Shown here one piece after another: positions 1 through 64,000 of a stretch of DNA of 64,000 bases. Numbering within the stretch: the first letter of the stretch is position 1; every line of letters starts with the position of its first letter. Under the pieces are notes generated by a model. It had not been told where the DNA came from and did not search any database. It saw nothing but the letters and a program-made list of their open reading frames with translations. The stretch spans positions 682,001 to 746,000 of the forward strand of contig NZ_FOIJ01000003.1 in assembly GCF_900111745.1 (NCBI RefSeq), given 5' to 3'. Source of the DNA: Stigmatella erecta. GTDB lineage: Bacteria; Myxococcota; Myxococcia; Myxococcales; Myxococcaceae. A program made the translations under genes and the position numbers.

Positions 1-2604
1 GGGGTGCTGGTGTTCGTCGATCAGGCCGAAGAACTGGTGACCTTGAGCGAGCCCGCCCAGGCCGTTCGCTTCGCGGAGCTTCTCGACGAATTGGCCCTGC
101 CCGCGCCCGGCGTCCGGGTGCTGCTCACGGTCCGCGGCGACTTTCTCACCCGGCTGAGTGCCCTGCCCGGCATGGATTCGGCCATCGAGCGCTCGCTCTA
201 TCTGCTTCAGCACCTCAAGCCCGGAGGAATCCGCGAGGCCATCGTTGGCCCCGCGCGAAGCCGGGGCGTGAGCTTCGAATCCGAAGCGCTCTTGCAGACC
301 CTGATTGACCAGACCTCTCAGGGCGCGGGCAGCCTGCCCCTGCTCCAGTTCACGCTGACCGAGCTGTGGGAGCGCCGCGATACCGCGCGCGCCCTCATTA
401 CCCGAGACACACTGGAGGCCATGGGAGGAGTGGAAGGCGCGCTCTCCCGGCATGCCGACACCGTGCTGGAACGGCTCACCCGCTTGGAGCAACAAGCAGC
501 CCGTCACCTCTTGGGCCGGCTCATCACCCCGGAAGGCACACGCGGCGAGCAAAGCGAAGCGGAACTCACTGCGGAGTCGCCCGAGGCGCGCGCCGCGCTC
601 CAAGTTCTCATCGAAGGGCGCCTGCTGCATACCCGCACCACGGGCCGTGACACACATTATGAGATCGCTCATGAGGCGCTGATCTCGAACTGGGGGACCT
701 TGCGCCGCTGGCTCAACGAGGATGCCGGGCAGCGGGTCATCCGGCAACGCCTTGCGATGGCGAGCACCGAGTGGGAGCGGCTGAATCAAGCCGAGGAACT
801 GCTGTGGCGCGAGCGCCAGCTTGCCGAGGCCAGTGCCATCGAGCCGCTTAGCCTGAAGAGCCGGGAGCAGGCCTTCCTCCGGGCCTCACGGCGAGCCCTG
901 CGCCGCCAGCGCAGACGCGTCTGGCTGAGCATGCTGCTGGTGGGACTCGTGGCGGGAAGTGCCTATGCGGGCCCGCGCCTGCAAGAGCACCTCAATACCC
1001 AGCAGACCCTCAGGGGAATGCTGGAAGAGGCCCGGGCTTCGCTCCACGCCGGGCGGACGTTCGCGCAGCAGGCCACCATCAACCGCGAGAAGGCCGTCGT
1101 GCTGTTCGATGGCCAGACTCCCGGCTGCGCCCCCTCCGTCCACGCGTTTGTCGACGAATTGGTTCAGGCCGCGCTTCCATTGCCCGTGCAGTCCGAGGGA
1201 AAGCCTGGGCTCCCGTGCGCGCACCAAACCCTGCTCCTGCGTGACCGGGAATCCCGGGCGGAGCATGAATGGAGACAGGCACTCGGCGCGTTCGAGCAGG
1301 CGGAGCTGCGCTTTGCCGCCTCGGAGCGAAAGCTCGAAGATGTCCTCGAGCTGTCCTACAGGAACCCGGACGCACGCCAACTCCTCACCGAGACCACCTA
1401 CGAGCGCTTCTTGCTGGCCGAGCGCTTTCACCGCCAGGAGGAACGCAACCGGTTCGAGGAGCGGTTCAGACGGCTCACGGGCAGCGATGCAGCGTCCAGA
1501 GACCTGCTCGATGTACCCGCCACGGTGGAGATCGAAACCGTTCCCTCGGGCGCACGGGTCGAACTGGTCGCCAGCGGTGAAGCGCTGCGAGCGCCTCGGG
1601 GCCTTTCGGGCCGCGCGCATGGGATGCTGGGCCTGACGCCCGTCGCCGGGCTGCCGCTCCGCGCGGGCTCGCACCAGCTACGCATCACACACGGTGACTC
1701 GCCTCCGGTCGATCTGCCCCTGCGCCTGGAGCGAGGAGAACACATGCGCCTCCGGGTGGTGATTCCCGCCTTCGTGCCCGAGGGCTACACCTATATTCCC
1801 CCCGGCTGTTTCCTCATGGGCAGTGCCGACATCGAACCCATGCGGCAATTCGAGGAGAGTCCTCCGATGTACCGGAAGTGCCTCCCAAAGGGGTTCTTCA
1901 TCGGACGGACCGAGGTGACGCTCCAGGATTGGATGGACTATCTCGATGCTTTGGGTCCCAAGGCCGCAGCGCATAACCTGCTCGCGAAACTCGATACCAG
2001 CGCGGAGACGTCGCTGGATCTGCGGAAACAGCCCAAGGGCGCATGGCAATTCTCGCTCCATCTGCAGGACGAGGCTCTCCAGATACTGCTCGCGGGAAAG
2101 CATCTCCACTATCCACATCGGGAGAAGAACCAGACACAGGATTGGCGCCGACTGCCCCTGGCGGGGGTTTCCGCGAGTGAGCTGGAGAAGTACCTCCAAT
2201 GGCTTGACCGGTCGGGCCGGGTGAAGGGGGCCCGTCTGTGCAACGAATCCGAATGGACTCGCGCGGCGCGGGGTGCGGATGACCGCCTGTTTCCCCATGG
2301 CAACAAGCTCGACCTGGACGATGCCAACTTCGACCAGACCTACGGCCGGCTGGTAGGCGCTTTTGGACCTGACGAGGCGGGGCGGCACCCGCGTTCCGAC
2401 AGCCCCTGGAACCTCAGCGACATGGCGGGCAACATCTACGAAATCACGCAGCCCCTGTATCCCAAGCCGGGCATCGTGCTGAAAGGGGGCGCCTGGTATT
2501 ACCCCCCCATTGCTGCGTACGTGGCGACGCGGCAGTTCGCCCCAGCCAGCATACAGGACCTCCGGGTGGGGCTGCGCGTCTGCGCTTCGATGCCCGCTCC
2601 TTGA
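1..2604 (+). CDS. STAND-type NTPase / FGE-sulfatase-fold membrane protein (5' truncated)
   Basis: The reading frame is open to the window edge, so the N-terminus (including any Walker A motif or an upstream kinase domain) lies outside. The visible part starts at a Walker B-like strand (LVFVDQAEEL), followed by RVLLTVRGDF and a winged-helix-like region typical of the nSTAND1 NTPase group. A single membrane segment sits near visible residues 305-325, then a coiled or linker region. From about residue 593 (YIPPGCFLMGS) to the end is a formylglycine-generating-enzyme / SUMF1-type domain, with WNLSDMAGNIYE and LKGGAWYYPP and a closing GLRVC. STAND modules are signal-responsive ATPases. The FGE-like part would lie on the other side of the membrane from the ATPase. 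Whether the FGE fold is catalytic is not clear. Domain assignment is firm, function is inferred. Confidence 0.8.
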   Translation, partial: GVLVFVDQAEELVTLSEPAQAVRFAELLDELALPAPGVRVLLTVRGDFLTRLSALPGMDSAIERSLYLLQHLKPGGIREAIVGPARSRGVSFESEALLQTLIDQTSQGAGSLPLLQFTLTELWERRDTARALITRDTLEAMGGVEGALSRHADTVLERLTRLEQQAARHLLGRLITPEGTRGEQSEAELTAESPEARAALQVLIEGRLLHTRTTGRDTHYEIAHEALISNWGTLRRWLNEDAGQRVIRQRLAMASTEWERLNQAEELLWRERQLAEASAIEPLSLKSREQAFLRASRRALRRQRRRVWLSMLLVGLVAGSAYAGPRLQEHLNTQQTLRGMLEEARASLHAGRTFAQQATINREKAVVLFDGQTPGCAPSVHAFVDELVQAALPLPVQSEGKPGLPCAHQTLLLRDRESRAEHEWRQALGAFEQAELRFAASERKLEDVLELSYRNPDARQLLTETTYERFLLAERFHRQEERNRFEERFRRLTGSDAASRDLLDVPATVEIETVPSGARVELVASGEALRAPRGLSGRAHGMLGLTPVAGLPLRAGSHQLRITHGDSPPVDLPLRLERGEHMRLRVVIPAFVPEGYTYIPPGCFLMGSADIEPMRQFEESPPMYRKCLPKGFFIGRTEVTLQDWMDYLDALGPKAAAHNLLAKLDTSAETSLDLRKQPKGAWQFSLHLQDEALQILLAGKHLHYPHREKNQTQDWRRLPLAGVSASELEKYLQWLDRSGRVKGARLCNESEWTRAARGADDRLFPHGNKLDLDDANFDQTYGRLVGAFGPDEAGRHPRSDSPWNLSDMAGNIYEITQPLYPKPGIVLKGGAWYYPPIAAYVATRQFAPASIQDLRVGLRVCASMPAP

Positions 2605-2800
2605 GCGAGGGAGCGGCCGCGAGCGTGGAAGACGCCATCGGCCGGAGCGGGGCGGAGAAAAGGCAGGCACAGAGGGCGACTGCATAGATTGGCCGGACCG
2701 TGCCTCCTCTTTGTAGTGCGGCACGAACCGCATCGGCCATCGCCCGGGACGCTTTGCCTCCCGGCAGGTGGTTTCCCTTTCATCCCCAGCCAAAACATCC

Positions 2801-3862
2801 ATGAAAAGACCGCTTTCGCTGCTTGTCTGCCTTTTGGTCAATTCGTCGTGGGCCTCTGGTCCCTCGCAGGACGCCGTGCACCCCTCCACTCAACCAGGTA
2901 AGCCGCCCCGGGTGGCCCCCTGTGGTGCCCCTGCGGATCCGATGCGCATGACTTGGCCCAATGGCTCCCAGCTGTGGGGAACCACGAAACTGACTGCCTC
3001 CAAGGAGATGAGCAGCGTTCTGACCTCAGTGGCGCTGGACGGCGTGCGCTTGGGAGGCGCTCCGCTCCAAGGTATCCGTCTGGAGAAAGGTTTCCTGGCG
3101 GCGCCAGACCTTGCACCGGACAAGCTCACGGGTGCCATCTTCCAGGGCACCGCCAGCGATGGGGGCCCCGTGGAGGTGGCGGTGTGTGGCGCCGAGCCCT
3201 CGGCCCAGGACTCCTCCCTGCTCTCGTACCGCATCGAGATCTGGAACCAGTCGAAGGAAGCCTGGGAGAACCCGTGCATCGCGACCCAGCAGGTGCCCAA
3301 TCCCAAAGCACTCGCCGTGCAGAGCCTCTGGGATGAACGGGGAGCAAACCGCGACGAACCGGGAAAGTTCACCTTCGCCTGTGAAACGGGCGCAATCGCC
3401 AAGTGCATCCACTGGGGCTACAAGCCCTGGGCCACGAAGGACGGGCAGCCGCTGAAGGATCTGCACCAGGCCTGCACGCGCATGGTCCGCGCGGACTACT
3501 GCGGCGATGGCCGCAGCCATACCCGCCAGGACCATGTCATCGACATGTACGACACCATGGGCATCCAGGCCCGGACGACGGTGGCCTCCGCGAACTGGGT
3601 GCCCAGCAAGGCCTCCTTCGAGGCGGCTTGGACTCCCGAGGGTGCCTCGTGCCTGGCCCGCACCCGGGATGGGCAGCCGGCCCAGTCGGTTCTCAAGCAG
3701 TGCCCCAAGCGCTTTGAACTGGGCGAGCGGGATCTTGGGGAGGGCGATCACTGCGCCGCGCACCTCAAGAGCCCGCGCACCGGGACGGCGGTCCTGAGGA
3801 ATCACTCTTACGGCCCACAGCGTCCAGGCACGGTCACCGCGAACCTGAGACGCACCCCGTAA
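2801..3862 (+). CDS. ADYC domain-containing exported protein
   Basis: The protein carries the sequence ADYC (residues 231-234, codons at 3491-3502) inside TRMVRADYCGDGRSHT, the signature after which the ADYC domain family, common in myxobacteria, is named. The start at 2801 is chosen because it opens directly with a signal peptide (MKRPLSLLVCLLVNSSWA); an upstream in-frame start at 2768 would put 11 residues in front of it. About ten Cys residues in the mature chain suggest disulphides and an extracytoplasmic location. The mature part begins with a Pro/Ser-rich stretch and a small beta-rich region before the ADYC domain. Molecular function is unknown. It stands alone, with the convergent argR 40 bp downstream. 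Confidence 0.75.
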   Translation: MKRPLSLLVCLLVNSSWASGPSQDAVHPSTQPGKPPRVAPCGAPADPMRMTWPNGSQLWGTTKLTASKEMSSVLTSVALDGVRLGGAPLQGIRLEKGFLAAPDLAPDKLTGAIFQGTASDGGPVEVAVCGAEPSAQDSSLLSYRIEIWNQSKEAWENPCIATQQVPNPKALAVQSLWDERGANRDEPGKFTFACETGAIAKCIHWGYKPWATKDGQPLKDLHQACTRMVRADYCGDGRSHTRQDHVIDMYDTMGIQARTTVASANWVPSKASFEAAWTPEGASCLARTRDGQPAQSVLKQCPKRFELGERDLGEGDHCAAHLKSPRTGTAVLRNHSYGPQRPGTVTANLRRTP

Positions 3863-3901
3863 GCGCCACACCGAAGCCTTGGGGGGGCGCTCCGGCCCTC
3901 C

Positions 3902-4315
3902 TCAGGGCATCAACCGCAGGGACTGCTCGAGCTGCTCCCTCACCTCTCCCAGCCGCGAGGGGTGCTTCACCGCGATGAACACCGTGTCGTCCCCCGCGAT
4001 GGTGCCCGCCACCCCCTCCATGCCCACCGCGCGGTCCACCATCACCCCGACAATCTGCGCGTAGCCCGGCGCCGTCTTGAGCACGAGCATGTTCGGCGGC
4101 GCCTCCATCACCGTGGCTCGCACCGGGGGCGCAGGGGCCCGCTCCACGCGCTGGTAGCGTCCATTCACCTTCTGGACGGACAGGCGCTTGAGGTGCCGGG
4201 AGAGCGTGGACTGGCTCGGCGCCTGCCCCTCGCCCTCCAGCAACTGCTGAAGCACCGCTTGGTCCGTGATCTCGTGGGCCTCCAGCAACCGGAGGATCGC
4301 TTCGTCCAGATCCAT
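3902..4315 (-). CDS. argR: Arginine repressor ArgR
   Basis: ArgR is the arginine-responsive DNA-binding repressor. The N-terminal winged helix is visible as an HTH ending in SQSTLSRHLKRL, and the C-terminal oligomerisation/arginine-binding domain as VGMEGVAGTIAGDDTVFIAV, with the GTIAGDDT core seen in the family. The start at 4315 (MDLDEAIL) gives a normal family N-terminus of 137 residues; an in-frame ATG 36 bp upstream (4351) would add an odd Cys-containing leader that falls within an ARG-box-like site. It is divergent from the arg biosynthetic operon, and the 192-bp spacer carries several ARG-box-like palindromes, so it probably controls that operon and itself. Confidence 0.93.
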   Translation of the reverse strand: MDLDEAILRLLEAHEITDQAVLQQLLEGEGQAPSQSTLSRHLKRLSVQKVNGRYQRVERAPAPPVRATVMEAPPNMLVLKTAPGYAQIVGVMVDRAVGMEGVAGTIAGDDTVFIAVKHPSRLGEVREQLEQSLRLMP

Positions 4316-4336
4316 GCACGGGACGATGCATCCACC

Positions 4337-4350
4337 TGAATATGCATGCA
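4337..4350. promoter_or_regulatory. ARG-box-like operator near argR start
   Basis: TGAATATGCATGCA matches the classical ARG-box core TGAAT-N4-ATTCA in nine of ten half-site positions. It lies 22 bp upstream of the argR start, where bound ArgR could limit its own transcription. Confidence 0.55.
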
Positions 4351-4371
4351 AGGGCCTCGTGAAACTCCCCC

Positions 4372-4385
4372 TGAATATCCCTGGA
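4372..4385. promoter_or_regulatory. Possible ARG-box half site
   Basis: TGAATATCCCTGGA keeps a perfect TGAAT half but only a poor second half. It lies between the other two ARG-box-like sites, upstream of the proposed argF promoter. It is weaker evidence than its neighbours. Confidence 0.3.
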
Positions 4386-4394
4386 AATTAATCT

Positions 4395-4423
4395 CTTGCG
4401 CTGCGCGTCGTGGTGAATACTAT
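4395..4423 (+). promoter_or_regulatory. Candidate sigma-70 promoter of the arg operon
   Basis: TTGCGC (4395-4400) and TACTAT (4418-4423) are 17 bp apart, an acceptable -35/-10 pair. Transcription would start near 4430, just before the palindromic ARG-box-like site at 4446-4467, which fits repression by ArgR. Prediction from pattern only. Confidence 0.4.
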
Positions 4424-4445
4424 GCGCCCCTCCTGCGGGCAGGCG

Positions 4446-4467
4446 CATATTCATGCATGCATATGCA
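4446..4467. promoter_or_regulatory. Palindromic ARG-box-like operator upstream of argF
   Basis: The segment contains TGCATGCATATGCA (4454-4467), two TGCAT-type halves in ARG-box geometry, overlapped by an ATTCA half (4450-4454) that mirrors the TGAATATGC seen at the argR-proximal site. It lies just downstream of the candidate -10 and about 40 bp before the argF start, a normal place for an ArgR operator. Confidence 0.5.
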
Positions 4468-4507
4468 GGCTCATCCACCGCCCCCACGGGCACTGCGAGG
4501 AGTCACC

Positions 4508-5512
4508 ATGAAGCACCTGACCCACATCCGGGATCTCGGCCCCGAGGGCGTCGAGACGATTCTGGCGAAGGCGGCCGCCTGGAAGGGCAAGCCCGCCGAG
4601 CCGCTGTTCCTGGGCCGCATCCTGGGCATGGTGTTCTTCAACCCGTCGCTGCGCACGCGCGCCTCGTTCGAGTCGGTGATGCTGCGCGGCAGCGGCAACG
4701 CCATCGTCCTGGACGTGGGCAACGGCGTGTGGAAGCTGGAGGACCGGCCCGGGGCCATCATGAACCAGGACCGCGCCGAGCACATCAAGGAGGCCGCGCC
4801 CGTGCTGTCGCGCTTCGTGGACATGCTCGGGGTGCGCACCTTCTCGGCCGGCGGGGACGACGAGCAGGACGAGGAGGATCCGGTCATCTCCGCATTCCGG
4901 CGCCACGTCACCGTGCCGCTGGTGAGCATGGAGTCCGCGCGGGAGCACCCCTGCCAGGGGCTCGCGGACGTGCTCACGCTGCGCGAGAACTTCGGCTCCA
5001 CGAAGAAGCTGCCGGTGACGCTCACCTGGGCCCCCCACATCAAGCCGCTGCCCAAGGCGGTGCCCAACTCCTTCCTGCTCACCGCCGCGGCGGCCGGCTG
5101 CGAGGTGCGCGTGGCGCATCCTCCCGGCTTCGAGCTGCACCCGGCGGTGCGCGCCGAGGCCGAGGCCTACGCCAAGGCCACCGGCGGCAGCGTCACCTAC
5201 ACGCATGACCAGAACGAGGCCCTGGCGGGCAGCCGCGCCGTCTACGCCAAGTCCTGGGGCCCGGCCACGCGCTCGGCGCACACCGCCGGGGACGTGTCCG
5301 CGCTGCTCGCCTCCCACGCGGACTGGATGCCCACGCGCCGCACCCTGTCGCGCGCCGCTGCGGACGCCCTGTTCCTCCACTGCCTGCCCGTGCGCCGCAA
5401 CGTCGAGGTCGCCGACGAGGTGCTGGACCACCCGTCCAGCCGCGTCATCGACGAGGCGGAGAACCGCTTCCACGTCCAGCGCTCCATCCTCTCCTGGCTG
5501 CTGTCGGCCTGA
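4508..5512 (+). CDS. argF': N-acetylornithine (N-acylornithine) carbamoyltransferase
   Basis: Transfers carbamoyl phosphate to N-acyl-ornithine to give N-acyl-citrulline. The carbamoyl-phosphate loop reads FFNPSLRTRASFE, as in the acetylornithine / succinylornithine transcarbamylases of Xanthomonas and Bacteroides, rather than the STRTR loop of ordinary ornithine carbamoyltransferases. Other family landmarks are WAPHIKPLPKAVPNSF, YAKSWG and HCLPVRRNVEV. The start at 4508 (MKHLTHIRD) has GAGGAG about 6 bp upstream; 334 residues is the family length. It is first of a seven-gene operon that also holds an M20 deacylase, which is what an N-acetylcitrulline route needs. Acetyl versus succinyl specificity cannot be settled by eye. 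Confidence 0.88.
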   Translation: MKHLTHIRDLGPEGVETILAKAAAWKGKPAEPLFLGRILGMVFFNPSLRTRASFESVMLRGSGNAIVLDVGNGVWKLEDRPGAIMNQDRAEHIKEAAPVLSRFVDMLGVRTFSAGGDDEQDEEDPVISAFRRHVTVPLVSMESAREHPCQGLADVLTLRENFGSTKKLPVTLTWAPHIKPLPKAVPNSFLLTAAAAGCEVRVAHPPGFELHPAVRAEAEAYAKATGGSVTYTHDQNEALAGSRAVYAKSWGPATRSAHTAGDVSALLASHADWMPTRRTLSRAAADALFLHCLPVRRNVEVADEVLDHPSSRVIDEAENRFHVQRSILSWLLSA

Positions 5513-5530
5513 GGCCGTCCGAGGTCCGCC

Positions 5531-6343
5531 ATGCCCTTCTCTCCCGATCCCTACTCCGCGCTGCGCTCCGCCGCCCGCTACGTCCGGCAGTTCCGCCGGA
5601 AGACCTTCGTGGTGCTGCTCGACGGCCCCGTCATCGGGGATCCGAAGCTGCGCCGGGCGGCCTGCGAGCAGATCGGCCTCCTGTGGGCCTTCTCCATCCA
5701 GCCCGTGGTGGTGCACAGCTCGAGCCCCGAGCTGGACACCCCGTTCGACACGGGCTCACCCCTCACCGGCCGGCTGCGCACGGACCTGCTCACGGACCTT
5801 CAGGCCGCGGGCGTGCCGTGCGTGGGCCTGAGCGGCGTGGACGCGGGCCTGCTCAAGGCCCGGCCAGTGAACGCCGGCACGAGCGGTGACATCGAGTCGG
5901 TGGACACGCGCTTGCTCCAGCACCTGCGCTCGGGCGAGTACGTGCCCGTGGTGGCGCCCCTCGCGGGCGACCCGACGGGCGCCGTGCACAACGCCAGCGC
6001 GGACACGGTGGCGGCCCTGCTCGCGGTGGCCCTGGGCGCCGAGAAGCTCTTCTTCCTGCTCACCACACCGGGCCTGCTGCGCGACGCGTCCAACCCCAAC
6101 TCCATCATCCCCCTGGCCTCGCTGCAGGAGCTGGTGGGGCTGGAGAAGGAAGGCCAGCTCTCCGGCAGCCTCAAGCCCAAGGCCCACGCCATCCGTCACG
6201 CCCTGGAGGGCGGCGTCGGCAGCGTGCACCTGGTGAGCGGCACCCTGCCGGATGCGCTCCTGGAGGAGGTCTTCACCAACGAGGGCAGCGGCACCATGGT
6301 CGTCCGCGAGCCCCCCGCGCGCGGCGCCGGAGGGTCCACGTGA
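5531..6343 (+). CDS. argB: Acetylglutamate kinase-like protein (degenerate catalytic N-terminus)
   Basis: Amino-acid-kinase fold, second gene of the arg operon, in the place of acetylglutamate kinase (phosphorylates N-acetylglutamate). The C-terminal half keeps family features: HNASADTVAALLAVALGAEKLFFLL (Asn and Asp of the active site) and a GSLKPKA Lys region. The N-terminal half is unusual. The catalytic-Lys motif (normally IIKLGG) reads VVLLDG at residues 27-32, and the HGGG nucleotide/phosphate loop reads HSSS at residues 62-65. It could be a diverged kinase for an acylated substrate or a regulatory subunit. It overlaps the next gene by 4 bp (GTGA), suggesting coupled translation. Confidence 0.75.
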   Translation: MPFSPDPYSALRSAARYVRQFRRKTFVVLLDGPVIGDPKLRRAACEQIGLLWAFSIQPVVVHSSSPELDTPFDTGSPLTGRLRTDLLTDLQAAGVPCVGLSGVDAGLLKARPVNAGTSGDIESVDTRLLQHLRSGEYVPVVAPLAGDPTGAVHNASADTVAALLAVALGAEKLFFLLTTPGLLRDASNPNSIIPLASLQELVGLEKEGQLSGSLKPKAHAIRHALEGGVGSVHLVSGTLPDALLEEVFTNEGSGTMVVREPPARGAGGST

Positions 6344-7407
6344 CGCCAGCCGCGCTGCTCGAAGCCCTGGTGGCCACCCCCAGCGTCTCGGGGAACGAGG
6401 CGGCGATCGCCGGCAAGGTGGCCTCGTGGGCCGAGGGCTGGGGTGCGCGCGTGCAGCGCCAAGGCAACAACGTGTGGTTCTCCGTGGGCCAGGGCCCGCG
6501 GCGGCTGCTCGTCAACTCGCACCTGGACACCGTGCCCCCGTGCAGCGGGTGGACGCTGGAGCCCCTGCAGCCCCTGTGGCGCGAGGGGCGCCTCTACGGC
6601 CTGGGGAGCAATGACGCCAAGGGCTGCGTGACGGCGATGCTGCTCGCGGCCCGGGAGCTGCTGGCCTCGCCCCAGGCCCTGGACGGCAAGGGCGAGGTGG
6701 TCTTCGCGTTCACCGCCGAGGAGGAGACCGGGGGCAAGGGCCTGGGCCCGCTGCTGGGCGAGCTGGGGCCGCTGGATGCCGCCGTGGTGGGCGAGCCCAC
6801 GGGGCTGAAGCCCTGCACGGCCCAGCGCGGCATGTTGCTCCTGCGCTGCGTGGCCCACGGCACCTCGGGGCACGTGGCGCACGCGCACACCACCCAGACG
6901 GAGAACGCCATCCACGTGGCGGCCCGGGACATCGCCGCCCTGGCCGAGCTGCGCTTCCTGCCCCACCCGCTGCTGGGCGAGGCCCGGGCACAAGTCACGC
7001 AGATTCAAGGAGGCCTCGCGCGCAACCAGGTCCCCGACCGGTGCGAGTTCTTCGTGGACCTGCGCACCACGCCCGGCATGGACCATGCGGCCATCGCCCT
7101 GCAGATCGGCCGGACGCTGAAGAGCGAGGTGACGGTGCACTCCGCGCGCTACCTCCCGAAGGGGACCGCGCCGGGCGAGCCCATCGTCCGCGCGGCCCTG
7201 GCCGCTTCGGGCCAGGCCCCCGTGGGCTCCAGCACCACCTCCGACTGGGCGTTCCTGGGTGACCTGCCCGCCGTGAAGGTGGGCCCGGGCGACACGCTGC
7301 GCTCCCACCGTCCCGATGAACACCTCGCCCTGGTGGAGCTGGAGGCGGGGGTTTCCTTCTACCAGAAGCTCATCCGCGGCTACTTCGAGGAGGTGGCAGG
7401 TGGCTGA
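6340..7407 (+). CDS. argE: M20-family deacetylase, probable N-acetylcitrulline / acetylornithine deacetylase
   Basis: A two-zinc M20 hydrolase that removes the acetyl group from an N-acetylated arginine intermediate. Metal and catalytic motifs are in order: SHLDTVP, GSNDAKG, the catalytic EEETGG, VGEPT, and a C-terminal SHRPDEH. The length, 355 residues, is normal. The start is a GTG that overlaps the stop of the previous gene. Because the carbamoyltransferase of the same operon is of the N-acylornithine type, the physiological substrate is more likely N-acetylcitrulline than N-acetylornithine (inference from pathway logic). Its end overlaps argH by 8 bp. Confidence 0.85.
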   Translation: MTPAALLEALVATPSVSGNEAAIAGKVASWAEGWGARVQRQGNNVWFSVGQGPRRLLVNSHLDTVPPCSGWTLEPLQPLWREGRLYGLGSNDAKGCVTAMLLAARELLASPQALDGKGEVVFAFTAEEETGGKGLGPLLGELGPLDAAVVGEPTGLKPCTAQRGMLLLRCVAHGTSGHVAHAHTTQTENAIHVAARDIAALAELRFLPHPLLGEARAQVTQIQGGLARNQVPDRCEFFVDLRTTPGMDHAAIALQIGRTLKSEVTVHSARYLPKGTAPGEPIVRAALAASGQAPVGSSTTSDWAFLGDLPAVKVGPGDTLRSHRPDEHLALVELEAGVSFYQKLIRGYFEEVAGG

Positions 7408-8752
7408 AGAGACGCTGTGGGCCAAGGGCCTGGCGCTGGACACCATCATCCATGGCTTCACCGTCGGGGATGACCCGCAGGTGGACCTGGCGCTCGCCCC
7501 TCACGACGCGCTCGGCAGCGCCGCCCATGCCCGGATGCTGGCGCGGGTGGGGCTCCTGTCCGAGGCGGACATGCGCGCCCTGGTGACGGCCCTGCGCGCG
7601 CTCCACGACGAGGCGCGGGTGGGCGCGTTCACCATCCGCCCCGAGCAGGAGGACGGACACACCGCCCTGGAGGCCGCCCTCGTCGAGCGCGTGGGCGAGC
7701 CCGGCCGGCGCATTCACCTGGGCCGCTCGCGCAATGATCAGGTGCAGCTCGCCCTGCGGCTGCTCCTGCGCGAGGAGGTGCTGGTGCTCGGCGCGCGCAC
7801 GGCGGAGCTGGCCGGGGCGTTCCTGGACTTCGCCCAGGCGCACGCGGACAAGCCGATGCCCGGCTACACGCACATGCGGCGGGCCATGCCGAGCACGTTC
7901 GGGCTGTGGGGCGCCGCCTTCGCCGAGGCGCTGCTGGAGGAGCTGGAGGCCCTGAAGGGGCTGTGGGCCCGCGTGGACCGCTGCCCCCTGGGCGCCGCCG
8001 CGGGCTTCGGCGTGCCGCTGCCCATCGACCGGGAGTATGTCGCCTCGCTGCTCGGTTTCTCCCGCGTGCAACGCAGCCCCATCGATGTCCAGAACAGCCG
8101 CGGACGGCTCGAGACGGCGACGCTCTCGTGGGGGTGCTCCATCGCGGGCGGCCTGGAGAAGTGGCTGTGGGACCTGGCGCTCTTCACCACCGAGGAGTTC
8201 GGCTTCCTCGCGCTGCCCGACGCCTTCACCACCGGCTCGTCCATCATGCCGCAGAAGAAGAACCCGGACGTGGTGGAGCTAGCGCGGGGCCGGTGCCGGG
8301 AGCTGCGCGGCATGGCCCGTCAGGTGGAGGAGATCGCCAGCGGTCTGCCCTCCAGCTACCACCGCGACTTCCAGCTGCTCAAGCGCCCTACCCTCACGGC
8401 CATCACCTCCCTGCGCGAGCTGCTGGAGGTCTCCACCCGCCTGGTGCCCGCGCTGAAGCTCCGCGCCGAGGCCGCGGCCCGCGCGTGCGACGACACGCTG
8501 TACGCGGCGCACCATGCCTTCACGCTCGCCGGGCGCGGCCTGCCGTTCCGGGATGCCTACCGCGAGGTGGCCCACCAGCTCGCCGACGGCACCTTCCAGC
8601 CGGACCGGGCCGCGCTGACCGCCACCCACCTGGGCGGAGCCGGCAACCTGGGCCTGGCGCAGGCCCGCGCCGAGCTGGACGCCTCGCGCGCCTGGCTCAC
8701 CGACACCCACCGCGCGCTCGCCGGTTGTGCCGAGCGCATCTGGCACCCCTGA
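7400..8752 (+). CDS. argH: Argininosuccinate lyase
   Basis: Cleaves argininosuccinate to arginine and fumarate, the last pathway step. The fumarase/aspartase superfamily signature GSSIMPQKKNPD is present around residue 285, as are HLGRSRNDQV and GYTHMRRAMP. The GTG at 7400 (VAEETLWAKG) is taken as the start. The frame is open further upstream, but those residues do not resemble the family, and this start gives 450 residues and an 8-bp overlap with argE. The gene is unusual only in lying before argG. Confidence 0.93.
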   Translation: MAEETLWAKGLALDTIIHGFTVGDDPQVDLALAPHDALGSAAHARMLARVGLLSEADMRALVTALRALHDEARVGAFTIRPEQEDGHTALEAALVERVGEPGRRIHLGRSRNDQVQLALRLLLREEVLVLGARTAELAGAFLDFAQAHADKPMPGYTHMRRAMPSTFGLWGAAFAEALLEELEALKGLWARVDRCPLGAAAGFGVPLPIDREYVASLLGFSRVQRSPIDVQNSRGRLETATLSWGCSIAGGLEKWLWDLALFTTEEFGFLALPDAFTTGSSIMPQKKNPDVVELARGRCRELRGMARQVEEIASGLPSSYHRDFQLLKRPTLTAITSLRELLEVSTRLVPALKLRAEAAARACDDTLYAAHHAFTLAGRGLPFRDAYREVAHQLADGTFQPDRAALTATHLGGAGNLGLAQARAELDASRAWLTDTHRALAGCAERIWHP

Positions 8753-8774
8753 CCCTCGAAGGAATCGAAATCTC

Positions 8775-9965
8775 ATGAGCAAGAAACCCGTGGTGCTGGC
8801 CTTCTCCGGCGGTCTGGACACCTCCTTCTGCGTCGTCTACCTGCGCGAGCAGGGCCACGCCGTCACCACCGTCACCGTGGACACCGGCGGCTTCAGCGCC
8901 GACGCCCTGAAGCGCATGCCCGAGCAGTCGGCGCGCCTGGGCGCCGTGGCCCACCACACGGTGGATGGCCGCACGCTGCTCTTCGACAGCTACCTGCGCC
9001 ACCTGCTCGCCGGCAACGTGCTGCGCGGCCAGGCCTACCCCCTGAGCGTCTCCGCCGAGCGCGTCTGCCAGGCCACCGAGGTGGTGCGCATGGCGCGCCA
9101 GGTGGGCGGCCAGGCCCTGGCCCACGGCTCCACCGGCGCCGGCAATGATCAGATCCGCTTCGATGTGGCCTTCCGCGCCCTGGCGCCGGACCTGGACCTC
9201 ATCACCCCCATCCGCGACCTGTCCCTGAGCCGGGCGCAGGAGATGTCCTACCTGGCCGAGCGCGGCTTCTCCATGCCCGCCAAGACGGCGGCCTACTCCG
9301 TCAACGAGGGCATGTGGGGCACCTCCGTGGGCGGCAAGGAGACGCACGACTCCTGGAGCGCGCTGCCGGAGGCCGCCTACCCGGGCGGCGTGGTGCCCAG
9401 TGATTTGGCGCCCCGCACGCTGGTGGTGGGCTTCGACAAGGGCCGGCCGGTGTCGCTGGACGGCAAGGCGCTGTCGCCCGTGGAGATCATCGCCGAGCTG
9501 AACACCGTGGGGCAGCCCTACGGCGTGGGGCGCGGCGTGCACCTGGGCGACACCATCCTGGGCATCAAGGGCCGCGTGGGCTTCGAGGCGCCCGCGGCGG
9601 TGATGCTCATCACCGCGCACCGGGAGCTGGAGAAGCTGGTGCTCTCCGGCAAGCAGCTCTTCTGGAAGGAGACGCTGGGCAACCTCTACGGCACGCTGCT
9701 GCACGAGGGGCACTTCTTCGATCCGCTGGCGCGTGACTTGGAGTCCTTCCTCACCTCCTCACAGGAGCGCGTCACGGGGGACGTGCGGCTGACGCTCCAG
9801 CCGCGCGCGCTGCTGGTGGAAGGCGTGCGCTCGCCTTACTCGCTCATGGACGCCAAGGTGGCCAGCTACGGCGAGGCCAACCACATGTGGACGGGAGCAG
9901 AAGCCGCGGGCTTCGCGAAGGTGTATGGCGTGGCACAAACCCTGGCCCTCAAGGTGAAATCATGA
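8775..9965 (+). CDS. argG: Argininosuccinate synthase
   Basis: Joins citrulline and aspartate using ATP. The PP-loop ATP-pyrophosphatase motif AFSGGLDTSFC lies at residues 9-19. Further in are STGAGNDQIRFDVA and SVNEGMWG, both typical of the family. The start at 8775 (MSKKPVVLAFSGG) follows a GAAGGAAT ribosome-binding site; 396 residues. Its stop overlaps the next start as ATGA, so the downstream P-loop gene is almost certainly co-translated. Confidence 0.94.
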   Translation: MSKKPVVLAFSGGLDTSFCVVYLREQGHAVTTVTVDTGGFSADALKRMPEQSARLGAVAHHTVDGRTLLFDSYLRHLLAGNVLRGQAYPLSVSAERVCQATEVVRMARQVGGQALAHGSTGAGNDQIRFDVAFRALAPDLDLITPIRDLSLSRAQEMSYLAERGFSMPAKTAAYSVNEGMWGTSVGGKETHDSWSALPEAAYPGGVVPSDLAPRTLVVGFDKGRPVSLDGKALSPVEIIAELNTVGQPYGVGRGVHLGDTILGIKGRVGFEAPAAVMLITAHRELEKLVLSGKQLFWKETLGNLYGTLLHEGHFFDPLARDLESFLTSSQERVTGDVRLTLQPRALLVEGVRSPYSLMDAKVASYGEANHMWTGAEAAGFAKVYGVAQTLALKVKS

Positions 9966-11026
9966 AGGTACACGTCGACAAGGTGGGCAGCGTCACCCGC
10001 AACCTGCGGCTGGGCCGGACCGTGAGCCTCACCACCGATATCCAGGCGGTGGAGGGCGCGGTCATCGCCGCGCGCATCCACGGCGAGAAGTCCGTCTACA
10101 ACCAGCTCGAGGACGTGCACGGCCGGCTGGTGACGCTGCACGGCGGGGACATCATCGTCGGGGCGCTCGGCCACCGCAACGCGCTGCACGGCTACGAGGG
10201 CGTGGTGCCCGAGAAGGTGGAGGCCGGCCAGCGCCTGCACGTGCTCAACATGGGCGGCGTCATCGGCCAGTGCACCTCGCACAACCCGGGCGTGGGCACC
10301 CCCTTCGATGCGGAGGTGCTCGGCCAGGTGCTCGTGTTTCCCGAGTTCCAGTCCCGCACGGGCCAGCCGGCCCACATCCGCGCCGGCGCGCTCCGGGGCT
10401 CGGAGAAGCCAGTCACCGTCCCGGTGGTGTACGTGGTGGGCACCTGCATGAACGCGGGCAAGACGTACGCCGCGTGCGCGCTGGTGCGCAGGCTCTCCCA
10501 GGCGGGCTACCGCGTGGGCGGCGCCAAGCTCACGGGCGTGTCGCTCATGCGCGACACGCTGAGCATGCGTGACTCGGGCGCCGAGGTGGTGATGGACTTC
10601 ACCGACGCGGGCACCGTGTGCACCAGCCCCCGGACCGCCGCCCCGGTGTCCCGCATTATCCTCTCCGAGCTGGCGGCCGCCGAGGTGGACGTCATCGTCG
10701 CGGAGACGGGCGACGGCATCATGGGCGAGTACGGCGTGCAGTCGATCCTCGCCGACCCGGGCCTGCGAGGCCTGGGCAGCTCCTTCATGCTCTGCGCCAA
10801 TGATCCGGTGGGGGCCTCCGGCGGCGTGCGTCACCTGAAGGAGACGTACGGCATCACCGTGGACGTGGTGGCCGGTCCCGCCACCGACAACCGGGTGGGC
10901 ATCCGCTTCGTCGAGCGCGAAGTGGGCGTGCCCGCCCGCAATGCCCGCGCGGACGCGGCGGGCCTGGGCAATCTCATCCTGGAGCGGCTCACGCCCCAGC
11001 TTGGTACCGGTCGGAGGAGCGCATGA
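9962..11026 (+). CDS. P-loop NTPase of unknown function inside the arginine operon
   Basis: A 354-residue soluble protein with a Walker A motif GTCMNAGKT at residues 160-168, followed by a dethiobiotin-synthetase/DUF1611-like region (VIVAETGDG as a Walker B-like strand). The first 150 residues form a separate beta-rich domain with many Gly and Val. It overlaps argG upstream and argC downstream (ATGA at both ends), so it is translated with arginine enzymes. No arginine enzyme has this architecture. The operon lacks a glutamate N-acetyltransferase (argA/argJ) and argD. A DUF1611 relative (DgcN) is reported as a D-glutamate N-acetyltransferase, which makes an acyl-glutamate role thinkable, but similarity to DUF1611 is only my impression. 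I do not assign a function. Confidence 0.7.
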   Translation: MKVHVDKVGSVTRNLRLGRTVSLTTDIQAVEGAVIAARIHGEKSVYNQLEDVHGRLVTLHGGDIIVGALGHRNALHGYEGVVPEKVEAGQRLHVLNMGGVIGQCTSHNPGVGTPFDAEVLGQVLVFPEFQSRTGQPAHIRAGALRGSEKPVTVPVVYVVGTCMNAGKTYAACALVRRLSQAGYRVGGAKLTGVSLMRDTLSMRDSGAEVVMDFTDAGTVCTSPRTAAPVSRIILSELAAAEVDVIVAETGDGIMGEYGVQSILADPGLRGLGSSFMLCANDPVGASGGVRHLKETYGITVDVVAGPATDNRVGIRFVEREVGVPARNARADAAGLGNLILERLTPQLGTGRRSA

Positions 11027-12093
11027 GTCGGGTTCACGCCTATATCCTGGGAGCGTCGGGTTTCGGAGGCGGCGAGCTGCTGCGGCTGCTGGCCGGGCAC
11101 CCCTCCGTCGCGGGCATCCGCGCGGTGTCCAAGCCGCACGCGGACACCCTGCTCTGGAAGGTGCACCCGCACCTGCGCAGCCTCATGGACGGCCACTTCG
11201 AGGCCGAGCCGGACTGGAAGTGGCTCACGGACTCGCCGCAGCCGGTGGTGTTCTCCTGCCTGGAGGACGAGGAGCTGGCACGTCAGCTCCCCACCCTGGA
11301 GAAGAAGTGGGCCGAGCTGGGGCTCGCCGACCGGATGATCCTCATCGATCTGTCCCCGGACTTCCGGTTGGATCACGCCGGGCGCTACGCCGCCACGCAC
11401 GGCCGCCCCCACCCCACGCCGGAGCTGCTGGAGCGCTTCGTCTACGGGCTCACCGAGTGGCGCCGCGACAAGCTCAAGGGGGCCCGCCGCATCTCCAACC
11501 CGGGGTGCTTCGCCACCGCCGTGCAGCTTGCGCTCTTGCCGGTGGCCGCCACGCCGGGCCTGGGCCTCATCGCCGCCTCGGCCGTCACGGGCTCCTCGGG
11601 CTCCGGGGCGATCCCCGTCGATGTGACACACCACCCCACGCGCGCCCATGACTTCCGCGCCTACCGGCCGCTGGAGCACCAGCAGGAGGCGGAGATCGAC
11701 GTGATGCTCGTGGCGCACAAGGCCTCGCGCCATCGGCTCACCTTCGTGCCGCATTCGGCGCCGCTCGTGCGCGGCATCTTCGCCACCGTGCAGTTCGAGT
11801 GGCCGGAGAACGCCGGGGGCGTGAGCACCGCGTCCCTCACCGCGCAGTACCGCAACTACTACACCGGCTCGCCGTTCATCCGGGTGGTGGAGGGCAGCCC
11901 GCGCCTGGCCTCCGTGGTGGGCAGCAACTTCGTCGACATCGCGGTGGCCACGCGCGGCCGCACCGTGGCGGCGATGGTGGCCCTGGACAACCTGGTGAAG
12001 GGCATGGCGGGCCAGGCGGTGCAGAACCTCAACGTGGCCCTGGGGCTGCCCGAGGACACCGCCCTGCGGCAAGCCGCGTGCTACCCCTGCTGA
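11023..12093 (+). CDS. argC: N-acetyl-gamma-glutamyl-phosphate reductase
   Basis: Reduces N-acetylglutamyl phosphate to the semialdehyde with NADPH. The N-terminus is a dinucleotide fold (AYILGASGFGGGELLRLL) and the catalytic Cys is in NPGCFATA. GSSGSGAIP and the C-terminal YYTGSPFIRV stretch are usual for the family. It is the last gene of the operon, starts inside the stop of the previous gene, and is followed by a strong hairpin at 12133-12167. Confidence 0.93.
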   Translation: MSRVHAYILGASGFGGGELLRLLAGHPSVAGIRAVSKPHADTLLWKVHPHLRSLMDGHFEAEPDWKWLTDSPQPVVFSCLEDEELARQLPTLEKKWAELGLADRMILIDLSPDFRLDHAGRYAATHGRPHPTPELLERFVYGLTEWRRDKLKGARRISNPGCFATAVQLALLPVAATPGLGLIAASAVTGSSGSGAIPVDVTHHPTRAHDFRAYRPLEHQQEAEIDVMLVAHKASRHRLTFVPHSAPLVRGIFATVQFEWPENAGGVSTASLTAQYRNYYTGSPFIRVVEGSPRLASVVGSNFVDIAVATRGRTVAAMVALDNLVKGMAGQAVQNLNVALGLPEDTALRQAACYPC

Positions 12094-12132
12094 CGTTCAC
12101 TGCACGGCGGACAGCAGACAACTCCTGAGGCC

Positions 12133-12167
12133 GCGGAGGGGGTGTCCGGGCTATAAGCCCCCTCCGC
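12133..12167 (+). terminator. Hairpin after argC
   Basis: GCGGAGGGGG (12133-12142) pairs perfectly with CCCCCTCCGC (12158-12167) across a 15-nt loop. There is no U-run, so it may act as a Rho-assisted or weak terminator at the end of the arg operon. Confidence 0.5.
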
Positions 12168-12194
12168 CAGCAACACCCGCCCCAGGAGGGGTGC

Positions 12195-12980
12195 ATGACG
12201 ACGGAAGCCCCAGGATTGCTACAGGCCGTCGCGGAGGTCGCGCGCAAGTCGGGAGACGTGGCGCTCGAGTTCTTCCGCCGAGGCGTCACGGTGGACATCA
12301 AGAAGGACGGCACCCCCGTGACGGTGGCCGACCGGACCGCCGAGAAGACCGCGCGCGACTGGATCGAAGCCCACTTCCCCGAGGACGGCATCCTCGGCGA
12401 GGAGTTCGGCGAGACGCGGCCCGGGGCCCGCCGCCGGTGGATCCTGGACCCCATCGACGGGACGAAGACCTTCATCCGGGGCGTGCCCCTGTGGGGCACC
12501 CTGGTGGCGGTCGCGGAGGGGGATCGCATCCTCGCGGGCGCCGCCTACTTTCCCCCCGTGGGCGAGCTGCTCGCGGCCGCGCCCGGCCAAGGCTGCTTCT
12601 GGAACGACAAGCCCGTGCGGGTGTCCGAGCTCGCCGAGCTGTCCCAGGCGGTGGTGCTGTGCACGGACGAGCGCTTCCAGGTGCATCCGGACCGGGGCGA
12701 GCGGTGGCGCGCGCTCGCGGCCCGCTCGGCGATGGCGCGCACCTGGGGCGACTGCTACGGCTACCTCCTCGTCGCGACGGGCCGTGCCGAGGTGATGGTG
12801 GATGAGATCATGTCCCCCTGGGACGCGGCGGCGCTGCAGCCCATCATCGAGGAGGCGGGCGGCCTCTTCACCGACTGGACGGGAAAGCGCACCGCCTTCG
12901 GCGGCAACTCCATCGCGACGAACGCGGCCCTGGCGCAGCAGGTCCGCGAGCTTCTGGGCGCCCAGGCGCAGCGCCCGTAA
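12195..12980 (+). CDS. hisN: Histidinol-phosphatase of the inositol monophosphatase family
   Basis: A magnesium-dependent phosphatase of the IMPase fold. The metal-binding motifs GEEFGE, DPIDGTK (about residues 86-92) and the C-terminal SPWDAAA are intact. FIRGVPLWGTLVA after the DGTK motif resembles HisN-type histidinol-phosphatases rather than SuhB, so dephosphorylation of histidinol phosphate is the likely role, although other small phosphosugars cannot be excluded. The start at 12195 is preceded by AGGAGGGG. It stands alone; no other his genes are in the window. Confidence 0.8.
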   Translation: MTTEAPGLLQAVAEVARKSGDVALEFFRRGVTVDIKKDGTPVTVADRTAEKTARDWIEAHFPEDGILGEEFGETRPGARRRWILDPIDGTKTFIRGVPLWGTLVAVAEGDRILAGAAYFPPVGELLAAAPGQGCFWNDKPVRVSELAELSQAVVLCTDERFQVHPDRGERWRALAARSAMARTWGDCYGYLLVATGRAEVMVDEIMSPWDAAALQPIIEEAGGLFTDWTGKRTAFGGNSIATNAALAQQVRELLGAQAQRP

Positions 12981-12995
12981 GCAGGCGGAGGGCGC

Positions 12996-13586
12996 TCAGC
13001 GCTCAGGTGGAGGCGGAGTGGCCTCCCCGGGGGGCTCACGCGGGGCTTCGGAGCGCTCGCCCGCCTTCTCCGCCTCGCGCAGGAACTCCGCGTATTCGGC
13101 CTTGCGGGCCTCCGCACGGGCCTGGGCCGCCGCGGCGGCCCGCGCCGAGGCCGCGCGCCCGCTCACCACGGCCCGGTAGCTGAGGAACACCCCCAGGGCG
13201 AAGGCGAGCAGCCGCAGCGCCGCGCCCACCCACCCGTCCCACAGCCCCTCCAGGCCATCCCGCACGAAGTCGAGCGAGAGCACGAAGAACTCCCCGGAGA
13301 GCGCGGCCCCCAGGGCGGTGCTCAGGGGCTTCAGCTCCAGAATGCGCGCGGCGCCGTACGCCAGCAGGGGCAGCGCCGCGAGCACCCACAGGTTCTGCAG
13401 GACGATGCCGATGAGCAGGCGGGGCAGCTCTCCAGGCAGATCCTCGACGCGCGTGCTCAACCGGTAAGCCAGGGAGACGCTCACCATGGAGCCGGCCATC
13501 AACGACAGGAAGCCGAGCCCCAGGATGAACTGGAAGCGGCGAAGGCGGACACGCAGGGGCTCAAGCATTCCAGGGGTGGGGCTCAC
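12996..13586 (-). CDS. Membrane protein of unknown function
   Basis: A 196-residue protein with about four hydrophobic segments: residues 20-42, 58-80, 88-108 and 120-142. The cytoplasm-facing C-terminal tail is Ala/Arg/Glu-rich, probably helical (RAAAAAQARAEARKAEY), and ends in a Pro-rich stretch. I do not recognise the family. It starts 33 bp before the truA stop side of the minus-strand cluster, so it may be co-transcribed with truA and the kinase upstream. Confidence 0.6.
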   Translation of the reverse strand: MSPTPGMLEPLRVRLRRFQFILGLGFLSLMAGSMVSVSLAYRLSTRVEDLPGELPRLLIGIVLQNLWVLAALPLLAYGAARILELKPLSTALGAALSGEFFVLSLDFVRDGLEGLWDGWVGAALRLLAFALGVFLSYRAVVSGRAASARAAAAAQARAEARKAEYAEFLREAEKAGERSEAPREPPGEATPPPPER

Positions 13587-13622
13587 GCCGCGAGAGCCTA
13601 CCGCAAGCCCCCCGGGGCGGCC

Positions 13623-14420
13623 TCAATCCCCGCCGTCGAAGATGTCCGCCGCGTCCCCAGCCTGGCGAGGAGGCGGACCGTCTCCATAAAAGACCTCCTC
13701 CAGCACCAGGCCCTGGGGGGGCGCGGTGGGGCCCGCCCGGGTACGGTCCTTCGAGGCGAGCACCTCGGCCACCCAGGCCTCGGGCCGGCGGCCCTTGCCC
13801 ACCTCCACCAGGGTGCCCACGAGGTTGCGCACCATGTGCTTGAGGAAGGCGGTGCCCTCCACGACGAAGGCCACGGCATCCCCGGCGGTGCCCTCCACGC
13901 TCAACCGGCGCACCTCCCGCACGGCATGCGCCGCCTGGCAGTCCGAGGCCCGGAAGGCGGAGTAGTCGTGCCGCCCGAGCAGGGAGGTGGCGGCGCGGGC
14001 CATGGCCTCCACCTGGAGGGGGGCGTAGATTTCCCAGTGGGTGAGGCGGCGCAGCGGCGAGCGGTACGGCAGGTTGCTCACCCGGTAGCGGTAGCGCTTG
14101 CCCCGGGACCAGCGCCGGGGGTCGAACTCCGCGGCCACCTCCTCGGCCCGGACGATCGCGATGTCCTCGGGCAGCAGGCCGTTGAGGCCCCGGTGGTACG
14201 CCTTGAGCGGCAACTGGCGCTCCGTGTCGAAGCACACCACCTGTCCCGTGGCGTGGACCCCGGAGTCGGTCCGCCCCGCGGCCACCACCTCCACGGGGGC
14301 CCCGAGCAGCTTGCCCAGCGCGTCGCCCAGCTCCGCCTGGACGGAGCGGCCATTGCGCTGCACCTGCCACCCCACGTACCGGGAGCCGTCGTATTCGATC
14401 GTCAGTTTCAGGCGAGGCAT
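13623..14420 (-). CDS. truA: tRNA pseudouridine(38-40) synthase TruA
   Basis: Isomerises uridines 38-40 in the tRNA anticodon arm. The catalytic Asp is residue 52 in GRTDSGVHA. Other family motifs are IEYDGSRYVGWQ at the N-terminus and FLKHMVRNLVGTLVEVG near the C-terminus. Length (265 residues) and start (MPRLKLTIEYDG) are normal. It lies 21 bp downstream of the Ser/Thr kinase gene on the same strand. Confidence 0.95.
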   Translation of the reverse strand: MPRLKLTIEYDGSRYVGWQVQRNGRSVQAELGDALGKLLGAPVEVVAAGRTDSGVHATGQVVCFDTERQLPLKAYHRGLNGLLPEDIAIVRAEEVAAEFDPRRWSRGKRYRYRVSNLPYRSPLRRLTHWEIYAPLQVEAMARAATSLLGRHDYSAFRASDCQAAHAVREVRRLSVEGTAGDAVAFVVEGTAFLKHMVRNLVGTLVEVGKGRRPEAWVAEVLASKDRTRAGPTAPPQGLVLEEVFYGDGPPPRQAGDAADIFDGGD

Positions 14421-14441
14421 GGGGACGGACGCGGCAAGGGC

Positions 14442-15680
14442 CTAGCGGTACTTCAACCAGGCCGCGAGGAGCTCCGCCACCATCTTGTTCACGGAGACGC
14501 CATTGCGCTGGGCCACCGCCTCCAGCGCGGCGAGCTGCTCCGTGGGCAGCGGAACGCTCAGGAGCCGCTCGGAGAGGTTGCGCCTCTCGCGGAGCCCGGG
14601 GAGCCCCCCGGGCGCGGGGGGCGGCGCCAAAGCCAGCGCCACGGGAGGCAGCATGGAGGGATCCGACTTCGCCTCCTCCAGCTCCAGCACCTCCTCCAGC
14701 CCGGAGGTCTGCTGCACCAGCCGCCCCTGCTCCGCCTGCATCTCGTCCAGGAACAGCTGGCGCAGGAAGTTGGAGAGGTGAAGCTGGGAGGGGGTGAACT
14801 CGTAGGCGTTGAGGAAGGCGTCGATGGCCGCGCGCATCTCCGCGGCCGTCTGGTAGCGGCGATCCCGGTCCTTCTCGAGCGCCTTCATCAGGATGGCCTC
14901 GACGGGCTCGGGAATGTCCGCCTTGAAGTAGGACGGGGCGTAAATCTTCCCCTCGGTGATGCTGCGCATCACCGCCACCTCGGACTCGCCCGTGAAGAGC
15001 TTGAAGCCGGTGAGCCACTCGTAGAGCGCCACCCCCACCGAGAAGATGTCGCTGCGGCAGTCCACCACCTTGCCCTGGCACTGCTCGGGGCTCATGTAGC
15101 TGATCTTGCCCTTGAGCTCCCCGGAGCGCGTCTCCTCCACCTGGTTGGTGGCCTTGGCGATGCCGAAGTCGAGCACCTTCACCATGCCGTCGAAGGCCAC
15201 GAAGATGTTCTCGGGCGTCACGTCCCGGTGGACGATGTTCAGCGGGTTGCCGTAGAGGTCCACCTTCCGGTGCGCGTAGTGCAGCCCCGCGCACACGTCC
15301 GAGGCGATCTTCAGCGCGTACACCATGGGGAACGGGATGCCCAGCTCCTCGGCCTTGGGGATGATGCGCCGCATGTCCCGGCCGAAGATGTACTCCATGG
15401 CGATGAAGTAGCTCTCGCCGATCTTCCCCAGGTCGTGGATCTGCACGATGTTGGGGTGGTTGAGCTGCGCGGCGAGCCGGGCTTCGTTGAGGAACATCTT
15501 CACGAAGCTGGCGTGCTTGGACAGGTGCGGGCGGATGCGCTTGATGACGACGGGCGTCTCCAGCCCCTCCCCATCCACCTGGTGCGCCAGGAAGATCTCC
15601 GCCATCCCCCCCACCGCGATGCGGTCGATGAGCTGGTACTTGCCGAAACGGCTGGTATCTCGCGAGGCGCCGGTGGACAT
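14442..15680 (-). CDS. Ser/Thr protein kinase with a C-terminal RHH-like segment
   Basis: Eukaryote-like kinase. Visible motifs are the Gly loop IAVGGMAEIF (residues 20-29), the ATP Lys in PVVIKRI, the catalytic HRDVTPEN, DFGIAKA, and SYMSPEQ followed by DIFSVGVALYEWLTG. The kinase domain ends near residue 290. There is no transmembrane segment, so it is soluble. A Pro-rich linker leads to a last ~35 residues, beginning SVPLPTEQLAALEAVA, that look like a short beta strand plus two helices, the pattern of a ribbon-helix-helix (CopG-type) dimer. That resemblance is by eye. This is a common myxobacterial kinase type with an unusual tail. Substrate unknown. Confidence 0.88.
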   Translation of the reverse strand: MSTGASRDTSRFGKYQLIDRIAVGGMAEIFLAHQVDGEGLETPVVIKRIRPHLSKHASFVKMFLNEARLAAQLNHPNIVQIHDLGKIGESYFIAMEYIFGRDMRRIIPKAEELGIPFPMVYALKIASDVCAGLHYAHRKVDLYGNPLNIVHRDVTPENIFVAFDGMVKVLDFGIAKATNQVEETRSGELKGKISYMSPEQCQGKVVDCRSDIFSVGVALYEWLTGFKLFTGESEVAVMRSITEGKIYAPSYFKADIPEPVEAILMKALEKDRDRRYQTAAEMRAAIDAFLNAYEFTPSQLHLSNFLRQLFLDEMQAEQGRLVQQTSGLEEVLELEEAKSDPSMLPPVALALAPPPAPGGLPGLRERRNLSERLLSVPLPTEQLAALEAVAQRNGVSVNKMVAELLAAWLKYR

Positions 15681-15722
15681 CGGCCCCGCACGATAGCCGA
15701 TAACCGTGTGACAGCACCGTGA

Positions 15723-16700
15723 CTAACGCAGCTGGAGCACCTGGACCTTGAGCCCCGCGGGGGCCTCCGGAGATGACGGAAAGTCGACAGCCGAGGGGCC
15801 CAACGCCACCCCGGGGCGCGCGGTGCGGCCCGCCCGGGCGGTGCCCTCCATCACCAGGGCCTCGAAGCGGCGGGGCGTCAGGGGCGCCAGGTTGCAGCAC
15901 GCCACCAACCGGCCTCCGGGCGCCACCACCCGCGCGGCGGCCTCGGCCAGCAGCGGGTAGTCCCGCGCCGCCGAGAAGCGCGTGCTGCGCGTGGTGGAGA
16001 ACGAGGGCGGATCCGAGATGACGACATCGAACGTCTCGCCCTTCTTCGCCAGACGCCCGAGCCAGTCGAAGACGTCCCCGGCGACGTAGTCGTACCGGTC
16101 CACCGGCTGGCCGTTGAGGCGCGCGTTCTCCTCGCCCCAGTCCAGCACCCGCCGGCTGCTGTCGAGGTTGAGCACCCGCTTGGCCCCGCCCGCGGTGGCC
16201 ACCACGCCGAAGGCACAGGTGTAGGAGAAGAGGTTGAGCACCGTGAGCCCCTTCACCTCCCCGTGCAGCCAGGCCCGCGTCTCCCGCATGTCCAGGTACA
16301 GCCCCACCGAGAGCCCCTGCGCCGGACGGATGCGGAAGCGAAGGCCGTTCTCCAGCGCCTCCAGGGACTCCACCGGCTCGCCTCGCGCGGGCGCCTCGGG
16401 GGCCACCACGTCGCGGGCCACGTTGGCCAGCACCCGCGCCTCCCGGGGACGGCGCTTGAGGTAGAGGCTCCGGGGCGCCCACGCCTCCCAGGCCGCATCG
16501 AGCAGGGCCTGCTCCTCGGCGGCAGAGAAGTCCCGGTACAGGCTGACCACGGGCAGCCCCGCGAAGCTGTCCACGGTGACGTCGGGCACGCCGTCCGGCG
16601 CGCCATTCACCCACCGGAACGCGGTGGTGTGAGGGTCCGCCAGCAGCGCGCCCCGCCGCGCCCGGGCCTCGCGGAGCCGTCCGGTGAGGGAGGTGCTCAT
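15723..16700 (-). CDS. SAM-dependent rRNA methyltransferase, RlmI/RlmKL-like
   Basis: A class I methyltransferase. The SAM site is in VLNLFSYTCAFGVVATAGGA (about residues 152-171) and the catalytic/target motif is ISDPPSFS, as in the RlmI and RlmK families that make m5C or m7G in 23S rRNA. The N-terminus lacks a clear PUA domain, so it is shorter than RlmI (325 residues). The start at 16700 overlaps the upstream amidohydrolase stop (ATGA); the same frame is open further upstream, but that sequence is antisense-like and lies inside the amidohydrolase gene. Exact target base unknown. Confidence 0.8.
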   Translation of the reverse strand: MSTSLTGRLREARARRGALLADPHTTAFRWVNGAPDGVPDVTVDSFAGLPVVSLYRDFSAAEEQALLDAAWEAWAPRSLYLKRRPREARVLANVARDVVAPEAPARGEPVESLEALENGLRFRIRPAQGLSVGLYLDMRETRAWLHGEVKGLTVLNLFSYTCAFGVVATAGGAKRVLNLDSSRRVLDWGEENARLNGQPVDRYDYVAGDVFDWLGRLAKKGETFDVVISDPPSFSTTRSTRFSAARDYPLLAEAAARVVAPGGRLVACCNLAPLTPRRFEALVMEGTARAGRTARPGVALGPSAVDFPSSPEAPAGLKVQVLQLR

Positions 16701-18028
16701 CCCGCGGACAGCCGGGCGCGGGTCCACACGCTGGAGAGCGCGGCGGTGGCCTCCCGGGACAGCTCCACGAAGTCGGTGCCGAGCAGCTGCCCCTCGCGCA
16801 CGGTGACGCGGCCATTGACGATGGTCCACGCCACGCGCGAGCGGGCCAGCTGCCCCACCAGGTCCGGCGAGTAGCCCGTCTCGGGATCCGCCGCGGGCAC
16901 ATAGTCGTAGACCACCAGGTCCGCGAGGAAGCCCTCCTCCAGGCTCCCCGAGGGCAGGTTGAACAGGCGGGTGCACAGCTCGGCCGGCCCGCTCACGAGG
17001 CACTGCGCCAGCGCGCTGTCGGGATCCGGCAGACGGCCCGCGCGGGAGATGCGCAGCAGCGTCATGAACGCGGCCAGGGCCTCGTCCCAGAGGGTGCCAT
17101 GGCCACTGGTGCCCAGGCCCACCAGGTGCTGGCGCAGGAGCACCGTCTCCAGGGACTCGCCGGTGCGCTCGTTGGTGAGGTAGGAGCGGGGGCTGATGGC
17201 CACGAAGGTGTGGGTGGCCACGAGCCGCTCGGACTCCGCCGTGTCGATGGTGCGCGCATGCGCGGCGATGGAGCGGGCGCCCAGGAGCCCCAGCTCCTCC
17301 AGCCGGGGCACCACGCGCTTGCCGTGCCGCGCATACGTCAGGGCGAGATCCTCCTGCCCCTCGGCCAGGTGGAAGAGCAGGGGCGCCCCCGAGGCCTCGG
17401 CCACGTCGCGGATGCGGAGCAGGAGCGCATCGTCACAGGTGTGCGAGGACAGGAAGCCCACCGCGCCCCGCACCAGCGGGTGCTCCCGGCGGCGGCGCGC
17501 GAAGTCCGCGTTGGCCTCGAGCCACTGCGCGGCGGAGGCCTCGCCCTGGAGGTTGTGGGTGAGGTGGCCCGACACCAACCGGAGGCCGAGCTGGGCCGCC
17601 GCGGAGGCCTGGGCCTCCAGGGCCCCCGCCACATCCGCGGGGGCCTCCAGGTGCTCCACGGCCAGGGTGATGCCATCGCGCAGCGCCCGGGCGATGGCGA
17701 AGCGGGACAGGGCCTCCACCTCCCCGGGCGTCAGCAGGGAAGCCACGTACCGGCGCCGCTCCAGGCGGGAGTGGGGCGAGCTCAGCAGGAAGTTGCCCGA
17801 GGGGGGCAGGAGCTGGCCGCCCACGAGGTGCGTGTGGCAGTCCACCAGCCCGGGCGCCACCAACCGGCCCCGGCAGGCCACCTCCCAGTCGCCGGGCAGG
17901 ACGGGGATCTCGGCATCGGGCGCCACGCGGCGGATGCGGCCCTCTTCGATGAGCAGGGCCATGCCCGTCCGGACCCGGCCGTCCACACGGAACACGGCGC
18001 AGTTCTTGAGAAGAAGACGGCCTTCCAT
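16697..18028 (-). CDS. SsnA/cytosine deaminase-type amidohydrolase with an altered metal site
   Basis: An amidohydrolase-superfamily TIM barrel. The first metal motif is DCHTHL (about residues 63-68), with single His ligands in FHLAEG and AAHA. In this group the last metal ligand is normally the Asp of GTDG. Here the strand reads GLGTSGHG, with Ser308 in place of Asp (codon 17105-17107). The protein may use another ligand, or may not be a conventional deaminase. The C-terminal beta domain (DLVVYDYVP, VNGRVTV) is complete. 443 residues, start at 18028. It overlaps the methyltransferase gene, implying joint expression. Substrate unknown. Confidence 0.72.
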   Translation of the reverse strand: MEGRLLLKNCAVFRVDGRVRTGMALLIEEGRIRRVAPDAEIPVLPGDWEVACRGRLVAPGLVDCHTHLVGGQLLPPSGNFLLSSPHSRLERRRYVASLLTPGEVEALSRFAIARALRDGITLAVEHLEAPADVAGALEAQASAAAQLGLRLVSGHLTHNLQGEASAAQWLEANADFARRRREHPLVRGAVGFLSSHTCDDALLLRIRDVAEASGAPLLFHLAEGQEDLALTYARHGKRVVPRLEELGLLGARSIAAHARTIDTAESERLVATHTFVAISPRSYLTNERTGESLETVLLRQHLVGLGTSGHGTLWDEALAAFMTLLRISRAGRLPDPDSALAQCLVSGPAELCTRLFNLPSGSLEEGFLADLVVYDYVPAADPETGYSPDLVGQLARSRVAWTIVNGRVTVREGQLLGTDFVELSREATAALSSVWTRARLSAG

Positions 18029-18136
18029 GGCGTTCTACTATGGCCCGAGCCCCGCCCTTCCGGCCACCTTCCATTCTCGCGGAGGCTGTCTCTCTTCCCC
18101 TCCAGCCGCCGGGCGGGCGCTAAGCTCCAGGCCTTG

Positions 18137-20293
18137 ATGAGCATCCGTCCCCAACCCGCCGATCCCCCCTGGCCCGAGGCCCCCGTTTCCCCCCCGGGCG
18201 GCGCCGCGAGCGCGCCCCGGCGGACCGCGGGACTCGGCTTCTGGATAGGTTGGGGAGCGCTGCTCGCGCTGGCCTTCCTCGCGAGGATCGCCAACTGGCG
18301 CCAGGTCTTCCTGGACGGAAACGTGGAGCTGCTCGCCACCGACTCGCACTACTACGTCCGCTACGCGCTGCTGCAGCTGCAAACCTTCCCGTCCTTCCAC
18401 CGGTTCGACCCCTACATCAGCTTCCCCAGCGGTGCCTCCATCATCTGGCCGCCGCTGCACACCTGGCTGGTGGCGCTGTTCATCGCGCTCGGTTCCGCGG
18501 AGCCAGAGCGGGCGGTGGCCTGGGTCGGCCCGCTGGTGGCCCTCGTGGAGCTCGGCCTGCTCACGCTCCTGGCCCGGCGGTGGCTGGGCGGCAAGGTGGC
18601 GCTGGGGGCACTTGGAATGCTGGCCCTGGTGCCCGCGGCGGTCACCTCGGGAGGCCTTGGCAACGCGGACCACCACGTTCACGAGCCCACCCTGGCCGCG
18701 CTCAGCGCCCTCCTGCTGGGCCGGGCCCTCGCCCAGGGCTCGACCCGGCTGGGGGCGGCTACAGGCGTGGCCCTGGGGCTCGGGCGGATGTTCACCACCA
18801 CGAGCTTCACGCTGGTTCCCGGCATGGCCGCCGCCATTCCCCTGGCGGCTTTGCTCCTCCGAAAGACCCCTGGGGCCACCAGCCGCGTGGGCCTGGCCGC
18901 GGGGGCGGGGCTCGCGCTGTCGCAAGGGCTGGCCGTGGTGTGGTTTGGCGACCCCACGTCCCTGGCCTACTACGACATCTCGCTCTTCCAACCCCTCTTT
19001 GGCCTGTGCCTGTTCTGGGCCGGGGCGGGCGTGGCCGCCTTCCTCGAGCACCGCCGGACGTGGCCCGTGCCGCTGGGCATCGCGGCCCTGTGCGCCCTGC
19101 CCCTCGCCGCGGAAGTCCTCCAAGCGCTTGGCCACCTGGCGCTCAAGGATCCCCTCCTCAACATCGTCGCCGAGTCCATTCCGCTCTGGCAGGACTGGGA
19201 GTTCGCCCGGCAGCTCCTGGGCGCCATGTGCATGCTGCTGCCCCTGAGCCTGGTGGCGGCCTCCCTCTGGGTTTGGCTCGAGCGCGATGTGATGACGGCC
19301 ACCCTCGTGGCGGGAACCCTGCCCCTGACCGTGGCCTCGCTCCTCCAGGCCCGCTTCACCCAACCCTTGATGGGCTGCGGCGCGCTGCTCACCGCGGCGG
19401 GACTTGGGTGGGCGTTGCGCCTGGCCACCCCGCGCATCCGCCGCGTCTCGTATGCCGTGCTCGGACTGGTAGGGCTGTCCTTTCTGGCGTCCCTCGTCCC
19501 CCTGCGGCGCCTCGCAGCCCCCACGGACGAAGGCCTCATCCGCGCCACCCTGGCCTGGATGAAAACCCATACCCCGCCGCCCTCCTCCGCCTGGAACACC
19601 CAGGTGCCCCCAGCCTATGGCGTGGTGGCCTACTTCAACCTGGGACACCTGCTCACCCTCTGGGCCGAGCGCCCCGCCGTGGCCACCCCCTTCTCTCAAG
19701 CCCCCGTGCACATCCAGGCCAACCTCGCGGCCACCGGGGTGCTCAGCGCCAAGGACGAGGAGACCGCGTATGCGCGGGCCCAAGCGCTCTCCACCCGCTA
19801 CCTGCTGATCATCCCCATCAAGTACTTCCTCGGAGAGCTGAAAGTGCCTCCGAGCCAGACCGTGAATGACTGGCTGCTGGAGCACGCGGGGATGACCCAC
19901 GAGAGCCGGCCCGCGAGCAGCCACTTCCGACTCATCCACGAATCCGCAGCCTCCCGGCTCCACAAGCCAGCGCTGCCCTATGCCCGCCTCTTCGAGCTCG
20001 TCCCGGGCGCGGAACTCCGGGGACGTTGCAACCCCGGAGCCGCGGTGTCCGCGCGACTTGAGCTGACAACGCCGCGGGGCCCCCTGCTGCACTACACCCC
20101 TCAGACCACCGCCGACACGCAAGGGGCCTTCTCCCTGCGCGTGGCCTATCCCACCGAAGGAGACCCCGCGGCCTCGGAGATCCGGGCCGCGGCGGCCTAC
20201 CAGGTGACGTGCGACGGAGGCGGGGGAACGGCCACCGTGTCCGAAGACGCCGTGCGAGCGGGCACGGCTCTCGAGCTGGACGGCCCCCCGTGA
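18137..20293 (+). CDS. STT3/PglB-like membrane oligosaccharyltransferase-family protein
   Basis: 718 residues with about 12 membrane helices and a soluble C-terminal domain from about residue 470. Three motifs place it in the STT3/AglB/PglB group. The first is a TDSHYYVRY loop (Asp69), equivalent to the first DxD motif. The second is ADHHVHE (residues 178-183), equivalent to the second acidic motif. The third is a soluble-domain segment VAYFNLGHLLTLWAERP (residues 497-513) at the position of the WWDYG signature. The WWDYG itself is replaced by YFNLG, so acceptor-sequon recognition may differ. Family enzymes move lipid-linked glycans onto protein Asn. The start at 18137 opens with a Pro-rich cytosolic tail. 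It is divergent from the amidohydrolase. Confidence 0.72.
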   Translation: MSIRPQPADPPWPEAPVSPPGGAASAPRRTAGLGFWIGWGALLALAFLARIANWRQVFLDGNVELLATDSHYYVRYALLQLQTFPSFHRFDPYISFPSGASIIWPPLHTWLVALFIALGSAEPERAVAWVGPLVALVELGLLTLLARRWLGGKVALGALGMLALVPAAVTSGGLGNADHHVHEPTLAALSALLLGRALAQGSTRLGAATGVALGLGRMFTTTSFTLVPGMAAAIPLAALLLRKTPGATSRVGLAAGAGLALSQGLAVVWFGDPTSLAYYDISLFQPLFGLCLFWAGAGVAAFLEHRRTWPVPLGIAALCALPLAAEVLQALGHLALKDPLLNIVAESIPLWQDWEFARQLLGAMCMLLPLSLVAASLWVWLERDVMTATLVAGTLPLTVASLLQARFTQPLMGCGALLTAAGLGWALRLATPRIRRVSYAVLGLVGLSFLASLVPLRRLAAPTDEGLIRATLAWMKTHTPPPSSAWNTQVPPAYGVVAYFNLGHLLTLWAERPAVATPFSQAPVHIQANLAATGVLSAKDEETAYARAQALSTRYLLIIPIKYFLGELKVPPSQTVNDWLLEHAGMTHESRPASSHFRLIHESAASRLHKPALPYARLFELVPGAELRGRCNPGAAVSARLELTTPRGPLLHYTPQTTADTQGAFSLRVAYPTEGDPAASEIRAAAAYQVTCDGGGGTATVSEDAVRAGTALELDGPP

Positions 20294-20312
20294 GCCTCCT
20301 GGCCTCGAAATG

Positions 20313-20341
20313 AAAAGGGCGGTCTCCCGGAGGAGCCGCCC
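20313..20341 (-). terminator. Rho-independent terminator of the pilin gene
   Basis: On the minus strand GGGCGG (20341-20336) and CCGCCC (20322-20317) close a hairpin that is extended by inner pairs and followed by TTTTC. It lies 28 bp past the pilin stop codon. On the plus strand it also follows the STT3-like gene. Confidence 0.7.
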
Positions 20342-20368
20342 GTTCCATCCTGCGCTGGGAGCAACGCT

Positions 20369-20623
20369 CTAGTAAGCGTTCTCCTTGGCGAAGTTCTTGA
20401 TGTTCTTGTTGTGCAGCTGCTCGGTGGTCTCCTGCGTCGTGGGCTCGTAGTCGGCATTGCCGGCGAGCGCGCTGGCCGAGGCGCCGAACAGCTTGCGGAC
20501 GTTGTCGCCGAACAGGGTGATGACGCCGATGGCCGCGATGGCGATCAGGGCGACGATGATGATGTACTCGGTCATGCCCTGGCCACGGGCCTTGCGGAAC
20601 TGCTTACGGGTCATCGCCTTCAT
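20369..20623 (-). CDS. Flp/Tad-type pilin-like small membrane protein
   Basis: 84 residues: a basic leader (MKAMTRKQFRKARGQG), then MTEYIIIVALIAIAAIGVITLFG, then a hydrophilic tail. A Gly followed by a hydrophobic segment with Glu at position +3 or so and Tyr next to it is the class-III (Flp) prepilin pattern processed by TadV/FppA-type peptidases; cleavage after Gly16 would leave MTEY as the mature N-terminus. An AGGAG site precedes the start at 20623. It diverges from mrpA. No tad secretion genes are in the window, so the export partner is elsewhere or the protein has another job. Confidence 0.72.
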   Translation of the reverse strand: MKAMTRKQFRKARGQGMTEYIIIVALIAIAAIGVITLFGDNVRKLFGASASALAGNADYEPTTQETTEQLHNKNIKNFAKENAY

Positions 20624-20887
20624 GGGGAACTCCTGGGGGTTGGATTGCTGCGAGAGTGTGCGGACAGTAGAAGCCTTATTTCCATGGGTCCATCCGTCAT
20701 CGGGAGGATGCCGGGGAAAAGCGTGGAACTTCGGGGCTTTGCGCCAGGGTGACCGCCTCCCGGCCCCTGAAAGACGCCCCGCTCCCCCGCCAAGGCGGGA
20801 AGCACGAAACAAGATGTTCCAGGACGCAACAGGCGCCATGAAGGGGGACAGCATGGAACTGGAATCGTTATGGTCCCACCCTGACCC

Positions 20888-21862
20888 ATGAATCCTCTGC
20901 TCCTGCAAGCCGTGCAGCTCGCTTGGTCCCCTGGCCTGCGGGTGACCCATGTCGAAGGGGACAGCCCCTCCATCCTCCGCCGTCCCGCGGCGGAGCTGTT
21001 GGATGCGCCCCTGCATGCGGCGCTCGGCATCTCACCGGAGCGGGCGCGGGACCTGGACGCTTTGGCCCAGGAGAACCGCCGCGCCGTGGAGTTTCTTTCC
21101 GCCCAGTTCGGCACCGGCGAGCCCGTCTCCCTGCGGCTGGTGCTCGGCCTGCACGAGGGGGCCCCCGCGGCCGCCGTCCTGGACCTGAACGCCCTGCTCG
21201 TCGGCGCCCCGCCCGTCCAGATTTCGGGCCTCTCCTCCTCGCTCAGCCATGAGATCCGCAACCCCCTGAGCTCCGTGAAGATGGCGGTGCAGACGCTCCA
21301 GCGGAACACGGGCCTGTCGGACCGGGACAAGCGCCGGCTGACCATCGCCAACCGGGAGATCCGCACCATGGAGCGGATGCTCTGGATGCTGTCCGAGTAC
21401 GGCCGCGACAGCGTGCCCAACCTGGACGCCCACCCCCTGCGCTCGGTGCTCCAGGAAGCCCAGGCCATGGTGGCCCCGGAGCTGGCCGAGCGCCGCATCG
21501 AGCTTCACATCGAGGAGGAGCCCGAGCTGCCCCGGGCCCGCGTGGACACCGTGCGGCTGCGGCCCGTGCTGGCCCAGCTGATGCTCAACATCGCCATGGG
21601 CCAGCCCGAGGGCTCCCCGCTCCAGGTGTACCTGCGCGCCGCCCCCACCGGCCAGGCGCAGCTCGTGCTGAAGGACCCCGTGGCGGCCTTGCCCCCGGAG
21701 GAGCAGGCCACCCTGTTCGAGCCCTTTGGCTCCCGGCTGGCACACGGGGCAGGCCTCTCCCTGGCCGCGCTCCGGCGGGTCCTGCTCAACCAGGGCGGCT
21801 CCGTGTCCGCCGAGGGAAGCGCCGAGCCGGGAATGGTGTTCACACTCACCTTCGCCTCGTGA
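20888..21862 (+). CDS. mrpA: MrpA-like sensor histidine kinase
   Basis: Cytosolic histidine kinase, 324 residues with no membrane segment. The H-box is SLSHEIRNPLSSVKMAVQ (His near residue 122) and the N-terminal ~100 residues form a small sensor (PAS-like) region. The ATP-binding half is degenerate: an N-box Asn remains in LMLNIA, but the G1 DxGxG motif reads KDPVAALPP, and only the late GAGLSLAALRRVL Gly box looks normal. In Myxococcus xanthus MrpA acts with MrpB upstream of mrpC. Here it lies 9 bp before the NtrC-type gene and 1.7 kb before the mrpC homologue, which supports the name. Confidence 0.85.
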   Translation: MNPLLLQAVQLAWSPGLRVTHVEGDSPSILRRPAAELLDAPLHAALGISPERARDLDALAQENRRAVEFLSAQFGTGEPVSLRLVLGLHEGAPAAAVLDLNALLVGAPPVQISGLSSSLSHEIRNPLSSVKMAVQTLQRNTGLSDRDKRRLTIANREIRTMERMLWMLSEYGRDSVPNLDAHPLRSVLQEAQAMVAPELAERRIELHIEEEPELPRARVDTVRLRPVLAQLMLNIAMGQPEGSPLQVYLRAAPTGQAQLVLKDPVAALPPEEQATLFEPFGSRLAHGAGLSLAALRRVLLNQGGSVSAEGSAEPGMVFTLTFAS

Positions 21863-21871
21863 GTGAGCCCC

Positions 21872-23308
21872 ATGGAGACCCTTCTCATCATCGATGACGA
21901 CGTGGGCCTCCTGGAGAACCTCCAGATGCACTTCGAGGAGATTCTCCAGGATGGCGCACCGCGTTACAACGTGGTGACGGCCACCAGCGCCGCCATGGGG
22001 CTCAAGGCGGCCCAGGAGGCCATGCCCAGCGTGGTCATCCTGGACATGATGCTGCCGGACCGCAGCGGCCTGGAAATCATCGAGGAGATGAAGACGCTGT
22101 GCGGGGACGCGCGCATCATCCTCGTCACCGCGCACCACGACATGGAGACGACGATCCGGGCCATGAAGGCCGGGGCGTTCGACTACATCCACAAGCCCTT
22201 CCCGGACCCGGCCGCGCTGGATCTGGTGGTGGACCGGGCGCTGGAGTACCGGCAGCTGTCGCGGCGCGCCGCGTCCGTGAACGTGGAGAACGCGGCGGCG
22301 CGGCTGGGGGACATCGTCGGCACCAGCCCGCTGATGCAGCAGCTGGTGAAGGAGATCGGCAAGGTCACCAGCAGCACCGCCACGGTGCTCATCAACGGCG
22401 AGAGCGGCACGGGCAAGGAGCTCTTCGCCCGCGTCATCCACAACTACTCCTATGACGAGGCCAAGCCCTTCATCGGCATCAACTGCTCGGCCATCGTGGA
22501 CACGCTCCTGGAGAGCGAGCTGTTCGGCCACGAGAAGGGCTCGTTCACCGGCGCCACCACCACCAAGCAGGGCAAGTTCGAGCTGGCCGAGGACGGCACC
22601 GTCTTCCTGGACGAGATCGGCGACATGTCGCTGATGCTCCAGTCCAAGCTGCTCCGCGTGCTCCAGGAGCGGGAGTTCGAGCGCGTGGGCGGCGTCAAGC
22701 GCATCAAGCTGCGCGCGCGCGTCATCGCCGCCACCCACCGCACCCTCTCCGAGGAGGTGGCCTCGGGCCGCTTCCGCGAGGACCTCTACCAGCGCCTCAA
22801 GGTCATCACCCTGCGGATTCCCCCGCTGCGCGAGCGCCGGGAGGACATCCCCCTGCTGGTGCACCACCTGCTGGAGCGCATCAACGAGAAGGTGCACAAA
22901 CGGGTGCTCCGCGTGCCCCCCGAGGTGCTGGAGCACCTGACGCGGCTGCCGTGGCGCGGCAACGTGCGCGAGCTGGAGAACGTGCTCACCCGCGCCGTGG
23001 TGCTCGCCCCGGGCGAGGTGTTGCTGGGTGAAGACTTGCCGGCCCTGGAGCCCGGGCCCCAGGAGCCTGGCCGGCCGCTCCCCGCCACCGGGCCCCTGTT
23101 CGCCGCCCCGGCCGTGGATGACGCCAGCCAGATTCCCACTTTGGAAGAAGCTGAGCGCGTTCTCATCCAGCGCGCCATGGCCGTCACCAAGGGGCACAAG
23201 GGCAAAACGTGCCAGATTCTGGGAATCAGCCGCCCGACGCTCGAGCGCAAACTCCAGAAATACGCGCTCTCCCAGCCAGTCCCCTCGTCCTTGGGTGGAC
23301 AGGGATAG
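21872..23308 (+). CDS. mrpB: MrpB-like NtrC-family sigma-54 activator
   Basis: Receiver domain (IIDDDVG; phospho-Asp in VVILDMMLP; Lys in HKPFPDP), AAA+ domain with Walker A GESGTGKE, a sigma-54 contact loop GSFTGA (Ser for the usual Ala of GAFTGA), and Walker B GTVFLDEIGDM. The C-terminal Fis-type helix-turn-helix ends in ISRPTLERKLQKY. The order kinase - activator - CRP protein is that of mrpABC, where MrpB switches on mrpC at a sigma-54 promoter, and such a promoter is visible at 23514-23529. ATG at 21872 is used; a GTG at 21863 directly after the mrpA stop would add three residues. Confidence 0.88.
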   Translation: METLLIIDDDVGLLENLQMHFEEILQDGAPRYNVVTATSAAMGLKAAQEAMPSVVILDMMLPDRSGLEIIEEMKTLCGDARIILVTAHHDMETTIRAMKAGAFDYIHKPFPDPAALDLVVDRALEYRQLSRRAASVNVENAAARLGDIVGTSPLMQQLVKEIGKVTSSTATVLINGESGTGKELFARVIHNYSYDEAKPFIGINCSAIVDTLLESELFGHEKGSFTGATTTKQGKFELAEDGTVFLDEIGDMSLMLQSKLLRVLQEREFERVGGVKRIKLRARVIAATHRTLSEEVASGRFREDLYQRLKVITLRIPPLRERREDIPLLVHHLLERINEKVHKRVLRVPPEVLEHLTRLPWRGNVRELENVLTRAVVLAPGEVLLGEDLPALEPGPQEPGRPLPATGPLFAAPAVDDASQIPTLEEAERVLIQRAMAVTKGHKGKTCQILGISRPTLERKLQKYALSQPVPSSLGGQG

Positions 23309-23323
23309 TGTCCGTTTTCAAAC
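23309..23323. promoter_or_regulatory. MrpC-type binding site 1 upstream of mrpC
   Basis: TGTCCGTTTTCAAAC is an exact match to the published MrpC consensus TGT-Y-N8-RAC as I recall it. It starts directly after the mrpB stop codon and would serve autoregulation of mrpC. Confidence 0.5.
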
Positions 23324-23341
23324 CCGTCATCCGCCAGACAC

Positions 23342-23356
23342 TGTCGGGCGTGGAAC
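23342..23356. promoter_or_regulatory. MrpC-type binding site 2 upstream of mrpC
   Basis: TGTCGGGCGTGGAAC matches TGT-Y-N8-RAC, and the next base extends it to the full palindromic form TGTY-N8-RACA. It lies 17 bp before the first of the TGAACGTT repeats. Confidence 0.55.
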
Positions 23357-23372
23357 AAGGGCCCCCCAGAAT

Positions 23373-23387
23373 TGAACGTTTCGTTCA
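23373..23387. promoter_or_regulatory. Palindromic enhancer candidate 1 (TGAACGTTTCGTTCA)
   Basis: A 15-bp perfect palindrome, about 140 bp upstream of the sigma-54 promoter. A close copy lies 31 bp (about three helical turns) downstream. This is the arrangement expected for binding sites of an NtrC-family activator; MrpB is the natural candidate. Confidence 0.5.
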
Positions 23388-23403
23388 CGTTGATCAGACT
23401 GTT

Positions 23404-23419
23404 TGAACGTTCCGTTTCA
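23404..23419. promoter_or_regulatory. Palindromic enhancer candidate 2 (TGAACGTTCCGTTTCA)
   Basis: A near copy of the palindrome at 23373-23387 with one inserted base. Spacing of 31 bp puts both on the same face of the helix. Confidence 0.45.
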
Positions 23420-23513
23420 CATTTTGGACAGAGCGCGGGAAGGGGCAACGCCCCGGAGCGCTAAGTTCCCAGCATTCTTGGGTTTGTTGCCCCCGGAGCA
23501 TTTCATTCCCCTT

Positions 23514-23529
23514 TGGCACAATCCTTGGA
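23514..23529 (+). promoter_or_regulatory. Sigma-54 promoter of mrpC
   Basis: TGGCAC (-24 element, 23514-23519) and TTGGA (-12 element, 23525-23529) have the exact 12-bp GG-to-GC register of the consensus TGGCACG-N4-TTGCW; only the -12 C is changed to G. Transcription would begin near 23540, about 53 bp before the mrpC start. The neighbouring sigma-54 activator gene fits. Confidence 0.7.
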
Positions 23530-23592
23530 GATGGGGTCCTGCGTTCGTTGCTCGGGATTCAGCCAACCTTCCGCTCCCCAGGAGTCCAATCC

Positions 23593-24339
23593 ATGCACGG
23601 CTTCAACCGCCCCCTCGGCCCCATCGGTTCCAACGTTGTCGCCCCCCTGCAGACGACCAGCTCCGGGATGATGGTGACGGCCAACAAGATCGTTCCTGGC
23701 CAGGAATCGATCGACTTCAAGGGCTACTTCAAGGTCGAGTCCTTCCCCCACAACTCGGTCATCTACCGCTATGGGGACACCACCGACCGCGTGTACCTGC
23801 TCAAGTCCGGCCGCGTGCGCCTGATGCGCGTGGGCAAGAACGGCACCCGCTCGGTGGTGAGCATCCTGCGCCCTGGGGAGATCTTCGGCGAGGTGTTCCG
23901 CCCCGAGGGCACCACCATCGAGGAGATGGCGATCGCCTCCGGCGAGGCCGAGGTGTGGAGCATCGAGGGCCGCGACTTCCGCGCGCAGCTGGAGGCCCGC
24001 CCGGCCCTGGCGCTGGATGTGGTGCGCGCCTACGCCGAGCGCGTGCGTGCGCTGCGCAAGCGCGTGCTGGGCCTGACCTTCAAGGAAGTGCCGGCGCGGC
24101 TCGCCGACACCCTGCTGACGCTCGTCGAGGCGCACGGTGAGCGCTGCCCGCACGGCGGCGAGACGGACCTGCGCGGCATCACCCAGCAGGACCTCGCGGA
24201 CCTGGTGGGCGCCTCGCGCTCCTTCGTGTCCACGCTCATCAACGAGATGAAGCGCGATGGCGTGCTGGGCAACGTCGGCCGCATCCTGTGCGTGCGCGAC
24301 CAGAAGGCCCTGCGGAAGATCGCCGGCAAGGAGAAGTAA
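23593..24339 (+). CDS. mrpC: MrpC, CRP/FNR-family developmental regulator
   Basis: A 248-residue CRP-family transcription factor. The N-terminal extension MHGFNRPLGPIGSNVV is highly like that of M. xanthus MrpC. Then come a cyclic-nucleotide-binding-type beta barrel (YRYGDTTDRVYLLKSGRVRLMR, GEIFGE) and a C-terminal winged helix (GITQQDLADLVGASRSFVSTLINEMKRDG). The ATG at 23593 has AGGAG upstream. In M. xanthus MrpC activates fruA and other starvation-induced fruiting-body genes and represses its own gene. mrpAB lie directly upstream with matching control sites, and a strong hairpin at 24371-24405 closes the locus. Confidence 0.93.
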   Translation: MHGFNRPLGPIGSNVVAPLQTTSSGMMVTANKIVPGQESIDFKGYFKVESFPHNSVIYRYGDTTDRVYLLKSGRVRLMRVGKNGTRSVVSILRPGEIFGEVFRPEGTTIEEMAIASGEAEVWSIEGRDFRAQLEARPALALDVVRAYAERVRALRKRVLGLTFKEVPARLADTLLTLVEAHGERCPHGGETDLRGITQQDLADLVGASRSFVSTLINEMKRDGVLGNVGRILCVRDQKALRKIAGKEK

Positions 24340-24370
24340 GCCGCTTTCGTCCCGAGCACACCGAACACTG

Positions 24371-24405
24371 ACGGGCTCGATCGCACGGGGTGCGATCGGG
24401 CCCGT
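24371..24405 (+). terminator. Strong hairpin after mrpC
   Basis: A 15-bp stem with one G-T wobble (24371-24385 with 24391-24405, loop CGGGG). No clear U-run follows, so termination strength is uncertain, but its position 32 bp past the mrpC stop is typical. Confidence 0.6.
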
Positions 24406-24489
24406 TGTGCATTTCACGCCCTGGCATTCCTTTCCCCCCCCCGCCCGGCGCGCCGCTATCCTCCGCCCCGCCACTCGCCCCCGGGCCCT

Positions 24490-26352
24490 ATGACCGTTCC
24501 AGCCGAGCCTTCTCCCCACCGCACGTACACCGAGCGCCGCGCCGCCGCCCAATCGAGACTCGCGGCCCTGGACCGGCTCAACGCGCGCTACGCCAACCTG
24601 CGCGGGCTCACCTTCCTGGCGGCGGCCCTGGTCGCGGGGTTGACCGGCTTCGGACGGCTCCCGCGGGTCTACTGGTGGGGGGTGGCCGGGGCGGTGGTCC
24701 TCTATGCGGTGTGGGCCGTGCTGCACAACGCGGTCTTCCGCAAGGAGGCCCGGGAGCGGTTGTACGTGACGTTGAATGAGCGCGGGCTGGCGCGGCTGAG
24801 CAGCGCCTGGCGCGAGTTCACCGAGCGGGGAGATCGCTTCCTGTCTTCCTCACACCTGTACACACCGGACCTGGATGTCTTCGGGCAGGCCAGCCTCTTC
24901 CAGCTCTTGAACGAAACGGCGACCCGGGCCGGGGAAGAGCGGCTCGCCTCCTGGCTGTCCACCGCGGCCCCGGCCCCCGCCGTGGTGGAGCGGCAGGGGG
25001 CGGCCCAGGAGCTGGCACCGCAGGTGGGCTTCCGGCAGGACCTGTGCGTGGAGGCGCGCCTGGTGTCCCGGGAGAAGGCGGACCCGCGGCTGTTCATCCA
25101 GTGGGCCGAGTCAGGCCCCATGCTCCAGTCCATCCGCTGGGCCCGGCCGGTGGCGCTGGTGCTTCCCCCCATCACCCTGACGCTCTACGTGCTCGGGCAG
25201 CTCCACCTGGTGCCCGCGTGGTCCTGGTGGGTGGGGCTCTTCGTGCAACTCGGGGTGGTGCTGGCCACCCGGGGCGCCCTGCGGCAGATGGAGGAGCGGC
25301 TGTCGGCGGGAGAGCACGGCTTCGCGAGCTACGCGCCGCTCTTCGCCCGCGTCGAGGGGCAGAAGGTCCAGCACCCGTTGCTCCAGCGGCTCCAGGCGGG
25401 GCTCCAGCGGCCGGGCGAGGCGCCCGTCTCCACCCACTTCCAGCGCTTCAGCCGGCTGTACTCGTTCGTGGAGTTCAAGCGGCACCAGTTCCACCCGGTG
25501 GTGCACCTGCTCACGCTCTGGGACATCCACGCCCTGTTCCCCCTGGAGCGCTGGCGCGAGAAGCACGGCGCCCAGGTGCGGCACTGGTTCGAGGCGCTCG
25601 CGGAGTGGGAGGCGCTCTCGTGCCTGGCGGGCTTCGCGCACGACCGGCCGGACTTCACCTGGCCCACGCTCGTCCCCGAGGGCCCGCGCGTGGAGGCCCG
25701 GAGGCTGGGCCACCCGCTGCTGGACAACCCCGTGGCCAACGACGTGGCCCTGCCGGGCCCCCGCCACGCGCTGCTCATCACCGGCTCCAACATGTCGGGG
25801 AAGACCACCCTGATGCGGGCGGTGGGCGCCAATGTCGTCCTGGCGCTGGCGGGTGCCCCCGTGTGCGCGAGCGCGTTCGTCCTGAGCCCGCTCCAGGTGC
25901 TCACCAGCATGCGCGTGAAGGACTCGCTGGAGCGCGGCGTGTCCTACTTCTACGCCGAGGTGCAGCGCATCAAGGCGGTGCTGGACGCGGCGGCCCAGGC
26001 CCAGGGGCAGGCGCTGTTCCTGCTGGATGAAATCCTGCTGGGCACCAACACGCGCGAGCGGCAGATCGCCTCGCGCGAGGTGCTGCGGCTGCTGCTGGGC
26101 ACGGGGGCCTGCGGCGCGGTGACGACGCACGATTTGTCCCTGGCGGTGCTGGCCGGCGAGCCCGGCGTCCACGTGGTGAACGTCCACTTCCGGGACCACC
26201 TGGAGGACGGAAAGATGGTGTTCGACTACACCCTGCGCCAGGGCGTGGTGGACACCACCAACGCGCTGCGGGTGCTGCGCATGGCGGGCGTTCCGGTGAA
26301 CGAGGCCGAAGCGCCCTTCGATTCCGGAGACAAGGCGCTCGCGCGCTCTTAA
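24490..26352 (+). CDS. Membrane-anchored MutS-family ATPase
   Basis: 620 residues. The C-terminal ~200 residues are a MutS-type ABC ATPase: Walker A TGSNMSGKTTLM (about residue 431), a signature region SLERGVSYFYAEVQR, Walker B LFLLDEILLGTN and the switch His in TTHD. There is no N-terminal mismatch-recognition domain. Instead the N-terminal half has hydrophobic segments near residues 36-55, 60-80 and 218-258, so the protein is predicted to sit in the membrane. Such MutS-like proteins are distinct from repair MutS, and their function is unknown. It starts at 24490 with no clear ribosome-binding site and lies downstream of mrpC. Confidence 0.8.
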   Translation: MTVPAEPSPHRTYTERRAAAQSRLAALDRLNARYANLRGLTFLAAALVAGLTGFGRLPRVYWWGVAGAVVLYAVWAVLHNAVFRKEARERLYVTLNERGLARLSSAWREFTERGDRFLSSSHLYTPDLDVFGQASLFQLLNETATRAGEERLASWLSTAAPAPAVVERQGAAQELAPQVGFRQDLCVEARLVSREKADPRLFIQWAESGPMLQSIRWARPVALVLPPITLTLYVLGQLHLVPAWSWWVGLFVQLGVVLATRGALRQMEERLSAGEHGFASYAPLFARVEGQKVQHPLLQRLQAGLQRPGEAPVSTHFQRFSRLYSFVEFKRHQFHPVVHLLTLWDIHALFPLERWREKHGAQVRHWFEALAEWEALSCLAGFAHDRPDFTWPTLVPEGPRVEARRLGHPLLDNPVANDVALPGPRHALLITGSNMSGKTTLMRAVGANVVLALAGAPVCASAFVLSPLQVLTSMRVKDSLERGVSYFYAEVQRIKAVLDAAAQAQGQALFLLDEILLGTNTRERQIASREVLRLLLGTGACGAVTTHDLSLAVLAGEPGVHVVNVHFRDHLEDGKMVFDYTLRQGVVDTTNALRVLRMAGVPVNEAEAPFDSGDKALARS

Positions 26353-26363
26353 GCTACGTGGCC

Positions 26364-26984
26364 ATGCTCCGCACCGAAGCGCTCGGGGCTCGGACCGAGG
26401 AACTCATCCGGGTGGGCCGCTTCTTTTTCGAGCGCGGCTGGGTCCCCGCCACCGCGGGCAACTTCTCCGCGCGGCTGGACGCGGACCACGTGGTCCTCAC
26501 CGCCTCGGGCCGCCACAAGGGGGAGCTGGAGGCGGAGGGCTTCCTGGTGGTGACGCCCGACGGCCAGGTGCTCCCCCCCGGCGGCAAGCCCTCGGCCGAG
26601 ACGGCGCTGCACCTCATGCTCTACCGGCGTGAGCCGCGGCTCGGGGCGGTGCTGCACACCCACTCGCGCCCGGCCACCCTGCTGTCCCGGCTGAGCCCGC
26701 GGGGGGTGGTGCTGGAAGGCTACGAGGTGCAGAAGGCCCTGCCGGGCGTGGACAGCCACACCGCGCGCGTGGAGGTGCCCGTGTTCCCCAACGACCAGGA
26801 CATCCCCCGGCTCGCCTCCCGGGTCGAGGACTTCCTGCGGGGGCACCCGGACACGTCCGGGTACCTCATCGAGGGCCATGGCCTCTACACCTGGGGCCGT
26901 ACGGTGGCGGAGGCGCGGCGCCACGTGGAAGCGTTCGAGTTTCTGTTCGAGTGCGAGCTGGACCTGAGGAGGCTGACACGATGA
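26364..26984 (+). CDS. mtnB: Methylthioribulose-1-phosphate dehydratase
   Basis: Class II aldolase-type zinc enzyme of the methionine salvage pathway. It dehydrates 5-methylthioribulose 1-phosphate. Visible are TAGNFSARL near the N-terminus, the zinc His pair in VLHTHSRPA, and GHGLYTWG near the C-terminus, all family marks. The ATG at 26364 is used; a GTG two codons upstream is possible. It overlaps mtnD by 4 bp (ATGA), so the three salvage genes are one operon. Confidence 0.92.
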   Translation: MLRTEALGARTEELIRVGRFFFERGWVPATAGNFSARLDADHVVLTASGRHKGELEAEGFLVVTPDGQVLPPGGKPSAETALHLMLYRREPRLGAVLHTHSRPATLLSRLSPRGVVLEGYEVQKALPGVDSHTARVEVPVFPNDQDIPRLASRVEDFLRGHPDTSGYLIEGHGLYTWGRTVAEARRHVEAFEFLFECELDLRRLTR

Positions 26985-27523
26985 GCGAGCTAAGGGTCTT
27001 CGACGAGGGGGATGTGTCCCACCCCCTCCTTCACACCCGGGACTTCGACACCATCCGCCGGGAACTCGAATCCGTGGGCATCCGCTTCGAGCGCTGGGAG
27101 GCGCGCAAGCCCCTGCCCCCCGGGGCGAGCCAGGAGGACATCCTGACCGCCTACCAGGACTCCGTGGAGCGGCTGATGAAGGAGCGGGGGCTCCAGTCGG
27201 TGGATGTGCTGGGCATGGTGCCGGACCATCCGGACCGGGCCGCCATCCGCAAGAAGTTCCTCGAGGAGCACACCCACAGCGAGGACGAGGTGCGCTTCTT
27301 CGTCGAGGGCCAGGGCCTCTTCAGCATCCACAAGGCGGGGCGCGTCTTTTTGGTGCTGTGCGAGAAGGGCGACCTCATCAGCGTTCCGGACGGCACGCCC
27401 CACTGGTTCGACATGGGCCCCTCGCCCCACTTCATCGCCATCCGCCTCTTCACCCACAAAGAAGGCTGGGTGGCACGGATGACGGGCAGCGCCATCGCCT
27501 CGTCCTTCCCGCGCCTCGAATAA
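26981..27523 (+). CDS. mtnD: Acireductone dioxygenase
   Basis: Cupin metalloenzyme that cleaves acireductone to the keto-acid precursor of methionine. The metal ligands are in EEHTHSEDEVRFF (His, His, Glu) and the distal His is in GTPHWFDMG. 180 residues, normal length. It starts inside the mtnB stop and is 4 bp from mtnC. Confidence 0.94.
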   Translation: MSELRVFDEGDVSHPLLHTRDFDTIRRELESVGIRFERWEARKPLPPGASQEDILTAYQDSVERLMKERGLQSVDVLGMVPDHPDRAAIRKKFLEEHTHSEDEVRFFVEGQGLFSIHKAGRVFLVLCEKGDLISVPDGTPHWFDMGPSPHFIAIRLFTHKEGWVARMTGSAIASSFPRLE

Positions 27524-27527
27524 CCCC

Positions 27528-28220
27528 ATGGAACGCTCCCCCGCGGTGCGGGCCATCGTCACCGACATCGAAGGCACCACCTCGAGCCTGTCCTTCGTGA
27601 AGGACGTGCTCTTCCCCTACTCGGCCCGCCACCTGCGGGAGTTCGTCCTCACCCACGGCCACGAGCCTCCGGTGCGCCGCCTGCTCGACGAGGCGCGGGA
27701 GCTGGACGGCGGGGCGCGGGACGGCGCGGCGCTGGTGGACGTCCTGCTGCGCTGGATTCAGGAGGACCGGAAGTACGGGCCGCTCAAGGCGCTGCAGGGC
27801 CTGATGTGGGAAGAGGGCTACCGCCGCGGGGACTTCCAGGGCCACGTGTACGAGGATGCCGCGCGCAGGCTGCGCGACTGGCACGCCCGGGGCCTGCGCC
27901 TCTACGTCTACTCCTCGGGCTCGGTGCAGGCGCAGGTGGCGCTCTTCCGCCACACCCCCTTCGGGGACCTCACCCCGCTCTTCCAGGGCCACTTCGACAC
28001 CCGCATCGGGGGAAAGAAGGAGGCCGCCGCCTACGAGGCCATCCGCCGGGAGCTCGGCCTGCCCGCCCCGGACATCCTCTTCCTCTCGGACGTGCGGGAG
28101 GAGCTGGACGCGGCCGCCGCCGCGGGCCTGCGCACCGCGTGCCTGGTGCGCGGCGAGGGCCCCGAGGGGATTCCCGGGCCGCACCCGGTGGCGCGGAGCT
28201 TCGATGAACTGGCAGTGTGA
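27528..28220 (+). CDS. mtnC: Enolase-phosphatase E1
   Basis: HAD-superfamily enzyme that performs both the enolisation and the dephosphorylation steps before acireductone dioxygenase. The nucleophile motif is TDIEGTTSS (Asp near residue 13), the middle motif is YSSGSVQAQ, and the third is FLSDVREELDAA. 230 residues. It is the last gene of mtnB-mtnD-mtnC. mtnA and mtnK are not in the window. Confidence 0.94.
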   Translation: MERSPAVRAIVTDIEGTTSSLSFVKDVLFPYSARHLREFVLTHGHEPPVRRLLDEARELDGGARDGAALVDVLLRWIQEDRKYGPLKALQGLMWEEGYRRGDFQGHVYEDAARRLRDWHARGLRLYVYSSGSVQAQVALFRHTPFGDLTPLFQGHFDTRIGGKKEAAAYEAIRRELGLPAPDILFLSDVREELDAAAAAGLRTACLVRGEGPEGIPGPHPVARSFDELAV

Positions 28221-28336
28221 GTTTTTCTTGTGCGAGCCAATGGCTCAACTAAACCCCGGAGCAGGGCCGAGGAGGCCCCTCTCGCGATTTCGGTTGTTCG
28301 AGGTCCCTGGGCTCACTACGCCGGGGGCGCCATCCC

Positions 28337-30004
28337 ATGAGTAATCTCGACCCCTATCTTCTGTCCCTCGTGGTCTTCCTCCCGCTGTTCTTCGCGGGGA
28401 TTCTGGCGTTCATCCCGGCGCAGGAACCCGGACCGATCCGGATGCTGTCCCTGCTGGCGGCCCTGGCGGACGGGGCGGTGGCGCTCTGGGCCTGGACGCG
28501 CTTCGAGCCCACGGGGCCGGAGTTCCAGCTGGAGTACCGCGCGAGCTGGCTGGACATGGGCGGGCTGTCCTACCACGTGGGCGTGGATGGGCTGGCCCTC
28601 TCGCTGGTGATGCTCGTGGCGCTGCTGGGGCCCGTGGTGGTGCTGGCCAGCTGGACGTCGGTGCGTGAGCGGGTGAAGGAGTTCCACCTGGCGCTCCTGT
28701 TCCTGCAGGCCGTGACGATGGGCGCGCTGGTGTCGCTGGACCTGATGCTGTTCTACATCTTCTTCGAGGCGGCGCTGCTGCCCACGGGCCTGCTGGTGGG
28801 CGTGTGGGGCGGCCCCATGCGCAACAAGGCCAGCGCGCGCTACTTCCTGGCCTCGTTCGCCGGCAGCGTGCTCATGCTGGTGTCGCTGCTGGCCATCTAC
28901 AGCGTGGCGCTGCCCGCGGGCCAGCGGACCTTCGACTACACGCGCGTCTTCAACACCCTGCAGGAGGCGCACCGGGAGCTGGCCGCGTGCCGCACGCCGG
29001 TGGCCGAGTGCGGCGCGCTCTCGCCGCTGGCCCAGACGGTGGGCACCTGGGGCCCGTGGATTTTCGGCGGCATCGCCCTGGCGTTCGCGGTGAAGTCGGC
29101 CCTGTTCCCGGTGCACCGGTGGCTGGCCGAGACGCAGTCCGAGGCGCCCCGCGCGGCCTCCGTGCTGCTGGCCATCAAGCTGGGGGCGTTCGGCTTCTGG
29201 CGCTTCGGCTTCCCGCTCTTCCCGGACGCCACCCAGCAGTTCCGGGGCGTGCTCACGGCCATGGCCGTCATCAGCATCGTGTACGGGGCGCTCATGTGCC
29301 TGGCCCAGCGGGACATCCGCCGGTTCCTCGCCTACGCGACCATCAGCCACCTGGGCAGCATCCTGCTGGGCATGCTGACCTTGACCGAGGAGGGCGCCAC
29401 GGGCAGCGCCTACCACATGCTCAACCAGGGGCTCTCCACCGCGGCCATCTTCCTCTTGGTGGGCTACCTCCAGGAGCAGCGCGGCAGCAAGCAGGTGCAG
29501 GACTACGGCGGGCTTGCGCGCACCATGCCCCGCTTCGCCTTTGCCTTCGTGCTCATCACCTTCAGCCTCATCGGCCTGCCGGGCACCAACGGCTTCGTCA
29601 GCGAGTTCCTCGTGCTGCTGGGTGCCTTCAAGAGCAACCTGAGCCCGGTGGTGGGCGCGCTGGCGGCCACGGGCGTCATCCTCAGCGCCACGTACATGCT
29701 GTGGCTGGTGCAGAAGGTGCTCTTCGGGCCGGTGCGCCACCCGGAGAACCACGCCCTGAAGGATCTGCACGGGCGCGAGTGGGTCATCACCGTGCCCTTC
29801 CTGGTGCTGGCGGTGGTGCTGGGCCTCAAGCCCCAGCCCATCCTCGACCGGCTCGAGCCTGCCAGCCGCCGCTTCGTGGCGCGCTCCAGCCTGGGCATGG
29901 AGGGGGCCAACCCGCCGGCGGAGCTGCTCCGCGTGACGTCCGCCCCCCTGCCCGAGCAGGCCGCGCGGGACCTTGGGCCGGACTTCGTCCAGCCCGTGCA
30001 GTAA
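28337..30004 (+). CDS. nuoM: Orphan NADH-quinone oxidoreductase subunit M-like protein
   Basis: Proton-pumping antiporter-like subunit of complex I, with about 14 membrane helices in 555 residues. Key charged residues of NuoM are kept: the Glu in FFEAALLP, the Lys in FAVKSALFPVHRWL, the Lys in LLAIKLGAFG, and the Glu in GFVSEFLVLL, so it is probably active. No other nuo gene is nearby. The C-terminal 60 residues after the last helix are longer than usual and hydrophilic. Start at 28337. It may be a spare subunit for a complex encoded elsewhere or part of another Mrp/hydrogenase-type complex. Confidence 0.85.
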   Translation: MSNLDPYLLSLVVFLPLFFAGILAFIPAQEPGPIRMLSLLAALADGAVALWAWTRFEPTGPEFQLEYRASWLDMGGLSYHVGVDGLALSLVMLVALLGPVVVLASWTSVRERVKEFHLALLFLQAVTMGALVSLDLMLFYIFFEAALLPTGLLVGVWGGPMRNKASARYFLASFAGSVLMLVSLLAIYSVALPAGQRTFDYTRVFNTLQEAHRELAACRTPVAECGALSPLAQTVGTWGPWIFGGIALAFAVKSALFPVHRWLAETQSEAPRAASVLLAIKLGAFGFWRFGFPLFPDATQQFRGVLTAMAVISIVYGALMCLAQRDIRRFLAYATISHLGSILLGMLTLTEEGATGSAYHMLNQGLSTAAIFLLVGYLQEQRGSKQVQDYGGLARTMPRFAFAFVLITFSLIGLPGTNGFVSEFLVLLGAFKSNLSPVVGALAATGVILSATYMLWLVQKVLFGPVRHPENHALKDLHGREWVITVPFLVLAVVLGLKPQPILDRLEPASRRFVARSSLGMEGANPPAELLRVTSAPLPEQAARDLGPDFVQPVQ

Positions 30005-30039
30005 CCCGGACGGAAGGGCCCGTTCCGGGGCCCGTCCGC

Positions 30040-30085
30040 TATAACGGATGTCCGCGCTTGTTTGGCCGTTTGGGCGTCCGTTATA
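30040..30085. repeat. Inverted repeat upstream of the porin gene
   Basis: TATAACGGA (30040-30048) and TCCGTTATA (30077-30085) form a perfect 9-bp inverted repeat with a 28-bp spacer. The right arm ends 12 bp before the porin ATG at 30098. It could be an operator or an RNA hairpin in the leader that hides the start. Confidence 0.5.
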
Positions 30086-30097
30086 TTGGACGAGGCC

Positions 30098-31396
30098 ATG
30101 ATGAAGTCACTCCGGGTCCTCTTCCTTCCCCTGTCCCTGGCGGTCGCGCTCCCCGCCGGGGCCCAGTCCCCCCTCTCCGCTCCGGCCCCAGGGCCGCAGG
30201 AGCCCCTCCCCGAGGGCTCGCCTCCGCCCTCGGAGCCTGCGTCCGGGCCCGCCCCGGCGGCGCCGCAACCCCCGCCTCCGGCGAGCGCCGCGCCCTCCAT
30301 CACCGCGGAGCCCGGCAAGGGCATCCTGGTGAAGGCCCCAGGGGACCGGTACTCCTTCGGCATCCGGGCGCGCATTCAGTTCCGGGACACGTTCCAGCAC
30401 TTCGACCGGAGCGACACGAACGAGATCAACATCCGGACGATCCGGCTCATCGTGCACGGCAACGTCCTCTCGCCGGACCTGCGCTACACCGTTCAGCTGG
30501 CCTTCGGCGGCAATGACTTCGAGACGGGCAGCAGCTCCCCCCTCTTCGATGCCTTCGTGGACTACACGCGGCTGAGAGATCTGAACATCCGGGTGGGCCA
30601 GTTCTTCGTCCCCTTCGACCGGGCCCGGACCATCCGCGAGTTCGCACTGCAGATGGTGGACCGGCAGCTGGCGGTGCGGGAGCTGAACCTCGACCGGGAC
30701 GTGGGCGTGATGTTCTCGTCCACCAACCTCTTCGGGCTGAACGAGTGGCTCGGCTACAACCTCTTCATCGGCGGGGGCGACGGCCGCAACCGGTTCGCGG
30801 CGTACGAGGCGGGCCCGCTGGCCGTGCTGCGGCTCACGCTGCGGCCCTTCGGCACCTTCGATGATGACCAGGAAGGCGACCTGACGCGCGGGGCGAAGCC
30901 CCGGCTGGCCCTCGGCATCGCGGGGGCCTACAACGCCAACACCTCACGCCGGAACAGCACCCTGGGCACGGCCTTCACCGCCGGCACCGTGGACTACACG
31001 CACCTGGCGGCGGACCTGGTGTTCAAGTACCGCGGCCTCTCGGTGCTCGCCGAAGGGCTGTGGCGCAAGGCCAGCGAGGACGCGGTGGAGGGCACCGTCA
31101 ACGGCACCGTCACGCGCGAGGCCACCCGCTCCGGCCATGGCTACTTCGTGCAGGCCGGCTACCTGGTGAGCCCGAAGGTGGAGCTGACCGCGCGCTGGGA
31201 CCAGCTCTTCGCGCGGGACGGCACGGATCCGCAGCTCGTGCAGCTCGTGCGGACCCAAGGCAAGCAGGCCGGGGCGGGCGCCAACCTCTACCTGAACGGC
31301 CATGCCTTCAAGGTGCAGGGCGACTACTTCTACATCTTCGGCCCTGACGGAGAGCCCCGCCACGTCGCCCGCCTCCAGCTCGACGCGAGCTTCTGA
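30098..31396 (+). CDS. OprO/OprP-type phosphate-selective porin-like outer-membrane protein
   Basis: Signal peptide (MKSLRVLFLPLSLAVALPAGAQS) followed by a ~45-residue Pro/Ala linker, then a beta-barrel. The barrel begins GDRYSFGIRARIQFRDTFQ, and holds GNDFETG and RVGQFFVPFDR, as in the phosphate-selective porin O/P family, and ends in a terminal Phe (LQLDASF), the classic outer-membrane sorting residue. The ATG at 30098 or the next codon could start translation. The Pro-rich linker is unusual for a porin and may reach the periplasm or cell wall. Substrate selectivity is not known. Confidence 0.8.
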   Translation: MMKSLRVLFLPLSLAVALPAGAQSPLSAPAPGPQEPLPEGSPPPSEPASGPAPAAPQPPPPASAAPSITAEPGKGILVKAPGDRYSFGIRARIQFRDTFQHFDRSDTNEINIRTIRLIVHGNVLSPDLRYTVQLAFGGNDFETGSSSPLFDAFVDYTRLRDLNIRVGQFFVPFDRARTIREFALQMVDRQLAVRELNLDRDVGVMFSSTNLFGLNEWLGYNLFIGGGDGRNRFAAYEAGPLAVLRLTLRPFGTFDDDQEGDLTRGAKPRLALGIAGAYNANTSRRNSTLGTAFTAGTVDYTHLAADLVFKYRGLSVLAEGLWRKASEDAVEGTVNGTVTREATRSGHGYFVQAGYLVSPKVELTARWDQLFARDGTDPQLVQLVRTQGKQAGAGANLYLNGHAFKVQGDYFYIFGPDGEPRHVARLQLDASF

Positions 31397-31408
31397 GCCC
31401 CGGAGCGC

Positions 31409-32380
31409 TCAGGGGCGGGCGTTGCGCTCCGCATACCGGCGCGCGAGCACGGCGCAGACCATCAGCTGAATCTGGTGGAAGAGCATCAGCGGCAGCACGA
31501 TGGCGCCCACGGCCGAGGCGGGAAACAGCACGCTCGCCATGGGCACCCCGCTGGCCAGGCTCTTCTTCGAGCCGCAGAAGACGATGGTGATTTCGTCCTC
31601 GCGCGTGAAGCCCAGCACGCGGCTGGCCAGCGTGGTGAGCCCCAGGATCGCCGCCAGCAGGGCGGAGGCAATCGCCCCGAGCAGCACCACGTCCTTCAGC
31701 CCGAGCTGCTGCCAGAGCCCGTTGACGGCCGCCTCGCTGAAGGCGGTGTAGACCACCAGCAGGATGGAGCCCCGGTCCACGAGGCTCAGCAGCTTGCGCT
31801 GGCGCTCGACCCAGGCCCCAAGAACGGGGCGCAGCAGGTGGCCCGCCACGAACGGCACGAACAACTGCATGAAGATGGAGCCCACGGCCCGCCCCGGGAT
31901 GCCCCCGCCCTGCAGGTGCATGAGCAGGCCCACGAGCACGGGCGTCACCACCACGCCCAGCAGGTTCGACAGGGACGCGCCGCAGATGGCCGCCACCACG
32001 TTGCCGCCCGCCATCGACGTGAAGGCGATGGAGGACTGGACCGTGGAGGGCAGCAGGCACAGGAACAGGAAGCCCTGCAGGAGCCCGGGCGCCAGCGAGC
32101 CTTCGAGCGCGCCCCGCAGCCCCAGCCCCAGGAGGGGAAAGAGCACGAAGGTGGCGGCCAGCACCGTGAGGTGAAGCCGCCAGTGCGTGAGGCCCGCGAG
32201 GATGGCGCTGCGCGAGAGCCGCGCGCCATGCAGGAAGAAGAGCAGCGCGATGGCCGCGTGGGTGACGGCGTTGAAGACGGGCACGGCCCTGCCCCGGCAG
32301 GGCAGCACGGTGGCCACCCCCACGGTGGCCACCAGCGTCAGGGTAAACGGATCCGGACGAAGGCGGGACAGGCTCGGCAT
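31409..32380 (-). CDS. BASS-family (bile acid:sodium symporter-like, YfeH/SLC10A7 type) transporter
   Basis: 323 residues with nine to ten membrane helices. Family features are LPSTVQSSIAFTSMAGGN, the conserved sodium-site loop of YfeH-type members, and FCGSKKSLASGVPMA near the C-terminus. Proteins of this subfamily are sodium-coupled symporters of mostly unknown substrates. The gene converges on the porin gene with a 12-bp gap and lies 29 bp upstream of the chitinase stop on the same strand. Confidence 0.85.
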   Translation of the reverse strand: MPSLSRLRPDPFTLTLVATVGVATVLPCRGRAVPVFNAVTHAAIALLFFLHGARLSRSAILAGLTHWRLHLTVLAATFVLFPLLGLGLRGALEGSLAPGLLQGFLFLCLLPSTVQSSIAFTSMAGGNVVAAICGASLSNLLGVVVTPVLVGLLMHLQGGGIPGRAVGSIFMQLFVPFVAGHLLRPVLGAWVERQRKLLSLVDRGSILLVVYTAFSEAAVNGLWQQLGLKDVVLLGAIASALLAAILGLTTLASRVLGFTREDEITIVFCGSKKSLASGVPMASVLFPASAVGAIVLPLMLFHQIQLMVCAVLARRYAERNARP

Positions 32381-32409
32381 GGCGCTCCTGCCCGCACCCT
32401 ACCCGGCTT

Positions 32410-34266
32410 CTACTTCAGGGAGTCCAGGTACGGCCGGTGGCTATTGGTGAACTCATAGTTGGCGAACGCGTCCCAGTTCACCGACCACGACATCAGCCCC
32501 CGGAAGCCCTTGTTGTTCGCCACGTTGCTGCGCAGCGTGTAGCTGCCCACGGGAATCCCCTTCACCAGGGCGTTCACCGCCTTCTGCACCTCGGCGGGCG
32601 CGGTGTAGCCGCCGCCCGCGTTGTTGTTGGCCGGCAGCCCGATGGCCACCTGATCCGGCCGCAGCGCGGGGAAGACGTTGTTGGGGTTCTTGCCCACGGG
32701 GAACCCGGCCAGCAGCATGTCCGTCATGGCCACGTGGAAGTCCGCGTTGCCCATGGTGTGGTACTGGTCATCCAGGCCGATGATGGGGCCGGAGTTGTAG
32801 TCCTGCACCTGCAGCCAGCTGAGGATGTCGCGCACCGCGTAGATGACCGGCAGGTAGGCCCCGGCCCGGTTGTCGCAGGAGATGCAGCTGCCGCCGTAGA
32901 AGGCGTAGCCCAGCTGCACGAAGAACGTCTCGGGCGCCATGGTGAGCAGGAACTTCGCGCCGAAGCGATCCCGCAGGGCGCGGATGGCGGAGATGAGGTT
33001 GGTGACGACGGGCGTCCGCGGGTTCTTGAAGTCCGCATCACCGGCATCGAGCGACAGCGAGTGGCCCTCGAAGTCGATGTCCATGCCGTCAAAGCCATAC
33101 TTCTCGATGATGGCGCCCATCGAGTTCACGAAGTTCGTACGGGCCGTGGCCGTCTCCAGCCGGACCTGCCCGTTGGCGCCGCCGATGGAGATGATGACCT
33201 TCTTGCCCTGGCTCTGCAGGTAGGCCACGTCCGCCTTGAAGTCCGCCTCGCTGGAGTTGTACGGCGTGAAGCCAATCGTCCCGCCGGTGGCGCCACTGGT
33301 GGGCTCGGCGAAGGAGACGTTGATGACATCCCACTTGGGCGACACGTTGCGCAGGCGGATGAAGCCCGAGCCGTTGTCGAAGTTGTGCCAGTAGCCCACG
33401 AGGATCTTGCTCGGCACCTCGCCCACGGGGGCGGTCTGGGTCTTGACGCTCAGCGCGGCGCTCGCGGCGGAGCGGTTGCCGGCCGCATCCCGGGCCTTCA
33501 CCGTGAAGGAGTACGACGTGTTGGCCGACAGCCCGGACACCGTCACGCTCGTGGCCCCCGTGGTGGTGGCCGCCGCGGTGCTCCCGCCGTTGGTGAACAC
33601 CTCGTAGCCCGTCACCCCCTGGTTGTCCGAGGAGGCATTCCACGCCAGCGACACACTGGTGCTGGTGGTGCCCGTCGAGCGCAGGCTCGCGGGAGCCGTC
33701 GGCGCCTGGGTGTCCGTGCTGGGCGGATTCGTCGTCACGCTGAAGGCGGAGCTGGCCGCGGAGCGGTTGCCGGCCGCATCCCGGGCCTTCACCGTGAAGG
33801 TATACGTCATGTTGGCCGTGAGCCCGGACACCGTCACGCTCGTGGCGCCCGGGGTGGTGGCCACCGCGCTGGCCCCGCCGTTGGCGAACACCTCGTAGCC
33901 CGTCACCCCCACGTTGTCCGTGGAGCCATTCCAGGTGAGGGAGACGCTGTTGGCCGTCTTGCTGGGGGCCGTCAGGCCGGTGGGGGCGGTGGGCGCCTGC
34001 ACATCCACGGAGCCCGTCTTCTCCAGCCACAGGGCCGGCACGTTGGGCGGCTCCCAGCCGGGCAGGGATTGGTGGGGCTGGCGGCAGTCATACCCCTTGC
34101 CGCCGTACGTCACGCTGTCGCCCACCACGTAGTTCACATACGCCGCCCAGGCCCCGCGGTCCGCCGCCAACGCCTGCCACGGCAGGAGGCTCAGCAGCAG
34201 CGCCACGAGCACTCCGCCTGCGAAACACTTCTCACCGGGCCTCTGGGTTCCACCGTGCTGACGCAT
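32410..34266 (-). CDS. Secreted GH18 chitinase with CBM5/12 and two FnIII domains
   Basis: Hydrolyses chitin outside the cell. Order: signal peptide; small CBM5/12 chitin-binding domain (about residues 38-85, WAAYVNYVVGDSVTYGGKGYDC); two fibronectin type III repeats (about 92-180 and 189-277); GH18 barrel (about 285-617). The GH18 motif is FDGMDIDFEG, with acid Glu at residue 400. The substrate-binding YxxG-type loops look complete. The ATG at 34266 follows GAGGGGAG; the preceding codon is an alternative TTG. For a predatory myxobacterium this fits fungal or insect chitin use. The two FnIII copies are nearly identical in DNA. Confidence 0.9.
   Translation of the reverse strand: MRQHGGTQRPGEKCFAGGVLVALLLSLLPWQALAADRGAWAAYVNYVVGDSVTYGGKGYDCRQPHQSLPGWEPPNVPALWLEKTGSVDVQAPTAPTGLTAPSKTANSVSLTWNGSTDNVGVTGYEVFANGGASAVATTPGATSVTVSGLTANMTYTFTVKARDAAGNRSAASSAFSVTTNPPSTDTQAPTAPASLRSTGTTSTSVSLAWNASSDNQGVTGYEVFTNGGSTAAATTTGATSVTVSGLSANTSYSFTVKARDAAGNRSAASAALSVKTQTAPVGEVPSKILVGYWHNFDNGSGFIRLRNVSPKWDVINVSFAEPTSGATGGTIGFTPYNSSEADFKADVAYLQSQGKKVIISIGGANGQVRLETATARTNFVNSMGAIIEKYGFDGMDIDFEGHSLSLDAGDADFKNPRTPVVTNLISAIRALRDRFGAKFLLTMAPETFFVQLGYAFYGGSCISCDNRAGAYLPVIYAVRDILSWLQVQDYNSGPIIGLDDQYHTMGNADFHVAMTDMLLAGFPVGKNPNNVFPALRPDQVAIGLPANNNAGGGYTAPAEVQKAVNALVKGIPVGSYTLRSNVANNKGFRGLMSWSVNWDAFANYEFTNSHRPYLDSLK
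33430..34010. repeat. Tandem FnIII repeat within the chitinase gene
   Basis: Two copies of a 291-bp unit (97 codons) with long identical stretches, for example around 33470-33510 and 33762-33802. It encodes two fibronectin type III domains sharing FTVKARDAAGNRSAAS. It suggests a recent internal duplication or gene conversion. Confidence 0.7.
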
Positions 34267-34393
34267 CAAGACTCCCCTCGGGAAAGCCTTGTTAGATGGA
34301 AGAACCCAATTTTTCGGGTCAACCCGGTAGACCGGAAGGTGCGCCCCTCACCCGAGAGAACCGCTGTCGGGCTGTGTACGCCTTGGCACACCT

Positions 34394-35398
34394 CTAAAAG
34401 GACCGAAGGCCCAGGCCGAGGTTGAGCTGCTGGTCCACGTCGTGCCCCGCGAAGGTCCTGTGCCAATGCAGCTCGAGGGCAAGCGCGGTGCCGTGGGCCA
34501 CCCTCACGTCCAGGCCTGCTCCCAGGGAATAGGACCCGGTCTTCAGGGAGTGGCCCGCGACGCCCACCATGAGGGAGGGCGTGAGGAGAGAGGGCCGGGG
34601 CGCGGCACGCACCAGCGCTCCGAGCGAAACGACGAATCGCTCCGGCACCCGCTCCTCGGACCCGAACAAGCGGTGAAGGGTCACCTCCGGGCCCACGGCG
34701 AGGTAAGGACCGATCCGCGCGAGCCCATTCAGGCGGGCGCCCATGCCGAAGACCTCCGAGCGCTCCGGGTGGTAGTCCGAGGAGCCGAACAGCAAGGCAT
34801 TGGACCAGAAGAAGCCGAACTGCCCGGACGTTGGCCAGGACTGCCTCCCGGCGGAGCGCGCCCAGACCTCCTGCGATGCCCGCTCCGGAGCAAGGGCGAG
34901 CGGTCCATCCAAGGTCCGCTCATACACCCGGTCCCAGCTGAAGATGAGGCTCCCGAAGAACGCCCCGAGCCCCCCCCCCACGGCCCCTCCGCCCAGGGCG
35001 CTCAGAACGCTCGCTGGGGCGCACGAGTTCACGGTGGAGTATTCCCCGAACAGGCAGAAGAACATGCCCAGGAAGGCACCCGCGAGGCCACCGGCTGTAG
35101 CCCCAATCGCCGCGCCGGTTCCCGTATGGCGCCCCCGGACGAAGAGCTCCTGGACCCCGGACAGCGGGAGTGGCTCCTGGAGCAAGCGGGACGCCCCCAC
35201 ATCGAGCGTGAGGGCCTCCGTCCCGATCTCCAGCAGCCGCCCGTCCACGGTGCCGCCCTCGGTGCGCACCCGCACCGGGTCCCCCAACGCGCGCTCCACG
35301 CGGCGGGCGGACGGGGAGGAAGGACCCGCCGCCGCAGGTGCTTCCGCATGAACCTTGAAACCGAGGCAGAGGCAGAGCAGCACAGAGAGGATGCGCAC
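34394..35398 (-). CDS. Exported protein of unknown function
   Basis: 334 residues with a signal peptide (VRILSVLLCLCLGFKVHA if translation starts at the GTG at 35398). An ATG at 35434 would overlap the upstream fragment. The mature protein has a beta-rich N-terminal domain (VRTEGGTVDGRLLEIGTEAL), a Gly-rich hydrophobic hairpin (GAAIGATAGGLAGAFLGMFF and GGGAVGGGLGAFFGSL, like glycine-zipper membrane segments), and a C-terminal half that looks like an outer-membrane beta-barrel ending in LGLGLRSF, a terminal Phe. I do not recognise the family. Confidence 0.6.
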   Translation of the reverse strand: MRILSVLLCLCLGFKVHAEAPAAAGPSSPSARRVERALGDPVRVRTEGGTVDGRLLEIGTEALTLDVGASRLLQEPLPLSGVQELFVRGRHTGTGAAIGATAGGLAGAFLGMFFCLFGEYSTVNSCAPASVLSALGGGAVGGGLGAFFGSLIFSWDRVYERTLDGPLALAPERASQEVWARSAGRQSWPTSGQFGFFWSNALLFGSSDYHPERSEVFGMGARLNGLARIGPYLAVGPEVTLHRLFGSEERVPERFVVSLGALVRAAPRPSLLTPSLMVGVAGHSLKTGSYSLGAGLDVRVAHGTALALELHWHRTFAGHDVDQQLNLGLGLRSF

Positions 35399-35411
35399 GG
35401 GGAGGAAAGCC

Positions 35412-35720
35412 TCAGGGTTGGCAGTTGACGACATTCACCGTGAGGGTGACTTCCTTGGGGTGGTAGGCGCTGTCCACCGCGAGGTAACTCACATAGTACG
35501 TGCCTGCCGTGGAAGCATCGGGGCCCGGCCCAAAGTCATCGGGATCCGAGCTGCCCGGAACCGAGTCCCCATCGTCATCGCCCGTGTTGAACTGGCTCAC
35601 GGCAAGGCTGTTGCCACAGGCATCCACCGCGGTGACATTCGGGGCGATCCATGGGTCCACACCGCACTGCAGCGTGATGACGCTGATGCTGAGGGTGGGC
35701 GGAGGGCTGCTCCCAGTCAC
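35412..35720 (-). pseudogene. 3' fragment of a secreted beta-sandwich (HYR/Ig-like) protein
   Basis: The frame encodes a piece like one Ig/HYR-type repeat, with VTAVDACGNSL and TYYVSYLAVDS. There is no start codon with a signal peptide: an in-frame stop lies 22-24 bp before the first possible start (GTG at 35720). It looks like the 3' end of a larger surface-protein gene that lost its 5' part. A short expressed protein cannot be excluded. Confidence 0.4.
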
Positions 35721-35948
35721 CGTGCAGGGATCCCCGGAGATTCATGGTGTGGCCCTCCACGCGGTAGGTGTTTCGGAGAGCAGAACGGCCGGCTTCGAAA
35801 ATCTTCCCCGCCCCCGGGGCCACGGGGCACTCCCGCCAAGGGGCCAACATTACCAAACCGTATAGTCCCCGAAAAAGCCCAGCAATCCCCGGTGTGCATG
35901 ATGAAAGCTGTCCCGGCATGGCGCCCGGACGCTTCATTGGAGAGATCC

Positions 35949-36251
35949 ATGTTTCGACGGAAGAATGCTTTCGCCACGGCGGCGATCCTGGCGGGAATGG
36001 CGGCGGGGACCGCGCTGGCCTCGGATGCGGACGAAATCAAGATGCTGGCCCAGACGAAGATCACCCTGCAGCAGGCCATCGAGCTGGCGCAGCAGCATCA
36101 GGGAGGACAGGCCTTCGAGGCCTCCATCGACGATGACAGCTTCACGCCCGTCTACGAGGTCAGCGTCGTGAAGGACAACCGCGTCTATGACGTCTGGATC
36201 GACGGCGTGGAGGGCAAGGTGCTGCGCGCTCGCGAGGACCGGAAGGACTGA
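35949..36251 (+). CDS. PepSY-domain exported protein
   Basis: 100 residues. Signal peptide (MFRRKNAFATAAILAGMAAGTALA), then a PepSY domain: TLQQAIELAQQHQGGQAFEASIDD and YEVSVVKDNRVYDVWIDGVEGKVL. GGAGAG precedes the start at 35949. PepSY proteins are thought to inhibit or sense periplasmic proteases or ligands and often sit beside two-component systems; here the next two genes are a response regulator and sensor kinase, so it may be part of the sensing unit. Confidence 0.82.
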   Translation: MFRRKNAFATAAILAGMAAGTALASDADEIKMLAQTKITLQQAIELAQQHQGGQAFEASIDDDSFTPVYEVSVVKDNRVYDVWIDGVEGKVLRAREDRKD

Positions 36252-36323
36252 GCCCCGGCGGTGCCGGATTCCGGAGGGGAGCGGCCCTGCCCGCCCCCTC
36301 GGCCATTGCCTGGGAGGACGTGC

Positions 36324-37001
36324 TTGCGCATTTTGCTGATCGAGGATGACGCGCAGACGGCGGACTACATCCGCCGGGGCCTGACCGAGCTCGGGCAGAG
36401 CGTGGACCATGCCCGGGATGGCCAGGAAGGGCTGCTGATGGCGACCAGCGGCACCTACGACGTGCTCGTCATCGACCGGATGTTGCCCAAGCTCGATGGG
36501 CTGACCGTGCTGCGGATGCTGCGCGAGGGCCACGTCCGGACGCCCACGTTGTTTCTCACCGCCCTGGGCAGCATCGACGACCGGGTGAAGGGGCTGGAGT
36601 CCGGCGGGGACGACTACCTGGTGAAGCCCTTCGCCTTCTCCGAGCTCTACGCCCGCGTCTGCTCACTGGGCCGTCGGCCGCCGCTCCAGGACGTGCAGAC
36701 GGTCTTCACGCTCGGCGGCCTGGAGATGGACCTCATCAAGCGCACGGTGACGCGCGCCGGAAAGTCCATCGAGCTGCAGCCCACGGAGTTCCGGCTGCTG
36801 GAGTACCTGCTGCGCCATGCCGGGCGGGCCGTCACGCGGACGATGCTGCTGGAGCACGTGTGGGGGTTCCACTTCGATCCGAAGACAAACATCGTCGAGA
36901 CGCACATCAGCCGCTTGCGCGCCAAGGTGGACCGGGGGTTCACCCCGGAGCTGATCCACACGCTGCGCGGGGTGGGATACAAGGCCGATGTGGCGCCCTA
37001 G
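36324..37001 (+). CDS. OmpR-family response regulator
   Basis: Receiver (LRILLIEDDAQ; phospho-Asp in VLVIDRMLP; Lys in VKPFAFSEL) joined to an OmpR-type winged helix with LRHAGRAVTRTMLLEHVWG and the closing TLRGVGYK. The TTG at 36324 (LRILLIEDD) is favoured: it follows GGGAGGACG and gives the normal N-terminus, while the ATG-like codon further up would add a Pro-rich leader. It overlaps the kinase gene by 14 bp. Targets unknown. Confidence 0.88.
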   Translation: MRILLIEDDAQTADYIRRGLTELGQSVDHARDGQEGLLMATSGTYDVLVIDRMLPKLDGLTVLRMLREGHVRTPTLFLTALGSIDDRVKGLESGGDDYLVKPFAFSELYARVCSLGRRPPLQDVQTVFTLGGLEMDLIKRTVTRAGKSIELQPTEFRLLEYLLRHAGRAVTRTMLLEHVWGFHFDPKTNIVETHISRLRAKVDRGFTPELIHTLRGVGYKADVAP

Positions 37002-38388
37002 GGTCCTGCGGACGGCGAACTTCCGCCTCGCGCTGAGCTACGCGGCCGTCTTCAGCCTGTCCGTCTTTCTCCTCGGCGTGATTGTCTTCTTCGGGGTCCG
37101 CTCGTCGCTCGAGCAGCAACTGCGCGGTCAGATCGACGCGGAGGTGGGCCAGCTCCTCGTGGACTACCGCGACGATGGCCTGGAGGAGCTCCGGCACGAC
37201 CTCCGCGAGCGCATCGAGGCCAACCCCGCCCGGCGGCTGCACTACTACATGCAGAGCCCCGAGGGACGTGTCGTGTTCGACCCGCTGCCCGCCATCCCCG
37301 CCCCCGACGGCTGGTACCGCGTGAACGTTCCGGAGCAGGACGCGGACAACCCGGTGCTGCTCCGCTCCCTCACGCTCGACGGGGGCTACAAGCTGGCGGT
37401 GGCGGCCGATCTCGACCGGCTCCAGGATGCGGAGCGGGCCATCCTCCGGGCCTTCGGCTGGGCCTTCCTCTTCACCTTGATGGCTGGGGCCCTGGGAGGC
37501 CTGTGGATCGGCCAGCGCTTCCTGTCCCAGGTCGATGCCATCACCCGGGTGGCGGACCGGATCGGCCAGGGAGACGTGAAGGAGCGCCTCCCGTCTCGGG
37601 GAACCGGGGATGACCTGGACCAGCTCGCCGCGGTCATCAACCGCATGCTGGACCGCATCCAGCAGCTCCTGGAGAACGTGCAGCAGGTGAGCACGAGCAT
37701 CGCCCATGATCTGCGGACCCCATTGGGACACCTGCGGCAGACGCTGGAAGCCTTGCGCGAGGGGGCCCGGCCCGGCGAGCCGCAGAAGGACGCGCTGCTG
37801 GACGAGGCACTGCAGCAGCTCGACGCCATTCTCGAAACATTCTCGGCCCTGCTGCGCATCGCCGAGGTGGAGTCTGGCTCCCGCAAGGCGGGCTTCGAAC
37901 GCCTCTGCCTCTCCAGCGTGCTGGAGACCCTCGTGGAGGCTTACCGCCCGGTCGCCGAGGACAACGGCCAGCACCTGACGGCAGACCTCGCGCCCCTCCT
38001 CTACCTGCAGGGCGACCGCAACCTGCTCACGCAGCTCTTCGCCAACCTGGTGGAGAACGCCCTGCGGCACAGTGGCCAGGGCAGCCGGATTCATCTGGCG
38101 CTGGAAGCAGGCCCGGACGGCGGGTTCACCGCCTCCGTGTCGGATACAGGCCCCGGCATCCCGAAGTCAGAGCATGCCAACGTCTTCAAACCCTTCTACC
38201 GCTTGGATGCAAGCCGTTCGGGCCCTGGCAGCGGGCTGGGCATGAGCCTGGTGTCGGCCATCGCGGGCCTTCATGGCCTCGCTCTCACACTTGATAACAC
38301 CCAGCCTGGGTTGAAGGTGCGCCTGAGCGGGCTTCTCCAGGAAAGTCAGCCCGTTACACCGTTGAGCGAACCCCCAAAACAGGATTAG
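36988..38388 (+). CDS. Membrane sensor histidine kinase (EnvZ/QseC-like)
   Basis: 466 residues. Two membrane helices (about 15-37 and 153-174) flank a ~110-residue periplasmic domain. A HAMP region follows (FLSQVDAITRVADRIGQGDV), then the dimerisation box with SIAHDLRTPLGHLRQ and an intact ATPase (LVENALRHS, DTGPGIP, GSGLGMSLV). It overlaps the response-regulator gene by 14 bp and shares the operon with the PepSY protein. The signal is unknown. Confidence 0.88.
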   Translation: MWRPRVLRTANFRLALSYAAVFSLSVFLLGVIVFFGVRSSLEQQLRGQIDAEVGQLLVDYRDDGLEELRHDLRERIEANPARRLHYYMQSPEGRVVFDPLPAIPAPDGWYRVNVPEQDADNPVLLRSLTLDGGYKLAVAADLDRLQDAERAILRAFGWAFLFTLMAGALGGLWIGQRFLSQVDAITRVADRIGQGDVKERLPSRGTGDDLDQLAAVINRMLDRIQQLLENVQQVSTSIAHDLRTPLGHLRQTLEALREGARPGEPQKDALLDEALQQLDAILETFSALLRIAEVESGSRKAGFERLCLSSVLETLVEAYRPVAEDNGQHLTADLAPLLYLQGDRNLLTQLFANLVENALRHSGQGSRIHLALEAGPDGGFTASVSDTGPGIPKSEHANVFKPFYRLDASRSGPGSGLGMSLVSAIAGLHGLALTLDNTQPGLKVRLSGLLQESQPVTPLSEPPKQD

Positions 38389-38438
38389 CCTGGAATTTAA
38401 CTTGTGAGCCTCGGGCCGCCCGACGCAGGATGCGGCCC

Positions 38439-40256
38439 ATGAAACGGACATTCATTAACGGAAGTGGAGTGGGGCGGCGGGCACGGCTGAGCCGTCTTGC
38501 ATGGACGCCCCTGATCCTCACCGCCACGGTTCATTGCGGCGAGGGCGCGGCGTCCGCCCCGGACACGGGCACAAGCACGGCGGTGGAAGGCGCCCCCCTC
38601 GCCGGAGAATGTACGCCCGCCAGCTCGGGCAACCCCCTCGCGAGCGGCTGGTACGCCGATCCCGACATCAAGGTCTACAACGGCGTGTACTGGGTCTATC
38701 CGACCTACTCCGCGCCTTATGACTCGCAGACCTACCTGGATGCCTTCTCGTCCCCGGACCTCATCAACTGGACGAAGCACTCCAAGGTGCTGGACAAGGC
38801 GAACGTGTCCTGGGCCACGCGGGCGGTCTGGGCCCCCTCGCCCATCTTCCGCAACAACACCTACTATCTCTACTTCGGGGCCAACGACATCCAGAACAAC
38901 TCCCAATTGGGAGGCATTGGCGTCGCCAAATCCAACAATCCCGCCGGGCCCTACGTCGATGCGATTGGCCGCCCGCTCATCAGCACGTTCATCAACGGCG
39001 CTCAGCCGATTGACCAGAACATTTTCATCGACGACGACGGGCAGGCCTACCTGTATTACGGCGGCCACAGCCACTGCAACGTCGTCAAGATCAACAGCGA
39101 CATGATCAGCCTGGACAGCGCGTCCTTCCGGGAGATCACCCCCTCGGGCTACGTCGAGGGCGCGCTGATGTTCAAGCGCAATGGGAAGTACTACCTGATG
39201 TGGTCCGAGGGCGGCTGGACGGGGCCGGACTACCGCGTGTCGTACGCCATCGCCAACTCGCCGCTGGGGCCCTTCCCCAAGCTGGGAACGATTCTCAGCC
39301 AGAACGCGGCCATCGCCACCGGCTCGGGCCACAACTCGGTGGTCAACGTTCCGGGCACGGATGACTGGTACATCTTCTATCACCGCCGCCCGCTGGGAGA
39401 GACGGACGGCAACCACCGCGTGCTCGCCTACGATCGCATGTACTTCAACAGCGACGGGACGATCAAACCCGTGGAGATGGCCACCCGGGACAACTTCTGT
39501 GACGGCAACGCGCTGGGCTGGAGCACCTACGGCGCCACGTGGAGCGTGTCCAACGGCCGGTACGTCAACTCTCATCAGCCCGACGCCAAGGCCCTGCTGA
39601 ACACCCACTTCTCCGCGCTGACCCTCGAGGCCGACGTCACGCCGGGCGCCTCCGGCGACGCGGGACTGCTCTTCCGGACGAGCAGCCCCGGCGCGGGGCT
39701 CGACGCGTACAAGGGCTACTACGCGGGCATCGCCGCGGGCAGTGACCGGGTGGTGCTGGGCCGGGCCAACGCAGGCAGCTGGACGGAGCTGGCGAGCGCC
39801 CCGGCCGTCATTGACGCGAACGTCTCCTACAACCTCAAGGTCGTGGCCAATGGCAGCCGCATCTCGGTCTACCTGAACCGGTCGGCCACCCCCCTCCTCG
39901 CGGCCACGGATGCCACGTACGCCTCTGGAGCCGTGGGCCTCCGGGCCCACGACAGCGCGGCCGCGTTCGACAACGTGAACGCCACCCAGGCGCCCGGGGC
40001 CATCTTCTACGCGGACGGCGGGTACGGCGGCCTCGGCGTCTCACTGAACCCTGGCAGCTACACGATGGCGCAGCTCAACGCGGCGGGCATCCCCAACGAC
40101 TGGATGAGCTCCCTCCGCGTCCCGGCGGGTTGGACAGTCCAGGTCTACGAGCACAACGACTTCACCGGCACGGTGTGGACGTTCACGGCGGACACGGCGC
40201 TGGTCCCGGCCGACGCCAATGACAAGATGACGTCGGTGCGGATCACCGCGCCATAG
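38439..40256 (+). CDS. Secreted GH43-type glycosidase with a beta/gamma-crystallin domain
   Basis: Probably degrades plant or exogenous pentose polysaccharides (arabinan or xylan type). The GH43 five-blade region spans about residues 55-345. Candidate catalytic residues are the Asp in WYADPDIK, the Asp in QPIDQNIF and the Glu in YVEGALMF. A second module (about 350-515) is a beta-sandwich of concanavalin/CBM66-like look. The C-terminus (about 518-605) is a beta/gamma-crystallin fold (FYADGGYGGL, VYEHNDFTG), a calcium-binding module common in myxobacteria. Start at 38439 after AGGA; an ATG at 38430 is an alternative. The N-terminus ends in a possible lipobox (TATVHC). Confidence 0.82.
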   Translation: MKRTFINGSGVGRRARLSRLAWTPLILTATVHCGEGAASAPDTGTSTAVEGAPLAGECTPASSGNPLASGWYADPDIKVYNGVYWVYPTYSAPYDSQTYLDAFSSPDLINWTKHSKVLDKANVSWATRAVWAPSPIFRNNTYYLYFGANDIQNNSQLGGIGVAKSNNPAGPYVDAIGRPLISTFINGAQPIDQNIFIDDDGQAYLYYGGHSHCNVVKINSDMISLDSASFREITPSGYVEGALMFKRNGKYYLMWSEGGWTGPDYRVSYAIANSPLGPFPKLGTILSQNAAIATGSGHNSVVNVPGTDDWYIFYHRRPLGETDGNHRVLAYDRMYFNSDGTIKPVEMATRDNFCDGNALGWSTYGATWSVSNGRYVNSHQPDAKALLNTHFSALTLEADVTPGASGDAGLLFRTSSPGAGLDAYKGYYAGIAAGSDRVVLGRANAGSWTELASAPAVIDANVSYNLKVVANGSRISVYLNRSATPLLAATDATYASGAVGLRAHDSAAAFDNVNATQAPGAIFYADGGYGGLGVSLNPGSYTMAQLNAAGIPNDWMSSLRVPAGWTVQVYEHNDFTGTVWTFTADTALVPADANDKMTSVRITAP

Positions 40257-40265
40257 TCCTCTGCG

Positions 40266-40438
40266 TTGGGCAATAGCGAGAAAAATTTGAAGAGCGCCAT
40301 TGCCAACGCAACCCATTATGCCGAGACGGCCTACCCCGGAATGGCGAAGGAGGCCCGGGGTGGTTCGAGACGCTGGCCCGGGCAGCGAAGCCGCATGCCA
40401 GCCGCTTCTCCAAAGCCCTCCAATCGCTCGATCTCTGA
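40266..40438 (+). pseudogene. Rubrerythrin gene remnant
   Basis: Two frames together resemble a rubrerythrin. The first (from 40266) reads EKNLKSAIANATHYAETAYPGMAKEAR; the second, one frame away, reads WFETLARAAKPHASRFSKAL and then stops at 40436-40438. The normal linking residues between helices are missing, so a deletion with a frame change has destroyed the gene. The 5' iron-binding part is also gone. The alignment is by eye. Confidence 0.6.
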
Positions 40439-40461
40439 TCGTCCAAGCCGCCGGCGATTCA

Positions 40462-40498
40462 CGGAGTACCGGCGGCTGAAATCCCCGCCGGTATTCCG
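40462..40498. terminator. Hairpin between the rubrerythrin remnant and the S33 hydrolase gene
   Basis: A 14-bp stem with one wobble pair (40462-40475 with 40485-40498) and a short loop. It is followed by an overlapping 18-bp perfect palindrome at 40495-40512. It sits between convergent transcription units and may terminate both. Confidence 0.45.
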
Positions 40499-40532
40499 GT
40501 GCGCGCACCGGAGGGACTCCGTAGAAGACTCT

Positions 40533-41813
40533 TTACTTTGAGTCTACTTGAGCCTGGAGCGGGCAAGTTGCAAGCACCGGGATCAGGTCCGCCGCTCCCG
40601 CCGCGATGCTGGCCATCACCTGCGGTGCGCAGCTCATCTGGTTCAGCCGCAGTGAATTATGACCGCCCGTGGCGGTGATGATCCGGGTCGCCTTGCCCTG
40701 ATGATTGCTGTAGGCGTAGTTGCCCTGCCACGCTGGAGTGGACACGTCGTCCTCGCCGATGAAGTAGTAAACCGGCGCCGCGAACTGCCAGGCGGCGGAA
40801 TCGAACGGAGTGGTGACGCTCAACTCACGGCACAGCGTTCCCTCCTCTGCGCTGTTTCGCACCAGCCTCCCCATGGAGAAGACGACATCGAGCTGGTTCT
40901 CGGGCGTGGTGTTCGTGATCTCCCGGCAAGCCACCCACCGGTAGAGAAGGTCCGCGGCCGGATCTTCCTCGGGGCTGGCCAACTTCTTGAGGCCCTGGAC
41001 CGTCGCCTCGCGCGTGGCGGGATCCGGGGTCACACTGGAGGAGAGACCCCGTAGGGCCTGGGCGGTCACCGTGGGGGAAACCGGCATGAGCGAGATGAGG
41101 ATGCGTGACCACTCCTCGGGCGACAGGCCATAGGGAGAAGGCTGAGTGTCGAGTTCCGTGAGCACATCGGCGGGCAGCCCGGGACGGATGCGCTCCCACT
41201 GCCGGATGAACTCCGCCCCCGCGAAGTCAGGAGGAAAGGCCCGGCCCAGCACGCCTTCGAGCACCACCGCCTGCGGTGGGGACACGCCCTGCTCCTGGAG
41301 CGATGCCGCCACCGTCGTTCCGAGCAGGGTGCCATACGAGACGCCGAAGAGGACGTAGCGCTGGGGCCCCAGCGTCTGGATGGCGGCGACGGTGTCCGCG
41401 GCGATCTCGGAGGTCCGGTAGAACTCAGCCGCCAGCGCGTCATCCGGGAACTCGGCAAGTGTGTTGCAGCCCACTCCCCGAGGATCCGTGAGCAGATAGC
41501 CCCACTCCGCGGGAATGAAGGCGGGAGGACTATCGGTGGAGGAGCCGCCCGGGCCGCCCGGGAGAAAAACCAGCACCGGCGCACCCTCCACCGTGGGCGC
41601 CTTGTACCGGAACCCGTAGGAAAAGTGGCCCCGCGACCGGTCCTGGCTGGAGGCAGGACGGTCAATGCGCTGCAGTTCCGGGGAGCTGCATGGCTCCGGC
41701 AGAGAACCAGACAGCGCTAACTCCGGACCTCTGTCTGTGTCCGGAGTGTTCGAATCACAGGCGGTAGCGGCGAGCAGGGACAGCAGCAGCAAAGCAGGGC
41801 GGTGAGAGCGCAT
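40533..41813 (-). CDS. Alpha/beta hydrolase lipoprotein (S33 / TAP-like)
   Basis: 426 residues starting at 41813, with a lipoprotein signal (MRSHRPALLLLSLLAATAC; Cys19). The fold has the PGGPGGSS oxyanion loop of tripeptidyl/prolyl aminopeptidases. The nucleophile Ser is in GVSYGT, the Asp in IGEDDVSTP and the His in TGGHNSL, a full triad. It likely cleaves small peptides or esters in the periplasm or at the outer surface. The frame is open further upstream to 41915 but without the signal. It stands alone. Confidence 0.8.
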   Translation of the reverse strand: MRSHRPALLLLSLLAATACDSNTPDTDRGPELALSGSLPEPCSSPELQRIDRPASSQDRSRGHFSYGFRYKAPTVEGAPVLVFLPGGPGGSSTDSPPAFIPAEWGYLLTDPRGVGCNTLAEFPDDALAAEFYRTSEIAADTVAAIQTLGPQRYVLFGVSYGTLLGTTVAASLQEQGVSPPQAVVLEGVLGRAFPPDFAGAEFIRQWERIRPGLPADVLTELDTQPSPYGLSPEEWSRILISLMPVSPTVTAQALRGLSSSVTPDPATREATVQGLKKLASPEEDPAADLLYRWVACREITNTTPENQLDVVFSMGRLVRNSAEEGTLCRELSVTTPFDSAAWQFAAPVYYFIGEDDVSTPAWQGNYAYSNHQGKATRIITATGGHNSLRLNQMSCAPQVMASIAAGAADLIPVLATCPLQAQVDSK

Positions 41814-42124
41814 GGACGCAAGAGGTAGCGACAGCAGTCCCCCAGTACCAGAAGGCAGAGGATACCCGGCAGTGCGAGGGAACTGAGGGAGAGTCAACTC
41901 AGCCACGAGACGCACCGTTGCAAGGTCTTGACCGCGGGCTGATGGAAAGCCGGCACGGGCTCATCGCCGATGTGAGCCTATTGCAAACCGATGGGCGGTC
42001 CGCCCTGTGCGGCTCGTTTGAATTTGATCAGTGAAGGGGGACCGCAGGGCACAAAAAAGCTGCTCCTTTGCATAGATGCTCCAGAGCCCGTCTCCTCCAA
42101 GGAGATTTCAGCAAAGGAGCGAAC
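41814..42124. other. Intergenic region without recognised gene
   Basis: 311 bp between divergent genes. I see no conserved coding sequence, RNA gene or clear palindrome. It must hold the promoters of the S33 hydrolase and of the Cys-rich lipoprotein, but no convincing -35/-10 pair stands out. Base composition is less GC-rich than the surrounding genes. Confidence 0.5.
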
Positions 42125-42739
42125 ATGCGGACTTCCCTGCCTTCCATGTCGAGGCTATTCCTGGTGCAGCTTTCCCTCTTTTGGGGGGTGGCTTGTGGAG
42201 GCCCGTCCCCCTTTCCAGAGGAGGACGGGCTGGGAGACTCCGCCCTCGTGGAGCCCATCCAAGAGACACTCTCTTCGGAGGAACCCTCGCAAGATGACTC
42301 AGAGCAACACCTCGTTGACTCGTGCTCTGGTGCCACGGGAAAAGGGCTGTACAGAGGGTACGTGTGCCCCTCTCACCAGTTCATCACCACCTCGGGCATC
42401 ACTTGTGCGCAGGCGCGCAGTAACTGCATCACCAATGCGAACGCGAACCCAGGAACCAGCTTCTTCTGCACCTGGAATGACCGCATCATCTACCGCAAGG
42501 ATGTGACCGCCGGAAGTTGCAACTCCCTGGTCTGTCCGGCCGTGACGGGCAAAGGGCGGTACCAAGGCTTTATCTGCGGCTCGCACAACTTCATCACCAC
42601 CGAGCAGATCTCCTGCCAGAGCGCTCAGTCCAACTGCATTCTGAACTCGAACGCGAATCCCTCCTCCAGCTTCTATTGCACCTGGAAAGGGACGGAGATC
42701 TTCCGCCGCGAGACCGTGCCTGGCATCTGTGGTCCGTGA
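42125..42739 (+). CDS. Lipoprotein with a duplicated six-cysteine domain
   Basis: 204 residues. Lipoprotein-type leader ending LFWGVACGG, an acidic 45-residue spacer, then two copies of a ~65-residue Cys-rich domain. Copy 1 (about 67-133) and copy 2 (about 134-203) share TGKGxYxGxxC, SHxFITT, a NCIxNxNANPxxSFxCTW core and six Cys at matching positions. I do not recognise the domain. An AAAGGAG site precedes 42125. Extracytoplasmic and disulphide-bonded by inference. A strong terminator follows. Confidence 0.7.
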   Translation: MRTSLPSMSRLFLVQLSLFWGVACGGPSPFPEEDGLGDSALVEPIQETLSSEEPSQDDSEQHLVDSCSGATGKGLYRGYVCPSHQFITTSGITCAQARSNCITNANANPGTSFFCTWNDRIIYRKDVTAGSCNSLVCPAVTGKGRYQGFICGSHNFITTEQISCQSAQSNCILNSNANPSSSFYCTWKGTEIFRRETVPGICGP

Positions 42740-42755
42740 GCCTGGCCGGGGCATC

Positions 42756-42795
42756 AAAAAAGGGGAGGCTGCCACGAAGGCAACCTCCCCTTTCT
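42756..42795. terminator. Bidirectional Rho-independent terminator
   Basis: AGGGGAGG (42761-42768) pairs with CCTCCCCT (42784-42791), with an inner GCC/GGC pair, and is flanked by A-run on the left and TTTCT on the right, so it can end both the lipoprotein gene (plus) and fadA (minus). Confidence 0.8.
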
Positions 42796-42817
42796 CAATC
42801 CTGCCTGACTTCCGGAA

Positions 42818-43990
42818 CTACTTCGCCAGCTCGATGAGCGCCGCGGCGCCCATGCCGCCACCGATGCACATGGTGACGATGCCGTAGCGGCCGTTGCGGC
42901 GCTTCAGCTCGTAGAGAATGGTGCCCACCATGCGCGCACCGGACACGCCCAGCGGGTGGCCCAGGGCGATGGCGCCGCCGTTCGGGTTCGCCTTCTCCAG
43001 GGGGATTCCCAGCTCCCGCAGGCAGTGCAGCGCCTGCGCCGCGAACGCCTCGTTCAGCTCGAAGACGTCGATGTCCTCCACCTTGAGCTTGTTGCGCGCC
43101 AGGAGCTTCTTCACCGCCGGGATGGGGCCAATGCCCATCACGTCCGGCGGCACGCCCGCCACCTGGAAGTCCACGAAGTAGCCCAGCGGCTTCACGCCCA
43201 GCTCTTTCGCCTTCTCCTCGCTCATCACCACCGCGGCCGCCGCGCCGTCCGTTAGCGGCGAGGCGTTGCCCGCCGTCACCACGCCCTTGGCGTTGAAGGC
43301 AGGCCGCAGCTTCGCCAGCCCCTCCGCCGTCGTCTCCGGACGCAGGATGGTGTCCACCGACACCGTCACCTGCTTCGCCGTGCCGTCCTCGTCGAAGTAG
43401 GTGGTGGTGATGGGAAGAATCTCTTCCTTGAACTTCCCCTGCTCGCGCGCGGTGGCCGCGCGGCGCTGGGACTCGGCGGCGAACTTGTCCGCGTCCTCCC
43501 GGCTCACGCTGTAGCGGCTGGCGATGTTCTCCGCCGTCACGCCCATGGAGGTGTACACCTCGGGGTACTTCTCCATGATCTCCGGGTTGGCGCTCACCTT
43601 GTTGCCGCCCATGGGCACCATGGACATGGACTCGGTGCCGCCGGCGACCGCCACCTGAATCATCCCCGACTGGATGGCCTGCGCCGCCTGGGCGATGGAC
43701 TGCGTGCCCGACGAGCAGAAGCGGTTGATGGTCATCGCCGGCACCGTGTCCGGCAGCCCGCCCAGCAGCGCCGCCTGCCGCGCCACGTTCATGCCCTGCT
43801 CGGCCTCCGGCATGGCACAGCCCAGGATGACGTCCTCCACGTCCGCGGGCTTCAGGCCCGGCACCCGCGCCACGGCCTCCTTGATGACATGGGCCGCGAG
43901 CGTATCCGGCCGGGTGTCCTTGAACTCTCCCTTGTTCGCGCGGGTGAACGGCGTGCGCACCGCGCTGGCAATCACGACTCGACTGGCCAT
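42818..43990 (-). CDS. fadA: Acetyl-CoA acyltransferase (thiolase)
   Basis: Thiolytic cleavage of 3-ketoacyl-CoA in beta-oxidation. The catalytic Cys is in [10 protein letters not shown] (about residue 90); [17 protein letters not shown] and the C-terminal CIGGGMGAA complete the active site. 390 residues, start [15 protein letters not shown]. It lies 85 bp downstream of fadB on the same strand, so the pair is a beta-oxidation operon. Confidence 0.92.
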
Positions 43991-44075
43991 CTTCCGTCTC
44001 CTTGCCCGGACAGCGTCCGGGCACTCGAAGGTCTGTGTCTCAAACTGACTGGGGACAATGGATACAAGCCACGCG

Positions 44076-46469
44076 CTAGTTCCGCAGCGGCTTGCCCTTC
44101 TCCAGCATGAACTGCAGCCGGTCCTGGGTCTTCTCCTCGCCGCACAGGCTCAGGAAGGCCTCCAGCTCCAGCTCCAGCAGCCGCTCCTCGGTCAGCAGCA
44201 CCGACGGGCTCGTGTCGCCGCCCGTGAGCACCCGCGCCAGCTTCTGGGCGATCTTCCGGTCGTGCGCGGAGATCTGGTTGTTGAGCGACATGTCGTACAG
44301 CATCATGTCGATGGTGGCGAAGCCGCTGGGCCCCGGCAGCCGGAACCGGCTGGGGCGCGGCGCCCGGAAGCCCGCCTTCGCCATGCCCAGCACCCGCTGC
44401 TTGGCGTCGTGCAGCTGGAAGTCCCGGTTGGCGCTGATGCCGTCGCTGGCGCTCAGGAAGCCCAGCTCGCGCGCCTCCTCGGCGCTGGTGGCCACCTTCG
44501 CCGTGCCAACCGCCAGGAACACCTTCTTGATGAAGGGGAACGGATCGAAGTCCTTGTCCGCCGAGTACGCGCCGTACACGTTGCGCAGAAGCTGCATCGT
44601 GCCGCCGCCGCCGGGGATGAGGCCCACGCCCACCTCCACCAGGCCCATGTACAGCTCCGCCGCCGCCTGGATGGCATTGCCGCCCATGGCCATCTCGGCG
44701 CCGCCGCCCAGGGTCAGGTTGAAGGGCGCCGTCACCACCGGCACCGGGCTGTAGCGCATGCGCTGATTGGCCGCCTGGAAGGCCCCCACCATCTTCCGCA
44801 GCGTGTCGAACTCGCCGTTCCGCGCCGCCCACAGGAGCCCGAAGATGTTGGCGCCCGCCGAGAAGTTCGCCCCGTCGTTGCCCACCACCAGGCCCAGGTG
44901 GTTCTTCTCGGTCTCGTCCAGCGCCGTGCCCACCATCGCGATGATGTCATCGTCGATGGAGTTCATCTTGGAGTGGAACTCCAGCAGCGTGACGCCATCG
45001 CCCATGTCCCACAGGGTGGCGCTGCCGTTGCTGTCGATCTTCTTGTTGCCGCGCTTGAGGTACTCCACCTTCGCGATGCGCGCGCTCTCGGGCACCGGCT
45101 TCACCGACTTGCTGGCGATGTCCCAGTAGGTGTCGCGGCCGTCCTGCACGCCGTAGAAGGACTCGCGCCCCGAGGCGAGCATCTGCTCCACCCACGCGGC
45201 CGGCTTGAGCCCCAGCTCCTTCATCCGCTCCACGCCCGCCTTCACGCCGTAGGCATCCCACGTCTCGAAGGGGCCCACGTCCCAGCCGAAGCCCCAGCGC
45301 ATGCCGCGGTCGATGTTGACGATGTCGTCGGCGATCTCCGGAATCCGGCGGCTGGAGTACGCCAGCACGTCCAGGGTGACGCGCTCGGCGAACTTGGCGG
45401 CCTTGTCCTGGCCCTTCATCACCGTGGCCACGCGCTCGCGCACATCCTCCACGTCCCGGGCGGCGCCCAGCGACTCGTAGCGCACCTTGTTCTGCGGCCG
45501 GTAGTCGAGCGTCTTCAGGTCCAGCGCGAGGATTTCCTTGTCCCCGCCGCCGCCCTTGCCCTTCTTGTAGAAGCCCGAGCCGCTCTTGTCGCCCAGCATC
45601 CCCTTCTCCACCATCTTCTGGAGGAAGTCCGGGGCGGCGAACGTCTGGCGCTCCTCATCCTGGGTGAGCGTGTCGAAGCAGTTCTTCGCCACGTGGGTGA
45701 AGGTGTCCAGGCCGACGATGTCCGCGGTGCGGAACACGGCGGACTTGGGGCGGCCCATGGCGGGGCCAAAAATCTTGTCCACCTCCTCCACCGTCAGCTC
45801 CGCCTTCTGCATCTCGGCGATGGTGCGCATCATCCCGTACACGCCGATGCGGTTGGCGATGAAGTTGGTGGTGTCCTTGCCGTAGACGATGCCCTTGCCG
45901 AGCACGCCCTCGCCAAAGGTGTGGATCGTCTTCACCACGTCCGCGTCCGTCTCCGGGCCCGCCACCAGTTCCAGCAGCTTCATGTAGCGCACGGGGTTGA
46001 AGAAGTGCGTCACCAGGAAGCGCTTGCGGAAGTCCGCACCCCGGCCCTGGAGCATGCCCGCGATGGACAGGCCCGAGGTGTTGGAGCTGACGATGGCGTC
46101 CTTGCGCAGGTGCTTCTCCACCTTCTCGAAGAGCGCCTGCTTGACGGCCAGGTCCTCCTTCACCACTTCAATCACCCAGTCGCACTCGGCGATGCGGGCG
46201 ATGTCGTCCTCCAGGTTGCCCACCTCCAGGGCGGCGAACACCTGCTCGGAGACGATGGGGCTGGGCTTCTGCTTGCGCAGGTTCGCCAGCGCGCCCAGCA
46301 CGAACTTGTTGCGGAAGGCCTTGGAGGAGGTGTCCTCGCCGGGGCCCGCCTTGGGGGGGACGATGTCCAGCAGCAGCGCGCGCACGCCCGAGTTTGCCAG
46401 GTGGGCGGCGATGCCGCTGCCCATCACTCCGGCGCCCAGCACAGCCACTTTGCGGATCCGCGTCGTCAT
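44076..46469 (-). CDS. fadB: 3-hydroxyacyl-CoA dehydrogenase / enoyl-CoA hydratase, FadN-type
   Basis: Bifunctional beta-oxidation enzyme, 797 residues. The dehydrogenase comes first: Rossmann motif VAVLGAGVMGSGIAAHLANSG near the N-terminus, then SSNTSGLSI and HFFNPVRYMKLLE. The enoyl-CoA hydratase part is C-terminal (oxyanion and active-site stretch FSAGANIFGLLWAAR, then GLIPGGGGTMQLLRN). This order is that of Bacillus FadN, the reverse of E. coli FadB. The start at 46469 (MTTRIRKVAVLGAG) has AAAGGGAG upstream; the frame runs further up but without homology. It is divergent from the aminopeptidase gene, with a palindrome between. Confidence 0.92.
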   Translation of the reverse strand: MTTRIRKVAVLGAGVMGSGIAAHLANSGVRALLLDIVPPKAGPGEDTSSKAFRNKFVLGALANLRKQKPSPIVSEQVFAALEVGNLEDDIARIAECDWVIEVVKEDLAVKQALFEKVEKHLRKDAIVSSNTSGLSIAGMLQGRGADFRKRFLVTHFFNPVRYMKLLELVAGPETDADVVKTIHTFGEGVLGKGIVYGKDTTNFIANRIGVYGMMRTIAEMQKAELTVEEVDKIFGPAMGRPKSAVFRTADIVGLDTFTHVAKNCFDTLTQDEERQTFAAPDFLQKMVEKGMLGDKSGSGFYKKGKGGGGDKEILALDLKTLDYRPQNKVRYESLGAARDVEDVRERVATVMKGQDKAAKFAERVTLDVLAYSSRRIPEIADDIVNIDRGMRWGFGWDVGPFETWDAYGVKAGVERMKELGLKPAAWVEQMLASGRESFYGVQDGRDTYWDIASKSVKPVPESARIAKVEYLKRGNKKIDSNGSATLWDMGDGVTLLEFHSKMNSIDDDIIAMVGTALDETEKNHLGLVVGNDGANFSAGANIFGLLWAARNGEFDTLRKMVGAFQAANQRMRYSPVPVVTAPFNLTLGGGAEMAMGGNAIQAAAELYMGLVEVGVGLIPGGGGTMQLLRNVYGAYSADKDFDPFPFIKKVFLAVGTAKVATSAEEARELGFLSASDGISANRDFQLHDAKQRVLGMAKAGFRAPRPSRFRLPGPSGFATIDMMLYDMSLNNQISAHDRKIAQKLARVLTGGDTSPSVLLTEERLLELELEAFLSLCGEEKTQDRLQFMLEKGKPLRN

Positions 46470-46515
46470 TTGGAAAAGGCTCCCTTTCTGGGATGAGGGA
46501 CTGCACAAATGTCGG

Positions 46516-46537
46516 CGATTGACCCAAAAGTCAATCG
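46516..46537. promoter_or_regulatory. Palindromic operator candidate between fadB and the aminopeptidase gene
   Basis: CGATTGAC (46516-46523) and GTCAATCG (46530-46537) form a perfect 8-bp inverted repeat with a 6-bp spacer (CCAAAA). Half-site geometry is like operators of TetR- or MarR-family regulators. It lies 47 bp upstream of the fadB start and 47 bp before the aminopeptidase ATG at 46584. Confidence 0.6.
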
Positions 46538-46583
46538 GGCTCTCTCGCCAGGGTCCGTTCCTGGGACTACAACCCCCGGAAAC

Positions 46584-48338
46584 ATGGCCCGCCTCGACCC
46601 CCACTCGTACAACGAAGACACCCAACCCGAGACCGAATCCCTGGATTGGAAGGCTCGTGTGGATTTCCGGACCCGGCGCCTGCACGCCGAGGTCACCCTC
46701 ACCCTCAAGGAGGCCTCCGCGGGCCCATTGGACCTGGATACCCGGGATCTCGACATCCGTGCGGTGGTGGACGCCGAGGGGCGCCCCCTGCCCTACCTGC
46801 TCTCACCTCCGGAGCCCATCCTGGGCAGCCGGCTGCGCGTGGAGCTGCCCGCGGGGCTGCGCCAGCTCACCGTGCGCTACCGGACCTCGCCCCAGGCGAG
46901 CGCCCTGCAGTGGCTGACGCCCTCGCAGACGGCGGGCGGCCAGCACCCGTTCCTCTTCAGCCAGTGCCAGGCCATTCACGCCCGGTCCCTGGTGCCGCTG
47001 CAGGACACCCCGCGCATCCGGGTGCGCTACCGGGCCTCGCTCACCATCCCCAAGGCGCTCAAGGCGGTGATGGCCGCGGGCTTCCTGAGCCGGGAGGAGC
47101 AGGGCGTGGAGGCGGTGGAGCACTACGAGATGCCCCAGCCGATTCCGCCCTACCTGCTGGCGTTCGCGGTGGGGAGCCTCGCGCCGAAGGAGCTGGGGCC
47201 GCGCTCGCGCGTGTGGGCCGAGCCGGAGCTGCTGGAGGACGCGGCCGCCGAGTTCGAGGACGTGGATGCCATGCTGCGCGTGGCCGAGTCGCTCTTCGGC
47301 CCGTATGACTGGGAGCGCTTCGATGTGCTCACCATGCCGCCCTCGTTCCCGTACGGGGGCATGGAGAACCCGCGCCTCACCTTCCTCACGCCCACGCTGC
47401 TCGCGGGGGACAAGAGCCTGGTGAACGTGGTGGCGCACGAGCTGGCGCACTCGTGGACGGGCAACCTCATCACCAACGCCTCCGCCGAGCACTTCTGGCT
47501 CAACGAGGGCTTCACGGTGTTCGCCGAGCGGCGGATTCTCGAGGCGCTGGAGGGCGCCGAGGTGGCCGCGCTCCACGGGGCGCTGGGCCGGCGCTCGCTG
47601 GACACGGCGCTGGAGCACTTCCGGGCCCACCCGCAGCTCACCCTGCTGCGCACCCACCTGACGGGCGTGGACCCCGACGAGGTGTTCTCCCAGGTGCCCT
47701 ACGAGAAGGGCTACCTGCTGCTGCGCGCCCTGGAGGATGCGGTGGGCCGGGAGACCTTCGATGCGTACCTGCGCCGCTACATCAGCACCCACCGCTTCCA
47801 GGCGCTCACCACCGAGGACTTCGTCGCCTTCACCGAGCGCGAGCTGCCCGGGGCCCTGGCGAAGGTGAATGGAGAGGCCTACCTGCACCAGCCGGGCATT
47901 CCCGCCAGCGCCCCCGCCCCCCACTCCCGCCGCCTGGAGGAGCTGCGGCGGCTCCAGGGCAGCGTGCCCTCGCGGGAGGACGTGGAGGACTGGACGCCCA
48001 CCGAGTGGCAGCTCTTCCTGGAGTCGATGCCGCAGAACACCTCGCGCGAGGTGCTGAAGCAGCTGGATGAGCGCTTCCACTTCACCCAGAGCCGCAACTC
48101 GGAGGTGCTGGTGGCGTGGCTCGTGGCCGCCCTCAAGGGCCACTACACCCCTGCGCTCGACCGGACCGAGGCCTTCCTGGGCGAGGTGGGGCGCATGAAG
48201 TACCTCAAGCCGCTCTACAGCCTGCTGGCCTCCACCCCCGAGTACCGCAGCCGGGCACAGGACATCTTCAAGAAGCACGCGGAGCGCTACCACCCCATCG
48301 CCCGCCAGGGGGTGGAGAGCATTCTGGCCCGGGCGTAA
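46584..48338 (+). CDS. M1-family zinc aminopeptidase
   Basis: 584 residues of the leukotriene-A4-hydrolase / ERAP-like M1 fold. The exopeptidase loop is YGGMENP and the zinc site is [12 protein letters not shown] with the third ligand in WLNEGF (His285, Glu286, His289 and Glu308, the HExxH-x18-E spacing). A C-terminal helical repeat region (about 475-584) resembles the LTA4H type. No signal peptide, so it is likely cytosolic. Start at 46584 is favoured because the stretch before it holds the palindromic site; ATG at 46509 is an alternative. Confidence 0.85.
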
Positions 48339-48381
48339 GCCGGCGGCAGGCCCCGGGGACAATGGGCTATCGTCCCCGGGC

Positions 48382-51300
48382 ATGAGCCTCCAGCCCATCA
48401 CCGCCCTGCTGTTGATGGGGCTTCTGCTGGCGGGATGCGACCGCCAGACGGCCCCGCGTCCCCCCTCCCCTCCGCCTTCCCCTCCTGCCAAGGCCCCCCC
48501 GGCCCGGAGCCCCCTCGCCGAGCCGTTCGAGAAGGCGGGCCTTGCCGCCCCGGCCGCGGTGCTGGGCCACCCGGACACCGGGGAGGTGCGGCTGGACGAG
48601 CTGCGGGACTCCGTGGCGGACCCGCAGGAAGTCACCGAGGAGCAGCTCGCGAAGCTCATGCCGGCGGAGGCCGCCGAGGAATCCGTCCGCGCCGCGCCGA
48701 GGCCCCGGCCCGCCGCCTCCCGGGCCCCGCCGCAAGACGCCGTCTCCGAGGGCGCCACGCCCCCGCCTCCTCCCCCTCCTGCCCCAGAGCCCATGCACGA
48801 AGCGGAGGCGGACACGGTGGGCGGCGCCCCCGCGGCGTCCCTGCCGGGGCCGCGGCGCGAGACCATTCAGGTCATCCGGGGCAGCGGTTCGGGCGCCCCG
48901 GGCGGCGTGAGCCTTCCGTCCCAGGAGGAGGCCAAGGACCAGAGGGCCCAGAAGTCCAAGGGCGGGGGGGGCCCCACCCCCGTGCTTCCCAAGGTGGAAG
49001 CGGCGCCCCGGGCCGCCAAGGTGCTGGTGATGGGTCTGGATGGCCGCTACCAGCCGCTCAAGACCCGCGCGATTCGCGTGGTGACCTATATCCAGGGCTC
49101 CCGGGCGCGCACGGTGGTGGACTCGCTCTTCGAGAACGACTCCACCCGTGCGCTGGAGGGGACCTTCTTCCACCCGCTGCCCGGCGGGGCGACGGTGGCG
49201 GGCTTCGCCATGTACTCGGGCGCGGTGGCGGTGGACGCCCCCTCGCTCTTCCAATCCGCTGACTTGCTGCCACCCCTGGGGGAGGGCTCCGCCCAGGCCG
49301 AGAACCTGGGGGCCGCCGCGCCCCCGAGTCCGCCGGGCGCCAAGCGCTCCTGGGGCGAGCGGCAGGAGGCCCGCGTCGTCGAACAGAAGCGGGCCCGGGA
49401 GGTGTACGAGGAGGTGGTGCGCCGCAACGTGGATCCCGCGCTGCTGGAGTGGGCGGGCGCTTCCACCTTCAGCGCCCGCGTGTTCCCGCTCCCGCCCAAG
49501 TCCCTCAAGCGCGTGGTGCTCGCCTACGAGCAGACGCTGCTCTTCGATGGGCAGCACCTGCGCTACACGTGGCCGCTGCCCCCGGGCGCGGGCGCGGACC
49601 TGAAGGTGTCCGCCCGGATCCATGTGGATCCCCTCCACGCGGGCGAGGTGAGCGTTCAGCCCGCCCAGGACACCCCACCGCGCCGGCTGGGCGCCTGGCA
49701 AGCCTATGACTTCCCCGAGCTGCGAGGCGATGGGGTGCTGTCGGTGGCGCTCGCCCCCCGCAACGCGGAGGCGGACGTGCTGGTGGGCAAGGACGCCGCG
49801 GGCCTTCCCGGCCAGGCCTTCCACGCGCGGGTCCGCCTGCCCGCGCGGCTGACTTCCGCCACCGAAGGCCCTCCCACCGGGCGCGCCGTGCTGGTGGTGG
49901 ACACCTCGCTGTCCGCGGAGGACGGCAATGCGTGGGCGCTCCAGGCCGCCACCCTGCGGGCCCTGCTGGAGAAGGATGAGACGCTGAAGGAGTACGCGGT
50001 GCTCCTCTTCGACGTGCGCCCGCGGTGGCTGCATGCCGCGGGCTGGCGCCCCAACGATGCGGCGCACCGCCAGGAGACCTTCACCGAGCTGGAGCACCTG
50101 TTCCTGGAGGGCGCCTCGCACGTGGACGGCGCCCTGGAGGAGCTGGACCAGGCCTCGCGCGAGTGGCTCCGGCCCGCGCCGTCCCAGGAGCGGGTGACGG
50201 CCTTCCTGCTGTCGGACGGCAATGCCACCTGGGGCCAGAGCCGGGTGGAGGCCCTGGTGGCCCGCCACCCCAGCGTGGAGGGCCTGCGCTGGGTGAGCTA
50301 CCGCTTCGGCGAGTCCTCGGTGAACACGGAGCTGTTCGACGCGCTGGCGCGCGCCAGTGGCGGCCGGACGGTGACGGTGCTGTCCGGCGCGGAGGTGGCC
50401 GCGGCGGCCCGGGCGCACCGGGCCGGCTCGGTGGTGCTCGCGCGCGTGGGGGTGAAGGGCACGGAGGCAAAGGACCTGGTGGTGGCGGGAAGACCGCACC
50501 TCGTGTTCCCCGGCCAGGAGCTGCAGGTGGCGGGGCGGCTCCCCGCCGAGGGCGCCGCGGCGCTGGAGGTGGTGACGCGCGCCGGGGAGCAGGAGCACGT
50601 GCTGAGCGTGCCGCTGCCCCGGGAGCAGAACAGCCTGTTCGCGCCCCGGGCGTGGGCGGAGCTGTTCGTGGCGCGGCTGGTGGCGCTCGACGATGAGCGC
50701 CTGGACCGGATGGTGGTGGCCTTGAGCCAGCACTACCGGCTGGCCCATGCGCGCGCCTCCATGCTCATCCTGGAGTCCGAGGGCGACTACACGCGCTATG
50801 CGGTGGCCAACGAGCAGGTGGACCTGGAGAACCTGGAGAACCTGCGGCGCCGGGAGGAGGACCAGCGCCGGGACAAGCTGCTGGGCATCGACCTGGACGG
50901 AGTCCCGGAGGCGGGCCGCGCCGTGGTGAAGCAGCTCACCGGCCTCCAGAAGGCGCTGCCGCCCCTGCTGCGCAGCCAGCCCCTGCGGGACGAGCCCTAC
51001 GCCGGAGGACAGGAGCGGCTGGAGGCGGAGCTGCACTACCGCAAGGCCCGCAAAGAGAACCGGGACGACGTGCTCCTCTACGAGGCCGTCTCGCGCAAGC
51101 GGGCGTTCGCGGGAGACACCTGGGGCGCGGTGCGCGCGCTCTCCTCCCCCGTGGAGCTGCGGCCGAAGGATCCGGAAGCGCTGCGCCTGGTCGGCTACGG
51201 CATGCTCGCGCTGGGCCAGTACCCGGTGGCCGCGGAGCTCTTCGAGCACGTGCGGCTCAACCGGCCCTTCGAGGGCCAGGCGTTCCTCGAGGAGGCGCTC

Positions 51301-51930
51301 GCCCTGGATGCGGCGGGCCGTTACGCGGAGGCCGCGCGCGACTATGAAATCGTCCTGGCGCGCGCCTGGGGCCGGCACCCCCGCGAGGTGAAGACGGTGG
51401 CGGCCTACCACTATGCCCGCATGCTCTCGGCGCTGGCGCGCCAGCCTGGCGCCCAGTCCGTGGCGGCCCTGCTCCAGGAGCGCCGGGACTCCTTGAAGGG
51501 CGGCCTGGAGGCCCAGACGGAGAGGCGCCTGGACTTCCAGCCCATCGGCTACCAGCTCACCACGCACTGGAACTCGGACAGCACCGACATCGACCTGTGG
51601 GTCATCGAGCCCAACGGCGAGCGCTGCTTCTACTCCCACCGCGACACGCGCCTGGGAGGGCACCTGTTCTGGGACATCACCGATGGCCTGGGGCCCGAGC
51701 TGTACCACGCCCGCAAGGTGGCGCCGGGGCCCTACCATGTGGTGGTGCACTACTACGGCAACAACTCGGCACGGTACGTGGTGCCCACCTCCCTGCTGCT
51801 GGTGAGCGACCGCAACGTCTTCACCCCGGAGGACACCTTCCAGCGCCGCTTCCAGGTGCGCATCCTGCCCAACAAGAGCGCCCTGCTGCTCTTGCGCCGC
51901 GAGGAGCTGCTCCCGGCGAAGCAACCCTAG
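48382..51930 (+). CDS. Large VIT / vWA / DUF2135 lipoprotein
   Basis: 1182 residues. Lipobox LLLAGC (Cys20) then a ~180-residue Pro/Ala-rich stretch. A VIT domain follows (about 213-415: [52 protein letters not shown]). A von Willebrand A domain (about 500-690) has the metal-ion site DTSLS. A TPR-like helical region (about 885-1040) precedes a C-terminal DUF2135-like beta domain ([30 protein letters not shown]). VIT-vWA proteins are usually surface adhesins or protein-binding scaffolds. The role here is unknown. Start at 48382. Confidence 0.8.
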
Positions 51931-51949
51931 TGTCCGCCCGGTGGGGCGC

Positions 51950-52819
51950 TCAGCGCTTCACCGCGTCCAGGCGCTTCTTGGTCAGGCTCAGGTAGTTGGC
52001 GTCCAGGTCGATGCCCGTGTAGCGGCGGCCCAGCTTCAGCGCCGCCACGCCCGTGGTGCCGCTGCCGTTGAAGGGGTCCAACACGGTGGCGTCCTCGGGG
52101 GTGCTCGCCTCGATGATGCGCTCCAGCAGCGCCACCGGCTTCTGCGTGGGGTGGCTGCCGAAGGCCTTCTCCTCGCGGCGCGGGGCGATCTGCGTCCACA
52201 TCCGCCCGGAGCCATCCGCCGACAGCTCCTCCTCGCCGGTGCGCGGCAGGTTCCACACGTCGCGCATCTGCTTGCCGCCGTTCTCGCTCTTCATCCGCGA
52301 GTAATTGAACGTGTGCTGGAGCGTCTTCGCCGGCTTGGGCGAGGCCCAGATGAGCAGCTCCGTCGAGTGCGTGAAGTACCGGCACGACAGGTTCGGGCTG
52401 GCGTTGGGCTTGTACCAGGTGACGGTGTTCAGCAGCTTGAAGCCGAGCTTCTGCATGGCGAAGCCGACGTTGAAGATGACGTGCTGGGTGCCGCTCACCC
52501 ACAGCGTCCCGGTGGGCTTGAGCACGCGCTGGCACGCCTTGAGCCACTCGGTGGTGAAGCGGTGGTCCTCCTCCACCCCGCGCGACACGTCCCAGGCACC
52601 CTTGGCCACCGAGGCACGCTTGCCGCTCTTGCAGGTGAAGCCGCCGTTGGACAGGAAGTAGGGCGGATCCGCGAAGACGAGATCGAACTGCTGCTCGGGG
52701 AACTGGTTGAGCAGCGCCACGCTGTCGCCCTGGTACAGCTTGTACGCGTCTGACTTCGCGAACTCGCTCTGCTTCAGGGACTTCTCGACAAGCTTCAGCG
52801 CAGTGGCTTCCGCGGACAT
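51950..52819 (-). CDS. Orphan site-specific DNA methyltransferase (N4/N6 type, class beta)
   Basis: 289 residues. The catalytic DPPY (FADPPYFLSNGG) comes first and the SAM motif DPFNGSGTTG is near the C-terminus, with the target-recognition region between, which is the class-beta order. The body (TCKSGKRASVAKGAWD) resembles M.DpnA/MboII-type methylases. No restriction endonuclease is adjacent, so it may be a regulatory or defence-leftover methylase. Target sequence unknown. It lies upstream of nothing on its strand and is separated from rpmE by 200 bp. Confidence 0.85.
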   Translation of the reverse strand: MSAEATALKLVEKSLKQSEFAKSDAYKLYQGDSVALLNQFPEQQFDLVFADPPYFLSNGGFTCKSGKRASVAKGAWDVSRGVEEDHRFTTEWLKACQRVLKPTGTLWVSGTQHVIFNVGFAMQKLGFKLLNTVTWYKPNASPNLSCRYFTHSTELLIWASPKPAKTLQHTFNYSRMKSENGGKQMRDVWNLPRTGEEELSADGSGRMWTQIAPRREEKAFGSHPTQKPVALLERIIEASTPEDATVLDPFNGSGTTGVAALKLGRRYTGIDLDANYLSLTKKRLDAVKR

Positions 52820-52871
52820 CTCGCCTCCGTCTCGGCACTTCGTGGACGCGGCGGACTGTGCGGTCGTCTGG

Positions 52872-52901
52872 GTGCTACGTCTAATTTCTGGTCTGTAGCA
52901 C
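52872..52901. repeat. Inverted repeat upstream of the methyltransferase gene
   Basis: GTGCTAC (52872-52878) and GTAGCAC (52895-52901) are a perfect 7-bp inverted repeat with a 16-bp AT-richer spacer, 53 bp upstream of the methyltransferase start. It may be an operator or part of a promoter region. Confidence 0.4.
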
Positions 52902-52936
52902 TTGAAAACTTGACGGTGCCCCCCTCTGAAAACACT

Positions 52937-52988
52937 TCGAGCAGGGCGGGAGTGCCTCGCTCACGAGGCGCTCCGTCACCCTGCTCGA
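52937..52988 (-). terminator. Long hairpin terminator downstream of rpmE
   Basis: TCGAGCAGGG (52937-52946) pairs with CCCTGCTCGA (52979-52988), and an inner 11-bp stem (52949-52959 with 52964-52974, one wobble) continues it. On the minus strand it follows the rpmE stop at once and is trailed by AGTGTTTTC. A terminator is the simplest reading. Confidence 0.65.
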
Positions 52989-53019
52989 CGGTCCCACAGA
53001 GGCTGTTAGGAGCGGCGGA

Positions 53020-53304
53020 CTACGCCTTGGCCTTGGCCTTCTTGGCATCCGCGGCCGGCGCCGCGGCGGCGGTGCCCGCGGCAGCAGCCTCTTCCTTGGC
53101 GGCGTTGTTGGCAGCGTACTTCTTGCGGAAGCGGTCGATGCGGCCCGCGGTGTCCACGAGCTTGTACTTGCCCGTGAAGAAGGGGTGGCAGTTCGAGCAG
53201 ATTTCCACCGCGAACGAGCCGCGCGTGGACTTGGTCTCGACGATGTTGCCGCAGGCACAGGTGATGCGCGAGGCCGGGTACACCGGGTGCATATCGGGCT
53301 TCAT
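53020..53304 (-). CDS. rpmE: 50S ribosomal protein L31 (zinc-binding form)
   Basis: 94 residues. [10 protein letters not shown] at the N-terminus, then zinc ligands in ITCACGN and [25 protein letters not shown] identify L31 of the Cys-containing (zinc) type. The C-terminal 25 residues are an Ala/Lys-rich tail ([10 protein letters not shown]) beyond the usual length, common in myxobacteria. The start at 53304 is chosen over an upstream frame at 53334, which adds residues not seen in L31. Confidence 0.95.
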
Positions 53305-53416
53305 GGTGACGTCTCCAGTGCGCCTTGCCCCCACCCGGAAGCGGGTGGGAGGTCCAGCGATTGAGGTAGCCGGCGCTTATAACGGCGCGCCGGGTGTTGC
53401 ACAAGGCCGCCCACCC

Positions 53417-54520
53417 CTAGTGGTGCGCCGAGCCGGGCGGCTCGATGCGTTCCACCAACTTCTGGACGGCGGGATCGGACGGCACGTCCGTCCCCAGCTG
53501 CTTGTAGGACAGTAGATGCGTGCGGCCCGCCCCCGTTGCGCCCTCCTGGACCGACTTCCGCAAGGCTGCCCGCCGGGTCTCGAAGGTGGCGAGGGTCTCC
53601 TCCAGCGCCCTGCGGGCCGTCTCGTCCTTCGTGGTCCCCAGCCGCTCCTTCGTCCGGGCGATGTTGGCCTCAATCATTTTCAGGCTTTCCTGGTCTCGCT
53701 GGGCGGTGGAGGCATCCGTGAAGGCGCCCTTGCCGTCCACGGACAGCTCCAGGCGGGCAAGCTGGCGCCCGCGCTCTCCCGGGGGAATCAGGGTGGCGAG
53801 CCCTTCCTTCTGGGCGATGCCCGGCCCACGCCCTTCGTGGGACTGGACGACGAAGTCGGCCCCCTCCGCGCCCTGGGCCAGCCGCCGGCTGGCGTCATAG
53901 GGCACCGCCGCCAGCACCACCACCACGTCCACCTTGTCCTTCTCGCGCAGGCGCTTGGCCTCGGCCAGGACGGCGGGCAGCACGGGCTTGCCCACGGCGC
54001 CCTGCAGGTCTCCCTCGGGCGAGGCGCCAATGACGCCCACCTTCAGCTTCCCCGCGGTGAGCACCGTGGAGGCCGGGAACACGGCCTTGCCGGCCTTGTC
54101 CACCAGGTTGGCGGACAGCAGCTTCAGCTTCTTCTCCTGGGCGCTCTTGCGGAGCCACTCCACGCCCAGCGGCAGGTCGCGCGCCCCCACGGCCATGGCC
54201 GCGGTGCCCAGGGCGTCCATCTGCTGCAAGAGGAACTCCGCGCGCGTCTTGTCGGCCGGGTCCCCACTGCTCACGGGACTCCGGAAGAGCGCATTGCCCG
54301 CATCCAACACGAGCACCGGCACGCCCTTCGCGCGCTCCTCGCCAATCGCCATCTTTCGTCTGGCCAGACCGCCAGACGGGTTGTGGCGTCAACCACAGGG
54401 GGCGATTTCGCCCCCATTGTCTCCCGTGAAGAGCAACACGGCCTTCTGGGGCGCCGCGCCCGCCCCCAGGGGGGACAGCCCCAACGCCAGCACGGCCAGC
54501 AGCAGCGAGGACAACCTCAT
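53417..54520 (-). CDS. Putative selenoprotein: metallophosphatase/UshA-like exported protein with in-frame UGA (Sec44)
   Basis: The gene is read as one 367-residue protein: signal peptide (MRLSSLLLAVLALGLSPLGAGA, start 54520), then APQKAVLLFTGDNGGEIAPCG, then an in-frame TGA at 54391-54389, then RHNPSGGLARRK in the same frame. The strand VLLFTGDNGGEIAPCGxxxxxxGGLARR is like metallophosphatase/5'-nucleotidase proteins that carry CGC before a GGLxRR segment; TGA replaces the second Cys (PCGU). The body resembles UshA's metallophosphatase half (VLVLDAGNALF, MAVGARDLPLG, VGVIGASPEG) but its metal-binding DxH and His residues are weak. A SECIS-type hairpin lies 10 nt past the TGA. Start overlaps the stop of the upstream TPR gene (ATGA). 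An ordinary premature stop with restart at 54352 is the alternative. Confidence 0.72.
54357..54378 (-). promoter_or_regulatory. SECIS-like stem-loop after the in-frame UGA
   Basis: On the minus strand CGTCTGGC (54378-54371), loop GGTCTG (54370-54365) and GCCAGACG (54364-54357) make a perfect 8-bp hairpin. The loop begins 18 nt after the UGA, within the bacterial SECIS range, and opens with GG. The loop GGTCTG equals the GGUCU apical sequence of the E. coli fdhF SECIS as I recall it. Confidence 0.7.
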
Positions 54521-55386
54521 TTGCTCACCTTCTTCGGGGCCGGCGCCGGGGCCGGCTTCTTCGCCTTGTCGAGCTCGGCCAGCTTCGCCTTCGCCTTCTT
54601 CGCCGCCTCGGCCTTCGGGTAGCTCTTGATGAGCTCCTCCAGGGCCAGCCGGGACTCGTCCTTCATCTTCAGCTTGGCGAAGCAATCCGAGGAGCGCAAG
54701 TAGGCTTCCGGGGCGGACGGGGACTTGGCGTGGTCCTGGATCACCTTGCCGTACTCGAAGAGGGCCTCGCGGCACTTGTCCTCGACGAAGTACGTCTCGC
54801 CCAGGCCGAAGTGCGCCTCGCCCGCCAGCGCGTCCTTGGCCCACTTCTTCAGGAAGTCCGTGTAGAGCTGGCGCGCCACCAGCGTGTCCCCGGCCTTGGC
54901 CTTCTCCTGCGCGAGCGCCAGGAACTCCTTCTTGTCCGTGGGCCGCTGGAGCGCCTCGGCCTGCTTCTTCGCCTCGGCCTCCTTCACCGCCGCCGAGCCC
55001 TGCAGCGCCAGCATCCGCTTCTCCGACTCCTCGGTGACGCGCGCCAGGGACGTCTCCAGCTCGGAGATTTTATAGACGTAGGTCTCCACCTGCCCGCGCA
55101 GCTGGGCCATGTCCTCCACCGTCTTCTGCAGCTGGATGCCGATGTCCGCGTCGTTGCGGCGCGAGGCCTTGTCCAGGCTCTCCAGCGCCTGGGTGACCTC
55201 GGCCACCTTCTCGTCGATGCGGGGCATGGTGGCGGCGAGCTGCTCGCGCGCCTGCTTCAGCTCCTCGGCCATCCGGGTGTTGTCGGCCCCCAGCCGGTCC
55301 ACCTTCGCCTCGAGCGCGCGGCCACGGTTGGCCGGGTAGAAGCATCCGGACAGGGTCAACAGCGACAGCAGGGCAAGCCTTCTCAT
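54517..55386 (-). CDS. CpoB/YbgF-like TPR lipoprotein
   Basis: 289 residues. Lipobox LTLSGC (Cys15), a coiled coil (about 25-125, LEAKVDRLGADNTRMAEELKQARE, like the CpoB trimer region), then a TPR region (about 155-260) with GEAHFGLGETYFVEDKCREALFEYGKV and AYLRSSDCFAKLKMKDESRLALEEL. The tail is Lys/Ala/Pro-rich. CpoB proteins act with Tol-Pal in outer-membrane constriction; here no tol genes are present. ATG 55386 is used; ATG 55398 is an alternative. It overlaps the candidate selenoprotein gene, so the two are probably one operon. Confidence 0.82.
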   Translation of the reverse strand: MRRLALLSLLTLSGCFYPANRGRALEAKVDRLGADNTRMAEELKQAREQLAATMPRIDEKVAEVTQALESLDKASRRNDADIGIQLQKTVEDMAQLRGQVETYVYKISELETSLARVTEESEKRMLALQGSAAVKEAEAKKQAEALQRPTDKKEFLALAQEKAKAGDTLVARQLYTDFLKKWAKDALAGEAHFGLGETYFVEDKCREALFEYGKVIQDHAKSPSAPEAYLRSSDCFAKLKMKDESRLALEELIKSYPKAEAAKKAKAKLAELDKAKKPAPAPAPKKVSK

Positions 55387-55461
55387 AGGGGGGCGCATCT
55401 TACGGGCAAATCCCTTCCGCGTCCGAGTCCTTCTCGCCCGGAGCCACGGGCCGCCCGCTGG

Positions 55462-56952
55462 CTAGCGGGGCCGTCCCTCCTCCATGCGCTCGACGGCCCG
55501 GGCACAGGCCACCTGGAGGCGGGCGGGGTTGAGGAAAAACGGCGTGGCCCGGGCCCTCCCCTCCTCCAGGGAGCGGAGCGCCCGGCGGTACTCACTGGCC
55601 GCCTCGGGGAACTCCTCGCGCAGCTCCAGCATCATCCCCAGCAGGTACCGCGCCGCGGCCAGCTCCGGATCCAGCGACAGGCAGCGCCGCAGGTACTCCT
55701 CCTTCTGCCCATCCGTGTCCCCCGCCCCCTCCAGAATCTGGGCGAACAGGGCATCGGCCTCGGCGAACATGAGCTCCTGCGAGAGCGGCTCGCTCCCCCC
55801 GCCCACCGCCGGAAAGCGGCCCGAGTCCCGCGCGGGCACCGCCCCCATGACGGCGAAGCGCCCCGAGTCCCGCGCGGGCACCGCCCCCATGACGGCGAAG
55901 CGCCCCGAGTCCCGCGTGGCCCCCGCGGACACGGGGCCGAAGCGCCCCGAGTCCCGGCGGCCCTCGGCCAGGAGCGCGGCGGAGTGGGCCCCGGAGGCGC
56001 TGGCCTCCCGGGCCCACTCCCCCACCGGGGCCGGGGACGCCACCACGGGGAAGCTTCCCGAGTCCCGCCGCCGCTCGGTGCGGGGCGGCGGCTCCGCCAG
56101 GAGGTTCCCGGAGGCGGGCAGCCGCCGGGGCGGCGCGGTGTGGATGTCGAACGTCCGGACGTAGAAGAACGCGTGCTCGCAGCGGATGATGCGCAGGCTG
56201 GGCGGCGCGTGGAGCAGCGGCTCGGCGGCGGAGAGCACCAGCGTGCCGCCCGGCGCGAGCCGCTCGGCCAGCGCCTCCACCACCCGGTCGAACGCCTCCG
56301 CGGTGAAGTAGATGAGGACGTTGCGGCAGAAGATGATGTCGAAGCCCTCGCCGTGGGCGGGGTACGGCGCCTCCATCAGGTTGTGGAGCTGGAAGAGCGA
56401 GCGCGCGCGCAGCTCCGGCACCAGCAGGGACCGGGCCCCTTCGGACAGGAAGTAGCGCTCGCGCACGGGGGCCGGCAGCCTTCGCACCTGCTCCGGGTGG
56501 AAGGTGAGCGTGCGCGCCCGGAGCAGCGCCTGCTCGGAGATGTCCGTGCCCAGCACCGTGCTGTTCGGGTCCGCCCCCGCCTCGTCGAGCAGGATGAGCA
56601 GCGTGGCCACCTCCTCGCCGGTGGCGCAGCCCGCGCTCCACACGCGCAGGGGCCGCCCGGGGGCGCGCCCCACCAGGGGCTCCAGCACGTGCGTGCGGAA
56701 GGAGGCGAGCTGGACTTCATCCCGGAACAGGTCCGTCTTGTGCACGGCGATGACGGAGATGAGCGAGGCCAGGTCCCCGGCGCCCGCGGGGGACTGGAGG
56801 TGCAGCAGGTACTGCTGCTCCGTGAGCACCCCCTGGAGCACCGCGAGCCGCTCGTCGAGCCGCCGGCGCTGCGTGCCACTCAGCGCCATGCCCGAGCGCG
56901 CGGAGATGAACGCGTGGAGCAGCGAAGCGGGCCGGGAAGGAGGCCCCTGCAT
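55462..56952 (-). CDS. cheR: CheR-type chemoreceptor methyltransferase with repeat linker and TPR tail
   Basis: SAM-dependent methylation of chemoreceptor glutamates. CheR N-terminal helices, then the SAM motif VWSAGCATGEEVATL (about residue 105) and FDIIFCRNVLIYF, which is the CheR signature. The catalytic domain ends near residue 270. A ~120-residue linker carries five RDSG[RS]F motifs, two with an exact 14-residue repeat, and a TPR-like tail (about 380-480) closes the protein, as in CheR-TPR fusions. Its start overlaps the cheB stop (TGATG). Confidence 0.88.
   Translation of the reverse strand: MQGPPSRPASLLHAFISARSGMALSGTQRRRLDERLAVLQGVLTEQQYLLHLQSPAGAGDLASLISVIAVHKTDLFRDEVQLASFRTHVLEPLVGRAPGRPLRVWSAGCATGEEVATLLILLDEAGADPNSTVLGTDISEQALLRARTLTFHPEQVRRLPAPVRERYFLSEGARSLLVPELRARSLFQLHNLMEAPYPAHGEGFDIIFCRNVLIYFTAEAFDRVVEALAERLAPGGTLVLSAAEPLLHAPPSLRIIRCEHAFFYVRTFDIHTAPPRRLPASGNLLAEPPPRTERRRDSGSFPVVASPAPVGEWAREASASGAHSAALLAEGRRDSGRFGPVSAGATRDSGRFAVMGAVPARDSGRFAVMGAVPARDSGRFPAVGGGSEPLSQELMFAEADALFAQILEGAGDTDGQKEEYLRRCLSLDPELAAARYLLGMMLELREEFPEAASEYRRALRSLEEGRARATPFFLNPARLQVACARAVERMEEGRPR
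55820..55903. repeat. 42-bp tandem duplication in the cheR linker
   Basis: Units 55820-55861 and 55862-55903 are identical, and the start of a third follows. Each encodes 14 residues (RDSGRFAVMGAVPA). Confidence 0.9.
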
Positions 56953-58004
56953 CAGCGCCCCACGGGGAGGGGCTCACCACGCGCCAGCTTCATCAACGAA
57001 GCGGCCACCTCGTCTCCATGGATGAGGTAGTCCACCGCGTTGCGCTCCACGGCCGCCCCCGGCATGCCGAACACCACGCAAGATTCCTCGTTCTGGGCCA
57101 CCGCGATGCCGCCGGCCTGCTTGATGGCATACATGCCCGCGGCCCCATCCTCGCCCATGCCGGTGAGGATGAGCCCCACGGCGCGCCGGCCGTAGGCCTT
57201 GGCCACGCTCTCCAGCAGCACCGTGCCCGAGGGCATGTGCCCGTCGCGCTCCTCGCCCTGGCGCAGCGCCACGCGGCCCCGGAAGGGAATCACCATGTGC
57301 GTGCCCGGCGGGGCCACCAGCACGTGGCCCGGCATCAGCAGCTCCCCGTCCTGGGCCAGCCGCACCTTCAGCCGCGAGGCATTGGCCAGCCAGCCCGCGA
57401 GCGACTCGGCGAAGGCGGCGTTGATGTGCTGGACGATGACGATGGGGGCCGGGAAGTCCGCGGGCAGCTCGGACAGGAACCGGTGAAGAATCTGCGGCCC
57501 GCCGGTGGAGGCGGCCACCGCCACCACCCCCATGTTCGCGGGGCCGAGCGCCGGGCCCGAGGGGCGCGCGGGCGTCACCTTGCGCGAGCTGCGCACGTGG
57601 CGAATCACCCGCACGGAGGACAGCAGCTTCAGCTCCTTGGCCAGGTTCCACGCCTCGAGCCCATCGTCGATGGAGGGCTTGACGCGCAGGCCCAGCGCCC
57701 CCAGCTCCAGCGCCCGGCACGTCAGCTCCGGCGCCTGCTGCCGCGGGTCCGCGGTGAGCACCAGGATGGGCGTGGGGCACTCGGCCATGATGTGCTCGAC
57801 CGCGGTGAGCCCGTCCATCACCGGCATGTCCACATCCATGGTGACGACGTTGGGGCGCAGCTCCTTGACGCGGGCCACGGCCTCCTTGCCGTCGGCGCAC
57901 ATGCCCACGACCTGCAGGTCCGGGTCCTGGTTCAGTGCTTCGCTGATGAGCTGTCGGCAGATGAGTGAGTCATCGACCACCAGCACCGACACTTTCTTGC
58001 CCAT
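56952..58004 (-). CDS. cheB: CheB protein-glutamate methylesterase
   Basis: Receiver (phospho-Asp57 in VVTMDVDMP) joined to the methylesterase domain with Ser166 in AASTGGP, His193 in VQHINAAF, and the catalytic Asp in [12 protein letters not shown]. 350 residues, normal. It demethylates or deamidates chemoreceptors and is activated by phosphorylation from the CheA of the operon. There is no CheW-only gene in the window. Confidence 0.94.
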
Positions 58005-58070
58005 TGCCTGTGCATACCCCGTGCGCGCTTCGGGAGTATACCCAATGCTCGCGCCACGCTCAGGGGAGCT

Positions 58071-60521
58071 TCACCCCAGTAACCGCTTCACCACATCCAC
58101 CAGGTCCTGACGGACCAAATCCCCCTTGGTGATGTAGCCATCCGCCCCCGCCGCCAACCCCCGCTGCCGGTCCTCCTCGCCTCCTCGGGTTGTGAGAATG
58201 ATGACTGGCAACCGGTTCAGGGTCTCGTGGCTCTTGAGCTGGCGGGTCAATTCCAGCCCATCCAATCCCGGCATTTCCAGGTCCGTCACCACCAGATCCG
58301 CCGGGGCGTGGGACAGGATGTGCAGCGCCTCGACGCCATCCGAGGCGGTGGTGATGTCATATCCGACCGCCTCCAGCAGGGCCGAGATGAGCTCCCGGGT
58401 CAGGGGTGAGTCATCCACGACCAGGATGCGGCGGCGCTGGGCCTCGGGGGCCCGGGCCACGGCGCGCGGCAGCCTCAGGGCCACGGAGCCCTGGGCACTG
58501 GCGGTGAGGTAGGCGGCCGACACCACCATCGCCAGCTTGCCGTCGGCCAGGGTGGTGGCGCCCGCGAGGTGGGCGAAGCGCCCCAGCAGGCCCCTCAGGG
58601 GCAGGATGGCCTGGACGCGCTCCTCCAGGACGCGCTCCACGGCCAGGGCGGCGGTGGCCCCCTGGCTGCGCACCACGAGCACCAGCTCCCCTTCGCTCGG
58701 GGACCGCTCCGGGGCCAGCCCCAGCACGGAGGAGAGGTGGGCGAAGGGCAGCACCCGGCCCTCCACATCCAGCGTGGGCCGCCCGGCCACCTCGCCGAGC
58801 TGGGCCAGATCCAACTTGAGCGCCTGGGAGACGTGGGTGGCGCTCAGCGCCAGCGTCTCCTGGCCCACCTTCACGAAGAGCAGGGGCGCCACCGTGAGGG
58901 AGACCGGGACGCGCACCTCGAAGATGGTGCCCACCCCCACCGCGGACACGACGCTCGCGTCGCCGCCCAGCCCCTGCACCGCGCTGCGCACGGCGTCCAA
59001 CCCCACACCCCGGCCCGACAGGTCCGTGGCCACCTCGCGGGAGGAGAAGCCGGAGAGGAAGACGAGATCCCTCGCCGCCGCATCGCTGAGCGCGCTCGCG
59101 GCCGTCTCGTCCAGGAAGCCCCGGCGCACCGCCACCCGGCGCAGCATGGCCGGATCCAACCCCATGCCGTCGTCCTCCACCCGCAGGACGATGCGGTTGC
59201 CCTCGCGCGTGGCGCGCAGCGTCAAACAGCCCTTGGGCCGCTTGCCCGCGGCGACGCGGTCCACGCGCGTCTCCAGGCCGTGGTCCAGCGCGTTGCGGAT
59301 GAGGTGCAAGAGCGGCTCCCGGAGCGCCTCCACCACGGCCCGGTCGGCGCGGGTGTCCTCGCCGTCCACCACCAGCTCCACCTCCTTGCCCAGCTCGCGC
59401 GCCAGGTCGCGCACCACGCGGGGATAGGGCTCGAAGAGCACCGAGAGCGGCAGCATGCGGATGCGGTGCACCTCCTCCACCGCTTGCCCCAGGTCCCGCA
59501 GCTCCTCGTTGGCCAGCAGCTTCGCCTCGCGGTGAAGCTCGGCCGCCAGCTCCTTGGCCTTGCCCAGGCGGGCCGCCAGCGCGGCGCCCACCGGGCCCAG
59601 GTCCTCGGCCTCGCGCGCCAGGAGCGTCAGCTCGCGCGTCAACTGGAGCCTTCGCGCGTTGGCCAGCTCCCGCCGGCGCGCCACGTGGGACAGGTTGGTG
59701 GCCGCGCTGGTGAGCAGGTCCAGGCTCTGCGCGTCGATGCGGATCGAGCCGTCCGCCCGGGCATCCTGCGAGCGCTGCGGCGTGGCCCGGGCCGGGGCCG
59801 GTTTGGAGGGGTCCGGCATCCGCGGAATCGTCTCCGCCACCAGGTGGGTGGCAGGCCCGGCGCCCGCGATGCTGGCGCTGGAGGACGGCTCGGGAAGGCC
59901 CTCGCCGGCGGGCAGGGGCACCGGCGTCCACAGCTTGCGCCCCGCGCCCCCCCGGGTCTCCCCGGGCCGGACCCCGTTGGCCGTCCGGGGCGTGGCCATC
60001 AGGGCGGCGCTCACCGGCACCGGGGGCGGGGTCGGCGTTCGCGGGGCCTGCGGCCGGGAGGGGGCCGCCGGGGCCGCGGCCACGGGCGGGGCCGCCGGGA
60101 GGGAGGCGTCCGGCACGGGCGGCACCGCCAGGAAGCGGCTCTGCTCGATGCGGGTGCGCTCCCGGAGCACGGCCACCAGCTTGGCCACCTCGGGGGAGCT
60201 GTCCGAGGCCAGCATTCCCGACAGGGCGATCACCGCATCGGAGGACTTCAGCAGCGCGTCGGCGGACTCGTGCGAGAAGGCGTACTGGGCGGGCTCGATG
60301 GCGCGCACCAGCTCCTCCATCTCGTGCACCAGGGTGTTGATGCGGTCGAAGCCCATCATCCGGGCCTCGCCCTTGAGGCCGTGGAGATCCCGGAGCACCT
60401 TGCGCCCCGTCTCCACATCGCCCCCGGACTCCAGCGTGAGGATGAAGGCGCTGATGCGCCCCAGCCGCTCCTCGACCAGGTCCCGGAACTTCTTCAGCAG
60501 CCGGTCACGCGGGGTCGTCAC
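58071..60521 (-). CDS. cheA: Hybrid CheA histidine kinase with C-terminal receiver
   Basis: 816 residues. HPt domain with phospho-accepting His47 (LRDLHGLKGEARMMG), Pro-rich linker (about 125-260), dimerisation and ATPase domain (HLIRNALDHGLE, VEDDGMGLD), CheW-like regulatory domain (about 550-680), then a receiver (RRILVVDDSPLTRELI; phospho-Asp in VVTDLEMPG). This CheA-REC arrangement is found in FrzE and other myxobacterial chemosensory kinases, where the receiver is part of output or phosphate sink. The start is GTG at 60521, overlapping the mcp stop (GTGA). Downstream cheB and cheR are the adaptation enzymes. Confidence 0.92.
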   Translation of the reverse strand: MTTPRDRLLKKFRDLVEERLGRISAFILTLESGGDVETGRKVLRDLHGLKGEARMMGFDRINTLVHEMEELVRAIEPAQYAFSHESADALLKSSDAVIALSGMLASDSSPEVAKLVAVLRERTRIEQSRFLAVPPVPDASLPAAPPVAAAPAAPSRPQAPRTPTPPPVPVSAALMATPRTANGVRPGETRGGAGRKLWTPVPLPAGEGLPEPSSSASIAGAGPATHLVAETIPRMPDPSKPAPARATPQRSQDARADGSIRIDAQSLDLLTSAATNLSHVARRRELANARRLQLTRELTLLAREAEDLGPVGAALAARLGKAKELAAELHREAKLLANEELRDLGQAVEEVHRIRMLPLSVLFEPYPRVVRDLARELGKEVELVVDGEDTRADRAVVEALREPLLHLIRNALDHGLETRVDRVAAGKRPKGCLTLRATREGNRIVLRVEDDGMGLDPAMLRRVAVRRGFLDETAASALSDAAARDLVFLSGFSSREVATDLSGRGVGLDAVRSAVQGLGGDASVVSAVGVGTIFEVRVPVSLTVAPLLFVKVGQETLALSATHVSQALKLDLAQLGEVAGRPTLDVEGRVLPFAHLSSVLGLAPERSPSEGELVLVVRSQGATAALAVERVLEERVQAILPLRGLLGRFAHLAGATTLADGKLAMVVSAAYLTASAQGSVALRLPRAVARAPEAQRRRILVVDDSPLTRELISALLEAVGYDITTASDGVEALHILSHAPADLVVTDLEMPGLDGLELTRQLKSHETLNRLPVIILTTRGGEEDRQRGLAAGADGYITKGDLVRQDLVDVVKRLLG

Positions 60522-62329
60522 CCGTCACCCCGCGGCGGGACCTGGCCAATCTGGAACCGCTCCACCACGGCGCGCAAGTCCAGCGCCAGCACCAGCAAGT
60601 CCCCGTTGGCGGTGCTCACCTGCTTGGTGGCATTGAGGCTCTGCTGGGTGATGCGCAGGATGTCCGCCATGGTGTCGGCGAGCTGGTCGGTGCCCGTCTG
60701 CTGCTGCTGGGTCGCCAGGGAGATGGAGCGCACCGCGTCGGAGGTCTGGCTGGCCAGCTCCACGATTTGCTTGAGCGACTCGGAGACCTGCTGCGCCAGC
60801 GAGGTGCCCGTCTCCGTGGCGCGCACGCCGCCGTCCGTGGCGGCCACCGCGGCGCGCGAGGCCTCGCGCACCTCCTCGATGAGCCCCTCGATTTCCTTGG
60901 TGGACTCCAGCACGTTCTCGGCGAGCCGCCGCATCTCCGCGGCCACCAGCGAGAAGCCCCGGCCCACCTCGCCCGCCTTGGTGCCCTCCAGCTCCGCGTT
61001 GAGCGCCAGCAGGTCCGACTTGTCGGCCACGCCGTTGATGAACTCGACGATTTTTCCGATCTGCTGCACGCGCTTGTTGAGCCGGTTCACCGCCGAGGCG
61101 ATGGCCTGGTTGTCGTTGCGCATGCGGCCCATGGAGGCGAGGAAGGCCTCGGCGCTGCCCTGGCCCGCCTCGGCCGCCGCCAGCGTGCGGTGGGCGATCT
61201 CCGACACCGAGCCGGCGTTCTCGGCGATCTGCCGCGCGCTCCGGGCCAGCTCTTCCGTGGTGGCGCTCGTCTCGTCCAGGGAGCTGGCCTGCTCGGAGGC
61301 CCCGGCCTCGTAGCGGCCCGAGGTGGCGAGAATCTCCTCGGTGGTGGCGCTGATCTGCGCGCCGGCGCGCTGGAGCTGGGAGAGCACGTCCGCCAGGTGC
61401 GCGCGCATCATCGCGAACGCGGCGGAGACGGACCACACCTCGTCCTCGGCGGGGATGAGGTGCGGGGCGGCCAGGTCCCCATCGGCGATGCGCCGCGCCT
61501 CGTCCGCGAGCTGGCGGATGGGGCGCCCCAGGAGCGTGCCGCCCAGGTACGCGGTGGTGAGCGCCATCGCGAAGACGAGCAGGCACAGCAGCCCGCCGGA
61601 GGTGAAGGCCTCCATCTGAAGCGCCTGCGCGCGCGCAGCCTGGAGCTGAAGGGGCGAGGTGAGCACGCGCTCGTAGGCCTGGTCCGCCAGGGCCGAGGCC
61701 AGCCGCGAGCAGAACACCGCGGGCGTCACCACGGAGATGATGGTGAAGAGCACCAGCCGCCCGCGGATCTGCGCCCGGCGCGGCATGGCGGCGATGACCT
61801 GCTGCTGGCTGAGGCCCAGCTCCGTCAGCCACAGCATCACCTGGCGCGCCCGCAGGGTCACCAGGCAGTGCACGAGCAGCGAGGTGATGGGCCCGAAGAG
61901 CACGCCCAGGCCAACAATGCCCAGCCCCGCGCTCCAGCCTCCCCCGCCCACGATGCCCACCACCACGCCCAGGAGCATGGAGCACAGCAGCCAGCTGAGG
62001 ATGGACTTGACGAAGGTGGCATCCGCCACGCTGGCCGCCTCCACCATGGCGCGCGCCAGGCGCTCCTGCGAGGCCACCACCTCGCCGCGCTCCAGGATGC
62101 GCAGGCCCCGCAGGCGCCGCAGCAGCAGGGAGACGCCCGTGCCCGTCACGGCGGCACACAGCGCCATGCCCAGCCCCACGAACAGGTGGAAGCTGCCGCT
62201 CAGCCGGTCGCCCAGCGTGAGCCAGGCGTAGTGGCACGAGAGCGCGACCCCGACCGCGGTGGCCAGGGGCACGGGGGCAATCAGACGGAGGCTGTAGGAC
62301 CCCCGGGAACGGGCGCGTCGCTCGCTCAT
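60518..62329 (-). CDS. Methyl-accepting chemotaxis protein with multi-pass N-terminus
   Basis: 603 residues. The N-terminal ~270 residues hold about six membrane helices (around 12-38, 48-66, 108-130, 132-152, 190-210 and 240-262) instead of the usual two with a periplasmic domain, so there is no large external ligand domain. A HAMP-like region (about 262-320) leads to a long cytoplasmic signalling domain with the highly conserved tip (GFSLVAAEMRRLAE, EGTKAGEVGRG). It is a paralogue of the next gene, 4 bp away. The GTGA overlap ties it to cheA. Confidence 0.9.
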   Translation of the reverse strand: MSERRARSRGSYSLRLIAPVPLATAVGVALSCHYAWLTLGDRLSGSFHLFVGLGMALCAAVTGTGVSLLLRRLRGLRILERGEVVASQERLARAMVEAASVADATFVKSILSWLLCSMLLGVVVGIVGGGGWSAGLGIVGLGVLFGPITSLLVHCLVTLRARQVMLWLTELGLSQQQVIAAMPRRAQIRGRLVLFTIISVVTPAVFCSRLASALADQAYERVLTSPLQLQAARAQALQMEAFTSGGLLCLLVFAMALTTAYLGGTLLGRPIRQLADEARRIADGDLAAPHLIPAEDEVWSVSAAFAMMRAHLADVLSQLQRAGAQISATTEEILATSGRYEAGASEQASSLDETSATTEELARSARQIAENAGSVSEIAHRTLAAAEAGQGSAEAFLASMGRMRNDNQAIASAVNRLNKRVQQIGKIVEFINGVADKSDLLALNAELEGTKAGEVGRGFSLVAAEMRRLAENVLESTKEIEGLIEEVREASRAAVAATDGGVRATETGTSLAQQVSESLKQIVELASQTSDAVRSISLATQQQQTGTDQLADTMADILRITQQSLNATKQVSTANGDLLVLALDLRAVVERFQIGQVPPRGDG

Positions 62330-62333
62330 CGGC

Positions 62334-64000
62334 TCAGCCCTCCCTGCCCGCGAGGTGGAAGCGGTCCACCACGAGTTTCAAGTCCCGCGCCAGCGAGGAC
62401 AGGTCGCTGTTGGCGGCCACCATCTGCTTGGTCGCAGCCGCGTTCTGCTCGGTGACGCGCAGGATGTCCCCCATGGCGGCGGCGAGCTGGTCGGTGCCCG
62501 TCTGCTGCTGCTGGGTGGCCAGGGAAATGGAGCGCACCGCGTGCGAGGTCTGCCGCGCCAGCTCCAGGATGAGGCTCAGGCTCTCGTCCACCTGGGCCGC
62601 CAGGAGCGTGCCCGCATCGGTCGTCTTCAGCCCTGCCTCCGTGGCCATCACCGCCGCGTGGGTGGCATCGCGGATCTCCTCGATGAGCTGCTCGATGGTG
62701 CGCGTGGAGCGGAGGACGTTCTCGGCGAGCCTGCGCATCTCCGCGGCCACCAGCGAGAAGCCCCGGCCCACCTCGCCCGCCTTGGTGCCCTCCAGCTCCG
62801 CGTTGACGGCCAAAAGGTCCGTCTTGTCGGCGATCTCGTTGATGAACTCCACCACCTTGCCGATCTGCTGCACGCGCTTGTTGAGCCGCACCACCGCGTC
62901 CGCGATGGACTGGTTGTCCTCCTTCATCCGCTGCATGGCGGTGAGGAAGGCGGCCGCGTTGCGCTGGCCCCCTTGCGCGGCCGCGAAGGTGCGCTCGGCG
63001 ATGCCGGCCACGGACTCGGCGTTGCCGGCGATCTGCTGCGCGCTCCGGGCCAGCTCCTCCGTGGTGGCGCTCGTCTCGTTGAGCGAGCTGGCCTGCTCGT
63101 CGGCCCCCGTCTCCTGCTCGCCGGAGGTGGCCACCAGCTGCTCGGTGGTGCTGGAGATCTGCATGCCCGCGCGCCGCATCTGCGCGAGCGCCTGGCCGAG
63201 CTGCGCCTGCATCTGCACGAAGGCGGCCGAGGCCGACCACATCTCGTCCTCGGCGGGGATGACGCGCGGGGGGCGCAAGTCGCCCCGGGCAATGCGGGTG
63301 GCATCCTCGGTGATGGCCTGCAGCGGCTCGGCCAGCACGGCCCCGCCCGCGTACGCGGTGCTCAGCACCAGCAGGATGACGAGCGCCATCAACAGGCCCA
63401 TGGCCAGCCCGCCCTCGCCCCGGAACTGGGAAATCACCGCCACCTGCGCCTGCGGATCCTGCACCCGCACCATCTGGTCCAGCACCCGCACCGAGCGGTG
63501 GATGGTCAGATCGAGGATGAAGATGGACGGGCTGAGCACCGCGATGGCGGTGAACAGCACCAGCCGCTGGCGGACCTTCTGCCGCCGCGGCGGCACCGCG
63601 GCGATGAACTCCAGCGCCGACAGCCCCTCGTCCGCGATGCGCTCGGCGGCCTTGCGGCTGCGGCGCACCACCAGGAGGTACACGAGCAGTGCGCTCAGGG
63701 GCGCCAGCGACATGCCCGCCAGGGCGATGCGCATGCCCACCTTCCACGCCACCCCCATCAGGGGCGGAAAGAGCACGGCCACCAGCAGCACGCCGCCCAG
63801 CCACCCCTGGAGCGTGAACCAGAAGCACCGCTCCGGCACCGAGCGGGCCTCCTGGAGCGCCTCGCGCAGGTGCTGCTGCTGGTGGGGCACCCGGCCCTGC
63901 TCCAGCGCCCACAGCACCTTGAGGGCGCGGCGCTCCAGCACCGTGACGAGCGCCAGCGCCAGCGCCACCGCCACCGCCACCATCCCCAGGAAGGGGCCCC
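62334..64000 (-). CDS. Methyl-accepting chemotaxis protein (5' end outside the window)
   Basis: Open to the window edge, so the first helix or more is missing. The visible part has membrane helices near the edge and about residues 60-105 and 145-220 (visible numbering), a HAMP-like region, then the signalling domain with GFSLVAAEMRRLAENVL and EGTKAGEVGRG, very like its neighbour. It appears to be a tandem duplicate. The stop is 4 bp before the start of the next mcp gene. Confidence 0.88.
   Translation of the reverse strand, partial: GPFLGMVAVAVALALALVTVLERRALKVLWALEQGRVPHQQQHLREALQEARSVPERCFWFTLQGWLGGVLLVAVLFPPLMGVAWKVGMRIALAGMSLAPLSALLVYLLVVRRSRKAAERIADEGLSALEFIAAVPPRRQKVRQRLVLFTAIAVLSPSIFILDLTIHRSVRVLDQMVRVQDPQAQVAVISQFRGEGGLAMGLLMALVILLVLSTAYAGGAVLAEPLQAITEDATRIARGDLRPPRVIPAEDEMWSASAAFVQMQAQLGQALAQMRRAGMQISSTTEQLVATSGEQETGADEQASSLNETSATTEELARSAQQIAGNAESVAGIAERTFAAAQGGQRNAAAFLTAMQRMKEDNQSIADAVVRLNKRVQQIGKVVEFINEIADKTDLLAVNAELEGTKAGEVGRGFSLVAAEMRRLAENVLRSTRTIEQLIEEIRDATHAAVMATEAGLKTTDAGTLLAAQVDESLSLILELARQTSHAVRSISLATQQQQTGTDQLAAAMGDILRVTEQNAAATKQMVAANSDLSSLARDLKLVVDRFHLAGREG

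Follow-up and report, generated by a model that had tools for sequence, protein, structure and literature searches.

A reading frame interrupted by a single TGA

What is a solitary TGA doing in a gene that otherwise reads from start to stop without a break? In the window considered here, which is the whole stretch of 64,000 nucleotides of Stigmatella erecta DNA that was analysed, an ATG (54518-54520, minus strand) opens a frame that closes at a TAG (53417-53419); re-reading it from end to end agreed with the original prediction that the segments 54520-54392 and 54388-53417 lie in one frame with the TGA alone between them. The product would comprise 367 amino acids before processing, counting a selenocysteine (Sec) at position 44; its N terminus looks, judged by eye, like a signal peptide, and the selenoprotein is probably exported. 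The table-11 list of open reading frames (ORFs) holds only a 311-aa ORF from the ATG at 54352, which is the truncated protein that standard gene calling had been expected to return.

53417-54520, minus strand: predicted UshA-like selenoprotein gene, an open frame with one TGA
54389-54391, minus strand: UGA codon 44, the proposed Sec codon

Could the TGA be a sequencing error? A match with one TGA recurs, among the matches listed, in 81 of the 96 genomes of the family, which rules an error out; beyond the copies that were read, the TGA in most of these 81 genomes is a stop counted by the search tool. The gene is found in all seven genomes of the genus, with one TGA in six and none in the seventh (G001). 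Four family genomes have only Cys copies among their close homologues, and the remaining ones, again among the matches listed, comprise one with a fragment that lacks the motif (G048) and ten counted as having no close homologue, of which one (G047) is better described as holding a contig-end fragment (89.8 bits, positions 239-370).

Wherever codon 44 was read, it takes one of two forms: TGA in 51 of 70 copies and Cys in 19, with nothing else (61 copies were found by motif, 49 with TGA and 12 with TGC; nine were found by tblastn, two with stops, both TGA, and seven with Cys). The Cys that the original prediction looked for in aligned homologues is thus present. Four of the Cys copies (L026, L083, L084, and L086) sit at the same locus beside a CpoB-like gene described below; the other 15 (L069-L082 and L085) are paralogues with no such neighbour within 1 kb, and these paralogues coexist with a Sec copy in several genomes. 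The 33 named loci, a set that overlaps the 70 copies, include 31 with TGA, one with TGC (paralogue L128), and one unread. The gene occurs across the Myxococcaceae, including Myxococcus xanthus, a model for development and predation, in which strain AM003 (L130) has TGA. Beyond the family, a match at 1e-12 is found in at least 139 of 195 genomes of the phylum, and other families contain additional TGA copies; 20 distant stretches from the phylum gave 14 TGA, four Cys, and two unread codons. Coding conservation on both sides of the in-frame UGA, a criterion for bacterial selenoproteins, is what these comparisons reveal. Among viral contigs, 24 stretches fit a pattern, and none encodes a relative. 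One stretch titled Comamonas sp. KCTC 72670 (L127, BNCN01000006.1) carries a locus of myxobacterial type in which the gene order is conserved; it is probably mislabelled.

Selenocysteine machinery and its loss

Does the genome have the means to read UGA as Sec? All four genes that the original prediction proposed to look for (selA, selB, selC, and selD) are present: tRNA-Sec (selC) scores 71.6 bits against a cut-off of 47 and has the anticodon TCA, and SelB (306.5 bits), SelA (570.3), and SelD (385.4) are all above their cut-offs. Given the conservation of the codon and this complete set of sel genes, UGA44 is very probably read as Sec, with a probability that we put at about 0.95.

The distribution of the machinery follows that of the codon, with exceptions on both sides. 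SelB is above its cut-off in 77 of the 81 TGA genomes (among the matches listed). SelA is present in three of the remaining four (G046, G014, and G093); in the last, G083 (87% complete), the UGA gene occurs with neither SelA nor SelB found. SelA was searched for in 12 of the 96 family genomes and in the window's own. Among the Cys-only genomes, G001, G019 (79% complete), and G050 have neither SelA nor SelB above cut-off, and G088 has both. The co-occurrence of SelB and TGA has a Fisher p of 1.8e-5 in a test that ignores phylogeny. SelB is also present in five of the ten genomes counted as having no close homologue; together with the Cys copy of G088, this suggests that the Sec machinery has other clients.

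One genome appears to have been caught after the event. G001, a two-contig genome of the window's own genus, has TGC in the gene; all that is left of its selA is a 137-bp remnant, and the flanks on either side are intact and align to those of G003 at 93-94% (L168 against L169). In its copy of the hairpin discussed below, the loop GGCTTG replaces GGTCTG, and the stem still forms seven of its eight pairs. The Myxococcaceae lineage can thus be viewed as a natural experiment in selenocysteine loss.

According to the available portion of a 2006 survey, every selenoproteome contained FdhA or SelD; the survey names Anaeromyxobacter once (PMC1794560). In the window's genome, neither SelD nor the sole FdhA-like match (271.5 bits, below cut-off) contains a UGA. 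An FdhA-type match with one TGA occurs in seven of the 96 family genomes, and the window's genome is not among them. A literature search of titles and abstract starts, which took in few subscription journals, returned no paper devoted to myxobacterial selenoproteins.

A hairpin downstream of the UGA

54357-54378, minus strand: SECIS hairpin, 8 bp, loop GGUCUG (54365-54370)

The SECIS loop of E. coli fdhF contains GGUCU, and the window's gene resembles the fdhF type in having a downstream hairpin with a GGUCU-containing loop. The hairpin (CGTCTGGC-GGTCTG-GCCAGACG) has a perfect 8-bp stem that begins 10 nt past the UGA and a loop that lies 18 nt past it; stem length, loop, and both spacings are exactly those first claimed. 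An Rfam search of the whole 64-kb window at gathering scores gave no matches, so the hairpin belongs to no Rfam family at that threshold.

Is this hairpin kept for its own sake, or does it merely fall out of the amino acids that it encodes? The 86-nt region analysed folds at -42 kcal/mol, as compared to -28.1 (sd 3.4) in dinucleotide shuffles (z -4.1; none of 200 shuffles is as stable). When amino acids are held fixed and codons are resampled with the codon usage of these genes, all eight stem pairs form in 1.8% of draws, whereas they form in 19 of 38 distinct family UGA genes. The mean number of pairs in these 38 genes is 7.18 of 8 (5.12 resampled); in 14 UGA genes from other families it is 7.0 (4.78 expected), and in 16 Cys genes it is 4.94 (4.51 expected).

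Synonymous sites tell the same story. Comparison of 33 shallow with 15 deep family members gives a background synonymous identity of 0.545 against 0.54 expected from codon usage, that is, these sites are about saturated; the SECIS codons +5, +6, +7, and +9 are nevertheless identical in all shallow-versus-deep comparisons in which the residue is the same. In the outer stem, codons +4, +10, and +11 have low synonymous identity (0.19-0.34), and the outermost pairs are not constant among deep members, so the conserved core of the SECIS amounts to 5-6 bp. In 48 UGA genes (L104, which is partial, was excluded from the synonymous test), the nine-codon window from +2 to +10 ranks first of 253 for synonymous constraint, and the window from +1 to +12 is 0.32 above expectation, as against 0.03 in 12 Cys genes. 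Codons that are rare in these genes (TCT, GGT, and AGA) are held at SECIS positions. Manual reading shows the stem to be fully re-paired in L090 and L104 and re-paired with a bulge in L095. None of the four Cys orthologues retains the GGTCTG loop, and their stems form 7, 3, 3, and 6 of the 8 pairs. Conservation of the hairpin beyond the needs of the protein is strongly supported by these comparisons.

If the UGA were a true stop, the locus would be a pseudogene, or the 311-aa ORF would be made separately as a cytoplasmic protein; the ORF that the standard list returns from ATG 54352 is what such a reading would lead one to expect. Against it stand the recurrence of a single stop in 81 of 96 genomes, in a frame that stays open to either side of it, the Cys at that codon in the other copies read, the synonymous constraint on the hairpin in UGA genes but not in the 12 Cys genes, and the failure to find SelA and SelB in three of the four Cys-only genomes. 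Recurrence and synonymous-site constraint lead us to reject a pseudogene or an ordinary stop, either of which is very unlikely here. Hairpins 3' of stop codons can, as is generally known, stimulate readthrough, and the UGA might accordingly be imagined to be decoded as Trp or Cys with the hairpin as a plain stimulator; however, the genome has all four sel genes, the non-TGA copies have Cys in 19 of 19 cases, and the GGUCU loop recurs in the hairpins of two family formate dehydrogenase genes that have an in-frame TGA (L163 in G087 and L164 in G018), which leaves this explanation with hardly any chance of being right. The preferred reading is that the GGUCUG-loop hairpin, 10 nt past the UGA, would recruit SelB with tRNA-Sec(UCA), which would decode UGA44 as Sec.

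An additional hairpin before the UGA

Two elements go beyond the original prediction. One is a hairpin before the UGA (H1), absent from that prediction; the other, considered further below, is a coupled lipoprotein of the CpoB/YbgF-like kind, in which a pair of Cys is conserved.

54398-54415, minus strand: upstream hairpin H1, GGGGGCG-AAAU-CGCCCCC
54379-54394, minus strand: H2, a tentative short stem, GGUUG/CAACC, that takes in the first two bases of the UGA

H1 ends 6 nt before the UGA and is an extra conserved hairpin by which the window's family differs from the fdhF-type SECIS of E. coli. Of the 38 distinct family UGA genes, 36 form all seven of its pairs, as compared to 2.5% expected from resampled codons; in the two exceptions (L091 and L101), manual reading suggests that the stem can pair again around a single bulge. 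H2 forms all five pairs in 31 of the 38 (4.9% expected from resampled codons); it appears in neither the computed minimum-energy fold nor the consensus fold. For the three stems taken together, four of 20 pairs have a change in both partners, where shuffles give 1.0, and one shuffle in 500 is as high; in control stems slid by -3 and -1 columns, double-change cells number 10 and 7 against 6 in the real structure, and the slid stems have far fewer paired cells than the true structure.

Is H1 a functional part or an accident of the peptide? It is quite possible that H1 is functional and may help decoding, and about as much can be said for its being a by-product of the GGE(I/V)AP peptide, of GC-rich codons, and of shared ancestry. 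Gly-Gly and Ala-Pro codons alone yield some of the pairs; a compensatory pair change is seen only once, in L087 (one of 37 distinct rows); and H1 is complete in just two of 14 UGA genes from other families (and in none of 16 Cys genes). Such an accident would hardly give 36 complete stems of 38, and the two Cys orthologues that keep the peptide GGEVAP (L083 and L084) form only 5 of 7 pairs (the four Cys orthologues form 6, 5, 5, and 4). The codons themselves point both ways: at Gly-8, Gly-7, Ala-4, and Pro-3, shallow-versus-deep identity is 0.87, 0.93, 0.86, and 1.0, well above the background of 0.545, but the Gly and Ala codons taken singly lie at the 89th-95th percentile of background codons and not beyond.

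H1 as a general feature of Sec insertion was considered and rejected: since it is complete in only two of the 14 UGA genes from other families, it is not generally needed. No H1-like hairpin precedes the UGA in the two readable formate dehydrogenase genes (of six).

If H1 is functional, how would it act? By the time the UGA is decoded, the ribosome would cover the stem or have passed it, so the role of H1 would fall before decoding. H1 may slow the approach of the ribosome, allowing the SECIS to refold and SelB to bind first. For E. coli, the available part of one paper discusses recruiting SelB early and refolding of the SECIS between one ribosome and the next (PMC4513850). Among the matches listed in a literature search, no title concerned a hairpin upstream of bacterial Sec codons. 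For bacterial Sec insertion, H1 is an upstream element that can be put to the test.

Protein family, fold, and proposed redox centre

54389-54400, minus strand: PCGU motif (Pro41-Cys42-Gly43-Sec44), the proposed redox centre, from alignment

To which family does the protein belong? An earlier reading is corrected here: the family is not new but is that of the UshA-like selenoproteins, which (COG0737, with a CxU motif) were in print by 2008, as the accessible text of that report indicates (PMC2398784), and which are also listed with CxU in the part of a 2026 review that was available (PMC13188914). Pfam gave nothing of weight for the selenoprotein (best E 0.95). The NCBIfam model NF041198 (UshA-like (seleno)protein) has a cut-off of 275 bits; the selenoprotein reaches 167.2 and aligns to model positions 15-374 of 519. 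The likeness consists of the PCG[U/C]...GGLARR motif, Cys or Sec at the CxU place, and a 5'-nucleotidase-like domain, and all 21 members that were scanned hit the model with E values no worse than 0.001; the differences are the missed cut-off and the lack of a full-length match, the C-terminal part being missing. NF049981 (UshA-like family 2; 39.2 bits, below its cut-off of 140) describes a related domain, but with a CxxU spacing, according to the same available part of the review (PMC13188914), rather than CxU. In short, the window protein shares motif, fold, and Sec position with UshA-like selenoproteins, while it falls below the cut-offs and lacks the cytochrome part. As it reaches neither NCBIfam cut-off, annotation that relies on these models may truncate it.

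The cytochrome part is seen in a Cys paralogue of the same genome (L010; G000:C2, 1402-2931, plus strand), a 509-aa protein with a PCGC metallophosphatase-like domain followed by a C-terminal cytochrome c554 domain (PF13435, E 1.1e-13) with several CxxCH motifs. It scores 242 bits against NF041198, also below cut-off, and its match continues into the cytochrome region, to position 518; the window protein is thus the cytochrome-less form.

An AlphaFold2 model built with 21 sequences (pLDDT 86.1, pTM 0.83) has the predicted fold of a 5'-nucleotidase N-terminal domain, with a best VIA Z of 31.5 (7d0v_A, rmsd 2.7, 272 aligned); E. coli UshA (1oie; Z 30.4, rmsd 2.6, 269 aligned) and SoxB (2wdd; Z 30.1, rmsd 2.3, 262 aligned) share it. 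Unlike 5'-nucleotidases of the UshA/CD73 type, the window protein has no C-terminal substrate domain (the UshA rows stop at residue 357-360 of 515-525); the model has a helical hairpin (271-328) after the core. In the alignment to 2z1a, residues are replaced at N76, A113/R114, and A205, which we take to be metal-ligand positions in 5'-nucleotidases, and the first ligand motif lies outside the alignment. Several of the dinuclear metal ligands of an active 5'-nucleotidase such as UshA are thus replaced, and the metallophosphatase-like domain with degenerate ligands that was first proposed holds up. The product would be a pseudo-phosphatase: a 5'-nucleotidase N-terminal fold deprived of several metal ligands and of the substrate-binding domain.

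What, then, might it do? C42, G43, and Cys/Sec44 are invariant in 21 aligned proteins; the motif of paralogue L128 reads HCGC. Neither the window protein nor 18 of 20 aligned relatives has a Cys beyond the C-G-C/U pair; L110 and L138 have one additional Cys each. Since Cys42 and Sec44 are the sole thiol and selenol residues, we favour a redox role over a metal one, and the Cys42-Gly-Sec44 pair may act as a redox centre; of the redox or metal role, other than nucleotidase activity, that was originally suggested, the redox half has gained and the metal half has become less attractive.

A candidate partner next door

54517-55398, minus strand: CpoB/YbgF-like TPR lipoprotein gene (TIGR02795, 78.7 bits, cut-off 90.1)
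55462-60521, minus strand: CheR-CheB-CheA genes, upstream, a conserved neighbourhood beside the selenoprotein gene at many named loci
53020-53295, minus strand: ribosomal protein L31 gene, downstream, a frequent neighbour at named loci

A gene for a CpoB/YbgF-like lipoprotein lies directly upstream of the selenoprotein gene at 32 of 33 named loci, and in the window its stop overlaps the selenoprotein start (ATGA). An in-frame RTGA near the start is found at all 31 loci scanned, in a loose test that paralogue L128 also passes. At 18 of the 20 loci L142-L161 no YbgF was recorded, which is uninformative as these have flanks of only 300 bases. In the TPR part of the lipoprotein, C209 is present in 32 of 33 sequences and C239 in 33 of 33; a second, overlapping set has them in 54 of 56 and 56 of 57, respectively. 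Neither has an equivalent in the aligned CpoB structure 6g5s.

The adjoining, overlapping gene and the conserved Cys pair of its product point to a redox partnership, in which the most likely job of the selenoprotein would be thiol-disulfide (selenenylsulfide) exchange in the envelope. That the lipoprotein is its substrate or partner is a tentative proposal, as the Cys pair could be structural instead. A literature search combining CpoB with disulfide, Tol-Pal, and TPR returned no papers.

A plausible alternative keeps the Sec and drops the CpoB-like partner: C-G-U would bind a metal, serve a haem protein, or reduce a small molecule. In its favour, the Cys paralogue carries a fused cytochrome c554 domain, so that electrons may flow from the metallophosphatase-like domain to a cytochrome; however, the window protein ends within NF041198 short of the cytochrome part, and the gene next to it encodes a CpoB-like protein with a Cys pair. 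Thiol-disulfide exchange remains our preferred job, with the lipoprotein as its tentative substrate or partner, and the lineage gives a lead to the function of the poorly understood UshA-like selenoproteins.

A broader proposal joins both ends of the argument: in this gene, SECIS and H1 would form a two-sided Sec element, in which H1 spaces ribosomes or permits early SelB loading, and the product would be a selenium-dependent redox regulator of a CpoB-like lipoprotein of the envelope in Myxococcaceae. As a whole, this is rather doubtful.

On the downstream side, the L31 gene is followed in the window by a gene for an N6/N4 DNA methyltransferase (51950-52819, minus strand), which matches the CcrM model NF050803 with 228 bits against a cut-off of 830.
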